Shown in pieces: positions 1 through 64,000 of a stretch of DNA of 64,000 nt; the stretch's first letter is position 1; every line of letters begins with the position of its first letter. The stretch comes from Actinomyces graevenitzii C83 (GTDB lineage: Bacteria; Actinomycetota; Actinomycetes; Actinomycetales; Actinomycetaceae): NCBI RefSeq assembly GCF_000239695.1, contig NZ_JH470338.1, positions 248,001 to 312,000 on the forward strand, in the 5' to 3' direction. Both the position numbers and the translations under genes were made by a program. A model generated the notes under the pieces. The model saw only the letters and a program-made list of their open reading frames with translations. It ran no database searches and was not told the DNA's origin.

Positions 1-519
1 GCCTGGAACCAGAAGGGCTACCGTAAAAGCGAAGTTGACGAGTTTTTCAACCGGGCCCACGATCTTTATGAGGCTGGCGACACCACTAGCCTGACCCCCA
101 CCCAGGTGCGCATCAACTGTTTTGATGTGGCCCGTGGCGGCTATGACATTCACGCGGTAGATGCGGCTATGGACCGCCTTGAAGTGGCTTTGATGCGTAA
201 AATGCGTGAATCATTTGTGGCCCGTAGGGGCCGCCAGGCCTGGATGGATGAGGCAGCCAATCTAGCTACCACGCTTTATCCGCGTTTGCTACGCCCGGAA
301 GGTAAGCGTTTCGCGCCGGCTAAGCGCGGCTATTCGATTGCTGAAGTGGACCGCTTTATGGACCGTTTAGCAGCATTTTTTGACAAGGGTGACCCGCTTA
401 AATCTACGCAGCTGCGTAAACTTACTTTCTCTGCGGCCAAAGCAGATAAAGCCTATGACGAGGCCAGTGTGGACGCATTTATTGAGCGAGCCATCGAAGT
501 ATTGATGCGCGTGGAATAA
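1..519 (+). CDS. Tandem DivIVA-module protein (5' end outside window)
   Basis: The reading frame is open at base 1 and ends at the TAA at 517-519, leaving 172 visible residues. Four short modules of the DivIVA/Wag31 N-terminal type are seen, each a Gly-Tyr followed by xxxxVDxFhxR: residues 6-19 (GYRKSEVDEFFNRA), 47-60, 110-123 and 150-163. In Wag31 this module binds curved membrane at poles and septum; a protein made only of such modules, with no long coiled coil, may scaffold or compete with Wag31, which is inference. A second protein of this design lies at 55922-56572. The dxr start follows 15 nt downstream, so the two probably share a transcript. The true N-terminus and total module number cannot be known here. 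Confidence 0.8.
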   Translation, partial: AWNQKGYRKSEVDEFFNRAHDLYEAGDTTSLTPTQVRINCFDVARGGYDIHAVDAAMDRLEVALMRKMRESFVARRGRQAWMDEAANLATTLYPRLLRPEGKRFAPAKRGYSIAEVDRFMDRLAAFFDKGDPLKSTQLRKLTFSAAKADKAYDEASVDAFIERAIEVLMRVE

Positions 520-534
520 ACACTAGGGAGTGTC

Positions 535-1782
535 GTGAGTTTTCCAAACCAACTAATCATTTTGGGCTCTACTGGGTCAATTGGGACCCAGGCCCTGGAT
601 GTAGTGCGTGAGCTTAAAGCTAGCGGCCAAAGTGATATCCAGGTACTTGGCTTGGCAGCAGGCGGCTCACAGTTAGAGCTGCTAGCCAAGCAGGTGGCAG
701 AGTTTAGCCCGCGCGCAGTGGCGGTGACTAATCCTAACGCCGCTACGCAGCTACCGGATTTACTTAAGCACTATGGTGCCGGTGAGCAGCCGCTACAGAT
801 TCTTAGTGGCCCTGACGCGGCCGCCGAGCTGGTGCGTAGCCTAGCTATGGGGCAAGACGGCACAGTACTTAACGGCATTACTGGTTCGGTCGGTTTAGCT
901 GCCACTTTAGCTACTTTGGCCGACGGCGCCCGCCTGGCACTGGCTAATAAGGAATCTTTAGTGGTGGGTGGGGCCCTGGTAAAGCAGGCCCTAGCCTACC
1001 CGGGCCAGGTGGTGCCGGTTGACTCTGAGCACAGCGCCATCGCCCAGGCCCTGCTAAGTGGCCGCCACGAGAAGGGCCTAACCAGCCCGGTAGTTAGCGG
1101 TTACAGCGAGGTCTCACGTCTGATCCTGACCGCCTCCGGGGGACCGTTTAGGGGTAAGAAACGTGAGCAGCTTAGCCAGGTAACTGCCGCCCAGGCTTTA
1201 GCTCACCCCACCTGGTCAATGGGGCCGGTAGTTACGGTTAACTCCTCCACGCTAGTAAATAAGGGCCTGGAGCTAATTGAGGCCCACCTTTTGTTTGATG
1301 TGGACGCCAGCGACATTGACGTGGTGGTGCACCCTCAGTCAATCGTGCACTCTATGGTGGAATTCGTCGACGGCGCCACTATCGCTCAGGCCAGCCCGCC
1401 CGACATGCGTTTGCCTATCGCCCTGGGCATGACTTGGCCCCACCGCCCCCGCCTGGTAGGTAAGCTAACTAAACCCACCGACTTCACCAAGGTAAGCAGC
1501 TGGGATTTTGAGCCGGTAGATAACCAAACCTTCCCGGCCCTACAGCTAGCTCGTCACGCCGTCAGCGCCTCACCTACCCACCCGGCAGTATTTAATGCCG
1601 CCAATGAGCAGGCCGTAGACGCTTTCCTGAAAGGCGCCCTGAACTGGGTGGATATCGTAGATATCGACATTGCGGTAGTAAACGAACATGAAGGGGTTAG
1701 CACCCCCAGCTTGGATGATGTATTGGCGGTGGACCGCTGGGCGCGTGCACGCGCAGATGAACTGATCGCGGCGAAAGGCTGA
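535..1782 (+). CDS. dxr: 1-deoxy-D-xylulose 5-phosphate reductoisomerase
   Basis: This enzyme converts DXP to 2-C-methyl-D-erythritol 4-phosphate with NADPH, the committed step of the MEP isoprenoid pathway in the cytosol. The 415-residue product begins with the nucleotide loop GSTGSIG (11-17), and has ANKES (137-141), the metal-binding Asp163-Ser-Glu165, the flexible loop SGGPFRG (201-207) and the NSSTLVNKGLELIEAH segment (from about 236), all diagnostic of DXR. It is slightly longer than the usual 390-400 residues because of an insertion near 175-195. The GTG start at 535 has AGGGAG at 525-530. It is followed after 6 nt by the site-2 protease and then ispG, the order known from mycobacteria. 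MEP products feed the undecaprenyl carrier used by mraY and murG further on. Confidence 0.97.
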   Translation: MSFPNQLIILGSTGSIGTQALDVVRELKASGQSDIQVLGLAAGGSQLELLAKQVAEFSPRAVAVTNPNAATQLPDLLKHYGAGEQPLQILSGPDAAAELVRSLAMGQDGTVLNGITGSVGLAATLATLADGARLALANKESLVVGGALVKQALAYPGQVVPVDSEHSAIAQALLSGRHEKGLTSPVVSGYSEVSRLILTASGGPFRGKKREQLSQVTAAQALAHPTWSMGPVVTVNSSTLVNKGLELIEAHLLFDVDASDIDVVVHPQSIVHSMVEFVDGATIAQASPPDMRLPIALGMTWPHRPRLVGKLTKPTDFTKVSSWDFEPVDNQTFPALQLARHAVSASPTHPAVFNAANEQAVDAFLKGALNWVDIVDIDIAVVNEHEGVSTPSLDDVLAVDRWARARADELIAAKG

Positions 1783-1788
1783 ACACAT

Positions 1789-3096
1789 ATGTATTGGCTG
1801 GGCATAGTTATCTTCATTGTGGGGCTACTGATTTCGGTGGCCTTACACGAGCTGGGACATATGATTCCGGCCAAAGCTTTTGGCGTTAAGGTTTACGAGT
1901 ACTTCATTGGTTTTGGGCCGCGTATTTGGTCACGCCAAAAAGGTGAAACCGAATATGGGTTAAAAGCCCTGCCCCTGGGTGGGTATGTGCGTATGGCCGG
2001 TATGCTGCCACCAGCTAAACCCGGCCACCCTGACAAAGTGAACTCCAAAGGCGAGCTAGGCATGGTGGGCCAAGCCCGTCAAGAGTCACTAGCTGAACTA
2101 GAGCCGGGTGAAGAACACAAGGCTTTCTACAATTTAAGCGCCCCTAAAAAACTGGTGGTTATGTTTGGCGGGCCGGTGATGAACCTGATCCTGTCAGGGG
2201 TGCTAATCATTGTCTCGATGAGTTTCATTGGGGTGCCCAAAGCCACCAACACCCTGGCCGGGGTATCTAACTGCCTACCCACCATTGAATCTGGTCAGTC
2301 AACATGCGACGCCAAAGCCACGGTTCCCGCTCGCGCAGCGGGCTTAAAACCCGGAGACACCATTACCTCCTGGGATGGCCAGCAAATCAGTGACTGGACC
2401 CAGCTGCAAACCGCTATCGCTAGCACCAAAGCCGGCACCGGCGTCGTCGTAACTGTAAAGCGAGGCAACCACAGCCAGCAGCTAAACGTGGTGCCCACCC
2501 AAGTGACCCGGGTAGTGCAAGACGCCCGGGGTAAAGCTCTAGCCGCTCCCGACGGCTCGGCCCTAACCCGCACCACCACCTTTGTGGGTATCAGCCCGCA
2601 AATCAGCGGCCAACCAGTCTCGCTGGGCACGGCCCTAAAAACTACCTGGCTGGTTAACGTCTCCACCCTCAAAGCCATTGTCACTTTGCCGGCAGGCCTC
2701 TACCACCGGGTGCTAAGCGCCCTGGGGCAAGAATCCACCTCAAACCAGTCGCTGGTGTCAATCGTGGGAGTCGGGCGTATGGCCGGGCAGGTATCAAGCG
2801 GCGGCGGTGGGGTAGTGGACCTGTCGGTGCGCGCATACTCCATGCTGATGCTACTAGCCAGCCTTAACGCAGCCCTGTTTGCATTCAACATGATCCCACT
2901 GCTGCCTCTAGACGGTGGACATATTGCCGGAGCTATCTGGGAAGGCCTGCGTCGCAGCTTCGCCAAACTACGTAAAGCCCCAGATCCGGGGCCAGTTGAC
3001 ACCGCTAAACTGCTACCAATTGGGCAGGGTGTGTTTATCTTACTGCTAATTGTGGGATGTCTCTTGATCTGGGCAGATATAGCTGCCCCGGTTTAG
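1789..3096 (+). CDS. rip: RIP metalloprotease, M50 family (RseP/Rip1-like)
   Basis: This is an intramembrane site-2 protease that cuts single-pass membrane proteins, typically anti-sigma factors. The 435-residue product has the zinc motif HELGH at 20-24 inside the first transmembrane segment, a PDZ domain around 175-240 containing GLKPGDTI, and the third metal ligand in [12 protein letters not shown] (367-378, Asp375) inside a C-terminal membrane segment. The ATG at 1789 follows dxr by 6 nt with GAAAGG about 10 nt upstream. Known actinobacterial homologues control envelope lipid and stress responses; the substrate here is not encoded nearby. The stop at 3094-3096 precedes ispG by 8 nt, so the three genes form one operon. 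Confidence 0.95.
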
Positions 3097-3104
3097 GTGC
3101 AATA

Positions 3105-4301
3105 ATGTCAGGCGTGAATAATGCATCGATTGCTTTGGGAATCCCCACGCTCCGTGAAGAACAGCCCGTTCTAGGTAAGCGTAAGCCCACCCGCAAAATC
3201 ATGGTGGGATCCGTACCGGTAGGTGGCGATGCACCGATAAGCGTGCAGTCCATGACCACCACCAAAACCCACGACATCGGCGCAACCTTGCAGCAGATCG
3301 CTGAGCTGACTGCTGCCGGCTGCGACATTGTGCGCGTAGCCTGCCCCACCGATAAGGACGCCGAAGCGCTGCCCATTATCGCTAAGCAGTCACGCATCCC
3401 GGTGATCGCCGACATTCACTTCCAGCCCAAATACGTCTACGCCGCCATCAAGGCCGGCTGCGGTGCAGTGCGCGTAAACCCCGGTAACATCCGTAAATTC
3501 GATGACCAGGTAGCCGAAATCTGCAAGATGGCCTCCGACTACGGCGTCAGCCTACGTATCGGTGTAAACGCCGGCTCGCTAGACCCGCGCCTACTGAAGA
3601 AGTACGGCAAAGCCACCCCGGAGGCCCTGGTGGAGTCAGCCGTGTGGGAAGCCAGCCTGTTTGAAGAAAACGACTTCCACGACTTTAAAATCTCCGTCAA
3701 GCACAACGACCCGGTCACCATGGTCCAGGCCTACCGCCTGCTAAGCGAAAAAGGTAACTGGCCCCTACACCTGGGGGTAACCGAAGCCGGCCCCGCCTTC
3801 CAGGGCACCATTAAGTCCTGTGCCGCTTTCGGCGTGCTACTAGCTGAAGGCATTGGTGACACCATCCGCGTCTCCCTGTCGGCCCCGCCAGTAGAGGAAG
3901 TCAAGGTTGGCACCAAGCTGCTCGAATTCATGGGCCTGCGCCCGCGCAAGCTAGAGATCGTCTCCTGCCCCTCCTGTGGCCGCGCCCAGGTGGACGTGTG
4001 GACCCTAGCCGAAAAGGTTGAAGAAGGCCTCAAAGATGTTAAGGCCCCGCTGCGCGTAGCCGTTATGGGCTGCGTAGTTAACGGCCCCGGTGAGGCCCGC
4101 GAAGCTGACCTAGGCTGCGCCTCCGGTAACGGCAAGGGCCAGATCTTCGTGCGCGGCAAGGTTGTAGAGACTGTGCCCGAAGATCGCATCGTAGAAACCG
4201 TGCTGCGCTACGCCAACGACATGGCCGCAGACATGGCTGCCGAGATGGGCGAGGAAGCACTAGCAAACTCCGCCCCGCAGGTGATGGTGCCCTCAGCCTG
4301 A
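3105..4301 (+). CDS. ispG: 4-hydroxy-3-methylbut-2-enyl diphosphate synthase (IspG/GcpE)
   Basis: IspG carries out the reductive ring opening of MEcPP to HMBPP, the penultimate MEP pathway step, with a [4Fe-4S] cluster. The 398-residue protein carries the expected ligands: Cys288 and Cys291 in SCPSCGRA, Cys323 and Glu330 in [10 protein letters not shown]. The N-terminal TIM barrel is recognisable from [11 protein letters not shown] place the start at the ATG at 3105, just after the protease stop, with AGGTG upstream; an upstream in-frame ATG at 3057 lies inside the protease gene and adds an unlikely N-terminus. The stop overlaps the following GNAT start (TGATG), indicating translational coupling. 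Confidence 0.96.
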
Positions 4302-5212
4302 TGCTGCGTTTGCATCGCGACCCGCATCCGCTAACGCCCGCCAATAGCACTGCGCTAATGCAGCTGTTGGCGGGCGACGCCGTAGCGGGAGTACAACTAG
4401 GGGCGCAAATTAGCCGCTGGAATTACTGGGGTAGGGGAGACGTAGTTGCTTGCGGCACCCCCCAACCCCACGCTGGCGCTTGGGCCACCGGTTCGCTTAT
4501 CCTCTACGGTCAGCGCCATTGCAGCCCCAGCGAGTTAAAAGCCCTAGCTAACCACGGGCGTCCCCGGTTAACTAGGCGCGGCTCAGTGATGGGGCCGGCT
4601 GATGATGTGGCCGCGCTATGGCCGTATTTGGATCAGCGCTATTTGGCGGTGCGCCAGGCGCGTTGGAATCAGCCTTTGCTGCTAGCCCCGCCGGCCAAGC
4701 AGGTAGCTCAGAATTTGGCAGCTGCTAGCTCTAGCTATGGCGATGAGCTGGTGGCCGCTGCTGCTAGCCAAACCCAAGCGGCTCAGGTAGAGATGGAGCC
4801 GCTGGTAGTGCCGGCGGCGGTGGCCATGTTTAAAGAAGAAGTGGGTTTTGACCCGCTCTCTAGCGGCTCTGGCTATAGGCGCCATATCGGCCAGTTAATT
4901 GAGCAGGGGCGCAGCTATGTACTTCTCGACGACGGCGCCGGCCACCTGGGCAATACACAGGTAGCTTTTAAAGCTGACGTGGGTAGCTTGTGGAACTCGG
5001 TAGCCCAAATAACCGGCGTGTGGACCCGCCCTGACCTGCGCGGTAGGGGACTGGCTAAAGTGGCGCTGGGGCGAGTGCTGGCCCTGATTTACGCCCAACA
5101 CCAGGTCAGTCAGATCAACTTGTATGTTAATGACTTCAATGTGGCGGCCCTGGGCCTGTATAAATCTTTAGGTTTTACGCAGGTGGGCACCATGAGCACA
5201 GTACTGCTGTAA
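4301..5212 (+). CDS. GNAT acetyltransferase with N-terminal DUF4081-like half
   Basis: This 303-residue protein has a C-terminal GNAT fold with the acetyl-CoA loop RPDLRGRGLA (around residue 240) and the typical end ALGLYKSLGF. The N-terminal half fits the DUF4081-type region found in actinobacterial homologues; I recall a GNAT gene in the same place, after gcpE, in mycobacteria. Its substrate is unknown. The ATG overlaps the ispG stop by one base. No terminator is apparent in the 98 bp before proS. Confidence 0.85.
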   Translation: MLRLHRDPHPLTPANSTALMQLLAGDAVAGVQLGAQISRWNYWGRGDVVACGTPQPHAGAWATGSLILYGQRHCSPSELKALANHGRPRLTRRGSVMGPADDVAALWPYLDQRYLAVRQARWNQPLLLAPPAKQVAQNLAAASSSYGDELVAAAASQTQAAQVEMEPLVVPAAVAMFKEEVGFDPLSSGSGYRRHIGQLIEQGRSYVLLDDGAGHLGNTQVAFKADVGSLWNSVAQITGVWTRPDLRGRGLAKVALGRVLALIYAQHQVSQINLYVNDFNVAALGLYKSLGFTQVGTMSTVLL

Positions 5213-5298
5213 ATGCTGCTATAAGCCTGGCTCAGCTTTAAACAGCTAAGTAGGCCAGACAACACCAGCTTCACTTAGCTACTGGGCTTGGCTACGCG

Positions 5299-5304
5299 TA
5301 ACAT
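5299..5304 (+). promoter_or_regulatory. -10 box (TAACAT) of a leaderless proS promoter
   Basis: TAACAT fits the actinobacterial TANNNT -10 pattern and ends exactly 6 nt before the proS GTG at 5311. That spacing would place the transcription start on the start codon. No Shine-Dalgarno sequence precedes the GTG. Confidence 0.6.
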
Positions 5305-5310
5305 ATACGT

Positions 5311-7122
5311 GTGCTTCAGACAATGACCAACGCCTTTATCCGTACTTTGCGTGAGGATCCTGCCGACGCAGAGGTAGCTAGCCACAAACTACTGGTGCGT
5401 GCTGGCTATATTCGCCGCGCTGCCCCGGGAATCTACACCTGGCTGCCACTAGGACTGCGTACCTTACGCAAGGTGGAGCAGGTGGTGCGTGAAGAGATGG
5501 ATACTATCGCGCAGGAAGTACACTTCCCGGCTCTGCTCAGCGCCGACCCCTACAAGGCCACCGACCGCTGGGAAGAATACGGCCCCACCTTGTTCAAGCT
5601 GCGTGACCGTAAGGGCGGGGACTACATGCTGGCCCCCACTCACGAGGAAATGTTCACCTTGCTAGTCAAGGACATGTACTCCTCTTACAAGGATCTGCCT
5701 GTTTCTCTCTACCAGATCCAGACCAAGTACCGTGATGAGGCTCGTCCGCGTGCAGGCTTGATCCGTGGGCGCGAGTTCATCATGAAGGACTCCTACTCCT
5801 TCGACATTGACGACGCCGGCCTGGAACGCTCCTACCAGCTACACCGCGCCGTTTACCAGCGTATTTTTGAGCGCCTGGGCCTTGAATACGTAATCGTTAA
5901 CGCCGTGAGTGGAGCCATGGGGGGCTCCCACTCTGAAGAGTTCCTACACCCTTCACCCATTGGTGAAGACACTTTCGTGCGCTCTGCCGGTGGCTACGCT
6001 GCCAACGCTGAGGCCGTCACCACCCCGGTGCCAGAGGCTGTGGATGCATCCAACGAGCCGGCCCCGGTGGAGGTAGACACCCCCGAGTGCCCCACCATTG
6101 AATCCCTAGTGGAGCTGTTCAACACCAAATACCCGCGCGCCGACCGCCCCTGGAGAGCCGCTGACACGCTTAAAAACGTAGTGGTTAACCTGACCCACCC
6201 CGACGGCTCCCAGGAGCTGCTGGTAATTGGTCTGCCCGGTGACCGCGAAGTGGATATGAAGCGCCTAGAGGCCGCCGTGGCCCCGGCCGAGGTGGAAATG
6301 GCTGGTCACGAGCAGCTAGCCAAGCACCCTGAGCTGGTGGCTGGCTACATTGGCCCGCAGGTGGTGGGTCCCAACTCGCCTAAGCGTGTGGCTCAGGTGG
6401 TCGACGGCGTCGAGCAGCTTAGCGGCAGCGTGCGTTACCTGCTAGATCCGCGTGTAGTAGAGGGCACCAGCTGGATCACCGGCGCTAACGCCGACCAGCG
6501 CCACGTCTACCACCTGGTAGCTGGACGTGACTTTAAGGCTGATGGGGTAATTGAGGCCGCTGAGGTGCGCCCCGGCGACCCGGCCCCCGACGGCTCTGGC
6601 CCGCTAGAGCTAGCCCGAGGCATCGAAATCGGTCACATCTTCGCCCTGGGGCGCAAGTACGCTAACGCCCTAGACCTAAAGGTGCTCGACCAGAACGGTA
6701 AAGCCCAGGTAGTAACCATGGGTTCTTACGGCATCGGGGTTTCACGTGTACTAGCGGCCCTGGCTGAAACCAACTGCGACGAGCACGGCCTAGCTTGGCC
6801 CGTGCACCTGGCCCCCTACCACGTGCAGGTACTGGCCACCGGTAAGGATGAGGCAGTATTTGAAGCTGCCACCACCATTGCCAGCGAGCTAGATGGCCTA
6901 GGCTACGACGTGCTATTTGATGACCGTCGCAAGGTCAGCGCCGGCGTTAAGTTTGCTGACTCTGAACTACTAGGTATGCCCTACATTGTGGTGGTAGGGC
7001 GCGATCTAGCTAAGGACGGCACTGTAGAAATCCGCAACCGTCGCAGCGGCGAGCGCATCAGTGTTAGCGCTGAGCAGGCTGTAGCCCAGCTAAACGAGCT
7101 GCTAGCGGCCCAGCTGAGCTAA
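5311..7122 (+). CDS. proS: Prolyl-tRNA synthetase, bacterial type with editing domain
   Basis: ProS charges tRNA-Pro and clears mischarged Ala-tRNA-Pro. The 603-residue product is a class II synthetase: motif 2 region [16 protein letters not shown] near 142-158, motif 3 GSYGIGVSR near 471-480, and a YbaK-like editing insertion around 225-390, followed by the anticodon-binding domain. The N-terminus read from the GTG at 5311 (residues [20 protein letters not shown] after the initiator) aligns with the conserved start of the family, which favours it over the ATG at 5323. The gene seems to have its own leaderless promoter and is followed by two strong hairpins. Confidence 0.96.
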
Positions 7123-7152
7123 CAAAGCAGGCCTTAAGCGCTTAGCGTGGGC

Positions 7153-7174
7153 TTTAAGCACTAAAGTGCTTAAA
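7153..7174 (+). terminator. Hairpin downstream of proS
   Basis: TTTAAGCAC and GTGCTTAAA form a perfect 9-bp stem with a TAAA loop. It has no T-run of its own and lies just before a second, stronger hairpin. Confidence 0.45.
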
Positions 7175-7189
7175 GAACCCAAAAAGCGT

Positions 7190-7221
7190 GGGGGGCGGGC
7201 TGGTTAACCAGCCCGCCCCCC
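7190..7221. terminator. GC-rich convergent hairpin between proS and the DUF4439 gene
   Basis: A perfect 16-bp inverted repeat (GGGGGGCGGGCTGGTT and its complement) with no extra loop bases lies between two convergent genes and could stop transcription in both directions. No long T-run follows. Confidence 0.7.
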
Positions 7222-7237
7222 TACGTTTACTTGGAAG

Positions 7238-8179
7238 CTACTTAACCCCTAGGGCTTGTTCTGTTTGAGTTAGCGACGCATTCCAGCTTTGGGCTTGTAC
7301 TAGTGCCCAAGCTGCGGCGCTAATAGCCTGTTTACGCTGTGAGTCATCTTTAGCATTGGCTACTTCACCAAGCTCAGCGCTAACCACATTTAGCCATAGG
7401 CTAGCGCCCTGCTCATAGGAGTTGCCGCTGGGCAGTTGGTAGCTGCTTAGGCGCTGATCAGGGCATTTAATTGCCAAGCAGGCGTCTACTGTGGCGGCGG
7501 CAGCTTTAGCCTGGGCGCCGGTAGCGTCGTCACCGCTTTGCGCCGCAATCACCTCTAAACCGTAGCGGGCCTGGTCATAGGCGCTGAGTGTGCTCGCCTG
7601 CAGGGGGCTAGTTAAATTAACGCCGGTGCGCGGCTGCGGGGCCATCAGCTTGTCAAAATTCGTGCCATCAAGGGCGCGTGCCCAGCTAGCCCAAGTTAAA
7701 CCGATAGAGGCATAGGTTTGGGCAGTTTTACCGCTAGATTCACTTGCAGCCTTAAGGGCCTCACCAGTGCCCTGCTTAAGGTACATAACCAGCTGCGCCG
7801 TCGTCGTATCAGAACCAGCCGTAGGAACCGGTGAGACAGTGGGATAACCGGTTGGGGGAGTGGTGTGCCAAGGCTGCCAAACCCCACCCAAAGAGCGCAA
7901 CTGACTAGCCGAGCCTTTAGCTACTGCAGCCACCTCAGCTGACCCAGATTTAGCTAGCAACTGGGCGGCAGAGTTAATCAACGCAGTCCGGCGTGCTAAA
8001 GCATCCTGAGTTTGCTGTGACGCTGAAAGCGTAGGCAGAGCTGCGCGCGTGCCCTCACCTATCCGTAAACCACAGCCTGACAGAGCTAAAACGCAGGTCA
8101 GAGCCATGATTGAACAATTGCGGGCGGTAGCGCGAAAACTAAACGGGCGCAGGGCGGGGGTGATTACGCGGCACTTCAC
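7238..8179 (-). CDS. DUF4439-type (ferritin-like) lipoprotein
   Basis: This 313-residue protein starts at a GTG (8179-8177) with GGGAAG 8 nt upstream. Its N-terminus is basic then hydrophobic and ends in the lipobox LSGC (33-36), so Cys36 should be lipidated and the protein held on the outer face of the membrane. The Ala/Ser-rich body resembles the helical DUF4439 family; the match rests on overall character and position, since I recall a DUF4439 gene between proS and rimP, on the opposite strand, in mycobacteria too. The function of the family is unknown. It is divergent from rimP and seems to share a -10 region with it. Longer starts up to 8248 would overlap rimP. Confidence 0.7.
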   Translation of the reverse strand: MKCRVITPALRPFSFRATARNCSIMALTCVLALSGCGLRIGEGTRAALPTLSASQQTQDALARRTALINSAAQLLAKSGSAEVAAVAKGSASQLRSLGGVWQPWHTTPPTGYPTVSPVPTAGSDTTTAQLVMYLKQGTGEALKAASESSGKTAQTYASIGLTWASWARALDGTNFDKLMAPQPRTGVNLTSPLQASTLSAYDQARYGLEVIAAQSGDDATGAQAKAAAATVDACLAIKCPDQRLSSYQLPSGNSYEQGASLWLNVVSAELGEVANAKDDSQRKQAISAAAWALVQAQSWNASLTQTEQALGVK

Positions 8180-8202
8180 CCCCTGATCTTCCCACGTACA
8201 GG

Positions 8203-8209
8203 TAAGATA
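8203..8209. promoter_or_regulatory. Overlapping divergent -10 boxes for rimP and the lipoprotein gene
   Basis: The heptamer TAAGATA reads TAAGAT on the plus strand (8203-8208) and TATCTT on the minus strand (8209-8204). Predicted starts fall near 8215 and 8197, leaving leaders of about 27 and 18 nt that hold the visible Shine-Dalgarno sequences of rimP (AAGGA) and the lipoprotein (GGGAAG). Confidence 0.5.
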
Positions 8210-8241
8210 TGGGCAGGTAATTATCGACAGAAGGATCAGCA

Positions 8242-8727
8242 ATGGCACCCGAGGCTAAGGGAAACCACAAACAAGCACCGGCTGAACTGACCCAAATCCT
8301 GGCCCCAGTGGTTAGCGAAAACGGCTTAATGCTGCTGGAAACTGAGCTAACCAAGGCCGGAAAGTACTCGACCTTGCGAGTTATCGTGGACCTACCAGAA
8401 GGCCCCGGAGATGTTGACCTGGACACAATTGAACAGGTGGCGCGTCAAATCAGCGACGCGCTAGATGAAGCTGACCCAATTAAGGGCTCCTACCAGCTTG
8501 AAGTATCTAGCGCCGGCGCCGAGCGCGAACTGCGTGATGCGCGCGAATTTGGTCGTGCGGTAGGCCGACTGGCACAAATTAACACCGAAGCCGGTGAAGT
8601 GTTCGGGCGTGTACTAAGCGTCAACGAAAACGGGGTAGAGGTAGAAACCAAAACCGGCACGCAGCTAGTACCCTTTACGCAGATCATCAAGGCTCAGCAG
8701 GTAGTAGACCTCAGCGGTGCGCTGTAA
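8242..8727 (+). CDS. rimP: Ribosome maturation factor RimP
   Basis: RimP helps assemble the 30S subunit. The 161-residue product has the two-domain pattern of the family: an N-terminal alpha/beta domain with GLMLLETELTKAGKYSTLRV and DVDLDTIEQVARQISDALDE, the signature YQLEVSSAGAERELRD near 86-101, and a C-terminal Sm-like barrel. The ATG at 8242 has AAGGA 8 nt upstream. It begins the rimP-nusA-ylxR-infB block; nusA starts 25 nt after its stop. Confidence 0.95.
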   Translation: MAPEAKGNHKQAPAELTQILAPVVSENGLMLLETELTKAGKYSTLRVIVDLPEGPGDVDLDTIEQVARQISDALDEADPIKGSYQLEVSSAGAERELRDAREFGRAVGRLAQINTEAGEVFGRVLSVNENGVEVETKTGTQLVPFTQIIKAQQVVDLSGAL

Positions 8728-8752
8728 CCATAACTGAATAAAAGGAGCACAC

Positions 8753-9790
8753 ATGAAAATCGACATGGCTGAACTGCGCGTTGCCGCAGATGAGTTGGAA
8801 ATAGACCTAGATAACCTGATCCCTGCTATTGAAGAAGCGATCCTAAACGCTTATCTCAAGCAGCCCGGGGCTATTAAGGGTGCCTACGTGCGTATAGACC
8901 GCCGCAACGGCGAAATGAACGTTTATGCCCCTGAGCTAGATGAAAACGACCAGCCCACCGGTGAATACTTTGACGACACGCCCCCGCACTTTGGGCGTAT
9001 CGCTCAGGCTTCTATCCGTTCAGTAGTGGTCCAGCGCATCCACGACCGCCGTGACATGGAAGTGCTTGGCGCCTACAAAGACAAGACCGGCCAGCTAGTT
9101 TCCGGCATTGTGCAGCAGGGGCGCGACCCGCGCACTGTATACGTGCGCCTAGACGAAGAACGCGAAGGCATTATTCCTCCCGCTGAGCAGGTGCCCGGCG
9201 AGCGCTACCGTCACGGTGACCGCGTGCGTGCCTATGTAACTGAAGTTTCCCGTGGCCCGCGCGGCGCTCAGATCATTCTTTCGCGCACTCACCCGGGCCT
9301 GGTGCGTCAGCTCTTTGAGCGTGAAGTACCCGAGCTGTCTAAGGGTGAGGTGGAGATTGTATCCCTGGCCCGCGAACCTGGGCACCGCACCAAGATGGCA
9401 GTGCGAGCCAACAACCGCGACATTAATGCCAAGGGCGCCTTCATTGGCTCCATGGGCACGCGTGTGCGCGCGGTAAACCAGGAGCTGGGCGACGAAAAGA
9501 TCGATATTGTCGACTGGTCAGCTGACCCGGCCAAGTATGTGGCTAACGCTCTTTCTCCCGCCCGCGTCTCCAGCGTGACCGTGCTAAACGAGGAAGAAAA
9601 GACTGCCCGCGCAGTGGTTCCGGACTTCCAGCTGTCGCTAGCAATCGGTAAGGAAGGCCAAAACGCCCGCCTGGCTGCGCGCCTAACTGGTTGGAAGATC
9701 GACATTCGCTCTGATGCTGATGAGGGTGAAATTCAGCCTGGCCGTACCTCAAGTGCTGACGTGAGCGGTGACTCAGACTACCAAGGCTGA
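8753..9790 (+). CDS. nusA: Transcription termination/antitermination factor NusA
   Basis: NusA binds RNA polymerase and nascent RNA and modulates pausing, termination and antitermination. The 345-residue protein shows an N-terminal polymerase-binding domain (1-105), an S1 domain (about 112-178) and two KH domains (about 200-320) with GKEGQNARLAAR at 299-310. It lacks the C-terminal acidic repeats of enterobacterial NusA, as is usual in actinobacteria. AAAAGGAG sits before the ATG at 8753. Confidence 0.97.
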   Translation: MKIDMAELRVAADELEIDLDNLIPAIEEAILNAYLKQPGAIKGAYVRIDRRNGEMNVYAPELDENDQPTGEYFDDTPPHFGRIAQASIRSVVVQRIHDRRDMEVLGAYKDKTGQLVSGIVQQGRDPRTVYVRLDEEREGIIPPAEQVPGERYRHGDRVRAYVTEVSRGPRGAQIILSRTHPGLVRQLFEREVPELSKGEVEIVSLAREPGHRTKMAVRANNRDINAKGAFIGSMGTRVRAVNQELGDEKIDIVDWSADPAKYVANALSPARVSSVTVLNEEEKTARAVVPDFQLSLAIGKEGQNARLAARLTGWKIDIRSDADEGEIQPGRTSSADVSGDSDYQG

Positions 9791-9809
9791 AAAACACCCA
9801 AATAGACGT

Positions 9810-9815
9810 TAAAAT
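9810..9815 (+). promoter_or_regulatory. Possible leaderless -10 box (TAAAAT) before ylxR
   Basis: TAAAAT ends 7 nt before the ATG at 9823. No Shine-Dalgarno sequence precedes that ATG, so an internal leaderless promoter is possible in the 32-nt gap after nusA. Confidence 0.4.
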
Positions 9816-9822
9816 GAGCGAT

Positions 9823-10113
9823 ATGAGTCAACCTATACGTACCTGTGTAGGTTGCCGGGCTAAGGACGCACGTAGTGCGTTAATTCGCCTCGTTCGCCGC
9901 GATACTCGTGTGGTGGTGGATACCGGTGCTTGTGCACCGGGAAGAGGCGCCTGGATGCATGACGATCCGCAATGTTATGGCACCGCCCGCAGACGGCGCA
10001 GCATTGAGCGTGCATTGCGTTGCAAAGGGACGCTCAACCTTGACGTTGTAGACAATTGGTTTTCCCCTACCCACGTGGGAAAACAACTGCCGCCTAGCGG
10101 CACCGACTACTAG
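9823..10113 (+). CDS. ylxR: YlxR family RNA-binding protein
   Basis: This small basic protein (96 residues from the ATG at 9823) has the YlxR features: Cys8 and Cys11 in RTCVGCR, the GRGAW motif at 40-44 and Cys37/Cys51. Family members bind RNA and lie between nusA and infB across Gram-positive bacteria; a nucleoid-associated or RNase P-related role has been suggested. An in-frame ATG at 9814 would add three residues but lies within the proposed -10 box. Confidence 0.88.
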   Translation: MSQPIRTCVGCRAKDARSALIRLVRRDTRVVVDTGACAPGRGAWMHDDPQCYGTARRRRSIERALRCKGTLNLDVVDNWFSPTHVGKQLPPSGTDY

Positions 10114-10184
10114 ACATGAAAGCGGGTAGAGAGCCGATGGGCACCCGATGAGTACCCAGCGATGAGCTGCCAGCAGTAAACACA

Positions 10185-10203
10185 CCCACCTGTTTCAGGT
10201 GGG
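10185..10203 (+). promoter_or_regulatory. Hairpin in the infB leader
   Basis: CCCACCTG and CAGGTGGG form a perfect 8-bp stem with a TTT loop, ending 19 nt before the infB GTG and just before its AGGAG. The intergenic stretch 10114-10222 shows no gene. The hairpin could slow polymerase or affect initiation; no T-run follows, so it is not a classical terminator. Confidence 0.45.
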
Positions 10204-10222
10204 AGACTGGAACAGGAGAATA

Positions 10223-13200
10223 GTGGCTAAACCACGTGTACATGAGCTCGCTAAGGAGCTCGACCCCTCAGGCAAGAAGGTCACCAGCAAGATCATTCTG
10301 GCCTGGCTAAAAGACCAGGGGGAATTCGTTAAGGCAGCCTCCAGTGCTGTTGAACCCCCGGTAGCGCGCCGCGTGCGCGAACACTTCGCCCCGATGGTTG
10401 AGGGCGACGGCGCCAAGAAGGCTAAGAGCGACGCGCCTAAGCCTGGTGCCAAGAAAGCGGCTAAGCCCGCCACACCTAAGCCGGCTAAGCCTGCTGCTAA
10501 GCCAGCCCCCGTTGAGGGTGCTAAGCCCGCTGCCCCAAAGCCCGGGCCTAAGGCCCCCAAGCCGGTAGTAGCTGAGGAGCCCAAGCCAGTGGCTAAGCCC
10601 GCCCCTAAGCCGGCTAAGCCCGCTGCTAAGCCAGCCCCCAAGGTAGAGAAGGTAGAGGGCGCCAAGCCCGCCGCTCCCAAGCCGGCTGCTCCTGCGCCGC
10701 GTGGTGGCGCGCGCCCGGGTAACAACCCCTTTGCTTCTTCGCAGGGTATGCCCCGTCCTGGTGGGGCTCGCCCGCAGCCTGGTCAGGGTGGTCCGCGTCC
10801 GGCAGCCCCGCGTCCTGGCGGTAACGGTGCCCCGCGCCCGGGTAACAACCCCTTTGCTTCTTCGCAGGGTATGCCCCGTCCTGGTGGGGCTCGCCCGCAG
10901 CCTGGTCAGGGTGGTCCGCGTCCGGCAGCCCCGCGTCCTGGCGGTAACGGTGCCCCGCGCCCCGGTGGCCCGCGCCCGCAGGGTGGTGGCCGCTCTGGCG
11001 CCCCGCGTCCGGGTGCTCCCCGTTCTGGTGGTCCGCGTCCTGGCGGTAACGGCGCTCCCCGTTCTGGTGGCCCGCGCCCCGGTGGTAACGGCGGTCCGCG
11101 TCCTGGCGGCGCTAACGGCCCGCGTCCCACTCCGGCAACCGCTCGTCCCAGTGGCGCTCCGCGCCCCAACCCGGGCATGATGCCTGGTCAGTCCTCGATT
11201 GGGCGCCCTGGTGCACCCGCTCGTGGCAACGGCCGTCCCGGTGGTTCTCGTGGCGGTAATGGCGGCGGTGGCCGTGGTAATGGTGGCGGCGGCGCTCGTC
11301 CCGGCGGCGGCTTCGGCGGCCCGCGCGGTGGACGTGGCGGTAACGGCTCCACCCAGGGTGCTTTCGGTCGCGGCGGTGGCAACGCCCCGCGTCGTCGTAA
11401 GTCAAAGCGTGCTAAGCGCCAGGAATTCGAACAGCAGAGCGCACCCATCATTGGCGGCGTCGCTATTCCGCGCGGCAACGGCGTGACAATCCGCGTCCGT
11501 CAGGGTGCCACGCTAACCGACCTGGCTGAGAAGATTAACGTCAACCCCGCAGCCCTGGTTACGGCCCTGTTCAGCCTCGGTGAGATGGTGACCGCCACCC
11601 AGTCGGTGGATGAGGACACCTTCAAGCTGCTAGGTGAGGAGCTGGGCTATGACGTCCAGGTAGTCTCACCTGAGGATGAAGACCGTGAGCTGCTGGAATC
11701 CTTCGACATCGACCTCGAAGCTGAAGAGGACCACGACGACGAATCTGAGCTGGTTGTACGTCCCCCGGTTGTCACCGTTATGGGTCACGTCGACCACGGT
11801 AAGACCAAGCTGCTAGACGCCATCCGTTCTACCGATGTGGTGGACTCTGAGGCTGGCGGTATTACCCAGAACATCGGTGCCTACCAGGTGCGAGTTGAGC
11901 ACGATGGCCAGATGCGCGCTATCACCTTCATTGATACGCCTGGTCACGAGGCCTTCACCGCTATGCGTGCACGTGGTGCTCGCGTAACCGACATCGCCAT
12001 CTTGGTGGTTGCTGCCGACGACGGTGTGATGCCCCAGACCGTTGAGGCCCTTAACCACGCCCAGAGCGCTAACGTGCCGATCGTGGTAGCGGTTAACAAG
12101 ATCGATAAGGAAGGCGCTAACCCGGAGAAGATCCGTGGTCAGCTCACCGAATACGGTCTGGTGCCCGAAGAATACGGTGGCGACACCATGTTCGTCGACA
12201 TTTCCGCCAAGCAGCACCTACACATTGATGAGCTGCTCGAAGCCGTGCTGCTGCAGGCAGATGCGGGTCTGGACCTACGCGCCAACCCCAACGCTGATGC
12301 TCGCGGTGTGGCTATTGAAGCCAAGCTTGAACGCGGTCGCGGTGCGGTGGCAACCGTGCTGGTTGAGCGTGGAACCCTGCGCGTGGGTGACCCCATCGTG
12401 GCTGGTTCTGCCTACGGTCGCGTGCGTGCCATGTTTGACGAATACGGTAAGTCTTTGGAAGAGGCCGGCCCGGCTCGCCCGGCCCAGGTACTGGGTCTGA
12501 CCAGCATTCCTAGCGCTGGTGACTCCTTCCTGGTGGCCCCCGAAGACCGCACTGCCCGCCAGATCGCTGACAAGCGTGCAGCTGCTGCCCGTAACGCCAT
12601 GCTGGCTAAGCGCCGCAAGCGCGTTTCGCTGGAAAACCTCACCGATGTGCTTAAGGAAGGTAAGGTTGACACCCTTAACCTCATCCTTAAGGGTGACGCC
12701 TCTGGTGCCGTTGAGGCCCTGGAAGAGTCGCTGCTCAAGATCGATGTTGGCGAAGAAGTACAGCTGCGCGTTATCCACCGTGGCGTGGGTGCCATCACCC
12801 AGAACGACGTCAACCTGGCTACCGTCGACAACGCGGTTATCATCGGCTTCAACGTACGCCCGGCTGAGCGTGTACAGGAGCTGGCTGACCGCGAGGGTGT
12901 AGAGATGAAGTTCTACTCCGTCATCTACAACGCCATTGAAGATGTTGAGGCCTCGATGAAGGGCATGCTCAAGCCGATCTACGAAGAGGTCGCCCTGGGT
13001 AGCGCCGAGATCCGCCAGGTCTTCCGTTCCTCCAGGTTCGGTAACATCGCTGGTTCGATTGTCCGCAGCGGCATTATCAAGCGTGGCACTAAGGCCCGTT
13101 TGGTGCGCGACGGCGTGGTGGTTGCTAACGAGCTATCCATCGAGTCTTTGCGCCGCGAGAAGGACGACGTCACCGAGGTACGCGAAGGCTACGAATGCGG

Positions 13201-13279
13201 TATTAACCTAGGCTTCAAGGACATTGCTGAAGGCGATGTCATTGAGACTTGGGAGATGCGTGAAAAGCCGCGAGACTGA
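10223..13279 (+). CDS. infB: Translation initiation factor IF-2
   Basis: IF-2 is the GTPase that delivers fMet-tRNA to the 30S subunit and promotes subunit joining. The 1018-residue product has an N-terminal IF2N motif, a long Lys/Pro/Ala then Gly/Arg/Pro-rich linker (about 70-400), and the G domain with GHVDHGKT near residue 520, DTPGHEAF and NKID, followed by the beta-barrel and initiator-tRNA binding domains. The start is the GTG at 10223 with AGGAG at 10213-10217; an earlier in-frame start at 10199 lies in the leader hairpin. The linker contains a precise 123-bp tandem duplication. A T-tailed terminator follows. Confidence 0.97.
10711..10956 (+). repeat. 123-bp tandem duplication in the IF-2 linker
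   Basis: Bases 10711-10833 are repeated at 10834-10956 with no difference that I could find, giving two copies of a 41-residue unit that contains [21 protein letters not shown] length of 41 codons keeps the frame. Confidence 0.9.
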
Positions 13280-13317
13280 CGTCTTAGGCTAACGGTAGTC
13301 GCCACCTAAGGCGACAG

Positions 13318-13348
13318 GTGGCGGGTCAGCAATGGCCCGCCACTTTTT
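13318..13348 (+). terminator. Intrinsic terminator after infB
   Basis: GTGGCGGG (13318-13325) pairs with CCCGCCAC (13336-13343) and is followed directly by TTTTT. rbfA then needs its own promoter or readthrough. Confidence 0.8.
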
Positions 13349-13404
13349 GGCATTAAACTAAGTATGTAGATCACCTTGAACCATTTACATAAAAAGGAGT
13401 CATC

Positions 13405-14055
13405 ATGGCTGACCCCGCACGCGCCCGTCGGGTTGCTGACCGAATCCACAAGACAGTGGCCCAGGTGCTTGAACGCCGTATTAAGGACCCGCGTCTAGGT
13501 TTCGTAACTATCACGGATGTGCGTGTCACTGGTGACCTACAGCAGGCCACCGTGTTTTACACGGTTTACGGCACTGAAGGTGAGCGCCGTCGTAGCGCCA
13601 GCGCCCTAAAGTCTGCCACCGGCCTGATCCGCTCTGAGGTAGGCAAGGCCCTGGGGATTCGCCTTACCCCCACCATTAGCTTCCAGCTAGACTCGCTACC
13701 CACCACGGCCCGCAGCATTGAGGATGCTTTGGCTCAGGCCCAGGTGCGCGACGCCGCCATTGCCCGCGCCGCTGAAGGGGCCAGTTACGCTGGGGACGCT
13801 AACCCCTACCGCACTAAGGATGAGGACGAGGACGCCGCCACCAGTGACAGCGCTGCCAGCGCTGAAAGCAGCGAGAGCGCTGCCAGCGCGGAAAGTGCCG
13901 CTAGCCCTGAGGAAGCCGTGCACGAGCAGGACGTTTTTGCTGACGAGCAGGACGGCGGCGTCGACAACCGCCAGATTGCTGCCCTGCAGGCACAGGCTAT
14001 GGCTGAGGCTGCTCAGGCTGACGCCCAGGGTCGCTCTAGCCACGACCAGCTCTGA
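13405..14055 (+). CDS. rbfA: 30S ribosome-binding factor RbfA with acidic tail
   Basis: RbfA is a KH-like 16S rRNA maturation and cold-adaptation factor. Residues 1-120 hold the conserved core, including ARRVADRIHKTVAQVLERR and KDPRLGFVTITDV. The total of 216 residues is far above the usual 120-150, the difference being a low-complexity Ser/Ala/Glu/Asp tail (about 125-216) that should be disordered. The ATG at 13405 has AAGGAG 8 nt upstream. truB begins 3 nt after the stop. Confidence 0.95.
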   Translation: MADPARARRVADRIHKTVAQVLERRIKDPRLGFVTITDVRVTGDLQQATVFYTVYGTEGERRRSASALKSATGLIRSEVGKALGIRLTPTISFQLDSLPTTARSIEDALAQAQVRDAAIARAAEGASYAGDANPYRTKDEDEDAATSDSAASAESSESAASAESAASPEEAVHEQDVFADEQDGGVDNRQIAALQAQAMAEAAQADAQGRSSHDQL

Positions 14056-14058
14056 TAA

Positions 14059-15291
14059 GTGAGCGAAAAACAAACTGCGCTCGGTCAAGACAGGCCCAGC
14101 CAAGCTGAGCCCGGCCAAGCCATGAGCCAAAGCGAGCCCGGTCAAGACGAGCAAGGTCAAGGCAGGGCCAGCCAAGCTGAGCCCGGCCAAGCCATGAGCC
14201 AAAGCGAGCCCGGTCAAGACGAGCAAGGTCAAGGCAGGGCCAGCCAAGGCGAGCCCAGCCAGGGCCCAGGCGCAACTGAGCGCGTACGGCCAGTGGATGT
14301 AGCCCGGGGGGCCGTAACCGCCCCCGACGGGCTGCTACTGGTTGATAAAGACCTGGGCATCACCAGCCACGATGTGGTTTCCCGGGTGCGGCGCCTGGCG
14401 GCCACGCGCAAAGTGGGCCACGCGGGCACGCTCGACCCTATGGCTACCGGATTGCTTACGGTGGGCGTTGGTAAAGCTACCCGGCTGCTGAACTACCTGG
14501 TGGGGGCCGATAAAACCTATGAGGCCACCATCCGCCTGGGGGTGGGCACAGACACTGAGGATGCTCACGGCCAAGTCACCCAGGTGGTGGCGCCCGATCA
14601 GGTGGATTTGGCGCGCCTGCAGGCTGCCGCCGCTCAGCTAACCGGCCAAATTAGCCAGGTGCCCAGCAGTTTTAGTGCCATTAAGGTTAATGGCGTGCGC
14701 GCCTATGACCTGGCCCGCAGCGGTCAGGAAGTGGAGCTGGAAGCTAGGCAAGTCACCATTCATAGCTTTGATCTGGGCCAAGTTAACTCCACTAGCGCCA
14801 GTTACCCAGGCTGGGGCCAAGTGCCAGTGGTGGATGTGAAGGTGCAAGTTAGCTGCTCGTCGGGCACCTATATCCGGGCTTTGGCCCGCGATTTTGGGCT
14901 GTCGCTGCAAACAGTTGCACATTTGACTACGCTGCGACGCACGCAGGTGGGTCCGTTTAAAGTTAGCGACGCGCGCACCTTGAGCGGCTGGTCGGCGCAG
15001 GTGAGTCAGGATGCTGAAGGCGCTAACCCTAAGGGTTTGGCCCTAACGCCTCTGCCGCTGGTGCTCAGGCAGGCTTTCAACTGGCTGGTTTTGGATCCCG
15101 GCCAGGTTAAAGACGTGCGTCAAGGTAAGTTTTTGCCGCGTCAGTTGGAAGAAAATGTGCAAGTGGCCAAGGCCCCTGTTAACGCTAAGCAAAAGGTGCT
15201 AGCCGCGTTAGACATGCAGGGCGAGGCCGTGGCATTGTTGAAGCGTCAAGGTAAACATTTGCGACCGGTGCTAGTTTTTGCGGGCGCGTGA
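14059..15291 (+). CDS. truB: tRNA pseudouridine(55) synthase TruB with repeat-bearing N-terminus
   Basis: TruB makes pseudouridine 55 in the T-loop of tRNAs. The catalytic motif GHAGTLDPMATG has the nucleophile at Asp126, and the XXXD helix and C-terminal region are typical. Unusually, about 75 residues precede the conserved start LLLVDKDLGITSHD; they are rich in Gln, Ser, Gly, Pro and Glu and contain a 24-residue tandem repeat encoded by a nearly perfect 72-bp DNA repeat. The frame through this part is open from the GTG at 14059. I cannot exclude that translation starts later and the repeat is untranslated, since no clear Shine-Dalgarno sequence lies next to the GTG. Confidence 0.92.
   Translation: MSEKQTALGQDRPSQAEPGQAMSQSEPGQDEQGQGRASQAEPGQAMSQSEPGQDEQGQGRASQGEPSQGPGATERVRPVDVARGAVTAPDGLLLVDKDLGITSHDVVSRVRRLAATRKVGHAGTLDPMATGLLTVGVGKATRLLNYLVGADKTYEATIRLGVGTDTEDAHGQVTQVVAPDQVDLARLQAAAAQLTGQISQVPSSFSAIKVNGVRAYDLARSGQEVELEARQVTIHSFDLGQVNSTSASYPGWGQVPVVDVKVQVSCSSGTYIRALARDFGLSLQTVAHLTTLRRTQVGPFKVSDARTLSGWSAQVSQDAEGANPKGLALTPLPLVLRQAFNWLVLDPGQVKDVRQGKFLPRQLEENVQVAKAPVNAKQKVLAALDMQGEAVALLKRQGKHLRPVLVFAGA
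14091..14259 (+). repeat. 72-bp tandem repeat at the start of truB
   Basis: Bases 14091-14162 and 14163-14234 are copies that differ at one position near their starts (caggcccag against cagggccag). A degraded third copy begins at 14235. The unit is 24 codons and contains QAMSQSEPGQDEQGQGR. Confidence 0.9.
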
Positions 15292-15306
15292 AATAGGAGA
15301 AAAAGT

Positions 15307-15498
15307 TTGACTCAGCAGCTTTCGCAGCCGCAGGAGCCTAAAGCTCAGGTACCTCAGGCCCCCACAGTGCAGGCCAGCCCGGTCCCGGGACGTAAACCTG
15401 GCAATATTTTGGGGTTGCGTGCGGTGGATGCTAAGCCCCGCTCTGGCGGTTGTGGTTGCGCCGGTGGCTGCGGCTGCAATGGTGGCGCACACGCGTGA
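15307..15498 (+). CDS. Small Gly/Cys-rich protein coupled to ribF
   Basis: This predicted 63-residue protein starts at a TTG with TAGGAG 8 nt upstream and ends in TGA at 15496-15498, overlapping the ribF GTG (GTGA). Good ribosome-binding spacing plus stop-start overlap support real translation. The first 45 residues are Gln/Pro/Ala-rich. The C-terminus, GGCGCAGGCGCNGGAHA, places Cys at 49, 51, 55 and 57 (CxCxxxCxC) with a nearby His, suggesting metal or Fe-S binding. I do not recognise the family. A location between truB and ribF might suggest a link to flavin or Fe-S metabolism, which is inference only. Confidence 0.7.
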   Translation: MTQQLSQPQEPKAQVPQAPTVQASPVPGRKPGNILGLRAVDAKPRSGGCGCAGGCGCNGGAHA

Positions 15499-16493
15499 AG
15501 GTTTTACATTCGCCCAAGCAGGTAGCGCAGCTTGATTTAGCTGCTGGCTGCGTGCTCACTATCGGTATTTTCGACGGCGTCCATCGTGGTCACCAGGCGA
15601 TTTTGGCTCATGCCGTGCGGCGCGCTAAGCAAATGGGCGTGCCTTGCGTGGTGCTGACTTTTGATCCTCACCCGCGCCTGGTGCATGATCCCGACACCCA
15701 CCTGCACTTGATCACGTCTTTGGCTGACCGCCTTGAGGCGCTGGGGCAGCAGGGGGTGGATGCCACCTTGGTGGTTAACTACACCTTGGAGTTTGCCTCC
15801 CAAAGTGCCGAGGATTTTGTGCGCACCTGGCTGGTGGATCTGCTTAAGGCTCGCCTGGTGGTGGTGGGTTCTGACGTGCGCTTTGGGGCCGGCAATGCGG
15901 GCGATAGGCACACGTTGGAGCAACTGGGCCAAAAGTTTGGTTTTGAGGTTGAAATCGTAGATAACGTATGCGGTCACAGCGGTAAACGCTGGTCGTCAAC
16001 TTGGGTGCGGCAAGCCCTGGAAAAGGGTGACGTGGCTGAGGCGGCGCGGATTTTGGGTAGACCGCATCGCTTGCGAGGCACGGTGGTGCATGGTTTGCAG
16101 CGTGGACGCCAGTTAGGTTTCCCTACCGCTAATTTGGATGCGGAAACTGCCGGGGTAGTGCCCCCTGACGGTGTCTACGCCGGTTGGCTTTGGGCTCACG
16201 ACGGCGCCAGTGGGCTACGTAAAATGCCTGCGGCTATCTCGATCGGCACTAACCCAACTTTTAAGGATGTACCCAAACGCACGGTTGAAGCCCACGTGCT
16301 TGGCCGCGCCGACTTGAACCTGTATGGCCAAGAAGTGGCGGTTGATCTGGTCAGCTATCTGCGTCCAATGATCAGTTTTGCCGGCTTAGATGAGCTGCTA
16401 AAGCAGATGCACAAAGATATTGCTGACAGCGCGGCGGTGCTGAACGTGCCGGTGCCAGAGCCGATCGATCCGGCGCAAGTTACTGCCTGCTAA
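15495..16493 (+). CDS. ribF: Bifunctional riboflavin kinase / FAD synthetase
   Basis: RibF phosphorylates riboflavin to FMN and adenylylates FMN to FAD. The 332-residue protein has the N-terminal nucleotidyltransferase motifs GIFDGVHRGHQ and TFDPHPR, and the C-terminal kinase with GRPHRLRGTVVHG, GFPTANL and SIGTNPTF. The GTG at 15495 overlaps the stop of the small Cys-rich gene; a longer frame from 15450 would read through that gene in another frame and is less likely. A perfect hairpin follows. Confidence 0.96.
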   Translation: MKVLHSPKQVAQLDLAAGCVLTIGIFDGVHRGHQAILAHAVRRAKQMGVPCVVLTFDPHPRLVHDPDTHLHLITSLADRLEALGQQGVDATLVVNYTLEFASQSAEDFVRTWLVDLLKARLVVVGSDVRFGAGNAGDRHTLEQLGQKFGFEVEIVDNVCGHSGKRWSSTWVRQALEKGDVAEAARILGRPHRLRGTVVHGLQRGRQLGFPTANLDAETAGVVPPDGVYAGWLWAHDGASGLRKMPAAISIGTNPTFKDVPKRTVEAHVLGRADLNLYGQEVAVDLVSYLRPMISFAGLDELLKQMHKDIADSAAVLNVPVPEPIDPAQVTAC

Positions 16494-16549
16494 AAGCTAC
16501 ATTCTGCGTGCGGCTCAGACGCTGTCTAGGCACCTGCTGTCTAAACACT

Positions 16550-16580
16550 GTGCCCCCTGGTTTTTTAAACCAGGGGGCAC
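16550..16580. terminator. Convergent hairpin between ribF and the surface protein gene
   Basis: GTGCCCCCTGG and CCAGGGGGCAC form a perfect 11-bp stem with a T6A3 loop. It lies between the 3' ends of two convergent genes; no T-run follows on either strand. Confidence 0.7.
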
Positions 16581-16604
16581 GAGCGTTAGTTGGCGCAGAG
16601 CTCA

Positions 16605-19412
16605 TTAGTTGGCGCGGCGCTGTCGCCTAAAACCTAGCGAGGCCAGGCACAGGCCAGCTCCTAGCATTGCCAGTATTGGTTCGAAGCCGGTTTTGGCTAG
16701 CGAGCCGCCAGCTTTGCCGCCAGCTCCACTAGCACTGGCGCCGCCCACGCCGCCCGCGCTGCCTAAGGCTCCGGTCGAACCAGAACCGCCCAGTTTCGCG
16801 CCGCTGCTAGAGCTGCCTGAAGTGCCACTTAGTGAGCCAGAACTCTTAGCGCCCTGGGAGCCAGACGCCGTCGGCTTAGATGCGCTAGCGCCAGCCGGGC
16901 TAGTGGGGTTAGAGCCAACCACATTATTGATAGGGGTGGTGGGGCTTGGACTAGTGGGCGTTGGGTTAGTGGGGCTGGCTCCGGGCCCTGGGGAGTTGCC
17001 ATCTAGCTTGCAGTCGCTAACCTTGCCGGCGCGGTAATCGGCAATAGCCTGGTTACCCACTAAGAAAGTCAGGCATTTAGTGGGTGAGGCCAGAGCCTGG
17101 CCCTTGACTGTGGCCGTGAAGCTAACCTCGAACAGATACACGCCGGGCTTGGTAAAAGCCCAGTTGGCGTGAGCGTGGGTGTGCTCAGGAATAGACAGCT
17201 CGCTAAGCGAGGTGGAAGTGTTAAAAATATGTTCCACCTTGCCGGTTAAAGCGTCACTGTTAAACACGTGCGCACTAGCACCCTCGGGCAGCGAGTGGGG
17301 TTTAACAATGAATTTGACGCTGCCTTGAGCCAGCGAGTCACTGATGCCATTGGTGGACCAGCCAGGCCAAATGTGTACGCCGTCATTAATCGCGTCAGTG
17401 TAGTAGAACTGGCTGCCGGATTTACCCAAAAAGTCATACTGGCTACCAGCTAGGCGGCCGCTAGAGGGGCGGGTATGGCGAGCTGAGTCGTCCAAAGCTA
17501 AAGCCACCGAGTTGATATCGCGGTCAACTGAGGTTTTAGCGTTGGTGAGGGTGTCATCATGCAAACTGGCGCTTAACGCGGTGCCATCGGCGTTTAGTGA
17601 GCCGGCAATATCGACGTGACCGCGCTGCAAAATCACCTTTTCACTCACCGGCCCGCTGGGCTTAGTGGGGGTGGGTGCCGGGCTGGCCCCAGGGGGCGTA
17701 GGAGTTGGCTTGCCGGGTGCCGGTGTGGTGGTCGGTTGACTGGTCGGTGCCGGCGTGGGCCCAGCAGTGGGCTTAACGGTGGGTTGGGCCGACGCCGTCG
17801 GGCTAGGCGCAGGGGTAGCCGTAGGGGCCGCGCTAGCTGTGGGGGTGGGTGCCGGCGTCGCAGTGGCGGTGGGCTGCGAGGTTGGCGCAGGCTCAGGGGT
17901 CGGCTGCGGGCTGGGCTCAGTGCCACTGGCGCCATCGACCGCCAAAGAGCCCGAGTAGCTAAGCCCTGCGCGAGTATCAACCGGGCCAGGAGAATCAGCG
18001 CTACCACCAGCAGAGCCAATTAAAGCGTGGGGGATAACGTTGATACGCAGATATTTGCCAGAGCAGTCAGAGTGGGAGTCATTAATGCTCAGCTGCCCAT
18101 TTACATCCGTCACCCCCTCAAAAATGCAGGTGGGGTACTGCTCAGTAGGCGAGTCATAGTAGCCGCCATTGATATAGGCCTTCACCTTGCTGTCTGACAG
18201 CGTGATGGTGGTGTTTAGACGGCTGTCGCTAATGGACTTAACATCCACGGTGTAGCTAAGCGCCTTAGGAGTGTAAGGCTGGGTGTCAAAAGCCGGGGCC
18301 GGGTCGCTGGAAGCCGGCTCGGGCAGACGCGAAACCGCCTGGGTGGAATCGGTGGAGGCAGGGGATTCCTCGCCGGTGGTGTATTCCACCGAAGCCGAAA
18401 CCCAACGCGGCAGCCCACTAGCGGCGTCGGGAACATAAACAGCCTGGAAAGCACTGGTGGTAGAACCAATCATTTCTTTCCAGGTGGCTTTACCGTTAAC
18501 CACCGGCACCTGAGCCAGGTAGTAGCCGTCAATGAAGAAGGTTACGTTTCCGCCAGCTTTAGCATCTCCCGCATCAAAAGTCAGGTCCGTGAGTTTGTCG
18601 TCGCCATCTTTTTGGCGTCCCTCATGGGGTGAGAGCGTGAAGGTGTAGGGCGTGGCCGGGGCGCCAGAAGGGGCAGCGGCAAACTGTTGGCTCAGCGGGG
18701 TAGAGGCCGTGTCAGAGGGGCGCGTGCCACCAACTTGCCACACAAAAGGCACAGTTTTAGAGGCAATCAGTGAGCCATCTTTAGCGCGCGCAGTAGCCCG
18801 GTAGGTCAGCACATAGCGGCCAGGCTTAGAGAAAATCGTGTCATTGTGGGTGTGGTTGCCCGGGGTTAGGAAGATTGAGCGCCGTCCCTCATCGTGGGAG
18901 GACAGGTAGCGCCGCACGCCGTCGTCGTCAGCGTAATAAACCAGCGCCTCCATGCGGCCCGGGCCATCAAAACCAACCAGGTCTAGGCTGAAGGAAGCAT
19001 TCCTGAACTGCTCAGTGGGGATCTCGCTATCAGCCCCAAAACCAGCCCACAGGGGTTCCTTATTAACCCCGGGAATAGCTGGGGCGCGATACCACAGGTC
19101 ACCAACAGAGCGAATAAAGTCAATGCCGGGGTTGGGTGAGCCCTCAAAGTTGAAGAAATACAGCTGCTCACCGCTGCGTTTATAGCCGGTGCCCACCCAG
19201 TTAACCGTGTCTTCTAGCGCATAGGTTTGCCCATTGGCTTCATTTAGCAGGGCAAAGTTGTTATCACGCCAATACACCTTGGGGGCGTCAATGTGGTGGG
19301 CGGTGGTTACGATCTTGCCGTCGTCAGGGCTGGCTAGGGAAGGTGCAGCAAGCGGGGAGAGGGCTAAAGCGGCAGTTAAGGCCATAGCTGCGATACGCGA
19401 ACGTATTTTCAT
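16605..19412 (-). CDS. LAKTG-anchored surface protein with choice-of-anchor-M type repeats
   Basis: This 935-residue protein has a signal peptide ([20 protein letters not shown] and on), two large related domains, and a sorting signal: LAKTG at 905-909, a hydrophobic stretch and RRQRR. LAxTG is the motif associated with class E sortases. The domains end in [12 protein letters not shown] and [12 protein letters not shown], like the surface-anchored domain of actinobacterial choice-of-anchor M proteins. Both carry a His-rich motif: NHTHND (H187, H189) and [10 protein letters not shown] Pro/Thr/Ala linker and a Ser/Gly/Ala-rich wall-spanning region separate the parts. The ATG at 19412 is chosen because GGAAAG lies 9 nt upstream. 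The promoter overlaps a Zur/Fur-like palindrome, so a role in zinc or other metal supply is likely. No sortase gene is in the window. Confidence 0.85.
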
Positions 19413-19450
19413 AGCGGGTCTTTCCAAATGTGCAGAGAAATGCCGATAAA

Positions 19451-19479
19451 AGCTTAACTATAATGATACTGATTATCAA
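19451..19479 (-). promoter_or_regulatory. Promoter with Zur/Fur-type operator for the surface protein
   Basis: On the minus strand TTGATA (19479-19474), 17 bp and TAAGCT (19456-19451) form a good promoter. The 15-mer TGATACTGATTATCA (19464-19478, plus strand) is palindromic apart from its centre and one base pair, like the operators of Zur and other Fur-family repressors, and it covers the -35 and most of the spacer. Confidence 0.65.
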
Positions 19480-19703
19480 CTAGGGGTGACTTCGTGCCCG
19501 CTTGCCGATCTTGTGCGCTCATGGTTAGCACTCGCGGCTGTGGCGACGACGTCGGCACGTGATTTGTGGCAAAAGCACGCTTTAAGGGTGGTTGCTAGCT
19601 GTTGAGGCTGCTAAGCTTGCAGGGCCGTCAAAGCCGGCCACGGCGCGTCATGCTTGGGAGAACCTGCCCCAGGCTCCGTGTAACGACCATGAGGAGTAAA
19701 TAT

Positions 19704-19973
19704 ATGTCGATCTCCGCTGAGCGCAAGCAGCAGCTAATCGCCGAGTACGCTACCCACGAGGGCGACACCGGTTCCCCCGAGGTTCAGGTCGCTATCCTCA
19801 CCGAGCGTATCTCTAACCTGACCGAGCACTTCAAGTCCCACAAGCACGACCACCACTCCCGTCGTGGTCTTTACCTGCTAATTGGTAAGCGTCGTCGCCT
19901 GCTGGACTACCTCTACGAAGAGGACATTGAGCGCTACCGTAGCCTCATCGCTCGTCTGGGCATTCGCCGCTGA
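19704..19973 (+). CDS. rpsO: 30S ribosomal protein S15
   Basis: S15 is an early-binding 16S rRNA protein. The product is 89 residues, the usual length, with [17 protein letters not shown] and the end [12 protein letters not shown]. The ATG at 19704 has GAGGAG 8 nt upstream; in-frame codons further up (to 19602) are leader. The roughly 90-nt leader can fold partly (GCTTGGG with CCCAGGC) and may allow autoregulation as in other bacteria, but no specific site is proven. A terminator separates it from pnp. Confidence 0.97.
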
Positions 19974-19994
19974 TCACTGGCGCATAAGCATACA

Positions 19995-20026
19995 AACGGC
20001 AATCTCGTTTAGAGGTTGCCGTTTTT
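19995..20026 (+). terminator. Intrinsic terminator between rpsO and pnp
   Basis: AACGGCAATCTC (19995-20006) pairs with GAGGTTGCCGTT (20012-20023), with one G-T pair and a 5-nt loop, and is followed by a T-run. Confidence 0.85.
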
Positions 20027-20123
20027 GCTTGCATTGCCTAGTTCACGCGCGGCCAAACCCACAAATGCCCTAAATGCCGCTAAGCTAGAAGGGATACATA
20101 AGAGAAGACGAAAGTGAATTTAG

Positions 20124-22469
20124 ATGTTCATTGATGACCCTGAGGTCACTGCGGCTGAAGCCGTAATCGACAATGGCGCTTTTGGTAAGCGCGTAGTCCG
20201 TTTTGAAACCGGACGACTAGCCAAGCAGGCCGCTGGCTCCGCTATGGCTTACCTGGATGGTCAGACCGCCATCCTGTCTGCCACCACTGTTGGCAAGCAC
20301 CCCAAAGACCAGTTCGACTTCTTCCCCCTCACTGTGGATGTGGAAGAGCGTCAGTACGCCGCCGGCCGCATCCCCGGTTCTTTCTTCCGTCGTGAAGGCC
20401 GCGCTGGCACCGAAGCTATCCTGGCTTGCCGTCTGATTGACCGCCCGCTACGCCCCTCCTTCGTTAAGGGCCTGCGTAACGAGGTCCAGGTAGTTGAGAC
20501 CGTACTGTCTATCGCTCCCGACGACGCCTACGACGTTCTAGCTATTAACGCCGCCTCCATGTCCACCCAGATTGCTGGGCTGCCCTTCGCGGGCCCGGTG
20601 GCCGGTACTCGCATCGCCCTGATTGACGGCCAGTGGGTAGCTTTCCCCCGTTACAGCGAGATTGAGCGCGCCACCTTCCAGATGGTTGTGGCCGGTCGTG
20701 TGCTGGAAGACGGCGACGTGGCCATCATGATGGTTGAGGCTGGTGCCACCGAGCACGCCTGGAACCTGATCAAGGCTGGCGCTGTGGCCCCCACCGAGGC
20801 TGTAGTAGCCGAGGGTCTAGAGGCCGCCAAGCCCTTCATCAAGGTTTTGTGCGAAGCCCAGATGGAGGTGGCTGCCCACGCTTCCAAGCCCACCGCCGAG
20901 TTCCCGCTCTACCTGGACTACACCGACGAGCAGTACGACGCCGTCGAGACCGCTGCTAAGGAGGCTGGCCTAGCCCAGGCTCTAAGCACCGAAGGCAAGC
21001 AGGCCCGCGACGAGGCCGTGGAAGCTATCCGCGACCAGGTCCTGGCCCAGCTAGCTGAGCGTTTCCCCGAGGAAGACGACGAGAAGGCCCTCAAGGCCGC
21101 CTTCAAGTCCGTCACCAAGAAGCTGGTGCGTCACCGCACCCTGACCGAGGGCATCCGTATGGATGGCCGTGGCACCAAGGACATCCGTACCCTGGCTGCC
21201 GAGGTTGAGGTACTTCCGCGCGTACACGGCTCGGCCCTGTTCGAGCGTGGTGAAACCCAGATCCTGGGCGTGACCACCTTGAACATGCTGCGCATGGAAC
21301 AGCAGCTGGACAACCTTTCACCCATCACCGCCAAGCGCTACATGCACCACTACAACTTCCCGCCCTTCTCCACCGGTGAGACCGGGCGTGTGGGTGCCCC
21401 CAAGCGTCGCGAAATCGGTCACGGTAACCTGGCCGAGCGCGCCCTGGTGCCGGTGCTGCCTAGCCGTGAAGAGTTCCCCTACGCTATCCGTCAGGTCTCT
21501 GAGGCTCTAGGCTCCAACGGCTCCACCTCCATGGGTAGCGTGTGTGCCTCCACCCTGAGCCTGCTGCAGGCCGGTGTGCCGCTGCGCGCCCCTGTTGCCG
21601 GTATCGCCATGGGTCTAATGCACGAGGAAATCGACGGCGAAACCAAGTGGGCCACCCTGACCGATATTCTCGGTTCTGAGGACGCCTTCGGCGACATGGA
21701 CTTCAAGGTTGCCGGTACCGCCGACTTCATCACCGCCCTGCAGCTGGACACCAAGCTTGACGGCCTACCCTCTGAGGTTCTGGCCGGCGCCCTGGGCCAG
21801 GCTCGCGATGCCCGCCTGCACATCCTGGGCGTGCTCAACGAAGCTATCTCCACCCCGGACGAGCTCTCTCCCTACGCCCCGCGCGTGCTGACCGTTAACA
21901 TCCCGGTTGACAAGATCGGTGAGGTTATCGGCCCCAAGGGCAAGATGATCAACCAGATCCAGGAAGACACTGGCGCTGAGCTAACCATTGAGGACGACGG
22001 CACCGTCTACATTGGCGCCTCTGACGGCCCCTCCGCTGAGGCCGCCCGTGAAGCCGTGAACGCTATCGCCAACCCCCAGATGCCTGAGGTGGGCGAGCGT
22101 TTCGTGGGTACGGTTGTTAAGACCACCACCTTCGGTGCTTTCATCTCCCTGACTCCCGGCAAGGATGGCCTGCTGCACATCAGCCAGATCCGTCGCCTAG
22201 TTGGTGGCAAGCGCGTGGAGAACGTTGAGGATGTCCTCAAGGTTGGCGACAAGGTCCAGGTTGAACTGGCCGAGATCGACCCGCGTGGCAAGCTCAGCCT
22301 GCACGCCGTGCTGAACGAAGAGCAGCTGGCTGCTGAAGCCGCCAACAACGAGGCTCGCGAGGCTCACCGCGCCGAGCGTGGCGCCCGTGAGGAGGGTGAC
22401 GCCCCGGTACGTGAGCGTCGTCCCCGCCGTCGTCGCACCCGCACCCTGAGCGAAGAAACTCAGGACTGA
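20124..22469 (+). CDS. pnp: Polyribonucleotide nucleotidyltransferase (PNPase)
   Basis: PNPase degrades RNA 3' to 5' using phosphate and can add tails. The 781-residue protein has two RNase PH cores separated by a helical domain, a KH domain (about 590-650, with GPKGKMI) and an S1 domain (about 655-725, with [15 protein letters not shown]), then a basic Arg-rich tail. The ATG at 20124 has only a weak GAAG-type ribosome site. Two hairpins follow the stop. The following gene in related genomes is the M16 peptidase; here an ABC transporter cassette lies between. Confidence 0.97.
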
Positions 22470-22479
22470 ACCGCCTGCA

Positions 22480-22498
22480 CCTTGAGCCAAACTCAAGG
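22480..22498 (+). terminator. Small hairpin after pnp
   Basis: CCTTGAG and CTCAAGG form a perfect 7-bp stem around CCAAA. It lies 6 nt before a longer hairpin and may contribute to 3'-end formation. Confidence 0.4.
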
Positions 22499-22503
22499 AG
22501 CTT

Positions 22504-22537
22504 AGGTTTGGGGTCGGAATTTTCCGGCCCCAAACCT
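22504..22537. terminator. Convergent hairpin after pnp
   Basis: AGGTTTGGGGTCGG pairs with CCGGCCCCAAACCT (one G-T pair) around AATTTT. It separates pnp from the convergent ABC transporter genes. Confidence 0.7.
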
Positions 22538-22583
22538 GTCTCTAAGTGCTCTAAGCTGCGCGCTACTTACTTTAACGTGAAGT

Positions 22584-23192
22584 TTAGAAATATTGCCGAC
22601 TAAGGTGCAGACGGCTATCAACCACTGCCAACACTGTAAGCAGCGCTGCCAGGGGAGCCTGGAAGGGGGCAGTGTCTAAATTAAAAACAAAATTAAACTC
22701 CCAAGGTACAAGCCCAGCCAGGGACATTATCATCACTACCGCAATAGGAGCTAAGGCAGCTACATAGCGGTTAGTCCAACTAGCGCTTAATGCAGTTAAA
22801 GCGCAAAGAATTAGCAGCAGCCAAGTGCGAAACCAAGTATCTATATTGGCTGGTAAGAGCAGATTCGTTAAACCTATTAAGGCAAGATTTAACGCTAAAA
22901 ACACGCTGGTGCGTAGCAGCTGTAAACGCAGTACACCACTCTTGCTAGTAAATTCAGCCCAGGGGACGCTTGGGGAAAGCATCATGGTGCTGGCACTAAT
23001 CGCGACGGCGCCCGCTAGCGTGCCCAACTGCTCTTGGGAGGCAATGGAGGCAGTGGTGTCGGGGTGGACCCGAATTTGCACTTCACTGAGCACAGCTGAA
23101 GTTAGCCAAGCAGTAAGGCTAACTAAAATGCCGATAACTGTACTACGATGGCAGCTATTTTTTAATATCGTCAAGTGTGGCTTCACAGGCAA
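22584..23192 (-). CDS. Small integral membrane protein of the ABC cassette
   Basis: This protein of up to 202 residues has five or six hydrophobic segments and no motif I recognise. It overlaps the 3' end of the permease gene by up to 38 nt, so the two are translationally linked; the start is uncertain among TTG 23192, GTG 23186 and TTG 23174. It is probably an accessory membrane subunit of the ABC transporter upstream. Codon use is A/T-richer than in pnp or the M16 peptidase, as in the whole cassette. Confidence 0.65.
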   Translation of the reverse strand: MPVKPHLTILKNSCHRSTVIGILVSLTAWLTSAVLSEVQIRVHPDTTASIASQEQLGTLAGAVAISASTMMLSPSVPWAEFTSKSGVLRLQLLRTSVFLALNLALIGLTNLLLPANIDTWFRTWLLLILCALTALSASWTNRYVAALAPIAVVMIMSLAGLVPWEFNFVFNLDTAPFQAPLAALLTVLAVVDSRLHLSRQYF

Positions 23193-24462
23193 GAATCTTC
23201 TGGGCTTTACGGTTCAAAGTGTTCTCAAGGGAAGCATAAGGCACAGAGCTGAGATACTTTTCAGCCCCTAACGCCTCGCTAGTGGCAGAGGGGCGTAGCT
23301 GGGCATAGTCAGGCAAACTAGTTTCGCTCACGCCACTACGCTTTAACCACCACAGTGACAATCCTAAATTTAGGTCTTTACCTGCCGACTTATCTGTACA
23401 GTTAGCCAGCAGATAGTTGCTGGCAAGCTTGGCAGCTAGAGCATCTCTATCAACTAAAGCCGTATCCATATACTCACCAAAGCCACTTGGTGCATAGATA
23501 GCTTTTTGAGGTGCACTAGCTAAAGTAGCTTCAAGGTCAGTTACTGCGCCAACTAGGGTTTTGGGGCGTAAATTAGCAGGCAGCGTACTAATTAACGAAG
23601 AGCCATGAGTTAGGTAAGCGTCTAGACCCTGTGCCCCATAGGCGGGGCTACATACCGTAAGTGTGGCGTTAGATTTACAAACTGCACTATCGGCGCCGCT
23701 AATAGCTGTGCTGTTTATACCGTAGCTACCGGTTAGGACAGTGATAACTACCAGCAGTGCTAACGCACACCTGCGTAGTAGCCCGCTTGCTTGGAAAACA
23801 AAGGCCAGCAGTGTACAGGTGACAGCCGCCCAAAAAAGCAAACGCAGCGTAAGAGTAGCCGTGCTAGTGCGCAGGTACAGCCAAGGCAAGCTATCCCAAA
23901 AAGTGAAGGCCAAGCCGAGAGACTGCACCCCATCATAGGCTGAAGTAAGCGCAATCAGCGTATAGGGCAGGCAAGGGGCTATACAGATCGCGGGCACAGC
24001 CCCCAAATATCGGGCTAAAGCAAGGCCTAAAGCGGTCATCGCTGCGTAACTTACCAACACATTTAGCAGTGCCATAAGGCAAGGAAGCAATAAGTTTTGG
24101 GTATGCACAGAGGTCAGCCAGACATAAATCTGGACTGGAATGAAAATTAGCCAGGTAACGCCAGTGAAGGTTAAGGTTATGGCTGCAAAAAGCTCACGTG
24201 CAGGGGCATAGGGCTGGTGGGGGCTTAACCTGATCAAGTCTGGTAGAGGCTGATTTTTGAGGTAGCCACCAGCCCAAGCTGCAAAGGTGGCAGCAAAACA
24301 CATGGGCAGCAAAGTGGTGCCAAGCAAAACGCCGGTTACGGCCGGATACCAGCCAAGCCACTGAGCACGCGGTTTAAATAATTCCCAGACAAAGTAACTA
24401 GATAGCACTGCGCAAACTAAGACAAAAGCTATCCGCTGGCGAGGCAGCAATACTTTAAACAT
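23155..24462 (-). CDS. ABC-2-like permease with extracellular Cys-containing domain
   Basis: The 435-residue protein has about six membrane helices in the first 250 residues and then a largely extracytoplasmic C-terminal domain that starts VCKSNATLTVCSPAYGAQGL. The form VCxxPAYxxxLxxYL resembles a motif I remember from actinobacterial ABC-2 permeases linked to peptide or lantibiotic export, so export of or resistance to a small molecule or peptide is a fair guess. Its stop lies inside the start region of the next membrane gene, and its start is one base from the ATPase stop. It is poorly conserved, and its A/T-rich codons suggest transfer. Confidence 0.65.
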   Translation of the reverse strand: MFKVLLPRQRIAFVLVCAVLSSYFVWELFKPRAQWLGWYPAVTGVLLGTTLLPMCFAATFAAWAGGYLKNQPLPDLIRLSPHQPYAPARELFAAITLTFTGVTWLIFIPVQIYVWLTSVHTQNLLLPCLMALLNVLVSYAAMTALGLALARYLGAVPAICIAPCLPYTLIALTSAYDGVQSLGLAFTFWDSLPWLYLRTSTATLTLRLLFWAAVTCTLLAFVFQASGLLRRCALALLVVITVLTGSYGINSTAISGADSAVCKSNATLTVCSPAYGAQGLDAYLTHGSSLISTLPANLRPKTLVGAVTDLEATLASAPQKAIYAPSGFGEYMDTALVDRDALAAKLASNYLLANCTDKSAGKDLNLGLSLWWLKRSGVSETSLPDYAQLRPSATSEALGAEKYLSSVPYASLENTLNRKAQKILACEATLDDIKK

Positions 24463-24463
24463 A

Positions 24464-25237
24464 TTACATACCGATCTTGGAGCGAAGGAGCTCTAAAGTT
24501 AATGCGTCTTGCTCGCGTAAAGCATCTATTGAAAAAGCAGATTTGATGGTTTTGTCTGCTATAGTCACGCAGCTATTAGCGGCTAAGAAAACATCTTCAA
24601 GGATGTGGGTCGATAGGATAATAATGCACTTGCTGCTAAGTGGCGTTAAAGCATTTAGGAAAGCTTGACGCTGCGTAGGGTCAAGTCCCACAGACGGTTC
24701 GTCTAGTAGCAACACTTTAGGGTTACCAAGCATAGCTCCGGCCAGAGTGACACGCCTGCGAGTGCCGCCTGAAAGCTGGCGCATAGGGCAAGCTAAAACT
24801 TGCTCAACTTCTAGCTGCTGGGTCAGGTTAGTTATAGCGGTTTCGGCTTCGCGGCTAGGAATTTGTTTAAGCCAACAAAGGTAACGCAAGTAATCTATTG
24901 CTACTATATTTTTAGCTAGGCTGGCCTGTTGGGGGAGCCAGCCTAAAAGTTTGCGATATTCAGCTAGCTTACTGGCTGAGGTGTGAATAGAGTGACCGCA
25001 GTAATTTATCTGCCCAGATTTGGGTTTAAGCAAACTAGCTAGTAGCCGCAAGAGAGTGGTTTTACCCGAACCATTGTCGCCTACTAGTGCGGTTATACCG
25101 TTTTCAAATGTGTGGCAGCAATTATTTAAAATCTGCTCACCGCTACGGTAGTGAAAACCAATCTCTTGCAACTCTAGCGTCATTATTTGCCTGTTCTCAG
25201 TAACTTGAGCTAAAGGAACGCATGTAATCTGCTTCAT
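24464..25237 (-). CDS. ABC transporter ATP-binding protein
   Basis: The 257-residue subunit has Walker A GDNGSGKT (53-60), Q-loop near LPQQ, signature LSGGT (155-159), Walker B LLLDEP (176-181) and a following H-loop (STHILED), so it should be an active ATPase. It should energise the permease encoded just downstream. ATG 25237 would be leaderless (TAACCT 5 nt upstream); an alternative ATG at 25183 gives the more usual N-terminus MTLELQEIGFHYRSG. The gene is divergent from the M16 peptidase with a 457-bp gap. Confidence 0.85.
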   Translation of the reverse strand: MKQITCVPLAQVTENRQIMTLELQEIGFHYRSGEQILNNCCHTFENGITALVGDNGSGKTTLLRLLASLLKPKSGQINYCGHSIHTSASKLAEYRKLLGWLPQQASLAKNIVAIDYLRYLCWLKQIPSREAETAITNLTQQLEVEQVLACPMRQLSGGTRRRVTLAGAMLGNPKVLLLDEPSVGLDPTQRQAFLNALTPLSSKCIIILSTHILEDVFLAANSCVTIADKTIKSAFSIDALREQDALTLELLRSKIGM

Positions 25238-25242
25238 CGGCT

Positions 25243-25248
25243 AGGTTA
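25243..25248 (-). promoter_or_regulatory. Possible leaderless -10 box (TAACCT) of the ABC cassette
   Basis: TAACCT on the minus strand ends 5 nt before the ATG at 25237. The spacing is 1 nt short of the best examples in this window. Confidence 0.35.
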
Positions 25249-25472
25249 ACACGCTCACTTAGCGTCAATGACGTAAGCGCCCCGGCGTCGTCGTAAATAT
25301 CGCCAGAGCTTGCCAACCATCCCTGTGATCAGCAGAAACTTGCCTATCGCTGTCAGCGCTAGCCTGCAAAGCAGGTCTGGTTTGCTAGGGTTAGTGTCCC
25401 ATTAGGTGGACATATCTCACTTATCTGCCAACTATCTATGACCAGGGCCTTTGCATGCGTTAACATGTAACC

Positions 25473-25560
25473 CGTTAAGCCGCTTGCGCTTACATGCGGT
25501 CAATTTTGGCCGAAAAAGTCGAGGGTGGGACGTTTTAGGGGTACGTCTCACCCTCCTTTT
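25473..25560 (+). ncRNA. Candidate small RNA with its own promoter and terminator
   Basis: The 457-bp gap 25238-25694 holds no convincing gene, but a transcription unit can be drawn inside it: ATGACC (25438-25443), 17 bp, TAACAT (25461-25466), then a strong T-tailed terminator ending near 25560. The RNA would be about 88 nt and could also fold CGGTCA with TGGCCG upstream of the terminator. The M16 peptidase gene has a separate leaderless promoter, so this is not obviously its leader. No known RNA family was recognised. Bases 25249-25430 show nothing I can name. Confidence 0.4.
25521..25560 (+). terminator. Intrinsic terminator in the ABC / M16 peptidase gap
   Basis: GAGGGTGGGACGT (25521-25533) pairs with ACGTCTCACCCTC (25543-25555) with one mismatch, followed by CTTTTT. 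No plus-strand gene lies directly upstream, which is why a small RNA is proposed. Confidence 0.75.
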
Positions 25561-25682
25561 TATTTGCCGACGCCGCCCGCTAAGTCCCTATCACCCCCGG
25601 CCGCCCACTAACCCTGCCTCCAGCCCTCAGCGCCAGCGCAACCATTTTTAGGCGCGTTTTCAGGGCTAAGTGGCTTGCTTGA

Positions 25683-25688
25683 TATGCT
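25683..25688 (+). promoter_or_regulatory. -10 box (TATGCT) of a leaderless M16 peptidase promoter
   Basis: TATGCT ends exactly 6 nt before the GTG at 25695, and no Shine-Dalgarno sequence is present. Confidence 0.6.
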
Positions 25689-25694
25689 CGCCTA

Positions 25695-27035
25695 GTGAGT
25701 GAATTTCAGTCTTATAGCGAGGTCGAACTGCTTCGCGGCGTCGCCGGCCAAGCAGACACAGAGCTGTTCCTTGACGACGACGGCGCCCACCTGCGTCGCT
25801 CAATTTTGCCTGGCGGCGTGCGGGTCATTACCGAGGATGTGCCTGGACTGCGCTCAGCCAGCGTGGGCTACTGGTTCGGGGTGGGTAGCCGCGACGAACG
25901 CCCTGGTCAAGAAGGCTCCACTCACTTTTTAGAGCACCTACTGTTTAAAGGTACCGCGCGCCGTAGCGCCGCCGAGATTGCCACCGCTTTTGACATGATT
26001 GGCGGCGAATCCAATGCGGCCACGTCAAAAGAACACACCTCCTACTATGCGCGGGTGCAGGCCAGTGACATGCCGGTGGCTCTAGATATTGTCACCGACA
26101 TGGTTACCAGCTCCCTGCTGGATCCCAAAGAGGTGGAAACTGAGCGTGGCGTGATTGTCTCAGAGCTAGCGGAAGCCGCCGATGACCCTAGCGACCTGGC
26201 CCATGAAACCTTCGTTAAATCGGTTTTTGGCCAAGACACTGAGCTGGGTCGGCCGGTAGGCGGCACCGCCCAGGCCGTGGTGGATGTGCCACGCGACGCC
26301 GTGTGGGACCACTATCAGCGCAACTATGCTTCCGATACTTTGATTGTGGCCGCAGCTGGGCATGTTAACCATGACCAGATCTGCCAGCAGGTGTCTGAGC
26401 AGCTAGCCCAGGTAGGCTGGAATACAGACAGTCAAGCCCTGCCGCGTGCTCGCCGCAGTGAGGCCAGCCAGCTGCAGAAGCTAAAGCCCCAAGACATGTA
26501 TGTGGAGCGCGAAAGCGAACAAAGCCACGTGTATTTGGGCACCCCCGGCATCGCTATCGGTGATGAGCGGCGCTGGCCCCTTAGTGTGATGACCACGATT
26601 TTGGGTGGCGGCATGTCTTCGCGCCTGTTCCAGTCCATCCGTGAGCAGCGCGGACTGGCCTACACCACCTACGCTTTTGACCTTAGCTACGCCGATGCGG
26701 GGGCCTTTGGGATCTACGCCGGCTGCGCCAAGGAAAACGTTGACCAGGTGCTGGAACTGATGAGCGCGCAGTGGGAGCGTCTCGCTAGCGACGGGGTCAG
26801 CGAACAGGAGCTAGAGCGGGCACGTGGTCAGCTGCGAGGTTCCATGGTGCTGGGGGGAGAGGACTCCCTGGCACGTATGGGGCGTTTAGGCCGGGCTGAG
26901 GTGAGTACTGGTCGCCTGCGTTCAATGGCTGAAAACCTGCGTCTACTTGATGCGGTTGACGCCGAGCAGGTGCGGGCAGTGGCGGCCTGGTTGGCTAACG
27001 GACCGCGCGCCCAGGTGGTGGTGGGCCAGCGCTGA
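25695..27035 (+). CDS. pepR: M16 family zinc peptidase (processing peptidase-like)
   Basis: The 446-residue protein has the inverted zinc motif HFLEH (77-81) with Glu80 as catalytic base, the third ligand Glu157 in VSELAEA 76 residues later, and the C-terminal half with the R/Y substrate-binding region REQRGLAYTTYAF. It is thus an active-type M16B peptidase, probably cytosolic. In mycobacteria the homologue lies directly after pnp. Here the ABC cassette separates them and a leaderless promoter is visible. The substrate is unknown. Confidence 0.93.
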   Translation: MSEFQSYSEVELLRGVAGQADTELFLDDDGAHLRRSILPGGVRVITEDVPGLRSASVGYWFGVGSRDERPGQEGSTHFLEHLLFKGTARRSAAEIATAFDMIGGESNAATSKEHTSYYARVQASDMPVALDIVTDMVTSSLLDPKEVETERGVIVSELAEAADDPSDLAHETFVKSVFGQDTELGRPVGGTAQAVVDVPRDAVWDHYQRNYASDTLIVAAAGHVNHDQICQQVSEQLAQVGWNTDSQALPRARRSEASQLQKLKPQDMYVERESEQSHVYLGTPGIAIGDERRWPLSVMTTILGGGMSSRLFQSIREQRGLAYTTYAFDLSYADAGAFGIYAGCAKENVDQVLELMSAQWERLASDGVSEQELERARGQLRGSMVLGGEDSLARMGRLGRAEVSTGRLRSMAENLRLLDAVDAEQVRAVAAWLANGPRAQVVVGQR

Positions 27036-27089
27036 GCTGGCACTTTTAACTGCCCAATTTGGGGTGCTCACTTTAGGGCACCTAGGTGC

Positions 27090-27119
27090 GGGGCGCCAGC
27101 GTCTAGAGGCTGGCGCCCC
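27090..27119. terminator. Convergent hairpin between the M16 peptidase and GNAT genes
   Basis: GGGGCGCCAGC and GCTGGCGCCCC form a perfect 11-bp stem with an 8-nt loop. It overlaps the last codons of the minus-strand GNAT gene. Confidence 0.7.
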
Positions 27120-27639
27120 AGCATACTTCGCTTACGTCTTGGCCTACGCTCAGTTTGCGTTGAGCTCCGGCCATAGGTGCCAGTCCGGCGCTGGTTAGCA
27201 GGCGCACATATGATTCGTCTCCGCGAATAACCCACATGGAAATATTGGCCATCTTGTTTTGTTTGGCCAGGTCGGCGCAGGCGGCGAGGAGGCGTGAGCC
27301 GTGTCCGTGGCGCTGGTAGGCGGGGTGTACGGCTAGGGCGGTGATTTCGCCGTCGCCGTCGCTGTCAGGGGCTAGGGCTGCTAGGCCGACGACGGCGCCC
27401 GCCTGGGTAGCTACCAGCACGTGGTGGTTGGGGGAGGGTGGGTTAGTGACCGCTTCTTGCCAGCCTGAAGCCAGTACGGCAGGGGTGATCATGGCACTAA
27501 CGCTCACCGGTAGCTCCTGGCTGCTGCCGGCCTGCAAGGTGGCTAGCATGGCGCCAGCGTGAGCTATGCCCATGGCCTCTAGGTCTTCAACCCTGGCGGG
27601 GCGTACAAAACAGTTGCTATCACTAGCCTGAGAAGTCAT
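27103..27639 (-). CDS. GNAT family N-acetyltransferase
   Basis: The 178-residue protein has a clear GNAT core: VGLAALAPDSDGDGEITALAVHPAYQRHGHGSRLL contains the acetyl-CoA loop QRHGHG, and the end YVRLLTSAGL is typical. The acceptor is unknown. The ATG at 27639 has no Shine-Dalgarno sequence but a TACACT box 7 nt upstream. It is separated from the upstream acyl-CoA ligase gene by a strong hairpin, so it is probably transcribed alone. Confidence 0.85.
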   Translation of the reverse strand: MTSQASDSNCFVRPARVEDLEAMGIAHAGAMLATLQAGSSQELPVSVSAMITPAVLASGWQEAVTNPPSPNHHVLVATQAGAVVGLAALAPDSDGDGEITALAVHPAYQRHGHGSRLLAACADLAKQNKMANISMWVIRGDESYVRLLTSAGLAPMAGAQRKLSVGQDVSEVCWGASL

Positions 27640-27646
27640 GGGCCAA

Positions 27647-27652
27647 AGTGTA
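27647..27652 (-). promoter_or_regulatory. Possible leaderless -10 box (TACACT) of the GNAT gene
   Basis: TACACT on the minus strand ends 7 nt before the ATG at 27639. It lies just after the terminator hairpin of the upstream gene. Confidence 0.45.
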
Positions 27653-27677
27653 CTATGGCTGGCACCTTAGACATTGA

Positions 27678-27722
27678 AAGACCAGTTGCTAAGGTCCCAA
27701 TGGAAACTTAGCAACTGGTCTT
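27678..27722 (-). terminator. Terminator hairpin after the acyl-CoA ligase gene
   Basis: AAGACCAGTTGCTAAG (27678-27693) and CTTAGCAACTGGTCTT (27707-27722) form a perfect 16-bp stem with a 13-nt loop, followed on the minus strand by TTTC. Confidence 0.75.
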
Positions 27723-27735
27723 AAAGCTAGCGTGC

Positions 27736-29718
27736 TTAGCGCTTGAGCTTCTTGGCTGCCTCTTGGGCCTTGGCCGCTGCTTCCTGCGCTTTGGCAGCGG
27801 CTTGACCAGCTACCTCCTGTGCCTTGGCGGCAGTCTCCTGGGCCTTTGCGGCGGCCTGGCCAGCTACCTCCTGCGCTTTGGCAGCGGCTTCTTGAGCCTT
27901 TACGGCCGCCTGAGCAGCTGCCTCTTGGGCTTTAGAGGCGGTGTCCTGGGCGCGCACGGCGGCCTGACCGGCGGCTTCTTGGGCTTTGGTGGCCGCCTGA
28001 CCAGCAGATTCGCGGGCGTTTAGTAGCTCTTCACGCAGCACGCGGCGCATAACCTTGCCGATCTGGGAGCGTGGTAGTTCCTGCACAATAGCGATCTGGC
28101 GTGGCAGGGCGTAGTGGGCAATGTGCTTCTCAGCCCAGGCACGTACCTCTTCTAAGGTGATGTTGGCGCCGGCCTGGGCCACAATCGCGGCCACTACTGA
28201 CTCGTTACCGCTTTGCTCGGGCAGACCCACCACGGCGACATCCTCAACCCCCGGCATGGAGCGCACAGCAGCCTCCACCTCGGTGGGGTAAATGTTGAAG
28301 CCGCCAGAAATGATCAGTTCTTTACGCCGATCAGTCATGACATAGAAGTCATCAGTGTCGATGCGGGCTAGGTCACCGGTGCGTAGCCAGCCGCCTTCAA
28401 GCATCACCTGGGCGGTTTCTTCAGGGTTGTTCAGGTAGCCGGCAAACACCTGGGGCCCGCGCACTGCAATCTCGCCAACCTCACCCCTGGGTACCGGGCG
28501 GGAGGGGTCTGGGTCTTCAGGATCAACTAGCAAAATGTCGGTGGAGGGGAAGGGCACACCCAAAGCCCCTGGGCGACGCTCATCGGTGATGGGGTTACCC
28601 ATGATGATGGGGGAGGTTTCAGTCATGCCATAGCCCTCAATGAGGTAGTGGCCAGTTAGCTCCTCCCAAGCAGTAGCCACTTCCCGGGGCGTGGCTGCAG
28701 CGCCACAAAGAGCAATGGAGCAAGAAGTGAAATCAGGCATTACCTGGCCGGGGCGCGGGTTGGCTGCGGCTTTAGCTAGGCGGTCAAAAATAACCGGTAC
28801 GCCGGGGAAGAAAGTACAGGGCTGACGCTTCCAGGCCTCAATTACTAGCGACACGCTGAACTTTGGTAGCACCACCTGGGTGGCCGCCAAAGCAACTGCA
28901 CACAGCATGGATAGGGTTAGTCCAAAAGCGTGGAAGTAGGGCAGTACCGAGTAGAACACTTCCTGCCCGTCCTTAACGTGCGGGCCAGCCCAAGCCAACC
29001 CCATGGCAGTGTTAGAACCCAGGTTCATGTGGGTTAGCTTTACCGCCTTAGGGGTGCCGGTGGTGCCACCGGTGTGTAGCAGCGTTGCTACATCATTAAC
29101 GTCAGGTAGGGCAGTATCAGCCGGTAGGGCCGGGCTGGAGGCAACCAGGCGGTCCCAGGAGCCAATCCAGCTAGGTACCGGAGCGCGCATCTCTTCACGC
29201 TTAGCGCGTGCAGCCTTAACCGGTAGGCGCAGAGCCGCCTGTAGGTGACGTGGTAACGCCGAGGTCATGTTGACGGCGTAAACGTTGTAATCGCGCAGGT
29301 TGATGTCTTTATCTAGCTGAGCTAGAGATTTTTCCCAACCAATAATTAGCTTGCCGCCGTGTAGCTTAAGCTGCTCTTCGATCTGGCTGGAGGGGGCTAG
29401 CGGGTTGTGTTCAGCTAGCACCGCACCAATACGCCAGGTGGCGTAAGCCAACACCAAGTGCTGGGGGCAGTTAGGCAAAATAGAGGCCACTACGTCACCC
29501 TTGCGTACACCCAGACGTCGTAGCGCCTCAGCGGCGCGCTGCACCTGGGCATGTAGCTGGGCATAGGTGATGTTAGTGCCTAAAAAATCCACCGCGATCC
29601 GCTGCGGGAAACGCTTAGCGGTGTCGTCGAGCACAGTACTAAGGGGCTGGGTCGGTAGGGCCACCACTGCGGGAACGCCCGGGGCGTAGTGAGGGCGCTG
29701 GTAGTCTGCGGCGCTCAA
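27736..29718 (-). CDS. fadD: Long-chain acyl-CoA ligase with C-terminal 11/7-residue repeat tail
   Basis: This is an adenylate-forming enzyme that activates fatty acids to acyl-CoA through an acyl-AMP. The 660-residue product has the P-loop HTGGTTGTPKAV, the GYGMTE motif, the hinge region LRTGDL and the C-terminal lysine motif RSQIGKVMRR. After residue 566 the family normally ends, but here 94 more residues follow: an Ala/Lys/Gln/Glu tail of alternating 11- and 7-residue units (KAQEAAGQAAV then KAQEAAA and so on). The tail should form one long helix that may bind lipid or coil. The start is the TTG at 29718, 4 nt after AGGAGG; the longer in-frame TTG at 29742 places that site inside the gene. 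A palindromic operator lies 41 bp upstream. Confidence 0.92.
   Translation of the reverse strand: MSAADYQRPHYAPGVPAVVALPTQPLSTVLDDTAKRFPQRIAVDFLGTNITYAQLHAQVQRAAEALRRLGVRKGDVVASILPNCPQHLVLAYATWRIGAVLAEHNPLAPSSQIEEQLKLHGGKLIIGWEKSLAQLDKDINLRDYNVYAVNMTSALPRHLQAALRLPVKAARAKREEMRAPVPSWIGSWDRLVASSPALPADTALPDVNDVATLLHTGGTTGTPKAVKLTHMNLGSNTAMGLAWAGPHVKDGQEVFYSVLPYFHAFGLTLSMLCAVALAATQVVLPKFSVSLVIEAWKRQPCTFFPGVPVIFDRLAKAAANPRPGQVMPDFTSCSIALCGAAATPREVATAWEELTGHYLIEGYGMTETSPIIMGNPITDERRPGALGVPFPSTDILLVDPEDPDPSRPVPRGEVGEIAVRGPQVFAGYLNNPEETAQVMLEGGWLRTGDLARIDTDDFYVMTDRRKELIISGGFNIYPTEVEAAVRSMPGVEDVAVVGLPEQSGNESVVAAIVAQAGANITLEEVRAWAEKHIAHYALPRQIAIVQELPRSQIGKVMRRVLREELLNARESAGQAATKAQEAAGQAAVRAQDTASKAQEAAAQAAVKAQEAAAKAQEVAGQAAAKAQETAAKAQEVAGQAAAKAQEAAAKAQEAAKKLKR
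27739..27987 (-). repeat. 18-residue (11+7) coding repeats in the acyl-CoA ligase tail
   Basis: Residues 578-660 split exactly as 11-7-11-7-11-7-11-7-11, each unit starting with K/R-A-Q-E/D. Eighteen residues equal five alpha-helical turns, so the Lys and Gln faces recur in register. Confidence 0.85.
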
Positions 29719-29758
29719 GGTTCCTCCTAAAGAGTGTGCCAACTGGCTCGATAGGCAA

Positions 29759-29784
29759 CGTAACTTACGGTTGCGTAAGTTACG
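29759..29784 (-). promoter_or_regulatory. Palindromic operator upstream of the acyl-CoA ligase gene
   Basis: CGTAACTTACG and CGTAAGTTACG form a perfect 11-bp inverted repeat separated by GTTG. It lies 41 bp before the start codon and overlaps a candidate -10 (TAAGTT, minus strand). The size and symmetry fit a TetR-type repressor, and fatty-acid genes are often so controlled; no regulator gene is adjacent. The rest of the 158-bp gap shows only A/T-rich sequence. Confidence 0.6.
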
Positions 29785-29876
29785 GTAGCGTATTTTTTCC
29801 TTTTTCGCCGCAACTTAGAGAAAAAACGCATCAAGATCGCCTATCGAAAACCAATTTAGCAGCGCCCGGTATCCGC

Positions 29877-32198
29877 CTATTTCAGGGAAAAACCTAACTC
29901 GCCAGTGTGCAAAATATGCAGCTGCTTAGTGGGGCGAGTCATGGCCACATACAAGTCACCGGGAGAAACCTGGCCTATTTGGCCCGGCTGATCAAGCAAC
30001 ACCACATCAAACTCCAGGCCCTTACTGGTCAGCGGGCTCATAACCGCCACGCGGGCCCGCAGCAAATCCCCCTCAGGGCAAAACATTTGCTCGGCTAAAT
30101 ACTCATCTTCACCCAGCAATGCCTCAAGGTGGGCAGGGTCATTAGAAATCACCACAATAGTGCCCTGATCCTTCCCCAGCTGCTCATCAAGCTGGCTACA
30201 TTTAGCGGCCACAACCTCACGCCAACGCTGGGCGTAAAGCTGCGGTGTAACCGCCTCAACTACCAGGGCATCATCTAAGTCACGCACCGAAGTAACCGGG
30301 TAAGGCACCTGCAAACCATAGCTGGCCACAGCCGCCTCAGCTGCCTTCATAATGGTCTTAGGGGTGCGGTAACACACGGTTAGTACCTCCTGGCGCATAG
30401 GGGTGCCACTAGCCCCCTTAGCAGCCTGAATATCAGCAGCTTCATCTGCACGCACCCCCAGGGGAGTAAGCACCTGACGCCAAGAACGCGGCGGCGTCGT
30501 GCCAGAGAACTGGGCCAAATCCCCAACCACCGTAAACGAACGCAGCGGGCAGCGCCTGGCTAAAGCTCGCCAAGCCATCGCCCCCAGCTCCTGGGCCTCA
30601 TCAACCACCACATGGCCATAGGTCCAGGTCCGATCCGCCCGGGCGCGCTCAGCCAGTGGCGCAATAGCCCCGCCGCCACTGTAGCGGTCAACCAAAGTCT
30701 GGGCGCTAACCATGCCTCCACCTAGGCCCTGGGAAGCAATAGCCTGCTGGGCATACTCCAACTCACGAGCCCGCTCCGCCTCAGCCTGGCGTGCCTGGCG
30801 GGCTGAAACATCATCCATGGGGCCTAGCAGCTCCAACAGCTCATCAAGCAAAGGAATATCGGCCTCACTTAGCGGCGAGCCAGCCGGGCGCAGCAGTAGC
30901 TTACGTTGCGCTTTAGTTAGCTGCTTAGCGTGCTTATCTAGCAGCTGCGGGCGCGAAAACAGCTTATCGAGCAAAGCCTGCGCATCGGTAGGCATCCAGC
31001 ACAGGTTAATTTCCCGGCGCGCATCACGGCTGGTACGAATATCCTCACGGATCCAAGCCCGCGTGTCGGGGTCAGAAGGATCAAGCATCTCCTTCTTAGC
31101 CGCATACTGATCAGTTAACCGCTCTAGTAGCCACAACACGAAAGTTTCCCGCGCCTGGTTATGGGGCTTACCCGAGCGGCGCGCCCGCGAACGAGCCTGA
31201 CGCACATCTTCGGGAGTAAGCTGCAAAACCACCTCATTAACCACAATTGGGCGAGGCTCCTGCGGCACTCGCTGCAAAGCACGCGCCAAAGAATACAAAA
31301 TGTCTTTAAACACCAGTGAACCTTTAAGGTGCGCCAGCTTGCTAGGCTCACTAACCGTGGCATGGTAGCCCGGGACCAAATCCCCGATCGTCGTCGAAAC
31401 CACACCCGTTTCACCCAAAGAAGGCAAAACCTGCTCCACATAACGCAAAAACGTCCGTGACGGGCCCACCAACAACACCCCAGAGCGCTCCAAACGCTCC
31501 CGCTCGGTGTAGAACAAATAAGCCACCCGGTGCAAAGCCACCGCCGTCTTACCCGTACCCGGGCCGCCCTGAACCACCAAAATTCCCGGCCCATCAGCAG
31601 TAACAATCCGATCCTGCTCAGCCTGGATAGTGGCCACAATATCGCCCATACGACCCGCGCGGGCCTCATTAAGCGCCGCCATCAAAGCACCCTCGCCCTG
31701 AAGCGTCACGTCACTAGCCGCCGCAGCATCCACCACCAGCAGCTCATCTTCAACCCCGCTAACCGTGCGGCCCCGGGTGGTTATATGACGACGTCGTCGC
31801 AGCCCCAAAGGCTCACGCGCGGTAGCCTGATAAAAAGCCCGCGCCGCCGGGGCACGCCAATCCAACAGCACCTCACGGCGCTGATCATCATGCAAACCCA
31901 CGCGCCCCACATAGTGACGTGAACCGTCACTATTATCCATACGCCCAAAAACCAGTCGGTGCTCCACACCCTCAAGGGTGGCAATCCGATTAGCATAGTG
32001 AGCCGCAAACGCGTCACGCTCACCGCGCGCCTGATGCGTGCCCGAAGCACCCCTAGCCTCAGTAGCACTTAAAGTCTTGCGAGCCTGCGCAATTTGGCTA
32101 TCAAGCTCCCTATAAGCACGGTCAACTACAACCTGCTCATCGGCAATAGCCTGGGCCAACGCACTAGAGACAGACACATCAGACACTACAAACCTCAC
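29877..32198 (-). CDS. HelD-like UvrD/Rep-family helicase
   Basis: The 773-residue protein has an N-terminal alpha-helical arm (about 10-80), the linker LLDWRAPAARAFYQATAREP typical of HelD-type proteins, Walker A GGPGTGKT (211-218), Walker B VVVDEAQELG, and C-terminal motifs SKGLEFDVVLL and VAMTRPTKQLHIL. HelD proteins bind RNA polymerase, clear stalled complexes and in some actinobacteria help resist rifampicin; that role is inferred from family. GTG starts at 32198, 32186 and 32177 are all possible; the last has a TAGTGT box 5 nt upstream. It is divergent from the PAC2 gene. Confidence 0.85.
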   Translation of the reverse strand: MRFVVSDVSVSSALAQAIADEQVVVDRAYRELDSQIAQARKTLSATEARGASGTHQARGERDAFAAHYANRIATLEGVEHRLVFGRMDNSDGSRHYVGRVGLHDDQRREVLLDWRAPAARAFYQATAREPLGLRRRRHITTRGRTVSGVEDELLVVDAAAASDVTLQGEGALMAALNEARAGRMGDIVATIQAEQDRIVTADGPGILVVQGGPGTGKTAVALHRVAYLFYTERERLERSGVLLVGPSRTFLRYVEQVLPSLGETGVVSTTIGDLVPGYHATVSEPSKLAHLKGSLVFKDILYSLARALQRVPQEPRPIVVNEVVLQLTPEDVRQARSRARRSGKPHNQARETFVLWLLERLTDQYAAKKEMLDPSDPDTRAWIREDIRTSRDARREINLCWMPTDAQALLDKLFSRPQLLDKHAKQLTKAQRKLLLRPAGSPLSEADIPLLDELLELLGPMDDVSARQARQAEAERARELEYAQQAIASQGLGGGMVSAQTLVDRYSGGGAIAPLAERARADRTWTYGHVVVDEAQELGAMAWRALARRCPLRSFTVVGDLAQFSGTTPPRSWRQVLTPLGVRADEAADIQAAKGASGTPMRQEVLTVCYRTPKTIMKAAEAAVASYGLQVPYPVTSVRDLDDALVVEAVTPQLYAQRWREVVAAKCSQLDEQLGKDQGTIVVISNDPAHLEALLGEDEYLAEQMFCPEGDLLRARVAVMSPLTSKGLEFDVVLLDQPGQIGQVSPGDLYVAMTRPTKQLHILHTGELGFSLK

Positions 32199-32407
32199 GC
32201 TTTACGCCAGTAAAAATCGAGTATCCATTATTCTTGTTTCAAAGCCACAACGCGAGCAAATCTTGCAACTTGTTCACAGTGAGCACTACGACACCAAACA
32301 AATGGAACAAAAGACCAGCTAAACCAGTTAGCCAACAAAGAAACAAAACCAGCAAAAAACTAATAGCGGCCATAAAATCTACAAGCTGCCACACACAAGG
32401 GGGAACC

Positions 32408-33376
32408 ATGCAGACGCTATACACCATGAATCTAGAGCGCCACGCCCAGATCCACCCCCGCGTACTACTGCACCAATTCGACGGCGCCATCGACGCCGGT
32501 AACGCCGCCAACCTCGCTACCGAGCAGCTACTAACCACCCTGCCTGGCAAGGCAGTGGCCACCTTCAACATCGACGCCCTGATCGACTACCGCTCCCGGC
32601 GCCCCACCATCAGCTACGACCACGGCAAATTCCTAGAAGCCACGCACCCCAGTCTGGTCCTAGAACTACTACGCGACGATAACGGCGAAGAATTCCTCTT
32701 CCTACACGGCGACGAGCCTGACTACCGCTGGGACGAACTAAGCAACGCCATCATCCACCTGGCCCGCTCCCTAGGCGTAACCACCGCCATGGGAATGGCC
32801 GGCATCCCCATGCCCGTGCCGCACACTCGCCCCACCCAGGTATACGAACACGGCCAACACGTACCAGACGACCCAAACCATCCCAAAACCTTCGGCTACA
32901 TGGAATTTCCTGCAGCCTACGGCAACTACCTAGAACTACGCCTAGGCCAAGCCGGATTCGACTCACGCGGCGTCAGCGCCTCCGTACCCCACTACCTACT
33001 ACGAGACGACTTCCCTCAAAGCGCCTCAGCCCTGCTGCGCGCAATCGCCAAATCCATCAACCTGGCCCTGCCGGTAGGAGACCTGGAAGCCAACTCCATC
33101 ACCAACCTAAACGCCATCGAAACCGAAGTCGCCAACCGTCCAGAAGTCGCCGCCCTCGTGCAAGCCCTGGAGAAGCAATACGACAAGTCACTAGACAGCG
33201 TCTTATCCCCGCCACCAGATCTAAGTCTGCAAAACGCGGATCTCAATGACACCGACCTGGACACCCTCACCGCCCAGCTCGAAGCCTTCCTCGAATCCAA
33301 CAACTTGGGCAACGGCCCCAACAACTCGAGAAACGCCACCAGCCAAGGCCCCAACCGCGACCAGCCAGAAACCTAA
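32408..33376 (+). CDS. PAC2 family protein
   Basis: This 322-residue protein resembles the PAC2 (proteasome assembly chaperone) family of actinobacteria, seen in FDGAIDAGNAANLATEQLL, the acidic DYRSRRPTI strand, MAGIPMPVPHTRP and VPHYLL. Members are related to eukaryotic proteasome chaperones, but their actinobacterial role is unsettled and no proteasome genes are in view. The ATG at 32408 has AGGGGG 5 nt upstream; the longer frame from 32234 lacks support. The C-terminal 50 residues are Asn/Asp-rich and probably disordered. The coding strand is unusually C- and A-rich. The 209-bp gap before it shows no clear feature beyond room for divergent promoters. Confidence 0.85.
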   Translation: MQTLYTMNLERHAQIHPRVLLHQFDGAIDAGNAANLATEQLLTTLPGKAVATFNIDALIDYRSRRPTISYDHGKFLEATHPSLVLELLRDDNGEEFLFLHGDEPDYRWDELSNAIIHLARSLGVTTAMGMAGIPMPVPHTRPTQVYEHGQHVPDDPNHPKTFGYMEFPAAYGNYLELRLGQAGFDSRGVSASVPHYLLRDDFPQSASALLRAIAKSINLALPVGDLEANSITNLNAIETEVANRPEVAALVQALEKQYDKSLDSVLSPPPDLSLQNADLNDTDLDTLTAQLEAFLESNNLGNGPNNSRNATSQGPNRDQPET

Positions 33377-33477
33377 AACTAGCCAGGAGGCCACTAGCCT
33401 CCCAGCCACTGTCTAAACGCGGCCAGCACCACAAACCCAACCCCCGTCCCAAATCCAGGAAATGCCCCAGGCACGGC

Positions 33478-33483
33478 TAACAT
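33478..33483 (+). promoter_or_regulatory. Possible leaderless -10 box (TAACAT) of the MFS gene
   Basis: TAACAT ends 8 nt before the GTG at 33492, slightly long for a leaderless start. No Shine-Dalgarno sequence is visible before the GTG. Confidence 0.35.
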
Positions 33484-33491
33484 CTAATACC

Positions 33492-34763
33492 GTGAAAAAA
33501 TCAGCCCCCGCCCAACAGGCCACAAACCAAAAAGACGGGCTAAAAGCCTGGATCGTATTTTTAGGCGGAGGCCTGGCCTACTGCATGGCCATGTGCGCAC
33601 GCACCTCCTTCGGCGTGGCCGTACCCTGGGCAGACCACCGCTTCGGCCTATCCTCAGCCCAACTAGCCGTATTCATCATGGGCCAGCTAGCCGTCTACGC
33701 CGCCGCCCAAATCCCCGTAGGCCTCCTACTAGACCGCTACGGCTCACGCAAAGTACTCACCTGCGGCCTAATCATCGTAGGTCTAGGCCAACTAGCCCTC
33801 GCCCAAGCCCACACATTCCCCACCGCGCTCGCGGCTAGGGCTCTGGTGGGGGCCGGCGACGCCACCGCTTTTATTGGTGTGGTGCGGTTTTTGCCGGCCT
33901 GGTTTAGTGCTTCCCGGGTGCCGCTACTAACCCAGATAACTAACGTGGGTGGCCAGATTGGGCAGGTAATCAGCGCTTTCCCAGTGGTGTGGTGGCTGCA
34001 TGATTACGGCTGGTCTACCAGCTTTAACCTGGTGGCTTTGGCGGTGTTTATAGCGGCCGTGGCTACGGCGGTGCTGGTGCGCGATGATCCTTCAGGCACT
34101 AAGGCACCGGTGGCGCAAACTGAATCAGTTAGGCGCTCTATGGGGGCGGTGCTGCGTAACCGCGCCACCTGGGTGGGGTGGATGATTCACGCTACGGCAG
34201 CTTTTCCTTTTAACGTGATTGCCCTGATGTGGGGTTCAGCCTGGATGCGTCAGGGAATGCATTTAAGCGACACGGTTAGCGCCACCATGCTCAGCCTAGA
34301 GGGCTTATTTTTGGTGGCCGCCGGGATTCCGGCTGGAATTATTTCTGGGCGCTGGCCTAGGCGCCGGCTGCAAACCTGCCTGGCTGCCTATGCGATAAGT
34401 GTCTTGACCTGGGTGGTGGGGCTGGCTTTGTCGCCTTCAGCGGCGGCAGCGTTAATTGTGATTATTGGGGCTGCTATTGGTTCATGTGTGGGCGCTTTGG
34501 GTTTTGATATTGTGCGTGAATATACCCAGCGTTCACGTTGGGGCGTGGCTATTGGTACGGTTAATACCGGTGGTTTTGTTTCCTCAATTATTGCTGTTGA
34601 GCTGGTGGGATTAATTCTTGACCTGCGTGGGGGAGCGCGCACTGGTAGCGATTTTATCGTTGCTTTTGGCGCTATGGGCGTTATCATTGCACTACTGGTA
34701 GTAGGTTTGCTGATTGTTTCACGCCGTCTGCATCCCCAGGTAGTTATTCCTCAAGAAAGCTGA
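33492..34763 (+). CDS. MFS transporter
   Basis: The 423-residue protein has about 12 membrane helices and a major facilitator signature in the loop after helix 2 (LLDRYGSRKVL). RALVGAGDATAFIGVVRFLPAWF matches helix 4-5 of the NarK/sugar-phosphate-like branch of MFS. The substrate is not identifiable. I place the start at GTG 33492; the ATG at 33462 adds ten residues before the basic N-terminus. Around 33840 the strand composition switches sharply from C/A-rich to G/T-rich although the protein reads through normally. A possible lipoprotein gene follows within 10 nt. Confidence 0.85.
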   Translation: MKKSAPAQQATNQKDGLKAWIVFLGGGLAYCMAMCARTSFGVAVPWADHRFGLSSAQLAVFIMGQLAVYAAAQIPVGLLLDRYGSRKVLTCGLIIVGLGQLALAQAHTFPTALAARALVGAGDATAFIGVVRFLPAWFSASRVPLLTQITNVGGQIGQVISAFPVVWWLHDYGWSTSFNLVALAVFIAAVATAVLVRDDPSGTKAPVAQTESVRRSMGAVLRNRATWVGWMIHATAAFPFNVIALMWGSAWMRQGMHLSDTVSATMLSLEGLFLVAAGIPAGIISGRWPRRRLQTCLAAYAISVLTWVVGLALSPSAAAALIVIIGAAIGSCVGALGFDIVREYTQRSRWGVAIGTVNTGGFVSSIIAVELVGLILDLRGGARTGSDFIVAFGAMGVIIALLVVGLLIVSRRLHPQVVIPQES

Positions 34764-34770
34764 AATGCTC

Positions 34771-35312
34771 ATGAGTAAGCTGCTTAAAAAAAACCGGTAC
34801 TTAGCGTTGTAGCTAGTGCTTTGGGTTTAGTGTTGCTGTGTGCCTGCGCTGGCACAAAAACTGTAACGCCCTCTGGTGCGGTTAGCGCTAGTGTTACGGC
34901 TAGCGCAGCGGCCGCCGCAAGCTCCACTGCCACTACGCTGCCGTCTGCCGATCTGCGCCGCGACTACACTAAGGCCGAGGAGGCTGCAGTTTTTAACTGG
35001 TGTGTAAAACATGCCAGTGAGGCAAAAACGTTTACCCTCAGCCAGGTGCCCAAGTTAAACAACCAACCCTTTTGGGTTTGCTTCATTCTCAAAGACGGCA
35101 CTGGGACTGTAGAAGCGCAACTGCCCAGCACCAGGGAAGTAAACACTTACGCCACTGATGGGGTAATCCCATTAGGATGCAGCAAACAAACTGCTACTGA
35201 TCAGGGGAGAAAGGTCTTTCTCATCTCGAACGGCCAAATTTGGCAGGGCCGCGCCGATCTAGTGTGCAGCCCGGATATGGCCGCTTATCCCACCCCGGTA
35301 AGCACCTGGTAG
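34771..35312 (+). CDS. Putative lipoprotein split by an A8 frameshift
   Basis: From the ATG at 34771 (or 34765) the frame reads MSKLLKKNRYLAL and stops at 34810-34812. If one extra A is read in the A8 run (34786-34793), or the ribosome slips back one base at A-AAA-AAC, it becomes MSKLLKKKPVLSVVASALGL and runs on into LLCACAG, a complete lipoprotein signal, then about 155 residues of mature protein with Cys pairs. The downstream frame is open to 35312. The mature part (ACAGTKTVTPSG, Ala/Ser-rich, then WCVKHASEAKTF) is not a family I know. It may be phase-variable, programmed, broken, or a base-calling error; an internal TTG at 34821 could also give a truncated protein. Confidence 0.55.
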
Positions 35313-35333
35313 CTTAGCTGGTTCTAACTACGA

Positions 35334-35386
35334 CGGCGCCGCCAACTAGTACTGCCTGGTACTGTTTGGTGGCGCCGCACGTTTTT
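35334..35386 (+). terminator. Intrinsic terminator after the lipoprotein gene
   Basis: CGGCGCCGCCAA (35334-35345) pairs with TTGGTGGCGCCG (35366-35377, one G-T pair); the loop itself can form AGTAC/GTACT. TTTTT follows at 35382-35386. It also serves the 3' end of the convergent gene. Confidence 0.75.
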
Positions 35387-35392
35387 GGCTGG

Positions 35393-36217
35393 CTAGTTGT
35401 AGCGCGAGAGGGCGCCGTCACTGTGGCGGTAAAGCTGGGCTGGTAGCGGCAATTTACGTACCGCACGGGAAAGACAGTCAAAATCTTCAGCGCTAAAACC
35501 AGTTTTGCGCGCCACCAACACCAAATTGCCACGACGCTTGCCACGCGCCACGGCGGCGTCGCTAATAACCAAAAAATCACTTATCTGGGCTAAAGCCGCA
35601 AACTGCGCCTGCACTTGGCTAGTTGGGGCGGAGGCAGCATTAATTAAAAACAGCCCCTCGCTCTTAAGTGCATTCATGCACGAGTGCATAAATTCCGGTG
35701 TGCAGACACTGTCAGGTACCGTGCCGGCGCTAAAAATATCGCGCACAACCACATCCCAAAACTCAGCTTTTAAGCTGGGAGCAGCCACTACGGCGTCGTC
35801 AATGCGAATACGCAGACGCGGCGAACGTGGCAAATCAAACCACTGACGCACATAAGCGGCTAATTTAGCGTCAATTTCTACCGCCAACTGCGCAGAACCC
35901 GGGTGGGTTGCGTCCCAAGCGCGCGCTAAAGCACAAGCCGCCCCACCTAAATGCGCTGCATTTAAAGGTAGATCTTCACCTAGCAATACTTTTACAGCCG
36001 CATCCATATGCTGGTGATATTCAAAATCCAAATACGCTGGATCAGCCAAATCAATAAATGATGACTCAGTTTCATCCAAATACAGCAAAATACCCTGATC
36101 GCGAGCCTCTAAGCGGGCGCTGGCAAAAGAAGTAGCTACCGGCTCGGTAGGCAAACTAGACAGTGACAAGCTATCGCCAGTTTTGGCGGCAGGCTTAGAT
36201 CGGCGGCGTTTACTCAC
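35393..36217 (-). CDS. Spermidine-synthase-like protein
   Basis: The 274-residue protein has a Rossmann methyltransferase-type fold with HLGGAACALARAW, the equivalent of the HLGGG motif, and an acidic VEIDAKLAAYVRQW strand. Such proteins are common in actinobacteria and are often annotated as spermidine synthase, but many lack the residues for polyamine binding, so the reaction is uncertain. I choose the GTG at 36217, which has TAACTT exactly 6 nt upstream on the minus strand; a GTG at 36223 would lie within the spacer. It is divergent from dinB. Confidence 0.75.
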   Translation of the reverse strand: MSKRRRSKPAAKTGDSLSLSSLPTEPVATSFASARLEARDQGILLYLDETESSFIDLADPAYLDFEYHQHMDAAVKVLLGEDLPLNAAHLGGAACALARAWDATHPGSAQLAVEIDAKLAAYVRQWFDLPRSPRLRIRIDDAVVAAPSLKAEFWDVVVRDIFSAGTVPDSVCTPEFMHSCMNALKSEGLFLINAASAPTSQVQAQFAALAQISDFLVISDAAVARGKRRGNLVLVARKTGFSAEDFDCLSRAVRKLPLPAQLYRHSDGALSRYN

Positions 36218-36223
36218 CCACAC

Positions 36224-36233
36224 AAGTTACCCT
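36224..36233. promoter_or_regulatory. Overlapping divergent leaderless -10 boxes for dinB and the spermidine-synthase-like gene
   Basis: TACCCT (plus, 36228-36233) ends 6 nt before the dinB GTG, and TAACTT (minus, 36229-36224) ends 6 nt before the GTG of the divergent gene. The two boxes share the base pairs 36228-36229, so the whole intergenic region is only 22 bp. Confidence 0.6.
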
Positions 36234-36239
36234 GTAGGC

Positions 36240-37463
36240 GTGTCCAAAGCACCGCGTAGTGACCAAGCCCGCCGCTTTTGGGGTGACGATGATAGCGCCA
36301 CCCCGATTTTGCACGTGGACATGGACGCATTCTTCGCCGCCGTAGAGCTACGCGAAAATCCCTCCCTGCGCGGCAAGCCAGTAATTGTGGGCGGATCTAA
36401 CGGCAGGGGAGTGGTGTGCGCGGCCACCTACGAGGCTCGCAGCTACGGCGTACATTCCGCCATGCCGGTAGGCCAAGCGCTGCGCCGCTGCCCCCAGGCC
36501 ATTGTGCTGCCGGTACGTCACCAGCTCTATAGTCAGGTATCCAAGCAGGTAATGGGTATTTTGGGGGCGATTACCCCGCAGCTAGAGCAGTTAAGCATTG
36601 ATGAGGCCTTTTTAGACGTTTCTGGCTCTAGACGCCGTCTAGGGAGTCCCAGCCAAATTGCTGCTAACCTGCGCCAGCAAATTTCCCAGCAGCTGGGGGT
36701 CACCGCCTCAGTAGGTATCGGCGCCAACAAACTAATCGCCAAACTGGCTTCCGCCCACGCCAAACCTGACGGGATGCTGCTTGTGCCCGCCAGTGCCACC
36801 CAAGAATTTTTGGACCTACTGCCGGTAGGAGCCATGTGGGGAGTAGGGGACAAAAGCGAGCGCAAACTACATGAGTGGGGTATCGACTCGGTAGTGGATC
36901 TGCGCCGCACCCCGCGCGCCCAGCTTGAGCGCATCCTGGGTAAAGCCGCCGCCTGGCACCTATATAACCTCAGTCGCGGCATTGATAACCGCCCGGTTAG
37001 CCCGGTGCGTGAAGAAAAATCCATCAGCACCGAAACCACTTTTGATACCTATATTCACGATCGCGCCCAAGCTAGGCAGGTACTGCTGGATCAGTGTCAC
37101 CAGTGCGCTATCCGCCTGCGCAAACACGGCTGGCAGGCGCGGGTAGTGGGAATAAAGGTGCGTGACGGCAATTTCAAGACTCTCACCCGCTCGCGTACCC
37201 TAGCTGAGCCTACAGATACAGCCCGTTATTTATGGGAGCAGGTTTCTGAGCTGTTTGCGGCGCTGCCGATGCCGCCCCAGGGGATCCGGCTGCTAGGGGT
37301 GCGCACTGAGTCTTTGGTGCGTGCCGACGGCGCCGTGCAGCTCAGCTTCGACAGTGACGAGCGCAGCGCTAAAACTGAAAAAGCTGCCGACGCGATCCGT
37401 GAACGCTGGGGGGCAGGCCTCATTGGCCCAGCTGCGCTGCTGGGGACGCCCAAACGCGACTAG
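36240..37463 (+). CDS. dinB: DNA polymerase IV (Y family)
   Basis: A translesion polymerase without proofreading. The 407-residue product has HVDMDAFFAAVE with the metal ligand Asp27, the catalytic LSIDEAFLDVSG with Asp121-Glu122, the helix-hairpin-helix GVGDKSERKLHEWGI, and the little-finger domain; a C-terminal beta-clamp motif is not obvious. The GTG at 36240 fits the leaderless promoter; an ATG at 36183 would extend into the divergent gene. I found no LexA box upstream. Confidence 0.93.
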   Translation: MSKAPRSDQARRFWGDDDSATPILHVDMDAFFAAVELRENPSLRGKPVIVGGSNGRGVVCAATYEARSYGVHSAMPVGQALRRCPQAIVLPVRHQLYSQVSKQVMGILGAITPQLEQLSIDEAFLDVSGSRRRLGSPSQIAANLRQQISQQLGVTASVGIGANKLIAKLASAHAKPDGMLLVPASATQEFLDLLPVGAMWGVGDKSERKLHEWGIDSVVDLRRTPRAQLERILGKAAAWHLYNLSRGIDNRPVSPVREEKSISTETTFDTYIHDRAQARQVLLDQCHQCAIRLRKHGWQARVVGIKVRDGNFKTLTRSRTLAEPTDTARYLWEQVSELFAALPMPPQGIRLLGVRTESLVRADGAVQLSFDSDERSAKTEKAADAIRERWGAGLIGPAALLGTPKRD

Positions 37464-37640
37464 TGCATAAAACTACTAGTACATAAGCTGCGCGCGTATA
37501 ACTGGCACGGGCGTAGTTAAGCCGCTAAGCGCGAGTAAGCTGTGGGTTTAGGTTCCAGTTTTTAGCCGTCCCTGCACACTAAGGTGACAGCGAGACTTAA
37601 GCCGGCCTAGAGTTTGGGTAAATAGAGAGGGTGAACAAAC

Positions 37641-38024
37641 ATGGCACTATCAGAACGGGAAAAGGAAGTCCTGCGTGACCTTGAAGCGCAGCTGGGTAGC
37701 ACGGATCCGGACCTGGCTGCCTCTATGTCTGACGCCATGGATGAGCGCTCTGAACTTGGCTGGCGGCCTTCGCCGCGCCACGTTGGCATGGGTGTTTTTG
37801 CGGTTATCGTCGCTTTTACAGGCATGATCGCCTGCGTGGCCTTCTTCCACTCAGTGTGGTCGGTACTAGGGGCCTTGATTTGCTTTGGCCTGGCCGTATG
37901 GGGCGTGGTGATCGCACTAACCAACGCCAACACCCTAAGTAAGGGTGGCACTAAGGCTGCCAAGGCTAAGAAATCTAGCTTCATGGCTCGCCAAGAGGAG
38001 CGCTGGGACAAGCGCAACTCCTGA
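37641..38024 (+). CDS. DUF3040 membrane protein
   Basis: The 127-residue protein starts MALSEREKEVLRDLEAQL, the hallmark of DUF3040, followed by two membrane helices (about 52-72 and 75-95) and a Lys/Arg-rich tail. Such proteins are found upstream of mraZ in many actinobacteria, but their function is unknown. GAGAGGGTGA lies before the ATG. It follows dinB after 177 bp with no other gene and is closed by a strong terminator. Confidence 0.88.
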   Translation: MALSEREKEVLRDLEAQLGSTDPDLAASMSDAMDERSELGWRPSPRHVGMGVFAVIVAFTGMIACVAFFHSVWSVLGALICFGLAVWGVVIALTNANTLSKGGTKAAKAKKSSFMARQEERWDKRNS

Positions 38025-38077
38025 GCTCCCATAGCCCATCTGGGCGCCCAGGTCTAGCACCAAATTTTCCCTCCACA

Positions 38078-38108
38078 ACGCACCCCGACCAGGTCGGGGT
38101 GCGTTTTT
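38078..38108 (+). terminator. Strong intrinsic terminator before the dcw cluster
   Basis: ACGCACCCCGACC and GGTCGGGGTGCGT form a 13-bp perfect repeat around a single A, followed by a T-run. It separates the DUF3040 gene from mraZ. Confidence 0.9.
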
Positions 38109-38202
38109 GTTGAAGACGCACAAAGCAGTTTTTAGCTTTTGTATGTTTTGCACAACTTAGCTCAAAGTTACAACCGTGTAATTTACCAAAATGTAGTAAT
38201 TG

Positions 38203-38232
38203 GTGGGGGGAAGTGGGGTATTGTGGAGGGGT
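38203..38232 (+). promoter_or_regulatory. MraZ operator repeats
   Basis: GTGGG, GTGGG and GTGGA begin at 38203, 38213 and 38223, exactly 10 bp apart, like the direct TGGGN repeats with 5-bp spacers bound by MraZ. They sit 27 nt before the mraZ start, so autorepression of the dcw cluster is likely. Confidence 0.75.
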
Positions 38233-38258
38233 CAAATAGTGCGGCGGAGGGAGCGTCC

Positions 38259-38690
38259 ATGTTCATGGGCTCTTACTCCCCGAGGCTAGATGACAAAGGA
38301 CGCTTAATCCTGCCAGCTAAGTTCCGTGAGGAGCTGAGCGATGGGCTAGTTCTTACGCGCGGCCAAGAGCGTTGTCTCTACGCCTTCCCTATGCGTGAGT
38401 TCGAGCGCATGTACGCCCAGCTACAAGCGGCACCTATCTCTCAGAAACGAGCTCGCGACTACATGCGTGTCATGCTCTCCGGAGCTGACCAGCAAACTCC
38501 TGACAAGCAGGGGCGTATAACAATCGCGCCGCCCCTGCGGGCTTATGCCTCACTGAGTCGGGAGCTAGCGGTCAACGGTGTTGGTTCGCGACTGGAAATC
38601 TGGGATGCGGCAACTTGGGATGCTTACCTAGCGGAACAAGAAAGCGTCTTCGCCTCCACTGCGGAAGAGATCATCCCAGGTTTCTTCTAA
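38259..38690 (+). CDS. mraZ: Division/cell wall cluster regulator MraZ
   Basis: MraZ is a ring-forming AbrB-like DNA-binding protein that controls the dcw operon. The 143-residue protein has two tandem repeats, the first with [17 protein letters not shown] and the second with [17 protein letters not shown]. The ATG at 38259 has GGAGGGAG upstream and lies close to the operator repeats; the frame extends up to 38139 but that part is the promoter. A 137-bp gap before rsmH holds no gene. Confidence 0.96.
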
Positions 38691-38827
38691 CCCTGTTGCT
38701 TGAGGCCTGAGCCTGAACGCTCCGAGTTCACTTCCCCGATCTCGGATCGACGGGCGCAGACCTGAGGCCGCAGAATTCCCCGTTCCCTTCGTACTGTGCC
38801 CGACTTATACCCTCAGATAGGACAGCT

Positions 38828-39838
38828 ATGGAACACATTGGTGTTTTACATACACCGGTCCTACTTGAGCGCTGTCTAGATCTGCTTGCAGGAGCCTTCA
38901 CCAGCCAAAACCCGGTGATGATTGACTGCACTTTGGGTATGGGTGGGCACAGCGAAGGGGCCTTGGAGCGGTTTGAAAACTTAACCGTAATAGGTATCGA
39001 TCGTGACCCGCAGGCCATTGCTTTGGCTAGCGAGCGCTTAAAGCGTTTCGGAAGTCGTTTTCAGGCAGTGCACACCACTTATGACCACATTGATGAGGTA
39101 GCTCGTCTTTATGGTCACGGTGGTTACGTCGACGGCGTGCTAATGGATCTGGGCGTGTCTTCCCTTCAGCTAGATGAAGTTGAGCGCGGCTTTTCCTATG
39201 CCCACGACGCAGCCTTGGACATGCGCATGGATCAAAGCAGCGGGGTTAGCGCCCAGCAGCTGCTTGATACCGCTAGTGTCCAGGAGCTGACCCGCTACTT
39301 GCGTGAATACGGCGAGGAACGGTTTGCCAGCAAAATCGCCAGCGCCATTGTGCGCCGTCGTGAAGCTGGCAAGCGCGTAACTTCTACCGGTGAACTAGTT
39401 CAACTGGTGCGTGACGCATTACCAGCAGCAGCTAAACGTACAGGAGGTAACCCTGCTAAGCGTACTTTCCAAGCTTTGCGTATAGCCGTTAATAACGAGC
39501 TTGAAGTCCTTTCCAGCGCAATCGTTAGCGCAGTTGATGTACTGCGTGTGGACGGGCGGATTGTGGTTGAGTCTTACCAATCACTAGAAGACCGCATTGT
39601 TAAGCAAACATTCACAAAGGCTGCTTCCCTTGCAGCTCCCGTGGATATGCCTGTAGTGCCCGACGACGCTCTGCCCGTCGTCGAGTTACTTACCCGTGGC
39701 GCCGAACGCGCAGACGCTAAAGAACTGGAGCACAATTCCCGCTCCGCTTCAGTTCGCTTGCGTGCTGCTCGTAAATTGCGTCAAGTTCCCATCTCCCAAC
39801 ACATCTCCCTCAACACAAAGCAAAGGAAACACCGGTGA
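38828..39838 (+). CDS. rsmH: 16S rRNA (cytosine(1402)-N(4))-methyltransferase
   Basis: RsmH (MraW) methylates C1402 of 16S rRNA with SAM. The 336-residue protein carries the SAM loop TLGMGGHSEGAL, DLGVSSLQLD and the conserved end AARKLRQVPIS. AGG lies 6 nt before the ATG. Its TGA overlaps the GTG of the ftsL-like gene. Confidence 0.96.
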   Translation: MEHIGVLHTPVLLERCLDLLAGAFTSQNPVMIDCTLGMGGHSEGALERFENLTVIGIDRDPQAIALASERLKRFGSRFQAVHTTYDHIDEVARLYGHGGYVDGVLMDLGVSSLQLDEVERGFSYAHDAALDMRMDQSSGVSAQQLLDTASVQELTRYLREYGEERFASKIASAIVRRREAGKRVTSTGELVQLVRDALPAAAKRTGGNPAKRTFQALRIAVNNELEVLSSAIVSAVDVLRVDGRIVVESYQSLEDRIVKQTFTKAASLAAPVDMPVVPDDALPVVELLTRGAERADAKELEHNSRSASVRLRAARKLRQVPISQHISLNTKQRKHR

Positions 39839-40263
39839 GTAGTTCAGCTGCCCTCAAAACTGAGCCTGTAAAGGCTAAGCGTGCTGCCTCCCGTGCCAGT
39901 GAAGCAGCGCCCTCGCAACAGCCAAAACTGTCCGTAGTAGCTGGGATCGCCCCAGCTCAGCGTCGTCACCTGGGAGTAATCATGATGGTTATTCTCGGTT
40001 TAGTTATCGCCATTGGTGGTCCGCTACTGGTTAGCGCCCGCACCACCTTTGAAGCGATTGAAACCTCGCGGCTAACCCAGGAACTGGAAGTAGCCCGCGA
40101 TCACACCACCACCTTGCGTCAGGAACTGGAAAAGGCTGAGTCTCCCGTAGTCATTGAACAGCGGGCCCGCTCCTTGGGTATGGTTCCGGCAGGTTCCTCC
40201 GGCGTAGTCCAGCTCGATAAGGGTCTTGTCAGCGGCGGCAGTACTTCAGATAGCGCTAAGTGA
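39835..40263 (+). CDS. ftsL: FtsL-like cell division protein
   Basis: A 142-residue bitopic protein: a cytoplasmic Ala/Lys-rich N-terminus, one membrane helix (about 46-70) and a short periplasm-facing coiled coil (LTQELEVARDHTTTLRQELE). By position between rsmH and ftsI and by topology it is FtsL, part of the FtsQLB-type complex that activates septal synthesis. Sequence is poorly conserved, as usual. GTG overlaps the rsmH stop. Confidence 0.82.
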   Translation: MSSSAALKTEPVKAKRAASRASEAAPSQQPKLSVVAGIAPAQRRHLGVIMMVILGLVIAIGGPLLVSARTTFEAIETSRLTQELEVARDHTTTLRQELEKAESPVVIEQRARSLGMVPAGSSGVVQLDKGLVSGGSTSDSAK

Positions 40264-40277
40264 CGCTAGCCGCCAGT

Positions 40278-40283
40278 TACACT
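40278..40283 (+). promoter_or_regulatory. Possible leaderless -10 box (TACACT) before ftsI
   Basis: TACACT ends 7 nt before the ftsI ATG at 40291 in the 27-nt gap after ftsL; no Shine-Dalgarno sequence is present. Confidence 0.4.
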
Positions 40284-40290
40284 GTTTCCT

Positions 40291-42219
40291 ATGCCTAGCC
40301 TTGGTAAAGAGTTTGATCGCCGTCAAGTACTAAAGTTCATTGGCGGCGGTTGCGCTACTTTAATCGCTGCGCGACTAGTACAACTACAGGTGTTAGAAGC
40401 CAAAGCCCTTAGCGAAGAGGGCGCCAGCGCTTACACCAAAGTAATTGAAAAACTAGCTCAGCGCGGACAGATCAAGGACCGTAAAGGACAGATACTGGCT
40501 GGCTCAACCATTACCTACGACGTCGGCGTAAACCAGATCAAACTGGGTAGTTACGTCCACACCTCACCATTTAAAAATGCCGATGGCTCCACTACATACA
40601 AAGTGGTGGGCTACGGACCGGCTGAAGTTGCCAAGCAGCTGGCGCCGATTTTGCAAATGGATCGCCACGAATTAGGTGGACAGCTCATCGGTGACTCCAC
40701 CTATAAGATCCTGGCCAAGGACATCACTCCTGACGAGTGGCGTTCAATCAAAGTGCTAGGGATCCCTGGTGTTGAGCCTGACTCCCATGTGCGCCGCACC
40801 TACCCCTCAGGGGCAGTGGCAGGCAACATTTTGGGCTACGTAATTGAGCAGGCTTTCTACACCTTCCAAGACGAATCCGGAAAAATGGTTGAGGTTAACC
40901 AAGATGACCTTACCGAAGCTCAGGCAAGCGCCATCAACTCCGGCACCCTATATGCCACGCGTGAGCTGCGTAACGTAGGCCAAGCCGGGCTGGAACTTAG
41001 CCGCAATAAAATCCTTACCGGCACCCGTGGGCTTGAACGTGTAGAAATTTCTATCAACTCAGACGTACTGCCAAACGGGGTTATTGAGGACAAGCCAGCC
41101 CGGCGTGGCCAAAACATCACCACTACCATTGACCGTGACCTGCAAATGCTGGCCCAAAAAGCGCTAGATGAGCATGTTAAAAAGATGGGTGCGCGCTGGG
41201 GCTCAGTGGTAGTTATGGATCCAGCTAGCGGTGACGTGTTGGTGCTAGCTGACTCTAACTCTGTGGATCCCTCCCAGCCATCTAAAACCCCTGAAGCTAA
41301 CCGCCGTTCACGCACCGTAGAAGCTGTCTTTGACCCCGGTAGCGTAGGCAAGGTGGTTACCTTTGCCGCCGCGCTAGACCAGGGCAAAATCACTCCCGAG
41401 CGCAGCTGGGTGGTGCCCGATGCTTGGACTAGCTCCAACGGGCAATCATTTAGCGACTCTCACGAGCACGAAACAAAGTCTTATACCGCCACCCAAATTT
41501 TGGCTGAATCATCCAATATCGGCACAATTTTCGTTGGCGACACTATTAGTGATGAAGTTCGTTATAACTACATGCGCAAATTCGGTTGGGGCAGCCTGAC
41601 CGGTATTGAAATGCCCTCCGAAAGCGCCGGTTTACTGACCTCCTATAGCAAGTGGGATGGGCGTCAGCGCTACACCACTATGTTTGGTCAAGGTGTCTCT
41701 ACCACTGCCTTGCAGGCCGTATCCACCCTGGCCACAGTGGCTAACAAGGGCGTGCGCGTACCCCCCAGGCTAATCAAGCAGTACACCGACTACACCGGTA
41801 AAGTCACCAAACCACAGGCTCCCACACCCACCAGGGTAATTAGTGAGGCTAGCGCGGCTACGCTAGAAAAAATGCTGGTCGCCGTCACCCAAAAGGGCGG
41901 TACTGCTGAAAGCGCTGCCATTAACGGCTATCAGGTGGCAGGTAAAACCGGTACCTCAGAAATTATTGGGGGAGAAGCCAGTGGTGGCACGGTGGCTTCT
42001 TTTGTGGGTTTCCTACCGGCCGGACTTTCTAAAGGTAAGCCGGCTGTGGCCGTGTCGGTGGTTATTTATGACCCGCAAGCCGCTATCTATGGCGGTGATG
42101 TAGCCGCGCCGGTATTTAGCCAGGTGGCCACCGCTGCTATGCATAACCTGGGCCTGGCTCCAGATCCGCAGCTGGTAGAGAAGAATCCCACTTCTAACCC
42201 GAGCCAAACTCCCAGCTAA
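40291..42219 (+). CDS. ftsI: Septal transpeptidase, penicillin-binding protein FtsI
   Basis: FtsI crosslinks septal peptidoglycan. The 642-residue class B PBP has an N-terminal membrane anchor, the pedestal domain, and the active-site triad: Ser351 in SVGK, SSN at 407-409 and KTGT at 552-555. A Ser/Pro/Gln-rich tail ends the protein. It belongs with FtsW as the septal synthase pair. There is no ribosome-binding site upstream. Confidence 0.96.
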   Translation: MPSLGKEFDRRQVLKFIGGGCATLIAARLVQLQVLEAKALSEEGASAYTKVIEKLAQRGQIKDRKGQILAGSTITYDVGVNQIKLGSYVHTSPFKNADGSTTYKVVGYGPAEVAKQLAPILQMDRHELGGQLIGDSTYKILAKDITPDEWRSIKVLGIPGVEPDSHVRRTYPSGAVAGNILGYVIEQAFYTFQDESGKMVEVNQDDLTEAQASAINSGTLYATRELRNVGQAGLELSRNKILTGTRGLERVEISINSDVLPNGVIEDKPARRGQNITTTIDRDLQMLAQKALDEHVKKMGARWGSVVVMDPASGDVLVLADSNSVDPSQPSKTPEANRRSRTVEAVFDPGSVGKVVTFAAALDQGKITPERSWVVPDAWTSSNGQSFSDSHEHETKSYTATQILAESSNIGTIFVGDTISDEVRYNYMRKFGWGSLTGIEMPSESAGLLTSYSKWDGRQRYTTMFGQGVSTTALQAVSTLATVANKGVRVPPRLIKQYTDYTGKVTKPQAPTPTRVISEASAATLEKMLVAVTQKGGTAESAAINGYQVAGKTGTSEIIGGEASGGTVASFVGFLPAGLSKGKPAVAVSVVIYDPQAAIYGGDVAAPVFSQVATAAMHNLGLAPDPQLVEKNPTSNPSQTPS

Positions 42220-42302
42220 TAAGCAGGTAAATAAGAGACTATTACCTAGGTGTGGCAAACCGATTGCCGCAGTTAACGGAAATAGCGCTAAATTAGGAAG
42301 CT

Positions 42303-43880
42303 ATGAGCATGAAAGCTTACGAAGAGACCGATGCGCTGCGCCCCACGCAGGTGGAGGGCGTACCCCTGGCTCAGTTTGTAAAGACCTTTGAGCTGCACGA
42401 GCTTGCCCCCGTTGGAGACCTGAAAGTAACGGGTGTAAGCGTTGACTCAAGTGATATTGCCCCGGGTGATCTCTTTGTTGCTATTGCTGGCCTGCGTTCA
42501 CATGGGGCTCGCTATGCTGCCGACGCCGTCTCGCGCGGGGCTGTAGCTGTGCTTACCGACGCCGCCGGTGTGCAGTACCTCGAAGGTCTAGAGGCTGCGG
42601 TAGTTACTAGCGAGCAGAATCTACGCGAACTAACCGCCAAGATTGCCGCCACTATCTATGACAATCCCAGCCAGAAGCTATTCGTAGCTGGGGTTACCGG
42701 CACCAACGGCAAGACCACCACCACCTTCTTGCTGCGCGCCATGCTCGACACCCACTTTGGGACTTCAGCCCTGGCTGGCACGGTTTTGCTAGGTGTTGGT
42801 GACGAACTTTACCCTTCCCCGCGCACCACCGTAGAGTCCCCGGTGCTCCAGCGTCTGCTGGCCACCGCCGTCGAGCGGGGAGCTAGCGCCGCCGTCGTAG
42901 AAACCTCCTCCCACGCCATTGCTCTTAACCGCGTGGACCAGGTGGCCTACGACGTCGTCGGCTTTACCAACCTGCAGCACGACCACCTGGACTTCCACCA
43001 CACCATGGAGGAGTACCTAGAGACCAAGGCACGCATTTTCACCCCCGAGCGTGCTCGCCACGCAGTTGTGTGCGTAGATGACGAATGGGGCGTCAAGCTA
43101 GCCGATATGTGCGCCCAGCGCGGTCTGCCTTTTGACACGGTCAGCGCCTACGCCGGTGAAGGCAAGGCCCACTGGTGGGTTAGCTCGGCGCACGCTTCGC
43201 TTAAGGACGTGGCCACCACCTTCGTGCTGCACGGGCCTGAAGGCGAAGAAATCAAGGCTTACTGCCCACTGCCGGGCCTAGTGAACGTACAAAATGCGGC
43301 CCTGGCCCTGGTCATGGCGCTACGTAGCGGGGTGAGCGTGGATGAAGCTGTTGAGGCCATGCGCCACGCCCACAACATTCCTGGACGTATGCAGCGCATC
43401 TCCAACCGCGACGGGGTACGCGCCCTGACCATCGTGGACTACGCCCACACCCCCGAGGCCCTACAGCTGGCCCTGGAAGCAGTACGTGAAATCACCCCCG
43501 GCAAGCTGATTATCGGCTTTGGTTCCGACGGCGACCGCGACAAGGGCAAGCGCCCGCTGCTGGGTGAAATTGCCGCCCGTGAAGCAGACCTGCTGGTAGT
43601 AACTGACGAAAACCCGCGCCACGAGGTAGCTAGCGAGATCCGCGCCGAAATTCTGGCCGGTGTGCGCAAGGTTCGCCCCGACTTTGCTGGCGTTGAAGAA
43701 ATCACCACCTGCCGCGCTGACGCTGTACGCCGCTGCGTAGAGATAGCCGGCCCTGGCGACACCGTAATCGTCACCGGTAAGGGCCACGAGCCCTACCAAG
43801 AAGTTGGCGACGACAAGATCCCTTACAACGACGCTCCGGTTATGGCCGCTGCGGTCGCTGACAAGTGGGGTGACAAATGA
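42303..43880 (+). CDS. murE: UDP-MurNAc-L-Ala-D-Glu ligase adding the third residue
   Basis: MurE adds the third peptide residue of the wall precursor. The 525-residue protein has the ATP loop GVTGTNGKTTT near 131, the carbamylated-lysine region and C-terminal domain with DENPRHE. Enzymes specific for meso-diaminopimelate carry DNPR at this place; here it is ENPR, so whether the residue is diaminopimelate, lysine or ornithine is uncertain. AGGAAG lies 3 nt before the ATG at 42303. Its stop overlaps the murF start (ATGA). Confidence 0.95.
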   Translation: MSMKAYEETDALRPTQVEGVPLAQFVKTFELHELAPVGDLKVTGVSVDSSDIAPGDLFVAIAGLRSHGARYAADAVSRGAVAVLTDAAGVQYLEGLEAAVVTSEQNLRELTAKIAATIYDNPSQKLFVAGVTGTNGKTTTTFLLRAMLDTHFGTSALAGTVLLGVGDELYPSPRTTVESPVLQRLLATAVERGASAAVVETSSHAIALNRVDQVAYDVVGFTNLQHDHLDFHHTMEEYLETKARIFTPERARHAVVCVDDEWGVKLADMCAQRGLPFDTVSAYAGEGKAHWWVSSAHASLKDVATTFVLHGPEGEEIKAYCPLPGLVNVQNAALALVMALRSGVSVDEAVEAMRHAHNIPGRMQRISNRDGVRALTIVDYAHTPEALQLALEAVREITPGKLIIGFGSDGDRDKGKRPLLGEIAAREADLLVVTDENPRHEVASEIRAEILAGVRKVRPDFAGVEEITTCRADAVRRCVEIAGPGDTVIVTGKGHEPYQEVGDDKIPYNDAPVMAAAVADKWGDK

Positions 43881-45286
43881 GTGGCATGTGCCGCGACGCC
43901 GCTTGGCTAGCTAGCGCCTGTGAAGGCCAGCTGGTGGGCCTTGAGGGCACTGAGCTAGTTAGCGCCCCGGTAGTTATTGACTCACGCAAGGTTAGTGACC
44001 ACGGCTGTTTTGTGGCCATTGTGGGTGAAAACGTAGATGGGCATGACTACGCGCCCGCCGCCTACAACTCCACCGAGGGGCTTGTGATTATCAGCTCCAA
44101 GGATCTGGACGTGCCCCACATTCGCGTCCAAGACACCGTTGATGCGCTAGGCAAAATTGCCTACAGCTACCTGCGTGAGATCCGCCAGTACCGTGAAGCT
44201 AACGGTTTGCCCTTTGATGTGGCCGGCGTAACTGGCTCGGTTGGTAAAACCACCACCAAGGATCTAACCCGCCAGATTTTTGCCTCCCAGGGCCCCACGG
44301 TAGCCCCGCAAGCCTCCTTCAATAACGAGATCGGCTTGCCGCTAACCATTTTGGAAGCCGATAACGACACCCGCTACCTGCTGCTAGAAATGGGTGCCTC
44401 GGGGCCTGGGCACATCGCCTACCTGACCGATATTGCCCCCCTGGACGTGGCCGCAGTGCTTATGGTGGGTCACGCCCACATGGGTGGTTTTGGTTCAGTT
44501 GAGGCTGTGGCTCGCGCTAAGAGCGAGATTATCCAGGGCCTGCGTAGCAGCGGGGTGGCGATTTTGAACGCTGACGACCCGCGTACCATGGCCATGGCTG
44601 AGCTAGCTCCCGGCCCGGTATTTAGCTTCTCGCCTTCTGGCGCCCCCGCTAACGTACGTGCCGACGACGTCGTCATTGGCCCTGACGGACGCGCCAGCTT
44701 CACCGCCCGCACCGCTGGCGCCAGTGCCCCAGTCCAGCTACAGCTAGTGGGCGCGCACCATGTGGCTAACGCCCTGGCGGCGCTAACCATTGCCCTAGTG
44801 GTGGGCATTGATCTGCAAGCCGCCGCCCAGGTGCTCAGCCAGGCGCAGGCACTTAGCCCGCACCGTATGGACGTGCGCAATCTAAGCGGACAGCTGCTGC
44901 TAATCGACGACTCTTACAACGCCAATATTGACTCCGTAACTGCCGCCCTAGTGGCACTTAAACAGCTGGCTGAGGGGCGCCGCAAGGTGTTTGTAGCCGG
45001 GCAGATGCTGGAGCTAGGCGACACCTCTGAGCAAGTGCATATGCGCACTGCCGAGCTGGCCCAACAGGCCGGGGTGAGCGACATTTTGGCCATTGGCGAA
45101 GCTGCCCGGCCTCTTGCCCGCCGCGCCCGCGAGTTAGGCATTGCCACCACTTACGTTGACGATGCTGATCAGGCCTTGGCCATGATCGATCAGATCGTGG
45201 CAGACTTCGATGCAGTGTTGGTTAAAGGGTCCCACTCCTCAGGGGCCTGGCGAATTGCCGACTATCTCAAGGAGGTTCGCGCCTAA
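43877..45286 (+). CDS. murF: UDP-MurNAc-tripeptide--D-Ala-D-Ala ligase
   Basis: MurF adds D-Ala-D-Ala to complete the pentapeptide. The 469-residue protein has the ATP loop GVTGSVGKTTTK near 117, NNEIGLPLT, and the C-terminal DDSYNANIDSV. ATG overlaps the murE stop, and mraY begins immediately after its own stop, so murE-murF-mraY are tightly coupled. Confidence 0.96.
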   Translation: MSGMCRDAAWLASACEGQLVGLEGTELVSAPVVIDSRKVSDHGCFVAIVGENVDGHDYAPAAYNSTEGLVIISSKDLDVPHIRVQDTVDALGKIAYSYLREIRQYREANGLPFDVAGVTGSVGKTTTKDLTRQIFASQGPTVAPQASFNNEIGLPLTILEADNDTRYLLLEMGASGPGHIAYLTDIAPLDVAAVLMVGHAHMGGFGSVEAVARAKSEIIQGLRSSGVAILNADDPRTMAMAELAPGPVFSFSPSGAPANVRADDVVIGPDGRASFTARTAGASAPVQLQLVGAHHVANALAALTIALVVGIDLQAAAQVLSQAQALSPHRMDVRNLSGQLLLIDDSYNANIDSVTAALVALKQLAEGRRKVFVAGQMLELGDTSEQVHMRTAELAQQAGVSDILAIGEAARPLARRARELGIATTYVDDADQALAMIDQIVADFDAVLVKGSHSSGAWRIADYLKEVRA

Positions 45287-46378
45287 ATGGTTGCATACCT
45301 GGTAGCAGCGGTTGTATCCCTACTGGTGTCCATAACCGGCACCCCGCTACTGATCCGTGTTCTGCACAAGAAGCAGTATGGGCAATTCATCCGCCAAGAT
45401 GGCCCCACTAGCCACTTCACTAAGCGCGGCACCCCCACCATGGGTGGCCTGGTGATGATTATCGCCACGGTGCTGGGCTACTTGGCCGCTAACCTGTTTG
45501 ATATGCGCACTCCGCGCGCCTCAGGTTTGCTGCTGTTGTTTTTGATTGTGGGTCTAGGCGCAATTGGTTTCTTTGACGACTACGTCAAGATTTCCCATGA
45601 GCGCTCACTGGGTCTAAAGCCGATGCAGAAGATCATTGGCCAGGCTTTTGTGGGTATCACCTTCTCTGTGTGCTGCCTGTTCTTCGCTAACAAGGCTGGT
45701 ATCACCCCCGGTTCTACCGCTATCTCCACAGTTCGCGACACCGGTTTTGACCTGGCCGCCTGGGGCACTGCCCTGGGGCTGGTGCTGTTTGTGCTTTGGT
45801 GTAACTTCCTGATCACCGCCTGGTCTAACGCGGTTAACCTAACTGACGGTATGGATGGTTTGGCCGCAGGCTGCTCCACAATTGTGTTTGCCGGCTACAC
45901 CATGATCGGGATTTGGCAGTCCAACCAGTCTTGCCAGGGCGGCTACGCCCAGGCCCTGGGTTGCTACGAGGTGCGCGACCCGCGTGACCTAACCATGATT
46001 GCTATCTCGCTGATGAGCGCCTGCCTGGGCTTCCTGTGGTGGAATGCGGCTCCGGCCAAGATCTTCATGGGTGACACCGGCTCCCTGGCTCTAGGTGGCG
46101 CGGTAGCTGGTTTGTCAGTGCTTACCCGCACCGAATTCCTGGCGGTAATCTTGGGCTTCCTGTTCCTGGTTGAGGTTATGAGTGACGTCATCCAGGTTGG
46201 TTACTTCAAGGCCACCCATAAGCGTGTATTTAGGATGGCCCCCATCCACCACCACTTCGAGGTAGGCGGAATGCCTGAAGTTACCGTAGTGATACGTTTC
46301 TGGATTGTGGCCTCTATGGGTGTGGCCCTAGGTTTGGGTCTGTTCTATGCAGAATGGTTGGCAGCCAACCATGTCTGA
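45287..46378 (+). CDS. mraY: Phospho-MurNAc-pentapeptide transferase MraY
   Basis: MraY transfers phospho-MurNAc-pentapeptide to undecaprenyl phosphate, making lipid I in the membrane. The 363-residue protein has about ten helices with FFDDYVKI, NLTDGMDGLA and the histidine motif PIHHHFE. AAGGAGG precedes the ATG. Its 3' end overlaps murD by 8 bp. Confidence 0.97.
   Translation: MVAYLVAAVVSLLVSITGTPLLIRVLHKKQYGQFIRQDGPTSHFTKRGTPTMGGLVMIIATVLGYLAANLFDMRTPRASGLLLLFLIVGLGAIGFFDDYVKISHERSLGLKPMQKIIGQAFVGITFSVCCLFFANKAGITPGSTAISTVRDTGFDLAAWGTALGLVLFVLWCNFLITAWSNAVNLTDGMDGLAAGCSTIVFAGYTMIGIWQSNQSCQGGYAQALGCYEVRDPRDLTMIAISLMSACLGFLWWNAAPAKIFMGDTGSLALGGAVAGLSVLTRTEFLAVILGFLFLVEVMSDVIQVGYFKATHKRVFRMAPIHHHFEVGGMPEVTVVIRFWIVASMGVALGLGLFYAEWLAANHV
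46354..46372 (+). promoter_or_regulatory. Palindrome covering the murD start codon
   Basis: ATGGTTGGC and GCCAACCAT form a perfect 9-bp repeat around one A, and the right arm includes the first two bases of the murD ATG. In RNA this hairpin could hide the start until mraY ribosomes open it. Confidence 0.5.
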
Positions 46379-47867
46379 TTCTTTCTCTGAGCTTCTAGCT
46401 TCACGTACCGTAAGCGTAGTTGGTTTAGGGGTTTCTGGGCGTGCCGTGGCTAAGGTTGCGGCACGTCGCGGCGCTAAAGTTATTGCTTTTGATGCTAAAG
46501 CTGGCGCTGGCGAGGCGCTCTGCAAAGAGCTTGATAACGCAGTTGATAATGCGGATGTCAGCCTATTTATTGACGCTGACCCCAAGTCCTTAGCTGACAA
46601 GATCCGCACTCATGCCCGCGACCTGCTAGTTATTTCTCCGGGAATTGCCCCCACCTCTGCGCTGTACCAAGCCGCTAGCGTGGCCCCGGTAGAAATGATT
46701 AGCGAGGTGGAGCTAGCTTGGCGTCTGCACGCCGTCGGCCCCAACGCAGCCAGCCCCTGGCTAACCATTACCGGCACCGATGGCAAAACCACCACCGTCA
46801 ATATGCTGGCCTCAATTTTGCAGGCCCAAGGGCTAAACGCCCCGGCAGTAGGTAATGTTGGTAAACCCATCATCCAGGTGGTTGATGAAGGCGGCTATGA
46901 CGCTTTGGCCGTGGAGCTATCATCCTTCCAGCTGCACCTGACTAAGTCAGTAGAGCCGCTAGCGTCTATCTGCCTGAACCTGGCGGCTGACCACCTTAAC
47001 TGGCATGGCTCGCTGGAGGCTTACGCCGCCGATAAAGCCAAGGTTTATACCAACACCAAGCTGGCTGCTATCTATGATCTAGCCAGCGAGGCTGCCCTAA
47101 AAATGGTGCAAGAGGCAGACGTGCGTGAAGGCTGCCGCGCTATTGGTTTAAGCCGCGCGGTGCCTGAAATCAGCCAGTTTGGTATTGTCGACGGCGCCAT
47201 TGTGGATCGCGCTTTTGTGCCTTTGCCCAATAAGAACGCCCAGATTGTGGCTGAGCTAGAAGACCTGGCTCACCTGGCCCCCGGCGGCAAGCTAGAGGCA
47301 CTGCCCAGCCACATTATTTCTGATGCTTTAGCCGCAGCTGCTCTAGCGCGCGCAGCAGGCGTGCAGCCAGCTGCCGTGTCTAAAGGACTGCGTGACTTTA
47401 CCCCCGGCGCTCACCGCCTGCAGACTGTAGCCACCATAGATAACGTGGCATGGGTGGATGACTCTAAAGGCACCACCGCCCACGCCACCGCCGCAGCTTT
47501 AGCTTCACACGCCCCCAACTCGGTGGTGTGGATTGCTGGCGGTGACGCTAAAGGCGCAGACCTTAGTGAACTGGTGCGCCAGGTGGCCCCGGTGCTGCGT
47601 GGGGTAGTGGTGCTAGGGGTGCACCCAGAGTTCATCACTGAGCCGCTGGCTAAATACGCCCCCCAGGTGCCCTACACGATTGTTGGCCAGGGTAGCCCCG
47701 CTGAGCTGGCTAAAACCATGGTGGCTCAAGCAGCTAGCATGGCTCAAAGTGGCGACTGCGTAATTTTGTCCCCGGCTTGTGCCTCCTGGGATCAGTTTGT
47801 CTCCTACAACCAGCGCGGTGACCTGTTTGCTCAGGAGGTTGCGGCACGTGCGGGCCGGGTAGGTTAA
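46371..47867 (+). CDS. murD: UDP-MurNAc-L-Ala--D-Glu ligase
   Basis: MurD adds D-glutamate. The 498-residue protein has an N-terminal nucleotide loop GLGVSGRAVAK, the ATP loop TGTDGKTTT near 134, LSSFQL and NLAADHLNWHG. I choose the ATG at 46371, which overlaps mraY by 8 bp; the upstream ATG at 46347 lies deeper in mraY. There is no Shine-Dalgarno sequence and the start lies in a palindrome, so coupling to mraY is likely. ftsW begins 1 nt after the stop. Confidence 0.95.
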   Translation: MSDSFSELLASRTVSVVGLGVSGRAVAKVAARRGAKVIAFDAKAGAGEALCKELDNAVDNADVSLFIDADPKSLADKIRTHARDLLVISPGIAPTSALYQAASVAPVEMISEVELAWRLHAVGPNAASPWLTITGTDGKTTTVNMLASILQAQGLNAPAVGNVGKPIIQVVDEGGYDALAVELSSFQLHLTKSVEPLASICLNLAADHLNWHGSLEAYAADKAKVYTNTKLAAIYDLASEAALKMVQEADVREGCRAIGLSRAVPEISQFGIVDGAIVDRAFVPLPNKNAQIVAELEDLAHLAPGGKLEALPSHIISDALAAAALARAAGVQPAAVSKGLRDFTPGAHRLQTVATIDNVAWVDDSKGTTAHATAAALASHAPNSVVWIAGGDAKGADLSELVRQVAPVLRGVVVLGVHPEFITEPLAKYAPQVPYTIVGQGSPAELAKTMVAQAASMAQSGDCVILSPACASWDQFVSYNQRGDLFAQEVAARAGRVG

Positions 47868-47868
47868 T

Positions 47869-49137
47869 GTGAAGCGAGCTTATTTCTGGGTGCGCGGGCG
47901 CTATCGAGGCGTTAAAAGCTGGCTAGACCAGTTTGATGCGCTTAGCTACTATCTGCTAATCATCTGCGCCACCACCTTGGTGCTAATTGGCCTGTATATG
48001 GATATTTCTATCCAGCAGGTGCAGATCGCCAGCGACTCAGAAGGCTCCGCCTCACTTACCCAACTGTATGAACCCTACTTACGCACCACCTTGATCTATC
48101 TGGTGGGTATCGCGGCAGCTTGGGGAGTTTCCCGCCTAAAACCAGCCATTATTATCCGCTACGGTTGGCTGATGCTGGTGCCGGCAGCGATTTTACAGAC
48201 GCTGATTTTCACCAGTCTGGGGGTAACCATCGGTGGTAACGCCGGTTGGGTGCAGCTGCCCGGAATTGGTCCAGTGCAGCCTGCTGAGCTGTCAAAACTG
48301 GCTTTGATTTTGGCGCTAGCCGCAGTGCTAGACCGCTACACGGGGGCGATTACCTCCCGCGTGGCCCTGGCACTTATGGGCTTTATAGTTGCGGCCACAG
48401 CCGGTCTAGTGGTGCTTGGTAAAGACCTAGGCTCAGCCCTGGTGATGGTGGTGATTGTGGCCGCGATGCTAGTGATGGCTAAATTCCCGGCTAAATACAT
48501 GGCCATAACCGGTACCCTGGGAGCAGTGGGCATCAGCATCCTTACCTATATGAGTGCCAACCGTCGCGCCCGCATCTCCGCCTGGTGGAATATGCCTTCT
48601 TTGGCCGATGACGAATCGGGCCTGACCTACCAGCCTCACCACGCTGAATACGCCTTCGCCCACGGGGGAGTGCTAGGCGTGGGCAGTGATGGTTCACGTG
48701 AAAAATGGGGTTACCTAACCCAGTCCGAATCCGATTATGTATATGCGGTTTTAGGCGAAGAACACGGCCTGGTGGGTACTTTGGCGGTGCTAGTCATTTT
48801 CCTACTGATCGGCTACTGCTGTATGCGCGTGATGCGCGCCCATGTGCGTAACCGCTACATTCTGTTTTCCACCACTGGGATCTGCACCTGGCTGGTGGGT
48901 CAAGCCCTGATTAACATCATGGTGGCTACCGGTTTGCTACCGGTTCTGGGGGTGCCATTACCGCTAATTTCTAAAGGTGGCTCATCAACTGTGGCCATCA
49001 TGCTGGCGGTAGGGGTACTTACCTGTTTTGCTCGAAACGAGCCCAGCGCTATCGCTGTACTGCGTTCACAATCTCAAGCTAACCGCCGCACGGTGCTTGA
49101 GGCCCTTAGTAAATGGAGGATATGGCATCGTGGCTAA
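47869..49137 (+). CDS. ftsW: Septal peptidoglycan polymerase FtsW (SEDS family)
   Basis: FtsW polymerises lipid II at the septum together with FtsI. The 422-residue protein has about ten helices, a large extracellular loop with the catalytic-type Asp (around ASLADDESGLTYQPHHAEYAF), and LGVPLPLISKGGSS near the C-terminus, the SEDS signature. GTG at 47869 follows murD directly. It overlaps murG by 8 bp. Confidence 0.95.
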   Translation: MKRAYFWVRGRYRGVKSWLDQFDALSYYLLIICATTLVLIGLYMDISIQQVQIASDSEGSASLTQLYEPYLRTTLIYLVGIAAAWGVSRLKPAIIIRYGWLMLVPAAILQTLIFTSLGVTIGGNAGWVQLPGIGPVQPAELSKLALILALAAVLDRYTGAITSRVALALMGFIVAATAGLVVLGKDLGSALVMVVIVAAMLVMAKFPAKYMAITGTLGAVGISILTYMSANRRARISAWWNMPSLADDESGLTYQPHHAEYAFAHGGVLGVGSDGSREKWGYLTQSESDYVYAVLGEEHGLVGTLAVLVIFLLIGYCCMRVMRAHVRNRYILFSTTGICTWLVGQALINIMVATGLLPVLGVPLPLISKGGSSTVAIMLAVGVLTCFARNEPSAIAVLRSQSQANRRTVLEALSKWRIWHRG

Positions 49138-50254
49138 AAAAATTAATGCCCTGCTAGCCGGTGGAGGTACCGCTGGTCACGTCAACCCGCTGCTGGCTAC
49201 CGCCGCGCAGCTGCGTGAACGTGGCGCCCAGGTGCTGGTGCTAGGCACCCATGAAGGTCTTGAAGACCGACTAGTGCCTGCCGCCGGTTTTGAGCTGCGC
49301 TACATCCCCAAGGTACCCCTGCCGCGTAAGCCCTCCACTGATTTCCTGCGTCTGCCGGGCCGTCTGCATGAGGCTATCGACGGCGCCAAGGCGGCCATTG
49401 AAGAAAACGAGTCCGACGTCGTCGTAGGCTACGGCGGCTACGTATCCCTGCCGGCATACTGGGCCGCTAAGTCCATGGGCGTGCCGGTAGTTATCCAGGA
49501 GCAAAACGCCCGCCCCGGCATTGCCAATAAGCTGGGCGCTAAGCAGGCCGTGGCGCTGGGACTAAGCTTCCCCGACACACCCTTGCAGGCCCGCCACGGC
49601 GTCACCGAGGTTACCGGTATGCCGCTGCGTGCAGCTATCACCACCTTGGCCCGCAGTCGCCAAGATCCGATCCAGCGCGCCCAGCTACGCCAGCAGGGCG
49701 CCAAAGAACTGGGCCTGGACCCCCAGCTGCCCACCGTGCTGGTCACCGGCGGTTCGCTAGGGGCCTTGAGCCTTAACCGCGCCGTCGCCCAGGCCTACCG
49801 CGACTACCAGGGCCAAGTGCAGGTGCTGCACCTAACCGGTAAAGGCAAGAACGAGCAGGTGCTGCAGCTGCTAGAGGGCGCCGACACCACCCACTACCAC
49901 GTGCTCGAATACCTTGACGGCATGGAATACGCTTACGCCGCAGCCGATGCGGTGATTTGCCGTTCCGGCGCGGGCACAGTCAGTGAGCTAACCGCTGTGG
50001 GCCTGCCGGCGCTGTATGTGCCCCTACCTATTGGCAACGGTGAGCAGCGCCTAAACGCCGCCGCTGTGGTTGCTGCCGGCGGTGGCAAGCTGGTGGCTGA
50101 TGACAGGCTAAACGCCAGCCACATCGCTGACCTATTTAACCTAACCAATAACACTCGCCGCCTGGAAGTAGCTTCACATGCGGCCGCCAGCTGCGGTAAC
50201 CCCGACGGCACCGCAAAATTCGTGGACCTGATCGAGTCGGTAGTAGGAGAGTAA
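49130..50254 (+). CDS. murG: Lipid II synthase MurG
   Basis: MurG adds GlcNAc to lipid I on the inner membrane face. The 374-residue protein has GGGTAGHVNPLLA, VVGYGGYVSLPAYWAA, the GGSLGALSLN loop and CRSGAGTVSELTAVGLP near the UDP site. The GTG at 49130 lies after GGAGG and overlaps the ftsW stop. An upstream frame to 49028 is inside ftsW. Confidence 0.96.
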   Translation: MAKKINALLAGGGTAGHVNPLLATAAQLRERGAQVLVLGTHEGLEDRLVPAAGFELRYIPKVPLPRKPSTDFLRLPGRLHEAIDGAKAAIEENESDVVVGYGGYVSLPAYWAAKSMGVPVVIQEQNARPGIANKLGAKQAVALGLSFPDTPLQARHGVTEVTGMPLRAAITTLARSRQDPIQRAQLRQQGAKELGLDPQLPTVLVTGGSLGALSLNRAVAQAYRDYQGQVQVLHLTGKGKNEQVLQLLEGADTTHYHVLEYLDGMEYAYAAADAVICRSGAGTVSELTAVGLPALYVPLPIGNGEQRLNAAAVVAAGGGKLVADDRLNASHIADLFNLTNNTRRLEVASHAAASCGNPDGTAKFVDLIESVVGE

Positions 50255-50256
50255 CC

Positions 50257-51660
50257 ATGACGCAGTTTCACCTGATTGGAATCGGTGGGGCAGGTATGAG
50301 CGTAGTGGCTGAGCTACTAGCCCAGTCCGGCTTTGAAGTACGTGGCTCTGACGCCCGCGCCAGCGCTGTCACCGAGGCGCTTGAACAGCAGGGCATCAAG
50401 GTTTACATCGGCCAGGCTGCCGAAAATGTTGATCCGCAGGCAATTGTGGTGGTTTCCAGCGCTATTAAGGACGCCAACCCGGAGCTGGCCTGCGCCCGCG
50501 CCCGAGGCCAGCGCATTTTGCACCGCTCACAAGCTTTGGCGTTAGCTTCTGAAGGCAAAGATTTTGTGGCGGTGGCCGGTGCGCACGGCAAAACCACCAC
50601 TTCAGGAATGCTGGCCCAGGCCTTTAGCTCGCTAGGCCTAGAGCCCTCGTTTGCGGTTGGCGGCACAGTTTCCGCCCTGGGCACCGGCGGTCACCTGGGT
50701 AATGGTTCCATGCTGGTGGCTGAAGCTGATGAGTCAGATGGTTCCTTCCTTAACTACCACCCGCGTGTGGAGGTAGTGCTTAACGTAGAGCCCGACCACC
50801 TAGACCACTACGGCACCCGGGAAGCTTTCGAGCAGGCTTTTGTGGACTTTAGTCAGCGTCTAGTGCCCGGCGGTTTGCTGGTGGCCTGCGCCGACGACGC
50901 CGGTTCGCGAGCTTTGGGGGTAGCGGCTGCTAAGGCTGGTAAGCGCGTAACCTTCTTTGGCCTAACCGCGCTCGAAGCTAAGGCTAAGGTGCCCGGCTGC
51001 GCCAGTGCGCAGCTGACTATTACTTCCCGTAGCGCTACCGGCACCCAGGCCAGCTTGGAATTTGTTGGCCCCAACGGCGAGCGCGGCCAAGCTCAACTTA
51101 ACCTGCATACCCCCGGCGACCACGTGGCTGTAGATGCCTGTGGGGCTTGGGCTGCAGGTATTGAGCTGGGAGTTGACTTTCAGCAGATGGCCGATGCTTT
51201 AAGTACTTTTGCTGGCACCGGGCGTCGCTTTGAAAAGCGCGGCGAGCCCAGGGGAGTGGAGGTAGTAGATGACTACGCCCACCACCCCACCGAGGTTGAG
51301 GCGCTACTAAGCGCTGCCCGCGAAGTTGCCGACGCACGCGGCGGCCGCCTGCTAGTGCTTTTCCAACCCCACCTGTTCTCACGCACCCGCAACTTTGCTC
51401 AGCGTTTCAGTGCGGCTTTAGCTAAAGCCGATAAGAGCATTGTGATTGATATTTACCCGGCGCGTGAAACTCAGGCAGACTTCCCGCAAGTCACTTCGGC
51501 TCTGCTAGCTAATGGCACCAATGTGCAATACGTTAGCGGGCGTGAAGCTGGTGCCCTGCAGCTAGCTGGTGAAGCTAAGCCTGGTGATCTGGTGTTGACT
51601 GTAGGCGCCGGAGATGTTACTGAGCTTGCTAATGTGATTATTGATGCTATCGGTGAGTAG
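50257..51660 (+). CDS. murC: UDP-N-acetylmuramate--L-alanine ligase
   Basis: MurC adds the first residue, L-alanine. The 467-residue protein has HLIGIGGAGMSVVAELL, GAHGKTTTSGML near 108, NVEPDHLDHYG and the C-terminal DDYAHHPTEVEALL and LFQPHLFSRT. AGGAGAG precedes the ATG. The stop TAG forms part of a -10-like box for ftsQ. Confidence 0.97.
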   Translation: MTQFHLIGIGGAGMSVVAELLAQSGFEVRGSDARASAVTEALEQQGIKVYIGQAAENVDPQAIVVVSSAIKDANPELACARARGQRILHRSQALALASEGKDFVAVAGAHGKTTTSGMLAQAFSSLGLEPSFAVGGTVSALGTGGHLGNGSMLVAEADESDGSFLNYHPRVEVVLNVEPDHLDHYGTREAFEQAFVDFSQRLVPGGLLVACADDAGSRALGVAAAKAGKRVTFFGLTALEAKAKVPGCASAQLTITSRSATGTQASLEFVGPNGERGQAQLNLHTPGDHVAVDACGAWAAGIELGVDFQQMADALSTFAGTGRRFEKRGEPRGVEVVDDYAHHPTEVEALLSAAREVADARGGRLLVLFQPHLFSRTRNFAQRFSAALAKADKSIVIDIYPARETQADFPQVTSALLANGTNVQYVSGREAGALQLAGEAKPGDLVLTVGAGDVTELANVIIDAIGE

Positions 51661-51663
51661 ACT
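51658..51663 (+). promoter_or_regulatory. -10 box (TAGACT) of a possible leaderless ftsQ promoter
   Basis: TAGACT begins with the murC stop codon and ends exactly 6 nt before the ftsQ GTG at 51670. No Shine-Dalgarno sequence is present. Confidence 0.5.
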
Positions 51664-51669
51664 TAACGT

Positions 51670-52767
51670 GTGAGAAGGCCCCAGACTCCCCGCCCACTGC
51701 CTATCAATAAGGATGGCAGTAACGGGGCTGCCCGCGGGGCGGCTAAATCTGCGCAGCCAAGGCAGCGTTCTGCAGCCACTGACGCTAGCGCTGGGCCTGC
51801 TAAAACTGGCTCAGCTGCTAGTGGTCGGCAGCGAGAGGGTAGCCAGCAATCAGAAACTTCTCGCAGGCGTGAAAGTGGACGCCAAGATTCAGCGCGTTCA
51901 CGCCCCGCTCCTGGACGTCGTCCAGTGCGCAGTGAAGCAGTTAAAGCTCCTAGTAAAGCCGTCACCCGCACTAGCTCTGGGGTAGTTGCTAGTGCCAAAG
52001 TGGCTGAAGCTAGCCTAGCTAGCACTGATGACCATGTGGTCTCTCATGGTTTGCAGCAGCGCTATGAAGAACAGCGTGCAGCAAACCGCAAGCGCAGCTT
52101 TAATAAGCTCAAACGCCTGATTTATGTGCTGGTGGCGCTAGCTTTGGTGGTTTGGGTGGCGCTGGCCTCGCCACTGTTTGCCCTGCGCATGAGTGAGATT
52201 AGGGTTAGTGGCTCAGGTGGCCAGCTTTCGCCAGCTTCAGTAGCCAAAGTGATTGGTGATCAAGAGGGGCGCAGTCTGCTGCTGATCGACGTCGCCAAAC
52301 AAGCCAAGCGGGTAGATAAAGCCTTTGTGCGAGTACGCAGCGTAAGTATTGAGCGTGACTGGCCGCGCGGTTTAAATGTAATGGTGACTATGCGCGTGCC
52401 CGTGGCCGTGTTAAAAACCGCTAAGGGTTACCAGATACTTGATGCTGACGCGGTGGTTTTAGAGACTCGCTCAAGTCAGCCATCTGGTTTAGCGCTTATC
52501 GAATCAAGCGGCAAAATTAATTCTGTGCAGGTGCAGTCAATAACTACTGCAATGGGTGCGCTTGATGAAAGTGTGCGTTCACAGGTAGCTTCAGCAAGCG
52601 CCACTGAAAGCGGATATGTGAGTTTTAAGTTGTCTTCCGGGGCCAGTGTGATTTGGGGGGACAACGATCGTCCGGCCCTCAAAGCACGTGTGTTAAAAAC
52701 GCTGTTGAGCATACAAGCATCGGTTTATGATGTTTCGTATCCGCTTAACCCAACCACTAAAAAATAG
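51670..52767 (+). CDS. ftsQ: Cell division protein FtsQ
   Basis: The 365-residue protein has a long basic Ser/Ala/Arg-rich cytoplasmic region (about 1-145), one membrane helix near 150-170, and a POTRA domain with MSEIRVSGSGGQLSPASVAK followed by the beta-rich FtsQ domain. FtsQ with FtsL-like proteins gates septal synthesis. Gene position before ftsZ supports the call. A 142-bp gap follows. Confidence 0.93.
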   Translation: MRRPQTPRPLPINKDGSNGAARGAAKSAQPRQRSAATDASAGPAKTGSAASGRQREGSQQSETSRRRESGRQDSARSRPAPGRRPVRSEAVKAPSKAVTRTSSGVVASAKVAEASLASTDDHVVSHGLQQRYEEQRAANRKRSFNKLKRLIYVLVALALVVWVALASPLFALRMSEIRVSGSGGQLSPASVAKVIGDQEGRSLLLIDVAKQAKRVDKAFVRVRSVSIERDWPRGLNVMVTMRVPVAVLKTAKGYQILDADAVVLETRSSQPSGLALIESSGKINSVQVQSITTAMGALDESVRSQVASASATESGYVSFKLSSGASVIWGDNDRPALKARVLKTLLSIQASVYDVSYPLNPTTKK

Positions 52768-52802
52768 CGGTTAGGAACACGCAAGACACACCGAGGAAAA
52801 TA

Positions 52803-52853
52803 ATGACTTGGAGCGATTTTGCACGTAGCGTTATCCATGCGCGAGTGATCTAG
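52803..52853 (+). CDS. Possible 16-residue leader peptide upstream of ftsZ
   Basis: ATG at 52803 follows GAGG by 6 nt, good spacing, and opens a frame of 16 codons (MTWSDFARSVIHARVI) ending at TAG 52851-52853. It lies 5 nt before a strong hairpin and ends 56 nt before ftsZ. The short frame is too small to be tested by coding statistics, but the ribosome site is better than that of many genes here. It may be a regulatory leader; no run of one amino acid suggests an effector. Confidence 0.4.
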   Translation: MTWSDFARSVIHARVI

Positions 52854-52858
52854 GAAAC

Positions 52859-52891
52859 AAATTCTAAACCTAAAGTTAAGGTTTAGAATTT
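52859..52891 (+). promoter_or_regulatory. Terminator-like hairpin in the ftsZ leader
   Basis: AAATTCTAAACCT (52859-52871) and AGGTTTAGAATTT (52879-52891) form a perfect 13-bp stem with a 7-nt loop, and T's follow. It ends 18 nt before the TTG start. Alternatively it is a double-stranded operator. Confidence 0.6.
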
Positions 52892-52909
52892 TAATGAAAG
52901 GCTACAGTT

Positions 52910-54187
52910 TTGGTTGAGACACAGAACTACCAGGCGATTATTAAGGTAGTCGGCGTTGGTGGCGGTGGCGTTAACGCAGTTAACCGCATGATCGATTCTG
53001 AACTTAAGGGTGTCGAGTTTATTGCCATCAATACCGATGCTCAGGCCTTAATCATGTCCGACGCCGATGTGAAGCTAGACATCGGCCGTGAGATCACCCG
53101 TGGCCTTGGCGCTGGCGCCGACCCGACCATCGGCCGTAAGGCCGCTGAAGACCATGAAGACCAGATCCGTGAATCCATTGAGGGTGCGGACATGGTTTTC
53201 GTAACCGCAGGTGAGGGTGGTGGTACCGGTACCGGTGGCGCTCCGGTGGTGGCTCGTCTAGCCCGTGAGCTAGGCGCCTTGACCATTGGTGTGGTCACCC
53301 GCCCCTTCAACTTTGAGGGCTCTCGCCGTATGAACCAGGCCGAAAATGGCATTAAGGCTCTGCGTGAAGAGGTGGACACCCTAATCGTTATTCCTAACGA
53401 GCGTCTGCTGGCTATCTCTGACCCCAACATCTCTGTGACTGAGGCCTTCATTGAGGCTGATAAGGTGCTGCTGCAGGGTGTGCAGGGTATTACTGAGCTG
53501 ATTACTACGCCCGGTGAAGTTAACGTTGACTTCAACGACGTCAAGTCGGTTATGCAGGGAGCCGGTACGGCACTTATGGGTATCGGTACCGCCACCGGCG
53601 ATGACCGCGCCCTACGCGCTACCGAGCAGGCAGTTTCCTCCCCGCTGCTGGAAACCTCCATCAACGGTGCCCAGGGTGTACTGCTGCAATTCCAGGGGGG
53701 CTCTGACCTGAGTATCATGGAAGTTTCGCGCGCTGCTGAGATGATGCGTGAAGCCGTTCACCCCGATGCCAACATCATCTTCGGTTTGGTCACCAACCCC
53801 GCTTTCGGCGACGAGGTGCGCGTGACCGTTATTGCTGCTGGTTTTGACGAGGAGGACGAGGGCGACCTGGCTGTTCAGCCTCCGGCCCGTCGTTCAGCCC
53901 CCGCCGCTGCTCCCGCTCCGGCGGTAACCACCAGCCAGCCGCGCACCACCGGGATTCACCGCGCCGACAAGCCGGTTACCCGCCCGGTGCCCGTGGTCCC
54001 CGAACCCAAGCCCAGGCCGCGTCCCGAGCCGGTAGCCCCCTCCATCCCGCCGCGCACCGCCACCAGCGAGGTGCCTGCTTACGTGGATGAGACTGCTACC
54101 TCCACCTCTCCGGTTTTGGAGGTTCCGCGCGTGATCGGCGTTGACGACGACAGCACCGATCTCGACCTGCCTGACTTCCTGCTCTGA
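52910..54187 (+). CDS. ftsZ: Cell division GTPase FtsZ
   Basis: FtsZ is the tubulin-like GTPase that forms the division ring. The 425-residue protein has the GTP signature [10 protein letters not shown] near 102, NADQ-like region [11 protein letters not shown] and the T7 loop [11 protein letters not shown]. The C-terminus after 320 is a Pro/Ala/Thr-rich linker ending in DLDLPDFLL, a short tail that could bind SepF or FtsW. The start is a TTG at 52910 with GAAAGG upstream. It lies behind an unusual hairpin leader. Confidence 0.97.
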
Positions 54188-54188
54188 A

Positions 54189-54998
54189 ATGGAAGCCAGC
54201 TACTCGGCCCGGCCTAGCCATGTGCTTCGCCGGGCCGTGGGCCCTTTAGCACGACTGTGGATTACCGCCGTCGCCTATGACCGCCCCTGCCAAGGCTATG
54301 AGCTGGGCTTTAACTTGGGGCCGCATGTTGGTGATAGCCCAGCAAAGGTTCTGGCTAACCGTCAGCGGGTAGCTGAGTTGATTGGGGCAGACCTAAGTTT
54401 AGGTCGCCCGGCGCGTATTGCCTGGATGGATCAGGTCCATGGCGATCGGGTGGCCCTGGCTGACAGCGCTGCCACCCCACAAGCCGACGCCTTATTGCTG
54501 CAGCGTTCCGATTTAGGGGCCAGCTGCGCTGATGCGGCGGCGGTGATGGTGGCGGATTGTTTGCCGCTGGTACTTGCTAGCGACGACGGCGCCCTGGTGG
54601 CGGCGGTACATGCCGGGCGGCGTGGGGCTATGGCGGCTATTGCAGCTAAAACTGTGGCGCAAATGGTGGCGCGTGGAGCTAAAGCTAGCGCTATCCATGC
54701 GTTTATAGGCCCCCATATTTGCGGCAAATGCTATGAAGTACCTGCTGATTTAGCAGCCCAGGCCGCTAAGCTCAGCCCTCAAGCGTCTAGTCGCACGCGG
54801 CAAGACACCCCGGCAATCGATCTAGAAGCCCTGGTACGTAGCCAACTTTTAGAAGCCGGCTTACCCAGCGCCAACATTGCTAGCGAGCAGGTATGCACTT
54901 TTGAAAACAAGTCCTATTTTTCCTATAGACGTAACTGCCATACCGGGCGTTTCGCGCTATTAATCGCACCTATAGGACACGCCGAAACAAATCCGTGA
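54189..54998 (+). CDS. yfiH: YfiH/LACC1-like purine nucleoside oxidoreductase-type protein
   Basis: The 269-residue protein has the zinc-binding pattern of the family: WMDQVHGDRV, VMVADCLPLVLA and VAAVHAGRRGAM, plus CGKCYEVP. Earlier called polyphenol oxidase or laccase-like, the family is now linked to purine nucleoside phosphorylase and adenosine deaminase activity. ATG at 54189 follows ftsZ by 1 nt. In mycobacteria yggS usually follows; here it is missing and sepF comes next. Confidence 0.93.
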   Translation: MEASYSARPSHVLRRAVGPLARLWITAVAYDRPCQGYELGFNLGPHVGDSPAKVLANRQRVAELIGADLSLGRPARIAWMDQVHGDRVALADSAATPQADALLLQRSDLGASCADAAAVMVADCLPLVLASDDGALVAAVHAGRRGAMAAIAAKTVAQMVARGAKASAIHAFIGPHICGKCYEVPADLAAQAAKLSPQASSRTRQDTPAIDLEALVRSQLLEAGLPSANIASEQVCTFENKSYFSYRRNCHTGRFALLIAPIGHAETNP

Positions 54999-55075
54999 CC
55001 TTAAAATCCCTACCGGTAACGTCAACTAGCAGGGGAAGTCCCCACCCCTAACCAGCCCAACCAAGAGGAGCATAA

Positions 55076-55525
55076 ATGAAGGCCCTTAAGCGCATGAGTA
55101 GCGCATTCGGATATAGTGAAATTGAACCTGCGACCGATCTGGTTGAGCCCTTCGCGGAAACTGAGGATGAGTACGTGAACGAAGACGATTCTACGGACTA
55201 CTATGACGACGCAATCATCGAAGACCGGGAACCTAACCCCGATCTGGCTCGTATTGTGACCGCAACCCCCACCAAGTACAACGATGTAGTCAACATTGGC
55301 ACGGTGTACCGGGAGGGGACGCCGGTTATCGTTAACCTGACCCAGATCAACCCGAAGGAAGCCCGCCGTATCGTGGACTTCATCTCGGGCCTGGTTTACG
55401 GCCTAAACGGTGCTGTCGAACGTGTATCTGAAGCAGTATTTCTGCTTACTCCCGATAGCGTAGCTATCGAGAACAGCAATGGGGACAGCGCCGGCAGTCG
55501 CTTTGTCCCCTTCAACCAGAGCTGA
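55076..55525 (+). CDS. sepF: Cell division protein SepF
   Basis: SepF anchors FtsZ to the membrane in Gram-positive bacteria. The 149-residue protein has an amphipathic-type N-terminus (MKALKRMSSAFGY), an acidic linker and the core domain with VIVNLTQINPKEARRIVDF and SGLVYGLNGAVERV. AAGAGGAG precedes the ATG. Confidence 0.95.
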   Translation: MKALKRMSSAFGYSEIEPATDLVEPFAETEDEYVNEDDSTDYYDDAIIEDREPNPDLARIVTATPTKYNDVVNIGTVYREGTPVIVNLTQINPKEARRIVDFISGLVYGLNGAVERVSEAVFLLTPDSVAIENSNGDSAGSRFVPFNQS

Positions 55526-55533
55526 GTTTATTT

Positions 55534-55836
55534 GTGCTAGCCCCAATTTTGTCCATAATTTCCAGCCTACTAAACCTATATGTGCTGATCTTGCTGCTGC
55601 GTGTGGTGATCGACCTGGTCAGCGCCTTCGTGCGCAACTGGCGTCCCAAGGGTCTGGTTTTGATACTGGCCAACGTGGTGTACACGCTGACTGATCCGCC
55701 GTTGAAGGCTTTGCGCCGGGTGATCCCCCCGCTAGGGATCGGTGGAGTTGGAATCGATATGGCGTTTTTGGCGCTGTACTTCATTATTTACGTCGCTCAG
55801 AACATCATCGGCATGTTATTTCGCGCGGTGTACTGA
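55534..55836 (+). CDS. YggT family membrane protein
   Basis: A 100-residue protein with two membrane segments and the YggT pattern YVLILLLRVVIDLV, LRRVIPPLGIGGVGIDMAFL. The family lies near sepF and wag31 in actinobacteria and is thought to aid cell envelope or division complexes, function not fixed. GTG at 55534, 8 nt after sepF. Confidence 0.88.
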   Translation: MLAPILSIISSLLNLYVLILLLRVVIDLVSAFVRNWRPKGLVLILANVVYTLTDPPLKALRRVIPPLGIGGVGIDMAFLALYFIIYVAQNIIGMLFRAVY

Positions 55837-55857
55837 CGCCTTCTTACACTCTTGGTA

Positions 55858-55900
55858 TAAACCCCGTAGTGTCATAAAGACATTGCGGGGTTTATTATTT
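55858..55900 (+). terminator. Intrinsic terminator after yggT
   Basis: TAAACCCCG and CGGGGTTTA form a 9-bp stem, extended inside by TGTC/GACA, and are followed by TTATTT. Confidence 0.8.
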
Positions 55901-55921
55901 ACCTGACTTAAAGGAGGAAAT

Positions 55922-56572
55922 GTGCTTTCTGCCGTACAGGTACGTGATACCCAGCTGCCCACCACCTTCATGCGCCAGGCCTACAACCAGAGCCAGGTAA
56001 ATGACCTGATCGATCGTATAGCTGCTACCTTAAGTGCCTACGAGCTGGATATGCCGACCCTGCCCTCACGTGCTGTTCGAGCTAGCGAAGTGCTAAATTA
56101 CCGTTTCAACTCGGTTAGCTTCGCTAAAGGCTACGACCGCCTAGCGGTAAATGACCTACTGCACCAGGCAGCTAAGGCGCTAGGAGCTTGGGAAACACGT
56201 TACGCCGATAAGTATGCGCAGCCAGATAATGCGGTCGGCGCTCAGCGATCTGAGCAGCCAACTGGCGCTATGCGCCAAGCAACCGACATTAATGTGCTAA
56301 GTTCTAGTGCAGTTAGTAGTGCTCAGTTCCCTAAGCATAAATTTTTCGAAGGCTATGCTTGTGGGGAAGTTGATGACCTACTAGCTAAGGTAGTTGAAGC
56401 GTTGGCTAGCTATGAACGCGGTTCCAACGTTAAACTGCTTAGCTCAAAGGATGTGGAAGCTGCCCGGTTTAAGCCAACTGGGTTTGGTGTAGTTGGCTAC
56501 GAACAGGACTACGTTGATGAGTTCTTGGATCGGGTAGTGGCCAGCCTTGAGTACTGGGAAGAACACGCTTAA
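55922..56572 (+). CDS. Tandem DivIVA-module protein
   Basis: The 216-residue protein contains four DivIVA-type modules: residues around 5-42, 50-88, 125-165 and 170-210, each with a Tyr-xxxx-V-[DN]-[DE]-[FL]-[LI] core such as GYEQDYVDEFLDR. The last is closest to Wag31 (compare GYDQDEVDEFLDQ) and shares the KFxPTxF-like beginning. There is no long coiled coil. GGAGGAAA precedes the GTG. It lies next to wag31 and probably acts on the same pole or septum assembly, perhaps as an adaptor; this is inference. The protein at the window start is of the same design. Confidence 0.85.
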   Translation: MLSAVQVRDTQLPTTFMRQAYNQSQVNDLIDRIAATLSAYELDMPTLPSRAVRASEVLNYRFNSVSFAKGYDRLAVNDLLHQAAKALGAWETRYADKYAQPDNAVGAQRSEQPTGAMRQATDINVLSSSAVSSAQFPKHKFFEGYACGEVDDLLAKVVEALASYERGSNVKLLSSKDVEAARFKPTGFGVVGYEQDYVDEFLDRVVASLEYWEEHA

Positions 56573-56745
56573 GCGCGTAAATCCTGCCATAAGGCGCAGC
56601 CTTGAGGTAGCCTTAAGTGGTACAAACCGTTGTATATAGCTGCCGGCTACCTAGCTGGCCGGGGAAGTATATGCGCGGGTTGTGCTGACTCCCATCCCAC
56701 CAGCTGGGGATTATCCCAATTCCCACTGGTAACAAAAACAACAAG

Positions 56746-56774
56746 TGTCACAATTGTGTATCTTGTTGTAGTCT
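56746..56774 (+). promoter_or_regulatory. Candidate wag31 promoter
   Basis: TGTCAC (56746-56751), 17 bp and TAGTCT (56769-56774) form a plausible promoter leaving a leader of about 55 nt before the ATG at 56837. The 264-bp gap from 56573 has other G/C-rich inverted patches but no gene that I can see. Confidence 0.45.
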
Positions 56775-56836
56775 AAAGGAAGTGGGCTCCGCGCTGGAGT
56801 CCTGCAAAGACCCCAAAGCAAATGCGAGGTAACGAG

Positions 56837-57454
56837 ATGACGCAGCTAACCGCTGATGACGTCCTCAACAAGAAGTTCCAGCCCACCAAGTTCCGTGAGG
56901 GCTACGACCAGGACGAAGTTGACGAGTTCCTTGACCAAATCGTCGAGGCTATGCGCGACCTGGAGAACGAAAACGCTGAGCTCAAGGCTAAGCTCGAGGC
57001 TGCTAACGCTCGCGTTGCCGAGCTGAGCGAAGGCGCTCCGGTAGTAACCGCCACTCCGGTATCCCCGGTGGCCCCGGTTGCTCCTGTGGTCGAGTCCCCG
57101 ATTGTGGACACCCCCAAGATCGAGCCCAGTGGCAACAACGCCGAGTCTGCCGCTGCCATGCTCGAGATGGCCCAGCGCCTGCACGACGAGTACGTCGCCA
57201 AGGGTAAGGCTGAGCGTGAGCGTATCGTTACCGAGGCTCGCGCCACCGGTGAACAGCTCACCCGTGAAGCTGAAAACCAGCGCAACCAGACCCTATCTCA
57301 GCTTGAGAAGGAACGTGCCAACCTGGAGCACAAGATCGATGAGCTGCGTCGCTTCGAGAGCGACTACCGCACTCGCCTGCGTTCTTACCTGACCAACCTG
57401 CTCAACAACGTCGAGGACGCTTCCGGCGGCGGCCAGAGCAACCTGGGTCTGTGA
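56837..57454 (+). CDS. wag31: Polar growth and septum protein Wag31 (DivIVA)
   Basis: Wag31 marks cell poles and directs wall growth. The 205-residue protein has the N-terminal membrane-binding module LTADDVLNKKFQPTKFREGY / DQDEVDEFLDQI, a Pro/Val-rich linker (about 70-95) and a long coiled coil (about 110-195) rich in Glu, Arg and Gln. ATG 56837 is preceded by AGGTAACG; an ATG at 56822 adds five residues. A T-tailed hairpin follows. Confidence 0.96.
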   Translation: MTQLTADDVLNKKFQPTKFREGYDQDEVDEFLDQIVEAMRDLENENAELKAKLEAANARVAELSEGAPVVTATPVSPVAPVAPVVESPIVDTPKIEPSGNNAESAAAMLEMAQRLHDEYVAKGKAERERIVTEARATGEQLTREAENQRNQTLSQLEKERANLEHKIDELRRFESDYRTRLRSYLTNLLNNVEDASGGGQSNLGL

Positions 57455-57479
57455 GACTACCCCAAGCTTAAAATTGCTG

Positions 57480-57508
57480 CGGCGAGGGTTTTAAAGCCCT
57501 CGCCGTTT
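57480..57508 (+). terminator. Intrinsic terminator after wag31
   Basis: CGGCGAGGG (57480-57488) and CCCTCGCCG (57497-57505) form a 9-bp stem with an 8-nt TTTTAAAG loop, followed by TTT. Confidence 0.75.
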
Positions 57509-57534
57509 GCGTGTCTGGTTAGTAGGGAACAGCC

Positions 57535-58029
57535 ATGGATGCACACCTAAAAAATCTCATCTGGTTTTGGTCAGTGGCCCTAGTTGTAGTGGCCACTGAT
57601 CAGCTAAGCAAAATCTGGGCCCTTAACGCATTGGGGCAGGGTCAACAGATCAAACTAGTAGGAGATTTCTTAGGTTTAGTGCTAGTGCATAACGCCGGCG
57701 CATCCTTCTCATTAGGTAGTCAATACACCTGGGTGATCACGGTTTTAGCGGTAGTTGTTAGCGCAGCCGTGATCTACCTAAGTCGCAAACTCAACTACCT
57801 GCCCTGGGCCCTAATCCTGGGAGCAGTGCTGGGGGGAGCGGTAGGAAACCTTATTGATCGTCTACTGCGTAGCCCCGGCTTTGGACGCGGGCATGTGGTG
57901 GACTTTATCGATTACAACGGCGCTTTTGTAGGCAACGTAGCTGATATAGCGATTGTGGCCGCCGGCGTCGCAGTAGTGTGGCTTACCACTGTGGGGCGTA
58001 ACCTTGATGGTAGCCAAAACAAGTCATAA
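57535..58029 (+). CDS. lspA: Lipoprotein signal peptidase LspA
   Basis: LspA removes signal peptides from prolipoproteins. The 164-residue four-helix protein has NAGASFSLG, GAVGNLIDRLL, VVDFIDY and NVADIAI, which carry the two catalytic aspartates. It would mature the lipoproteins encoded at 7238-8179 and perhaps 34771-35312. AGGGAA precedes the ATG. Confidence 0.96.
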   Translation: MDAHLKNLIWFWSVALVVVATDQLSKIWALNALGQGQQIKLVGDFLGLVLVHNAGASFSLGSQYTWVITVLAVVVSAAVIYLSRKLNYLPWALILGAVLGGAVGNLIDRLLRSPGFGRGHVVDFIDYNGAFVGNVADIAIVAAGVAVVWLTTVGRNLDGSQNKS

Positions 58030-58066
58030 ACAGCGGTGAACTTTAGATTGATTATCAGGAGTTAGC

Positions 58067-58984
58067 ATGGGCTTCAGAGTGCTTCCGGTTCCCGATGGCC
58101 TAGATGGTCAGCGTGTAGATAGCGCGCTAGCACGCATGCTAGGCCTTAGCCGCACCAAAGCTGGAGAGCTATGCGCTCAAGGACGGGTAGTGTCTGAGGG
58201 CAATGTGCTAACTAAATCTGATCGCCTGCTAGGTGGCTCAATGCTGGAAGTGGATCTGCCTCAGCCACGCAGCCCTGAGCCGGTGGCCCGCCAGGTTGAC
58301 GATATGGGCATTATCTATGTTGATGATGACCTGGTGGTGGTTGATAAACCTGCTGGAATTGCCGCCCACCCCTCTATGGGTTGGGAAGGACCTGATGTAT
58401 TAGGAGCCCTTAAAGCCCGCAATATTTCGGTAACCACCTCCGGGGCTGCTGAGCGTCAAGGTATTGTTTCACGTCTAGACGTGGGCACCAGTGGAGTGAT
58501 GGTGGTAGCCCGCAGTGAATACGCCTATTCCAGCCTAAAACAGCAATTTCGTGAGCACAGCGTAGACAAGATCTACCACACCTTAGTGCAAGGTCACCCC
58601 GATCCCACCAGCGGTACAATCGACGCGCCAATCGGGCGTCACCCCTCACGTGAGTGGAAAATGGCCATTATTGAAGGTGGCCGTGCCTCGCGTACCCACT
58701 ACGACATGATTGAAGCCATGCCGCGCGCTTCACTGCTAGAAATTCATTTGGAAACTGGCCGCACCCATCAGATCAGGGTGCATATGAGCGCAGTTGGCCA
58801 CCCCTGCGTAGGTGATGAAACCTATGGTGCAGACCCGCAGCTAAGCCAAGAAACCGGCTTAAAACGCCAGTGGCTGCACGCCGTCGAGCTGAGCCTAACC
58901 CACCCAGCTACCGCCCAAAGAGTCACTTTCACCAGCCAATACAGCGCCGACCTAGCCCACGCCCTAGAAGTAGTGCGGCTTTAA
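58067..58984 (+). CDS. rluD: RluD-family 23S rRNA pseudouridine synthase
   Basis: The 305-residue protein has an N-terminal S4 domain (about 15-75), the catalytic motif SRLDVGTSGVMV with the nucleophilic Asp, and LEIHLETGRTHQIRVHM. It modifies rRNA helix 69-type uridines by family; exact sites are not decided by the sequence. TCAGGAG precedes the ATG. lspA and rluD are adjacent in many actinobacteria. Confidence 0.93.
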   Translation: MGFRVLPVPDGLDGQRVDSALARMLGLSRTKAGELCAQGRVVSEGNVLTKSDRLLGGSMLEVDLPQPRSPEPVARQVDDMGIIYVDDDLVVVDKPAGIAAHPSMGWEGPDVLGALKARNISVTTSGAAERQGIVSRLDVGTSGVMVVARSEYAYSSLKQQFREHSVDKIYHTLVQGHPDPTSGTIDAPIGRHPSREWKMAIIEGGRASRTHYDMIEAMPRASLLEIHLETGRTHQIRVHMSAVGHPCVGDETYGADPQLSQETGLKRQWLHAVELSLTHPATAQRVTFTSQYSADLAHALEVVRL

Positions 58985-59067
58985 AACCAGGGGCGTAGAA
59001 AAGCCACGCCGAGCTAGCCAGGTATTTCTCAACGCGATACGTTGGGGCAAAGCTGGCTTAGGGCCCA

Positions 59068-59073
59068 TACAAT
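59068..59073 (+). promoter_or_regulatory. -10 box (TACAAT) of a possible leaderless dnaE promoter
   Basis: TACAAT ends 7 nt before the ATG at 59081. The gap of about 100 bp after rluD has no Shine-Dalgarno sequence before that ATG. Confidence 0.5.
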
Positions 59074-59080
59074 GGCACCT

Positions 59081-62000
59081 ATGGCAGCTAGTGATTCCTT
59101 CGTGCACCTCCATGTCCACACCGACTACTCCATGCTGGATGGAGCCGGCAAAATCTCTAGCTATGTAGCTGAGGCGGCGCGCCAAGAAATGAGTGCACTA
59201 GCCATCACCGACCACGGCTACATGTTTGGGGCCTACGAGTTCTACAATGCCTGCAAAAAGGCGGGGATCAAGCCAATTATCGGCGTCGAAGCCTATATGA
59301 CCCCGGGCACCAGCCGTTTTGATAAAACCCGCGTGTTCTGGGGGGATGAATCCCAGCGTAGCGACGACGTCTCCGCACGCGGCTCCTACACCCACATGAC
59401 CCTGCTTAGCCGCAATAATGAGGGCCTACACAACCTCATGCGGCTAGATTCCTACGCCTCCCTAGAAGGCCAGTGGGGTAAAAGCCCGCGTATGGACCGT
59501 GAGCTACTCTCGCGCTACAGCAAGGGCCTGATCGGCACCACCGCCTGCCCCAGTGGCGAGGTCCAAACCCGACTGCGCCTGGGGCAATATGACGAAGCCC
59601 TACGCGCGGCCGGCGAATTTCAAGACATTTTCGGTAAAGATTTCTTCTACGTGGAAATCATGGACCACGGCCTAGAAATTGAGCGCCGCGTAACCAAGGA
59701 TCTGCTGCGTCTGGCAGCTGACCTTAACGCCCCGCTGCTGGCCACCAACGACTCGCACTATGTAAAGCCCACGGACCGCGAAGTCCAAGACGCCATGCTG
59801 TGCATCAACTCTGGCTCAGTACTTTCAGACCCGGATCGTTTTAAGTTCGACGGCGACTCTTACTACCTACGTCCAGCTGCGGAAATGCGCAAGCTATTTG
59901 CTGATTTTCCCGGCGCCTGCGACAACACGCTGCTAGTAGCCCAGCAATGCGACATTCACTTCACCACCACCGATGAGGGCGCCAACTACATGCCGGTATT
60001 TGACGTGCCCGAGGGGGAGACTGACGAAAGCTGGTTCATCAAGGAATGCTGGAAAGGCATGGACCGCCGTTTCAACGGCAACATTCCAGAGGAGTGCCGC
60101 AAGCAGGCTGAATACGAAATTGGCGTGATTGTGCAGATGGGGTTCCCTGGCTACTTCCTGGTGGTAGCCGACTACATTAACTGGGCCAAGCGCCACGGTA
60201 TCCGTGTAGGGCCAGGTCGTGGCTCGGGTGCCGGTTCCATGGTGGCTTACGCCATGGGTATCACTGAGCTAAACCCGCTGGAACACGGCCTGATTTTCGA
60301 GCGTTTCCTAAACCCTGAACGTATCTCAATGCCTGATATCGACGTCGACTTTGACGAGCGCCGTCGTGATGAAGTAATCGAATACGTACGTGGTAAATAC
60401 GGCTCAGACCGCGTCTCCCAGGTGGTCACCTACGGTGTCATTAAAGCCAAGCAGGCCCTTAAAGACTCCGCCCGCGTCATGGGCTACCCCTACGCCATGG
60501 GGGAGCGGCTAACTAAAGCCATGCCTCCAGGTGTGCAGGGTAAAGATATTCCTGTAAACGGTATTTTTGATAAAGAACATGAGCGTTACGGCGAGGCTGA
60601 AGAGTTCCGCAAGCTCTATGAGGAAGACGCTGACGTTAAACGCATTGTGGGCCTAGCACGCGGCCTGGAAGGCATGACCCGTCAGTGGGGCGTGCACGCC
60701 TGCGCAGTAATCATGTCCTCTAAGACACTCACGGATGTAATCCCCATGATGCAGCGTGTGCAGGACGGCGCCGTCATCACCCAGTTTGACTACCCCACCT
60801 GCGAAACCCTGGGGCTGCTCAAAATGGACTTTTTGGGGTTGCGTAACCTGACAGTTATTTCTGATGCGCTAGTGAATATCACCGGCAACGGTAAACCCGC
60901 CCTGGACATAGATAATGTGCCACTGGACGATAAAAAAACCTATGAGCTGCTCTCACGCGGTGAAACCCTGGGTGTTTTCCAGCTAGATGGTGGGGGTATG
61001 CGCACCCTGCTGCGACTGATGCGCCCTGACAACTTCGAAGACATTTCGGCTGTGGGCGCCCTCTACCGCCCCGGACCTATGGGCGCAGACTCACACACTA
61101 AGTATGCGCTGCGTAAAAATGGCGTGCAAAAGATTGAGGCTATTCACCCTGAACTAGCCCAGGTGTTGGAGCCAATTTTGTCTACCACCTATGGCCTGAT
61201 CGTGTATCAGGAGCAGGTTATGCAGATTGCCCAGAAACTGGCCGGTTTCTCCATGGGTAAAGCAGATAAGCTGCGTAAAGCCATGGGTAAGAAAAAGCCC
61301 GAGATTCTAGCTAAAGAATTTGTGGGCTTCCGTCAGGGCATGCTAGACAATGGCTACTCCGAAGAGTCCATTAAAACCCTATGGGACATTGTGGTGCCCT
61401 TCAGTGCCTATGCCTTTAACAAGGCCCACTCGGCCGCCTATGGCGTGGTGTCCTACTGGACCGCCTACTTAAAAGCCAATTACCCGGTTGAATACATGGC
61501 GGCGCTGCTGACCTCCCAGAAAGATAATAAGGATAAGCTTGCCGTTTACCTGGCCGAATGTCGCCACATGGGGATTACGGTGCTACCGCCTGATGTTAAT
61601 GAGTCGCGCGCAGCCTTTGCCGCTGTGGGGGATGATATCCGCTTTGGCCTGGCTGCTATCCGTAACGTTGGTACCAACGTGGTGGAGGCAATTATTAAGG
61701 CCCGTAAGGAAAAAGGGGCCTTCACTTCCTTCACCGACTTCCTAGATAAGGTGCCTTCTACGGTGTGTAACAAGCGCACCATTGACTCGCTGATTAAGGC
61801 CGGCGCCTTTGATTCTATGGGTGGTTCTCGCCGTAGCCTGCACCTGGTGCATGAGGACCTGGTAGATGAGGTTATTGGGATTAAGCGTAATGAGGCTGCC
61901 GGTCAGTTTGACTTGTTTGCGGCGCTCGACGGCGGCGCTGAGTCTATCGGGGCCGGTCCGGTATTTTCTACTCAGGTGCCTGATGTGCCCGAGTGGGATA

Positions 62001-62629
62001 AAAAAGACAAGCTGGCTTTTGAACGTGAAATGCTGGGCTTGTATGTTTCTGACCATCCGCTGCTGGGGATTGAACATATCCTTGCCCAGCTGGCTGATAC
62101 TGAAATCTCGACTTTGCGTGAGGATGAGGAAAATACCCCGCAAAACGTTACTATTGCTGGTTTGATTACCTCACTGAACCGTAAAACCACTAAGAACGGT
62201 AACTTGTGGGCCATTGCCACGGTTGAGGATCTGGGTGGCTCGATCGAGGTCATGTTCTTCCCACAGACCTACCAGACAGTGTCTACTATGTTGGCTCCAG
62301 ACACGGTGGTTACGGTGCGCGGTAAGGTTAACCGGCGCGACGGCGAAACTAGCATCTACGCCCAAGAGATGACGCTGCCGGATGTATCTTCTGCGACCCA
62401 TGAAGCAGTAACTATTACCGTGCCCGCCTCACGCTGCACCACCGCCCTAGTGGAGCAACTGCGTGAAGTGCTAGAACGCCACAGTGGTCCTTCCAATGTG
62501 CGCATGACACTAACCAGCCCGGGCCGCGAGGTGCGCACTCAGCTCGATGAGCGCTGGCGTGTTAGCCCCACAACCGCCCTGTTTAGCGATCTAAAGGCTA
62601 TTTTGGGGCCCAACTGTCTAAATCACTGA
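59081..62629 (+). CDS. dnaE: DNA polymerase III alpha subunit
   Basis: The main replicative polymerase. The 1182-residue protein has an N-terminal PHP domain (HLHVHTDYS), the palm with PDIDVDFDE near 418 carrying catalytic aspartates, the helix-hairpin-helix region and a C-terminal OB fold (VTIAGLITSLNRKTTKNG). The PHP domain keeps its metal-binding histidines, as in actinobacterial DnaE1 that proofreads through PHP. The ATG at 59081 gives the family-standard start; upstream ATGs at 59072 and 59042 lie in the -10 box or above it. Confidence 0.97.
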   Translation: MAASDSFVHLHVHTDYSMLDGAGKISSYVAEAARQEMSALAITDHGYMFGAYEFYNACKKAGIKPIIGVEAYMTPGTSRFDKTRVFWGDESQRSDDVSARGSYTHMTLLSRNNEGLHNLMRLDSYASLEGQWGKSPRMDRELLSRYSKGLIGTTACPSGEVQTRLRLGQYDEALRAAGEFQDIFGKDFFYVEIMDHGLEIERRVTKDLLRLAADLNAPLLATNDSHYVKPTDREVQDAMLCINSGSVLSDPDRFKFDGDSYYLRPAAEMRKLFADFPGACDNTLLVAQQCDIHFTTTDEGANYMPVFDVPEGETDESWFIKECWKGMDRRFNGNIPEECRKQAEYEIGVIVQMGFPGYFLVVADYINWAKRHGIRVGPGRGSGAGSMVAYAMGITELNPLEHGLIFERFLNPERISMPDIDVDFDERRRDEVIEYVRGKYGSDRVSQVVTYGVIKAKQALKDSARVMGYPYAMGERLTKAMPPGVQGKDIPVNGIFDKEHERYGEAEEFRKLYEEDADVKRIVGLARGLEGMTRQWGVHACAVIMSSKTLTDVIPMMQRVQDGAVITQFDYPTCETLGLLKMDFLGLRNLTVISDALVNITGNGKPALDIDNVPLDDKKTYELLSRGETLGVFQLDGGGMRTLLRLMRPDNFEDISAVGALYRPGPMGADSHTKYALRKNGVQKIEAIHPELAQVLEPILSTTYGLIVYQEQVMQIAQKLAGFSMGKADKLRKAMGKKKPEILAKEFVGFRQGMLDNGYSEESIKTLWDIVVPFSAYAFNKAHSAAYGVVSYWTAYLKANYPVEYMAALLTSQKDNKDKLAVYLAECRHMGITVLPPDVNESRAAFAAVGDDIRFGLAAIRNVGTNVVEAIIKARKEKGAFTSFTDFLDKVPSTVCNKRTIDSLIKAGAFDSMGGSRRSLHLVHEDLVDEVIGIKRNEAAGQFDLFAALDGGAESIGAGPVFSTQVPDVPEWDKKDKLAFEREMLGLYVSDHPLLGIEHILAQLADTEISTLREDEENTPQNVTIAGLITSLNRKTTKNGNLWAIATVEDLGGSIEVMFFPQTYQTVSTMLAPDTVVTVRGKVNRRDGETSIYAQEMTLPDVSSATHEAVTITVPASRCTTALVEQLREVLERHSGPSNVRMTLTSPGREVRTQLDERWRVSPTTALFSDLKAILGPNCLNH

Positions 62630-62643
62630 GCATAGGAGTTAAA

Positions 62644-62865
62644 GTGGAACTGGAAATTATCCCGGTTACCGGCCAGATTAAATTAGGCCAGTTTCTTAAA
62701 CTAGCTAATCTGGTTGAAGATGGTGCCAATGCCACCATCGCTATTCAAGGCGGGGATGTAAAGGTAAACGGCGAGGTAGAGACGCGTCGCGGGCACCGTT
62801 TAAACGCTGGCGATAAGGTAATAGTGGACCTTCCTACTGGAGTTGTGGGGGCCCAAGTCGGCTAA
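62644..62865 (+). CDS. S4-like RNA-binding protein
   Basis: A 73-residue single S4 domain protein (IKLGQFLKLANLVEDGANAT, VKVNGEVETRRGHRLNAGD), like YbcJ/YaaA-type proteins that bind structured RNA. The function is not known. TAGGAG precedes the GTG. Its TAA stop begins the -10-like box of the next gene. Confidence 0.88.
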   Translation: MELEIIPVTGQIKLGQFLKLANLVEDGANATIAIQGGDVKVNGEVETRRGHRLNAGDKVIVDLPTGVVGAQVG

Positions 62866-62868
62866 AAT
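62863..62868 (+). promoter_or_regulatory. -10 box (TAAAAT) of a leaderless thrE-like promoter
   Basis: TAAAAT starts with the stop codon of the S4 gene and ends exactly 6 nt before the GTG at 62875. No Shine-Dalgarno sequence is present. Confidence 0.6.
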
Positions 62869-62874
62869 TTAACG

Positions 62875-64000
62875 GTGACTAGCCAAGACCCCAAACAATT
62901 CCAAGATCCTCCGCTAGATGCGGATCGCCTCATGGCGCAATCTAATGTGGTGCTGCGACTGGGCTCAATGATGCTCACTTGTGGCGCCGGCGCCTATCGC
63001 GTTAAGTCTGCTATGGCCCGGGCTGCTGCAGCTGTGGGCCTAGACCGTCATGAGGCGCAAGTAACCATGAATGAAATCGTGGCCAGCGCTTTTGTAGGTA
63101 AAGAAAGGTTCCGCACGGTTGCTGTAGAACAGCGCCGCGTGGGCGTAAACGTAGACAAGCTTGAACGTCTACGCACTGTGGTAGAAAACCTTGAAGCCCA
63201 TGAACGGGTTGAAGATCTAAATGCCAAGCTAGATGAAGTAGCTAGCGTTAAACCCCTATATGGGGCCTTCGCTAATGCGGCAGCCTCAGGTGTGGCTTGT
63301 GCAGGTTTCTGTTTCCTAAATAAGGGTGGCCTTTACGAGTGCCTGGGCGTGTTGATTGCGGCATTCTTGGGCCAGGCACTACGCCGCTTCCTGCTGCACC
63401 GTGGCTGGCAGCACTTTGTGACCTGGCTACTGTGTGGTCTGCTGGGCTCTGGCGCCTATATGGCGGTGCTAGCTGGCATGGATCTAGCGGGCATCACTGA
63501 CAACACCCACCAGGCCGGGGTTATCTCCGCGATTTTGTTCCTGATCCCCGGTTTCCCAATGGTTACCGCCATGCTGGATATGATTCGCCAAGACTTTTTG
63601 TCGGCGCTTACCAGGATGTCCTACGTGATTATGGTGATGGCTGCTGCCGGTATTGCGGTGTGGGTTACCAGCTACGTAGCGAACTGGCCGGTAGATGGCC
63701 CTAAGCCAGCTGGCCCCACAGGATTGGCACTTTACTCGCTGGACCTGCTGTGTTCTTTTGTGGCCGCCTATGGCTTTGCCATGCTGTTTAACGCTCCTGC
63801 ACGAGCTGCCCTAGTAAGTGCTATTACCGGAGCCGTGGCTAACACTGGCCGTATTATTTTGATTAATGAAACTGGCCTGCCCTGGCACTTGGCAGTAGGC
63901 CTAGCCGCCTTGGTAATTGGCTTGATGGCGCAGCTGTTTGTTTCCTCTGCTTCCCTGTCGCGTGTGGCTTTGTCTGTACCTGCAGTAGTGATCATGATTC
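62875..64000 (+). CDS. ThrE-type threonine/serine exporter (3' end outside window)
   Basis: The frame from GTG 62875 is open to the window end, giving 375 residues. It has an N-terminal soluble helical domain (LMAQSNVVLRLGSMMLTCGAGAYRV is split here: residues 20-44), then many membrane helices, the DUF1212-type motif ISAILFLIPGFPMVTAMLDMI, and a second domain. This is the ThrE family that exports threonine and serine in corynebacteria; substrate here is inferred. It was found by reading the frame directly, since it has no stop in the window. The start fits a leaderless promoter. Confidence 0.85.
   Translation, partial: MTSQDPKQFQDPPLDADRLMAQSNVVLRLGSMMLTCGAGAYRVKSAMARAAAAVGLDRHEAQVTMNEIVASAFVGKERFRTVAVEQRRVGVNVDKLERLRTVVENLEAHERVEDLNAKLDEVASVKPLYGAFANAAASGVACAGFCFLNKGGLYECLGVLIAAFLGQALRRFLLHRGWQHFVTWLLCGLLGSGAYMAVLAGMDLAGITDNTHQAGVISAILFLIPGFPMVTAMLDMIRQDFLSALTRMSYVIMVMAAAGIAVWVTSYVANWPVDGPKPAGPTGLALYSLDLLCSFVAAYGFAMLFNAPARAALVSAITGAVANTGRIILINETGLPWHLAVGLAALVIGLMAQLFVSSASLSRVALSVPAVVIMI

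Follow-up and report, generated by a model that had tools for sequence, protein, structure and literature searches.

A 5' poly(A) run in an Actinomyces graevenitzii lipoprotein gene: a candidate homopolymer contingency locus in its OFF state

In mycoplasma lipoproteins that are switched by poly(A) tracts, as in the lic genes of Haemophilus, the number of repeats sets expression, and in multi-start contingency loci such as lic, starts in more than one reading frame keep some phases ON. The lipoprotein gene that we describe here resembles these systems in that repeat number would set its expression, a mechanism that we propose rather than observe. For inlA of Listeria monocytogenes, a 5' poly(A) tract is described and reversible inactivation proposed (PMC2831843). 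Our locus shares with inlA this placement of the tract and a frameshift that leaves a short peptide (8 residues in inlA, 13-15 here), whereas it belongs to another phylum and encodes an unrelated protein, and the frequency of variation was measured for inlA only (PMC2831843).

The other close parallel comes from Mycobacterium tuberculosis, where paired indels are described that lose and then restore the reading frame (PMC8339072). Both cases concern an actinobacterium in which a first indel breaks the frame and a second, close to it, mends it (PMC8339072, PMC11898584), and the MSGYF, MSKLL and MATL N-termini discussed below resemble the frameshift scars of M. tuberculosis. The two differ in that the M. 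tuberculosis scars were shown on DNA from 5977 clinical genomes, whereas ours are deduced from the proteins of one species.

We propose, with a probability of roughly 60%, that a lipoprotein gene whose frame is naturally polymorphic, a homopolymer contingency locus, is present in the window (the whole 64-kb stretch of DNA analysed) as its OFF allele. The locus is probably an inherited on/off switch rather than a ribosomal trick; its kind is already known, and switching within a clone is what we infer here. Among the full texts searched, none joins A. graevenitzii with phase variation, and the listings for Actinomyces with phase variation plus slipped-strand mispairing or homopolymeric tract gave no report of this locus; papers that mention both the species and a lipoprotein deal, by their titles, with human disease and microbiota. 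If the gene switches in culture, it would be a phase-variable surface lipoprotein in an oral Actinomyces. If the proposal is true, the link between NucS-type repair and homopolymer switching would be carried over from mycobacteria to a commensal of humans, and ON/OFF ratios could be read without culture from the many metagenomic contigs.

The A8 run and the broken reading frame

The features of the locus are collected in Table 1. Direct reading bears out what the preliminary description reported: an A8 run, the heptamer A_AAA_AAC in the ATG frame, and, in another frame, a lipoprotein signal with a 155-residue mature protein. Its stop after 13 codons is the correct count from the second ATG (34771), and from the first ATG (34765) the start ORF MLMSKLLKKNRYLAL has 15 codons; the TAG at 34810 ends both. 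This ORF begins 1 nt past the stop of the major facilitator superfamily (MFS) gene. The frame that opens inside the A8 run stays open for 174 residues, and the TAA at 34785-34787 shuts it upstream of the run, so that the signal peptide is left without a start of its own and the first starts left are TTG and GTG codons behind the run.

Table 1. Coordinates of features at the lipoprotein locus (positions in the window)
Feature	Position	Strand	Basis or remark
MFS transporter gene, directly upstream	33462..34763	+	Pfam MFS_1
Out-of-phase start ORF MLMSKLLKKNRYLAL followed by stop, alternative in-frame ATG 34771	34765..34812	+	direct reading
A8 homopolymer, proposed switch, longest homopolymer of the window	34786..34793	+	direct reading
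Heptamer A_AAA_AAC in ATG frame, judged incidental	34788..34794	+	direct reading
Lipoprotein frame, signal-peptide h-region and lipobox	34788..35312	+	reading frame, relatives
First starts left in mature frame: TTG 34821, GTG 34830	34821..34832	+	25 late-starting rows begin here
Cys codon	34845-34847	+	
Mature lipoprotein, 155 residues	34845-35309	+	
Ala/Ser/Thr-rich linker	34848..34937 (limits approximate)	+	differs in length and sequence among relatives
Spermidine-synthase-like gene, next downstream, control for start calling	35393..36223	-	NCBIfam NF037959 above cut-off

The A8 run is the only homopolymer of at least eight, of any base, in the window. First-order Markov simulations of the window lead one to expect about 1.2 A/T runs and about 3.6 G/C runs of eight or more, so that the window is rather poor in long runs and a count of one A8 is unremarkable. 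What counts is the placement of the run, a few codons inside the start, where it breaks a gene that is intact in most relatives. A contingency locus of this kind is characterised by a homopolymer within the 5' coding region whose length sets the frame, and the A8 run lies at the frame break. The heptamer A_AAA_AAC occurs in frame in none of the 49 main ORFs of the window (19,582 codons), and a scan of the window for tRNAs and Rfam families came back empty.

Two observations concern other parts of the window. An A7 run at 49136-49142 lies a few bases after a GTG that looks like a gene start and would be another 5' poly(A) tract; the gene behind this GTG is presumably murG-like, judging by its N-terminus. 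Three adjacent minus-strand ORFs at 22584-25237 have a third-position GC of 0.43-0.48, against more than 0.5 in most other ORFs of the window, and were possibly acquired.

The lipoprotein and its neighbourhood

The lipoprotein frame encodes an h-region, PVLSVVASALGLVLL, and the lipobox LCAC. The pattern used for the lipobox, which we take to be PROSITE PS51257, matches with the Cys as residue 20; it is also present in 83 of the 112 database rows and in P0001. With the Cys invariant across 25 aligned rows, the protein has the marks of a bacterial lipoprotein, and lipid attachment is predicted. In the products of late starts the n-region is missing, along with most of the h-region, and two of these rows, P0025 and P0036, gave no lipobox match.

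The 112 rows come from a protein search and include the window's own protein, P0025. A profile built from 24 rows and P0001 returned the same 112 proteins among 7994 scored candidates, which were those sharing most words. Where the mature part is complete (99 rows), identity to the window is 83-99%, and one of these rows, P0074, is annotated as a hypothetical protein of A. graevenitzii. A wider family did not emerge from Pfam or NCBIfam, which gave no match for the lipoprotein, and PDB sequences gave six rows, all weak, with a best E of 0.43; the AlphaFold model has a mean pLDDT of 35 and is unusable. From the searches so far, the lipoprotein appears confined to A. graevenitzii and close relatives. 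In the linker of P0093, a stretch that looks out of frame, PPSPPAPTPPPPP, is followed by a return to frame, like a frameshift scar.

The 1-nt gap suggests that the MFS and lipoprotein genes are probably read as one transcript, and the lipoprotein is possibly a partner of the transporter. For the substrate of the latter, all 15 NCBIfam matches fall under their cut-offs. Synteny was examined at one locus of 80, L001 of Actinomyces gaoshouyii, where the matching place holds HelD-like, spermidine-synthase-like and DinB genes with their neighbours, among them what we take to be PAC2, MraZ and RsmH genes. The MFS and lipoprotein genes (33462-35312) are both absent there, which points to a two-gene insertion in this lineage or to loss elsewhere.

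At the DNA level the lipoprotein gene was found in none of the 213 genomes in the family of G001 (genus Actinomyces), and at the protein level 2 of the 213 gave weak matches, both of which were set aside: L081 spans query residues 8-46 only, that is, signal and linker, and L082 has two internal stops and overlies ORFs that are dehydrogenase-like by eye. Genome contigs searched for lipoprotein DNA of other strains yielded 260 stretches, none confirmed, and the same DNA was not found among viral contigs and plasmids.

Intact and late-starting relatives

For the comparison of N-termini we kept the 99 rows of 112 that have a complete mature part and left out 13 (P0101-P0113) with a mature part of less than 150 residues or without a lipobox motif. 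The signal peptide is intact in 74 of the 99 rows, and 25, including the window's P0025, are late-starting, opening with MGLVLL, MLL or VLL at the earliest TTG or GTG beyond the run. Among the 74 intact N-termini, 50 are MSGYFKK, 20 MSKLLKK-like (with NK in place of KK in P0044), 2 MSKLLKKK and 2 MATLKK. Those left out include intact-start forms that are cut short or carry internal deletions, a partial row without a start (P0102), a late start (P0104), a frame broken later, within the signal peptide (P0109), and a chimera (P0113). The gene thus seems variable in more than one way.

Both states occur with the same mature protein. One identical mature sequence is found in three rows, with KK (P0007), with KKK (P0008) and with a late start (P0077), and P0074, a KK form from 217 contigs, likewise has the same mature protein as P0096, a late-starting form from 13 contigs of which the longest has 344,917 bases. 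Judged from the protein starts, in-frame and broken alleles therefore share a background. The window itself has as its nearest intact relative P0002, which is of the other N-terminal type (MSGYF), so that it is left without a direct intact sister, a point against the proposal.

Late starts are more frequent here than in the spermidine-synthase-like control gene, a small control in which 1 of 31 rows is late (P0144; Fisher p 0.008, with control rows of at least 91% identity and with P0142, cut without Met, counted as not late). On a tree built from the mature parts, 20 changes are needed to account for the late-starting state. When the labels were shuffled the mean was 22.4 (sd 1.5), and 60 of 500 shuffles came out at 20 or below. 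The state thus has little to do with descent, and this scatter is weak evidence for repeated switching, given one starred branch on the tree and possible recombination. Over 101 conserved domain columns, rare residues number 0.48 per late-starting row and 0.39 per intact row (p 0.70), so that the late-starting rows do not look like old pseudogenes, and that explanation was rejected.

The N-termini also bear on what changed. The rare form MATLKKP (P0003, P0072) corresponds to MSGYFKKP in a frame shifted by one base: it arises if the run gains one base and translation starts at a GTG that overlaps the second codon. Exactly one synonymous coding of MSGYFKKP permits MATLKKP, and 4 of 2000 random peptides allow such a relation, so that one-base changes before the proline codon seem to occur in nature. 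The KK and KKK forms that share one mature protein point the same way, and the KK, KKK and MATL/MSGYF forms, all known from protein data for other strains, agree with differences in tract length. The run lengths of the relatives are deduced from lysine counts and start positions, and other mutations could yield the same late starts. Against the proposal stand the two lysines of most intact forms: with AAA for both, the run would have about six As, few for a hypermutable tract.

Mechanism, rival explanations and allele types

Replication slippage at the run without repair is the simplest mechanism. The lysines of the signal peptide are encoded within an A run a few codons after the start, and slipped-strand mispairing in replication would bring the run to an out-of-phase length, upon which the ribosome would stop after 13-15 codons and the lipoprotein would not be exported. 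A further change of length, or a second small indel close by, would restore export. We expect that the NucS-type mismatch repair of the lineage leaves such indels unremoved: among the sampled Actinomyces genomes, which do not include A. graevenitzii itself, all 41 matched NucS and none matched MutS_I, while of the 14 control genomes 7 gave a NucS match and 11 a MutS_I match. NucS of M. smegmatis reportedly leaves indels of 1-2 bases unrepaired (PMC11551767), and a link between this gap and mycobacterial phase variation has been drawn (PMC11551767, PMC8228993). For the locus to act as a switch, late-starting relatives would have to differ in run length, the change would be reversible and frequent in growing cells, and loss of export would matter to the cell. 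Of the earlier suggestions for the A8 run, that of phase variation (or of repeated frameshifting) is supported insofar as the frame break recurs at this point and identical mature proteins are found in both states; it holds less firmly for the run lengths of the relatives, which are the deduced ones.

An error of sequencing or assembly, by which the true run length would differ from that in this record, would most readily fall in the A8 run, since the longest homopolymer of the window is the likeliest place for an indel error. We nevertheless consider it quite unlikely. The ORF map, a map-level view of the genes, has no other evident frame break, a 1195-aa ORF stays open through an A7 run, and late-starting forms come from other assemblies too (9 contigs for P0087, besides those of P0096), which an error in one record would not explain. 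Even less probable, and in our view very much so, is that the run and heptamer are kept so that some ribosomes, by a -1 slip, or some transcripts, by slippage of RNA polymerase, make the lipoprotein. The heptamer does sit in the right frame, but an uninterrupted frame in 74 of the 99 rows means that no slip is needed in those rows; programmed -1 frameshifting was rejected on this count, and the proposed production of the lipoprotein by a -1 slip at the heptamer is not supported. The description of A_AAA_AAC as a known efficient site is apt for mammalian ribosomes, for which it is among the best, whereas in Escherichia coli it is a poor one, much less shift-prone than A_AAA_AAG (PMC5009743). 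For the 80 nt behind the heptamer the predicted fold is slightly better than that of shuffled sequences (z -1.78; 9 of the 200 did as well), a difference that seems too little to argue for a stimulator. As for transcription, work on slippage has dealt mostly with runs of nine; A/T runs about that long slip in many bacteria and shorter ones perhaps in some (PMC1088944), and low-level leakage through slippage is possible.

A more serious rival, though one that we still regard as unlikely, is recurrent plain loss of function: the gene would be dispensable, unrepaired indels at the run would often shift the frame, and the broken alleles would be transient, neutral or mildly harmful, without switching. 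It would accommodate late-starting forms that make up 25 of 99 rows yet only 70 of 695 contigs, a minority that counts against a switch, as well as the further shortened or deleted forms among P0101-P0113, the lack of a wider family in our searches, and the absence of both genes at this place in A. gaoshouyii, the one other species examined. It sits less well with late-starting rows that are free of decay, and a return to frame is suggested both by the KKK form, whose mature protein also occurs with KK and with a late start, and by the relation of MSGYF to MATL. We therefore prefer the contingency locus.

Within the contingency-locus reading, the two main N-terminal types may differ in how they tolerate a change of the run. 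The MSGYF allele would have a second start, a GTG in the next frame, so that one additional base would still give an exported lipoprotein, MATLKKP, whereas in the MSKLL allele, as represented in the window, the other frames offer no start before the run. We suggest, tentatively and with more doubt than confidence, that contingency alleles differ in the number of run lengths that count as ON, and that selection would act not only on the state of the switch but also on how much change it tolerates. When rows of equal length only were compared, the nearest intact row was of the MSKLL type for 20 of the 25 late-starting rows, while 22 of the 74 intact rows are of this type; the p of 1.5e-5 overstates the contrast, since the same neighbour serves several rows. 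This excess would fit the easier loss of an allele without a spare start, and we take it as a lead only. The window is an exception to it, being MSKLL by its DNA with a nearest intact row of the MSGYF type.
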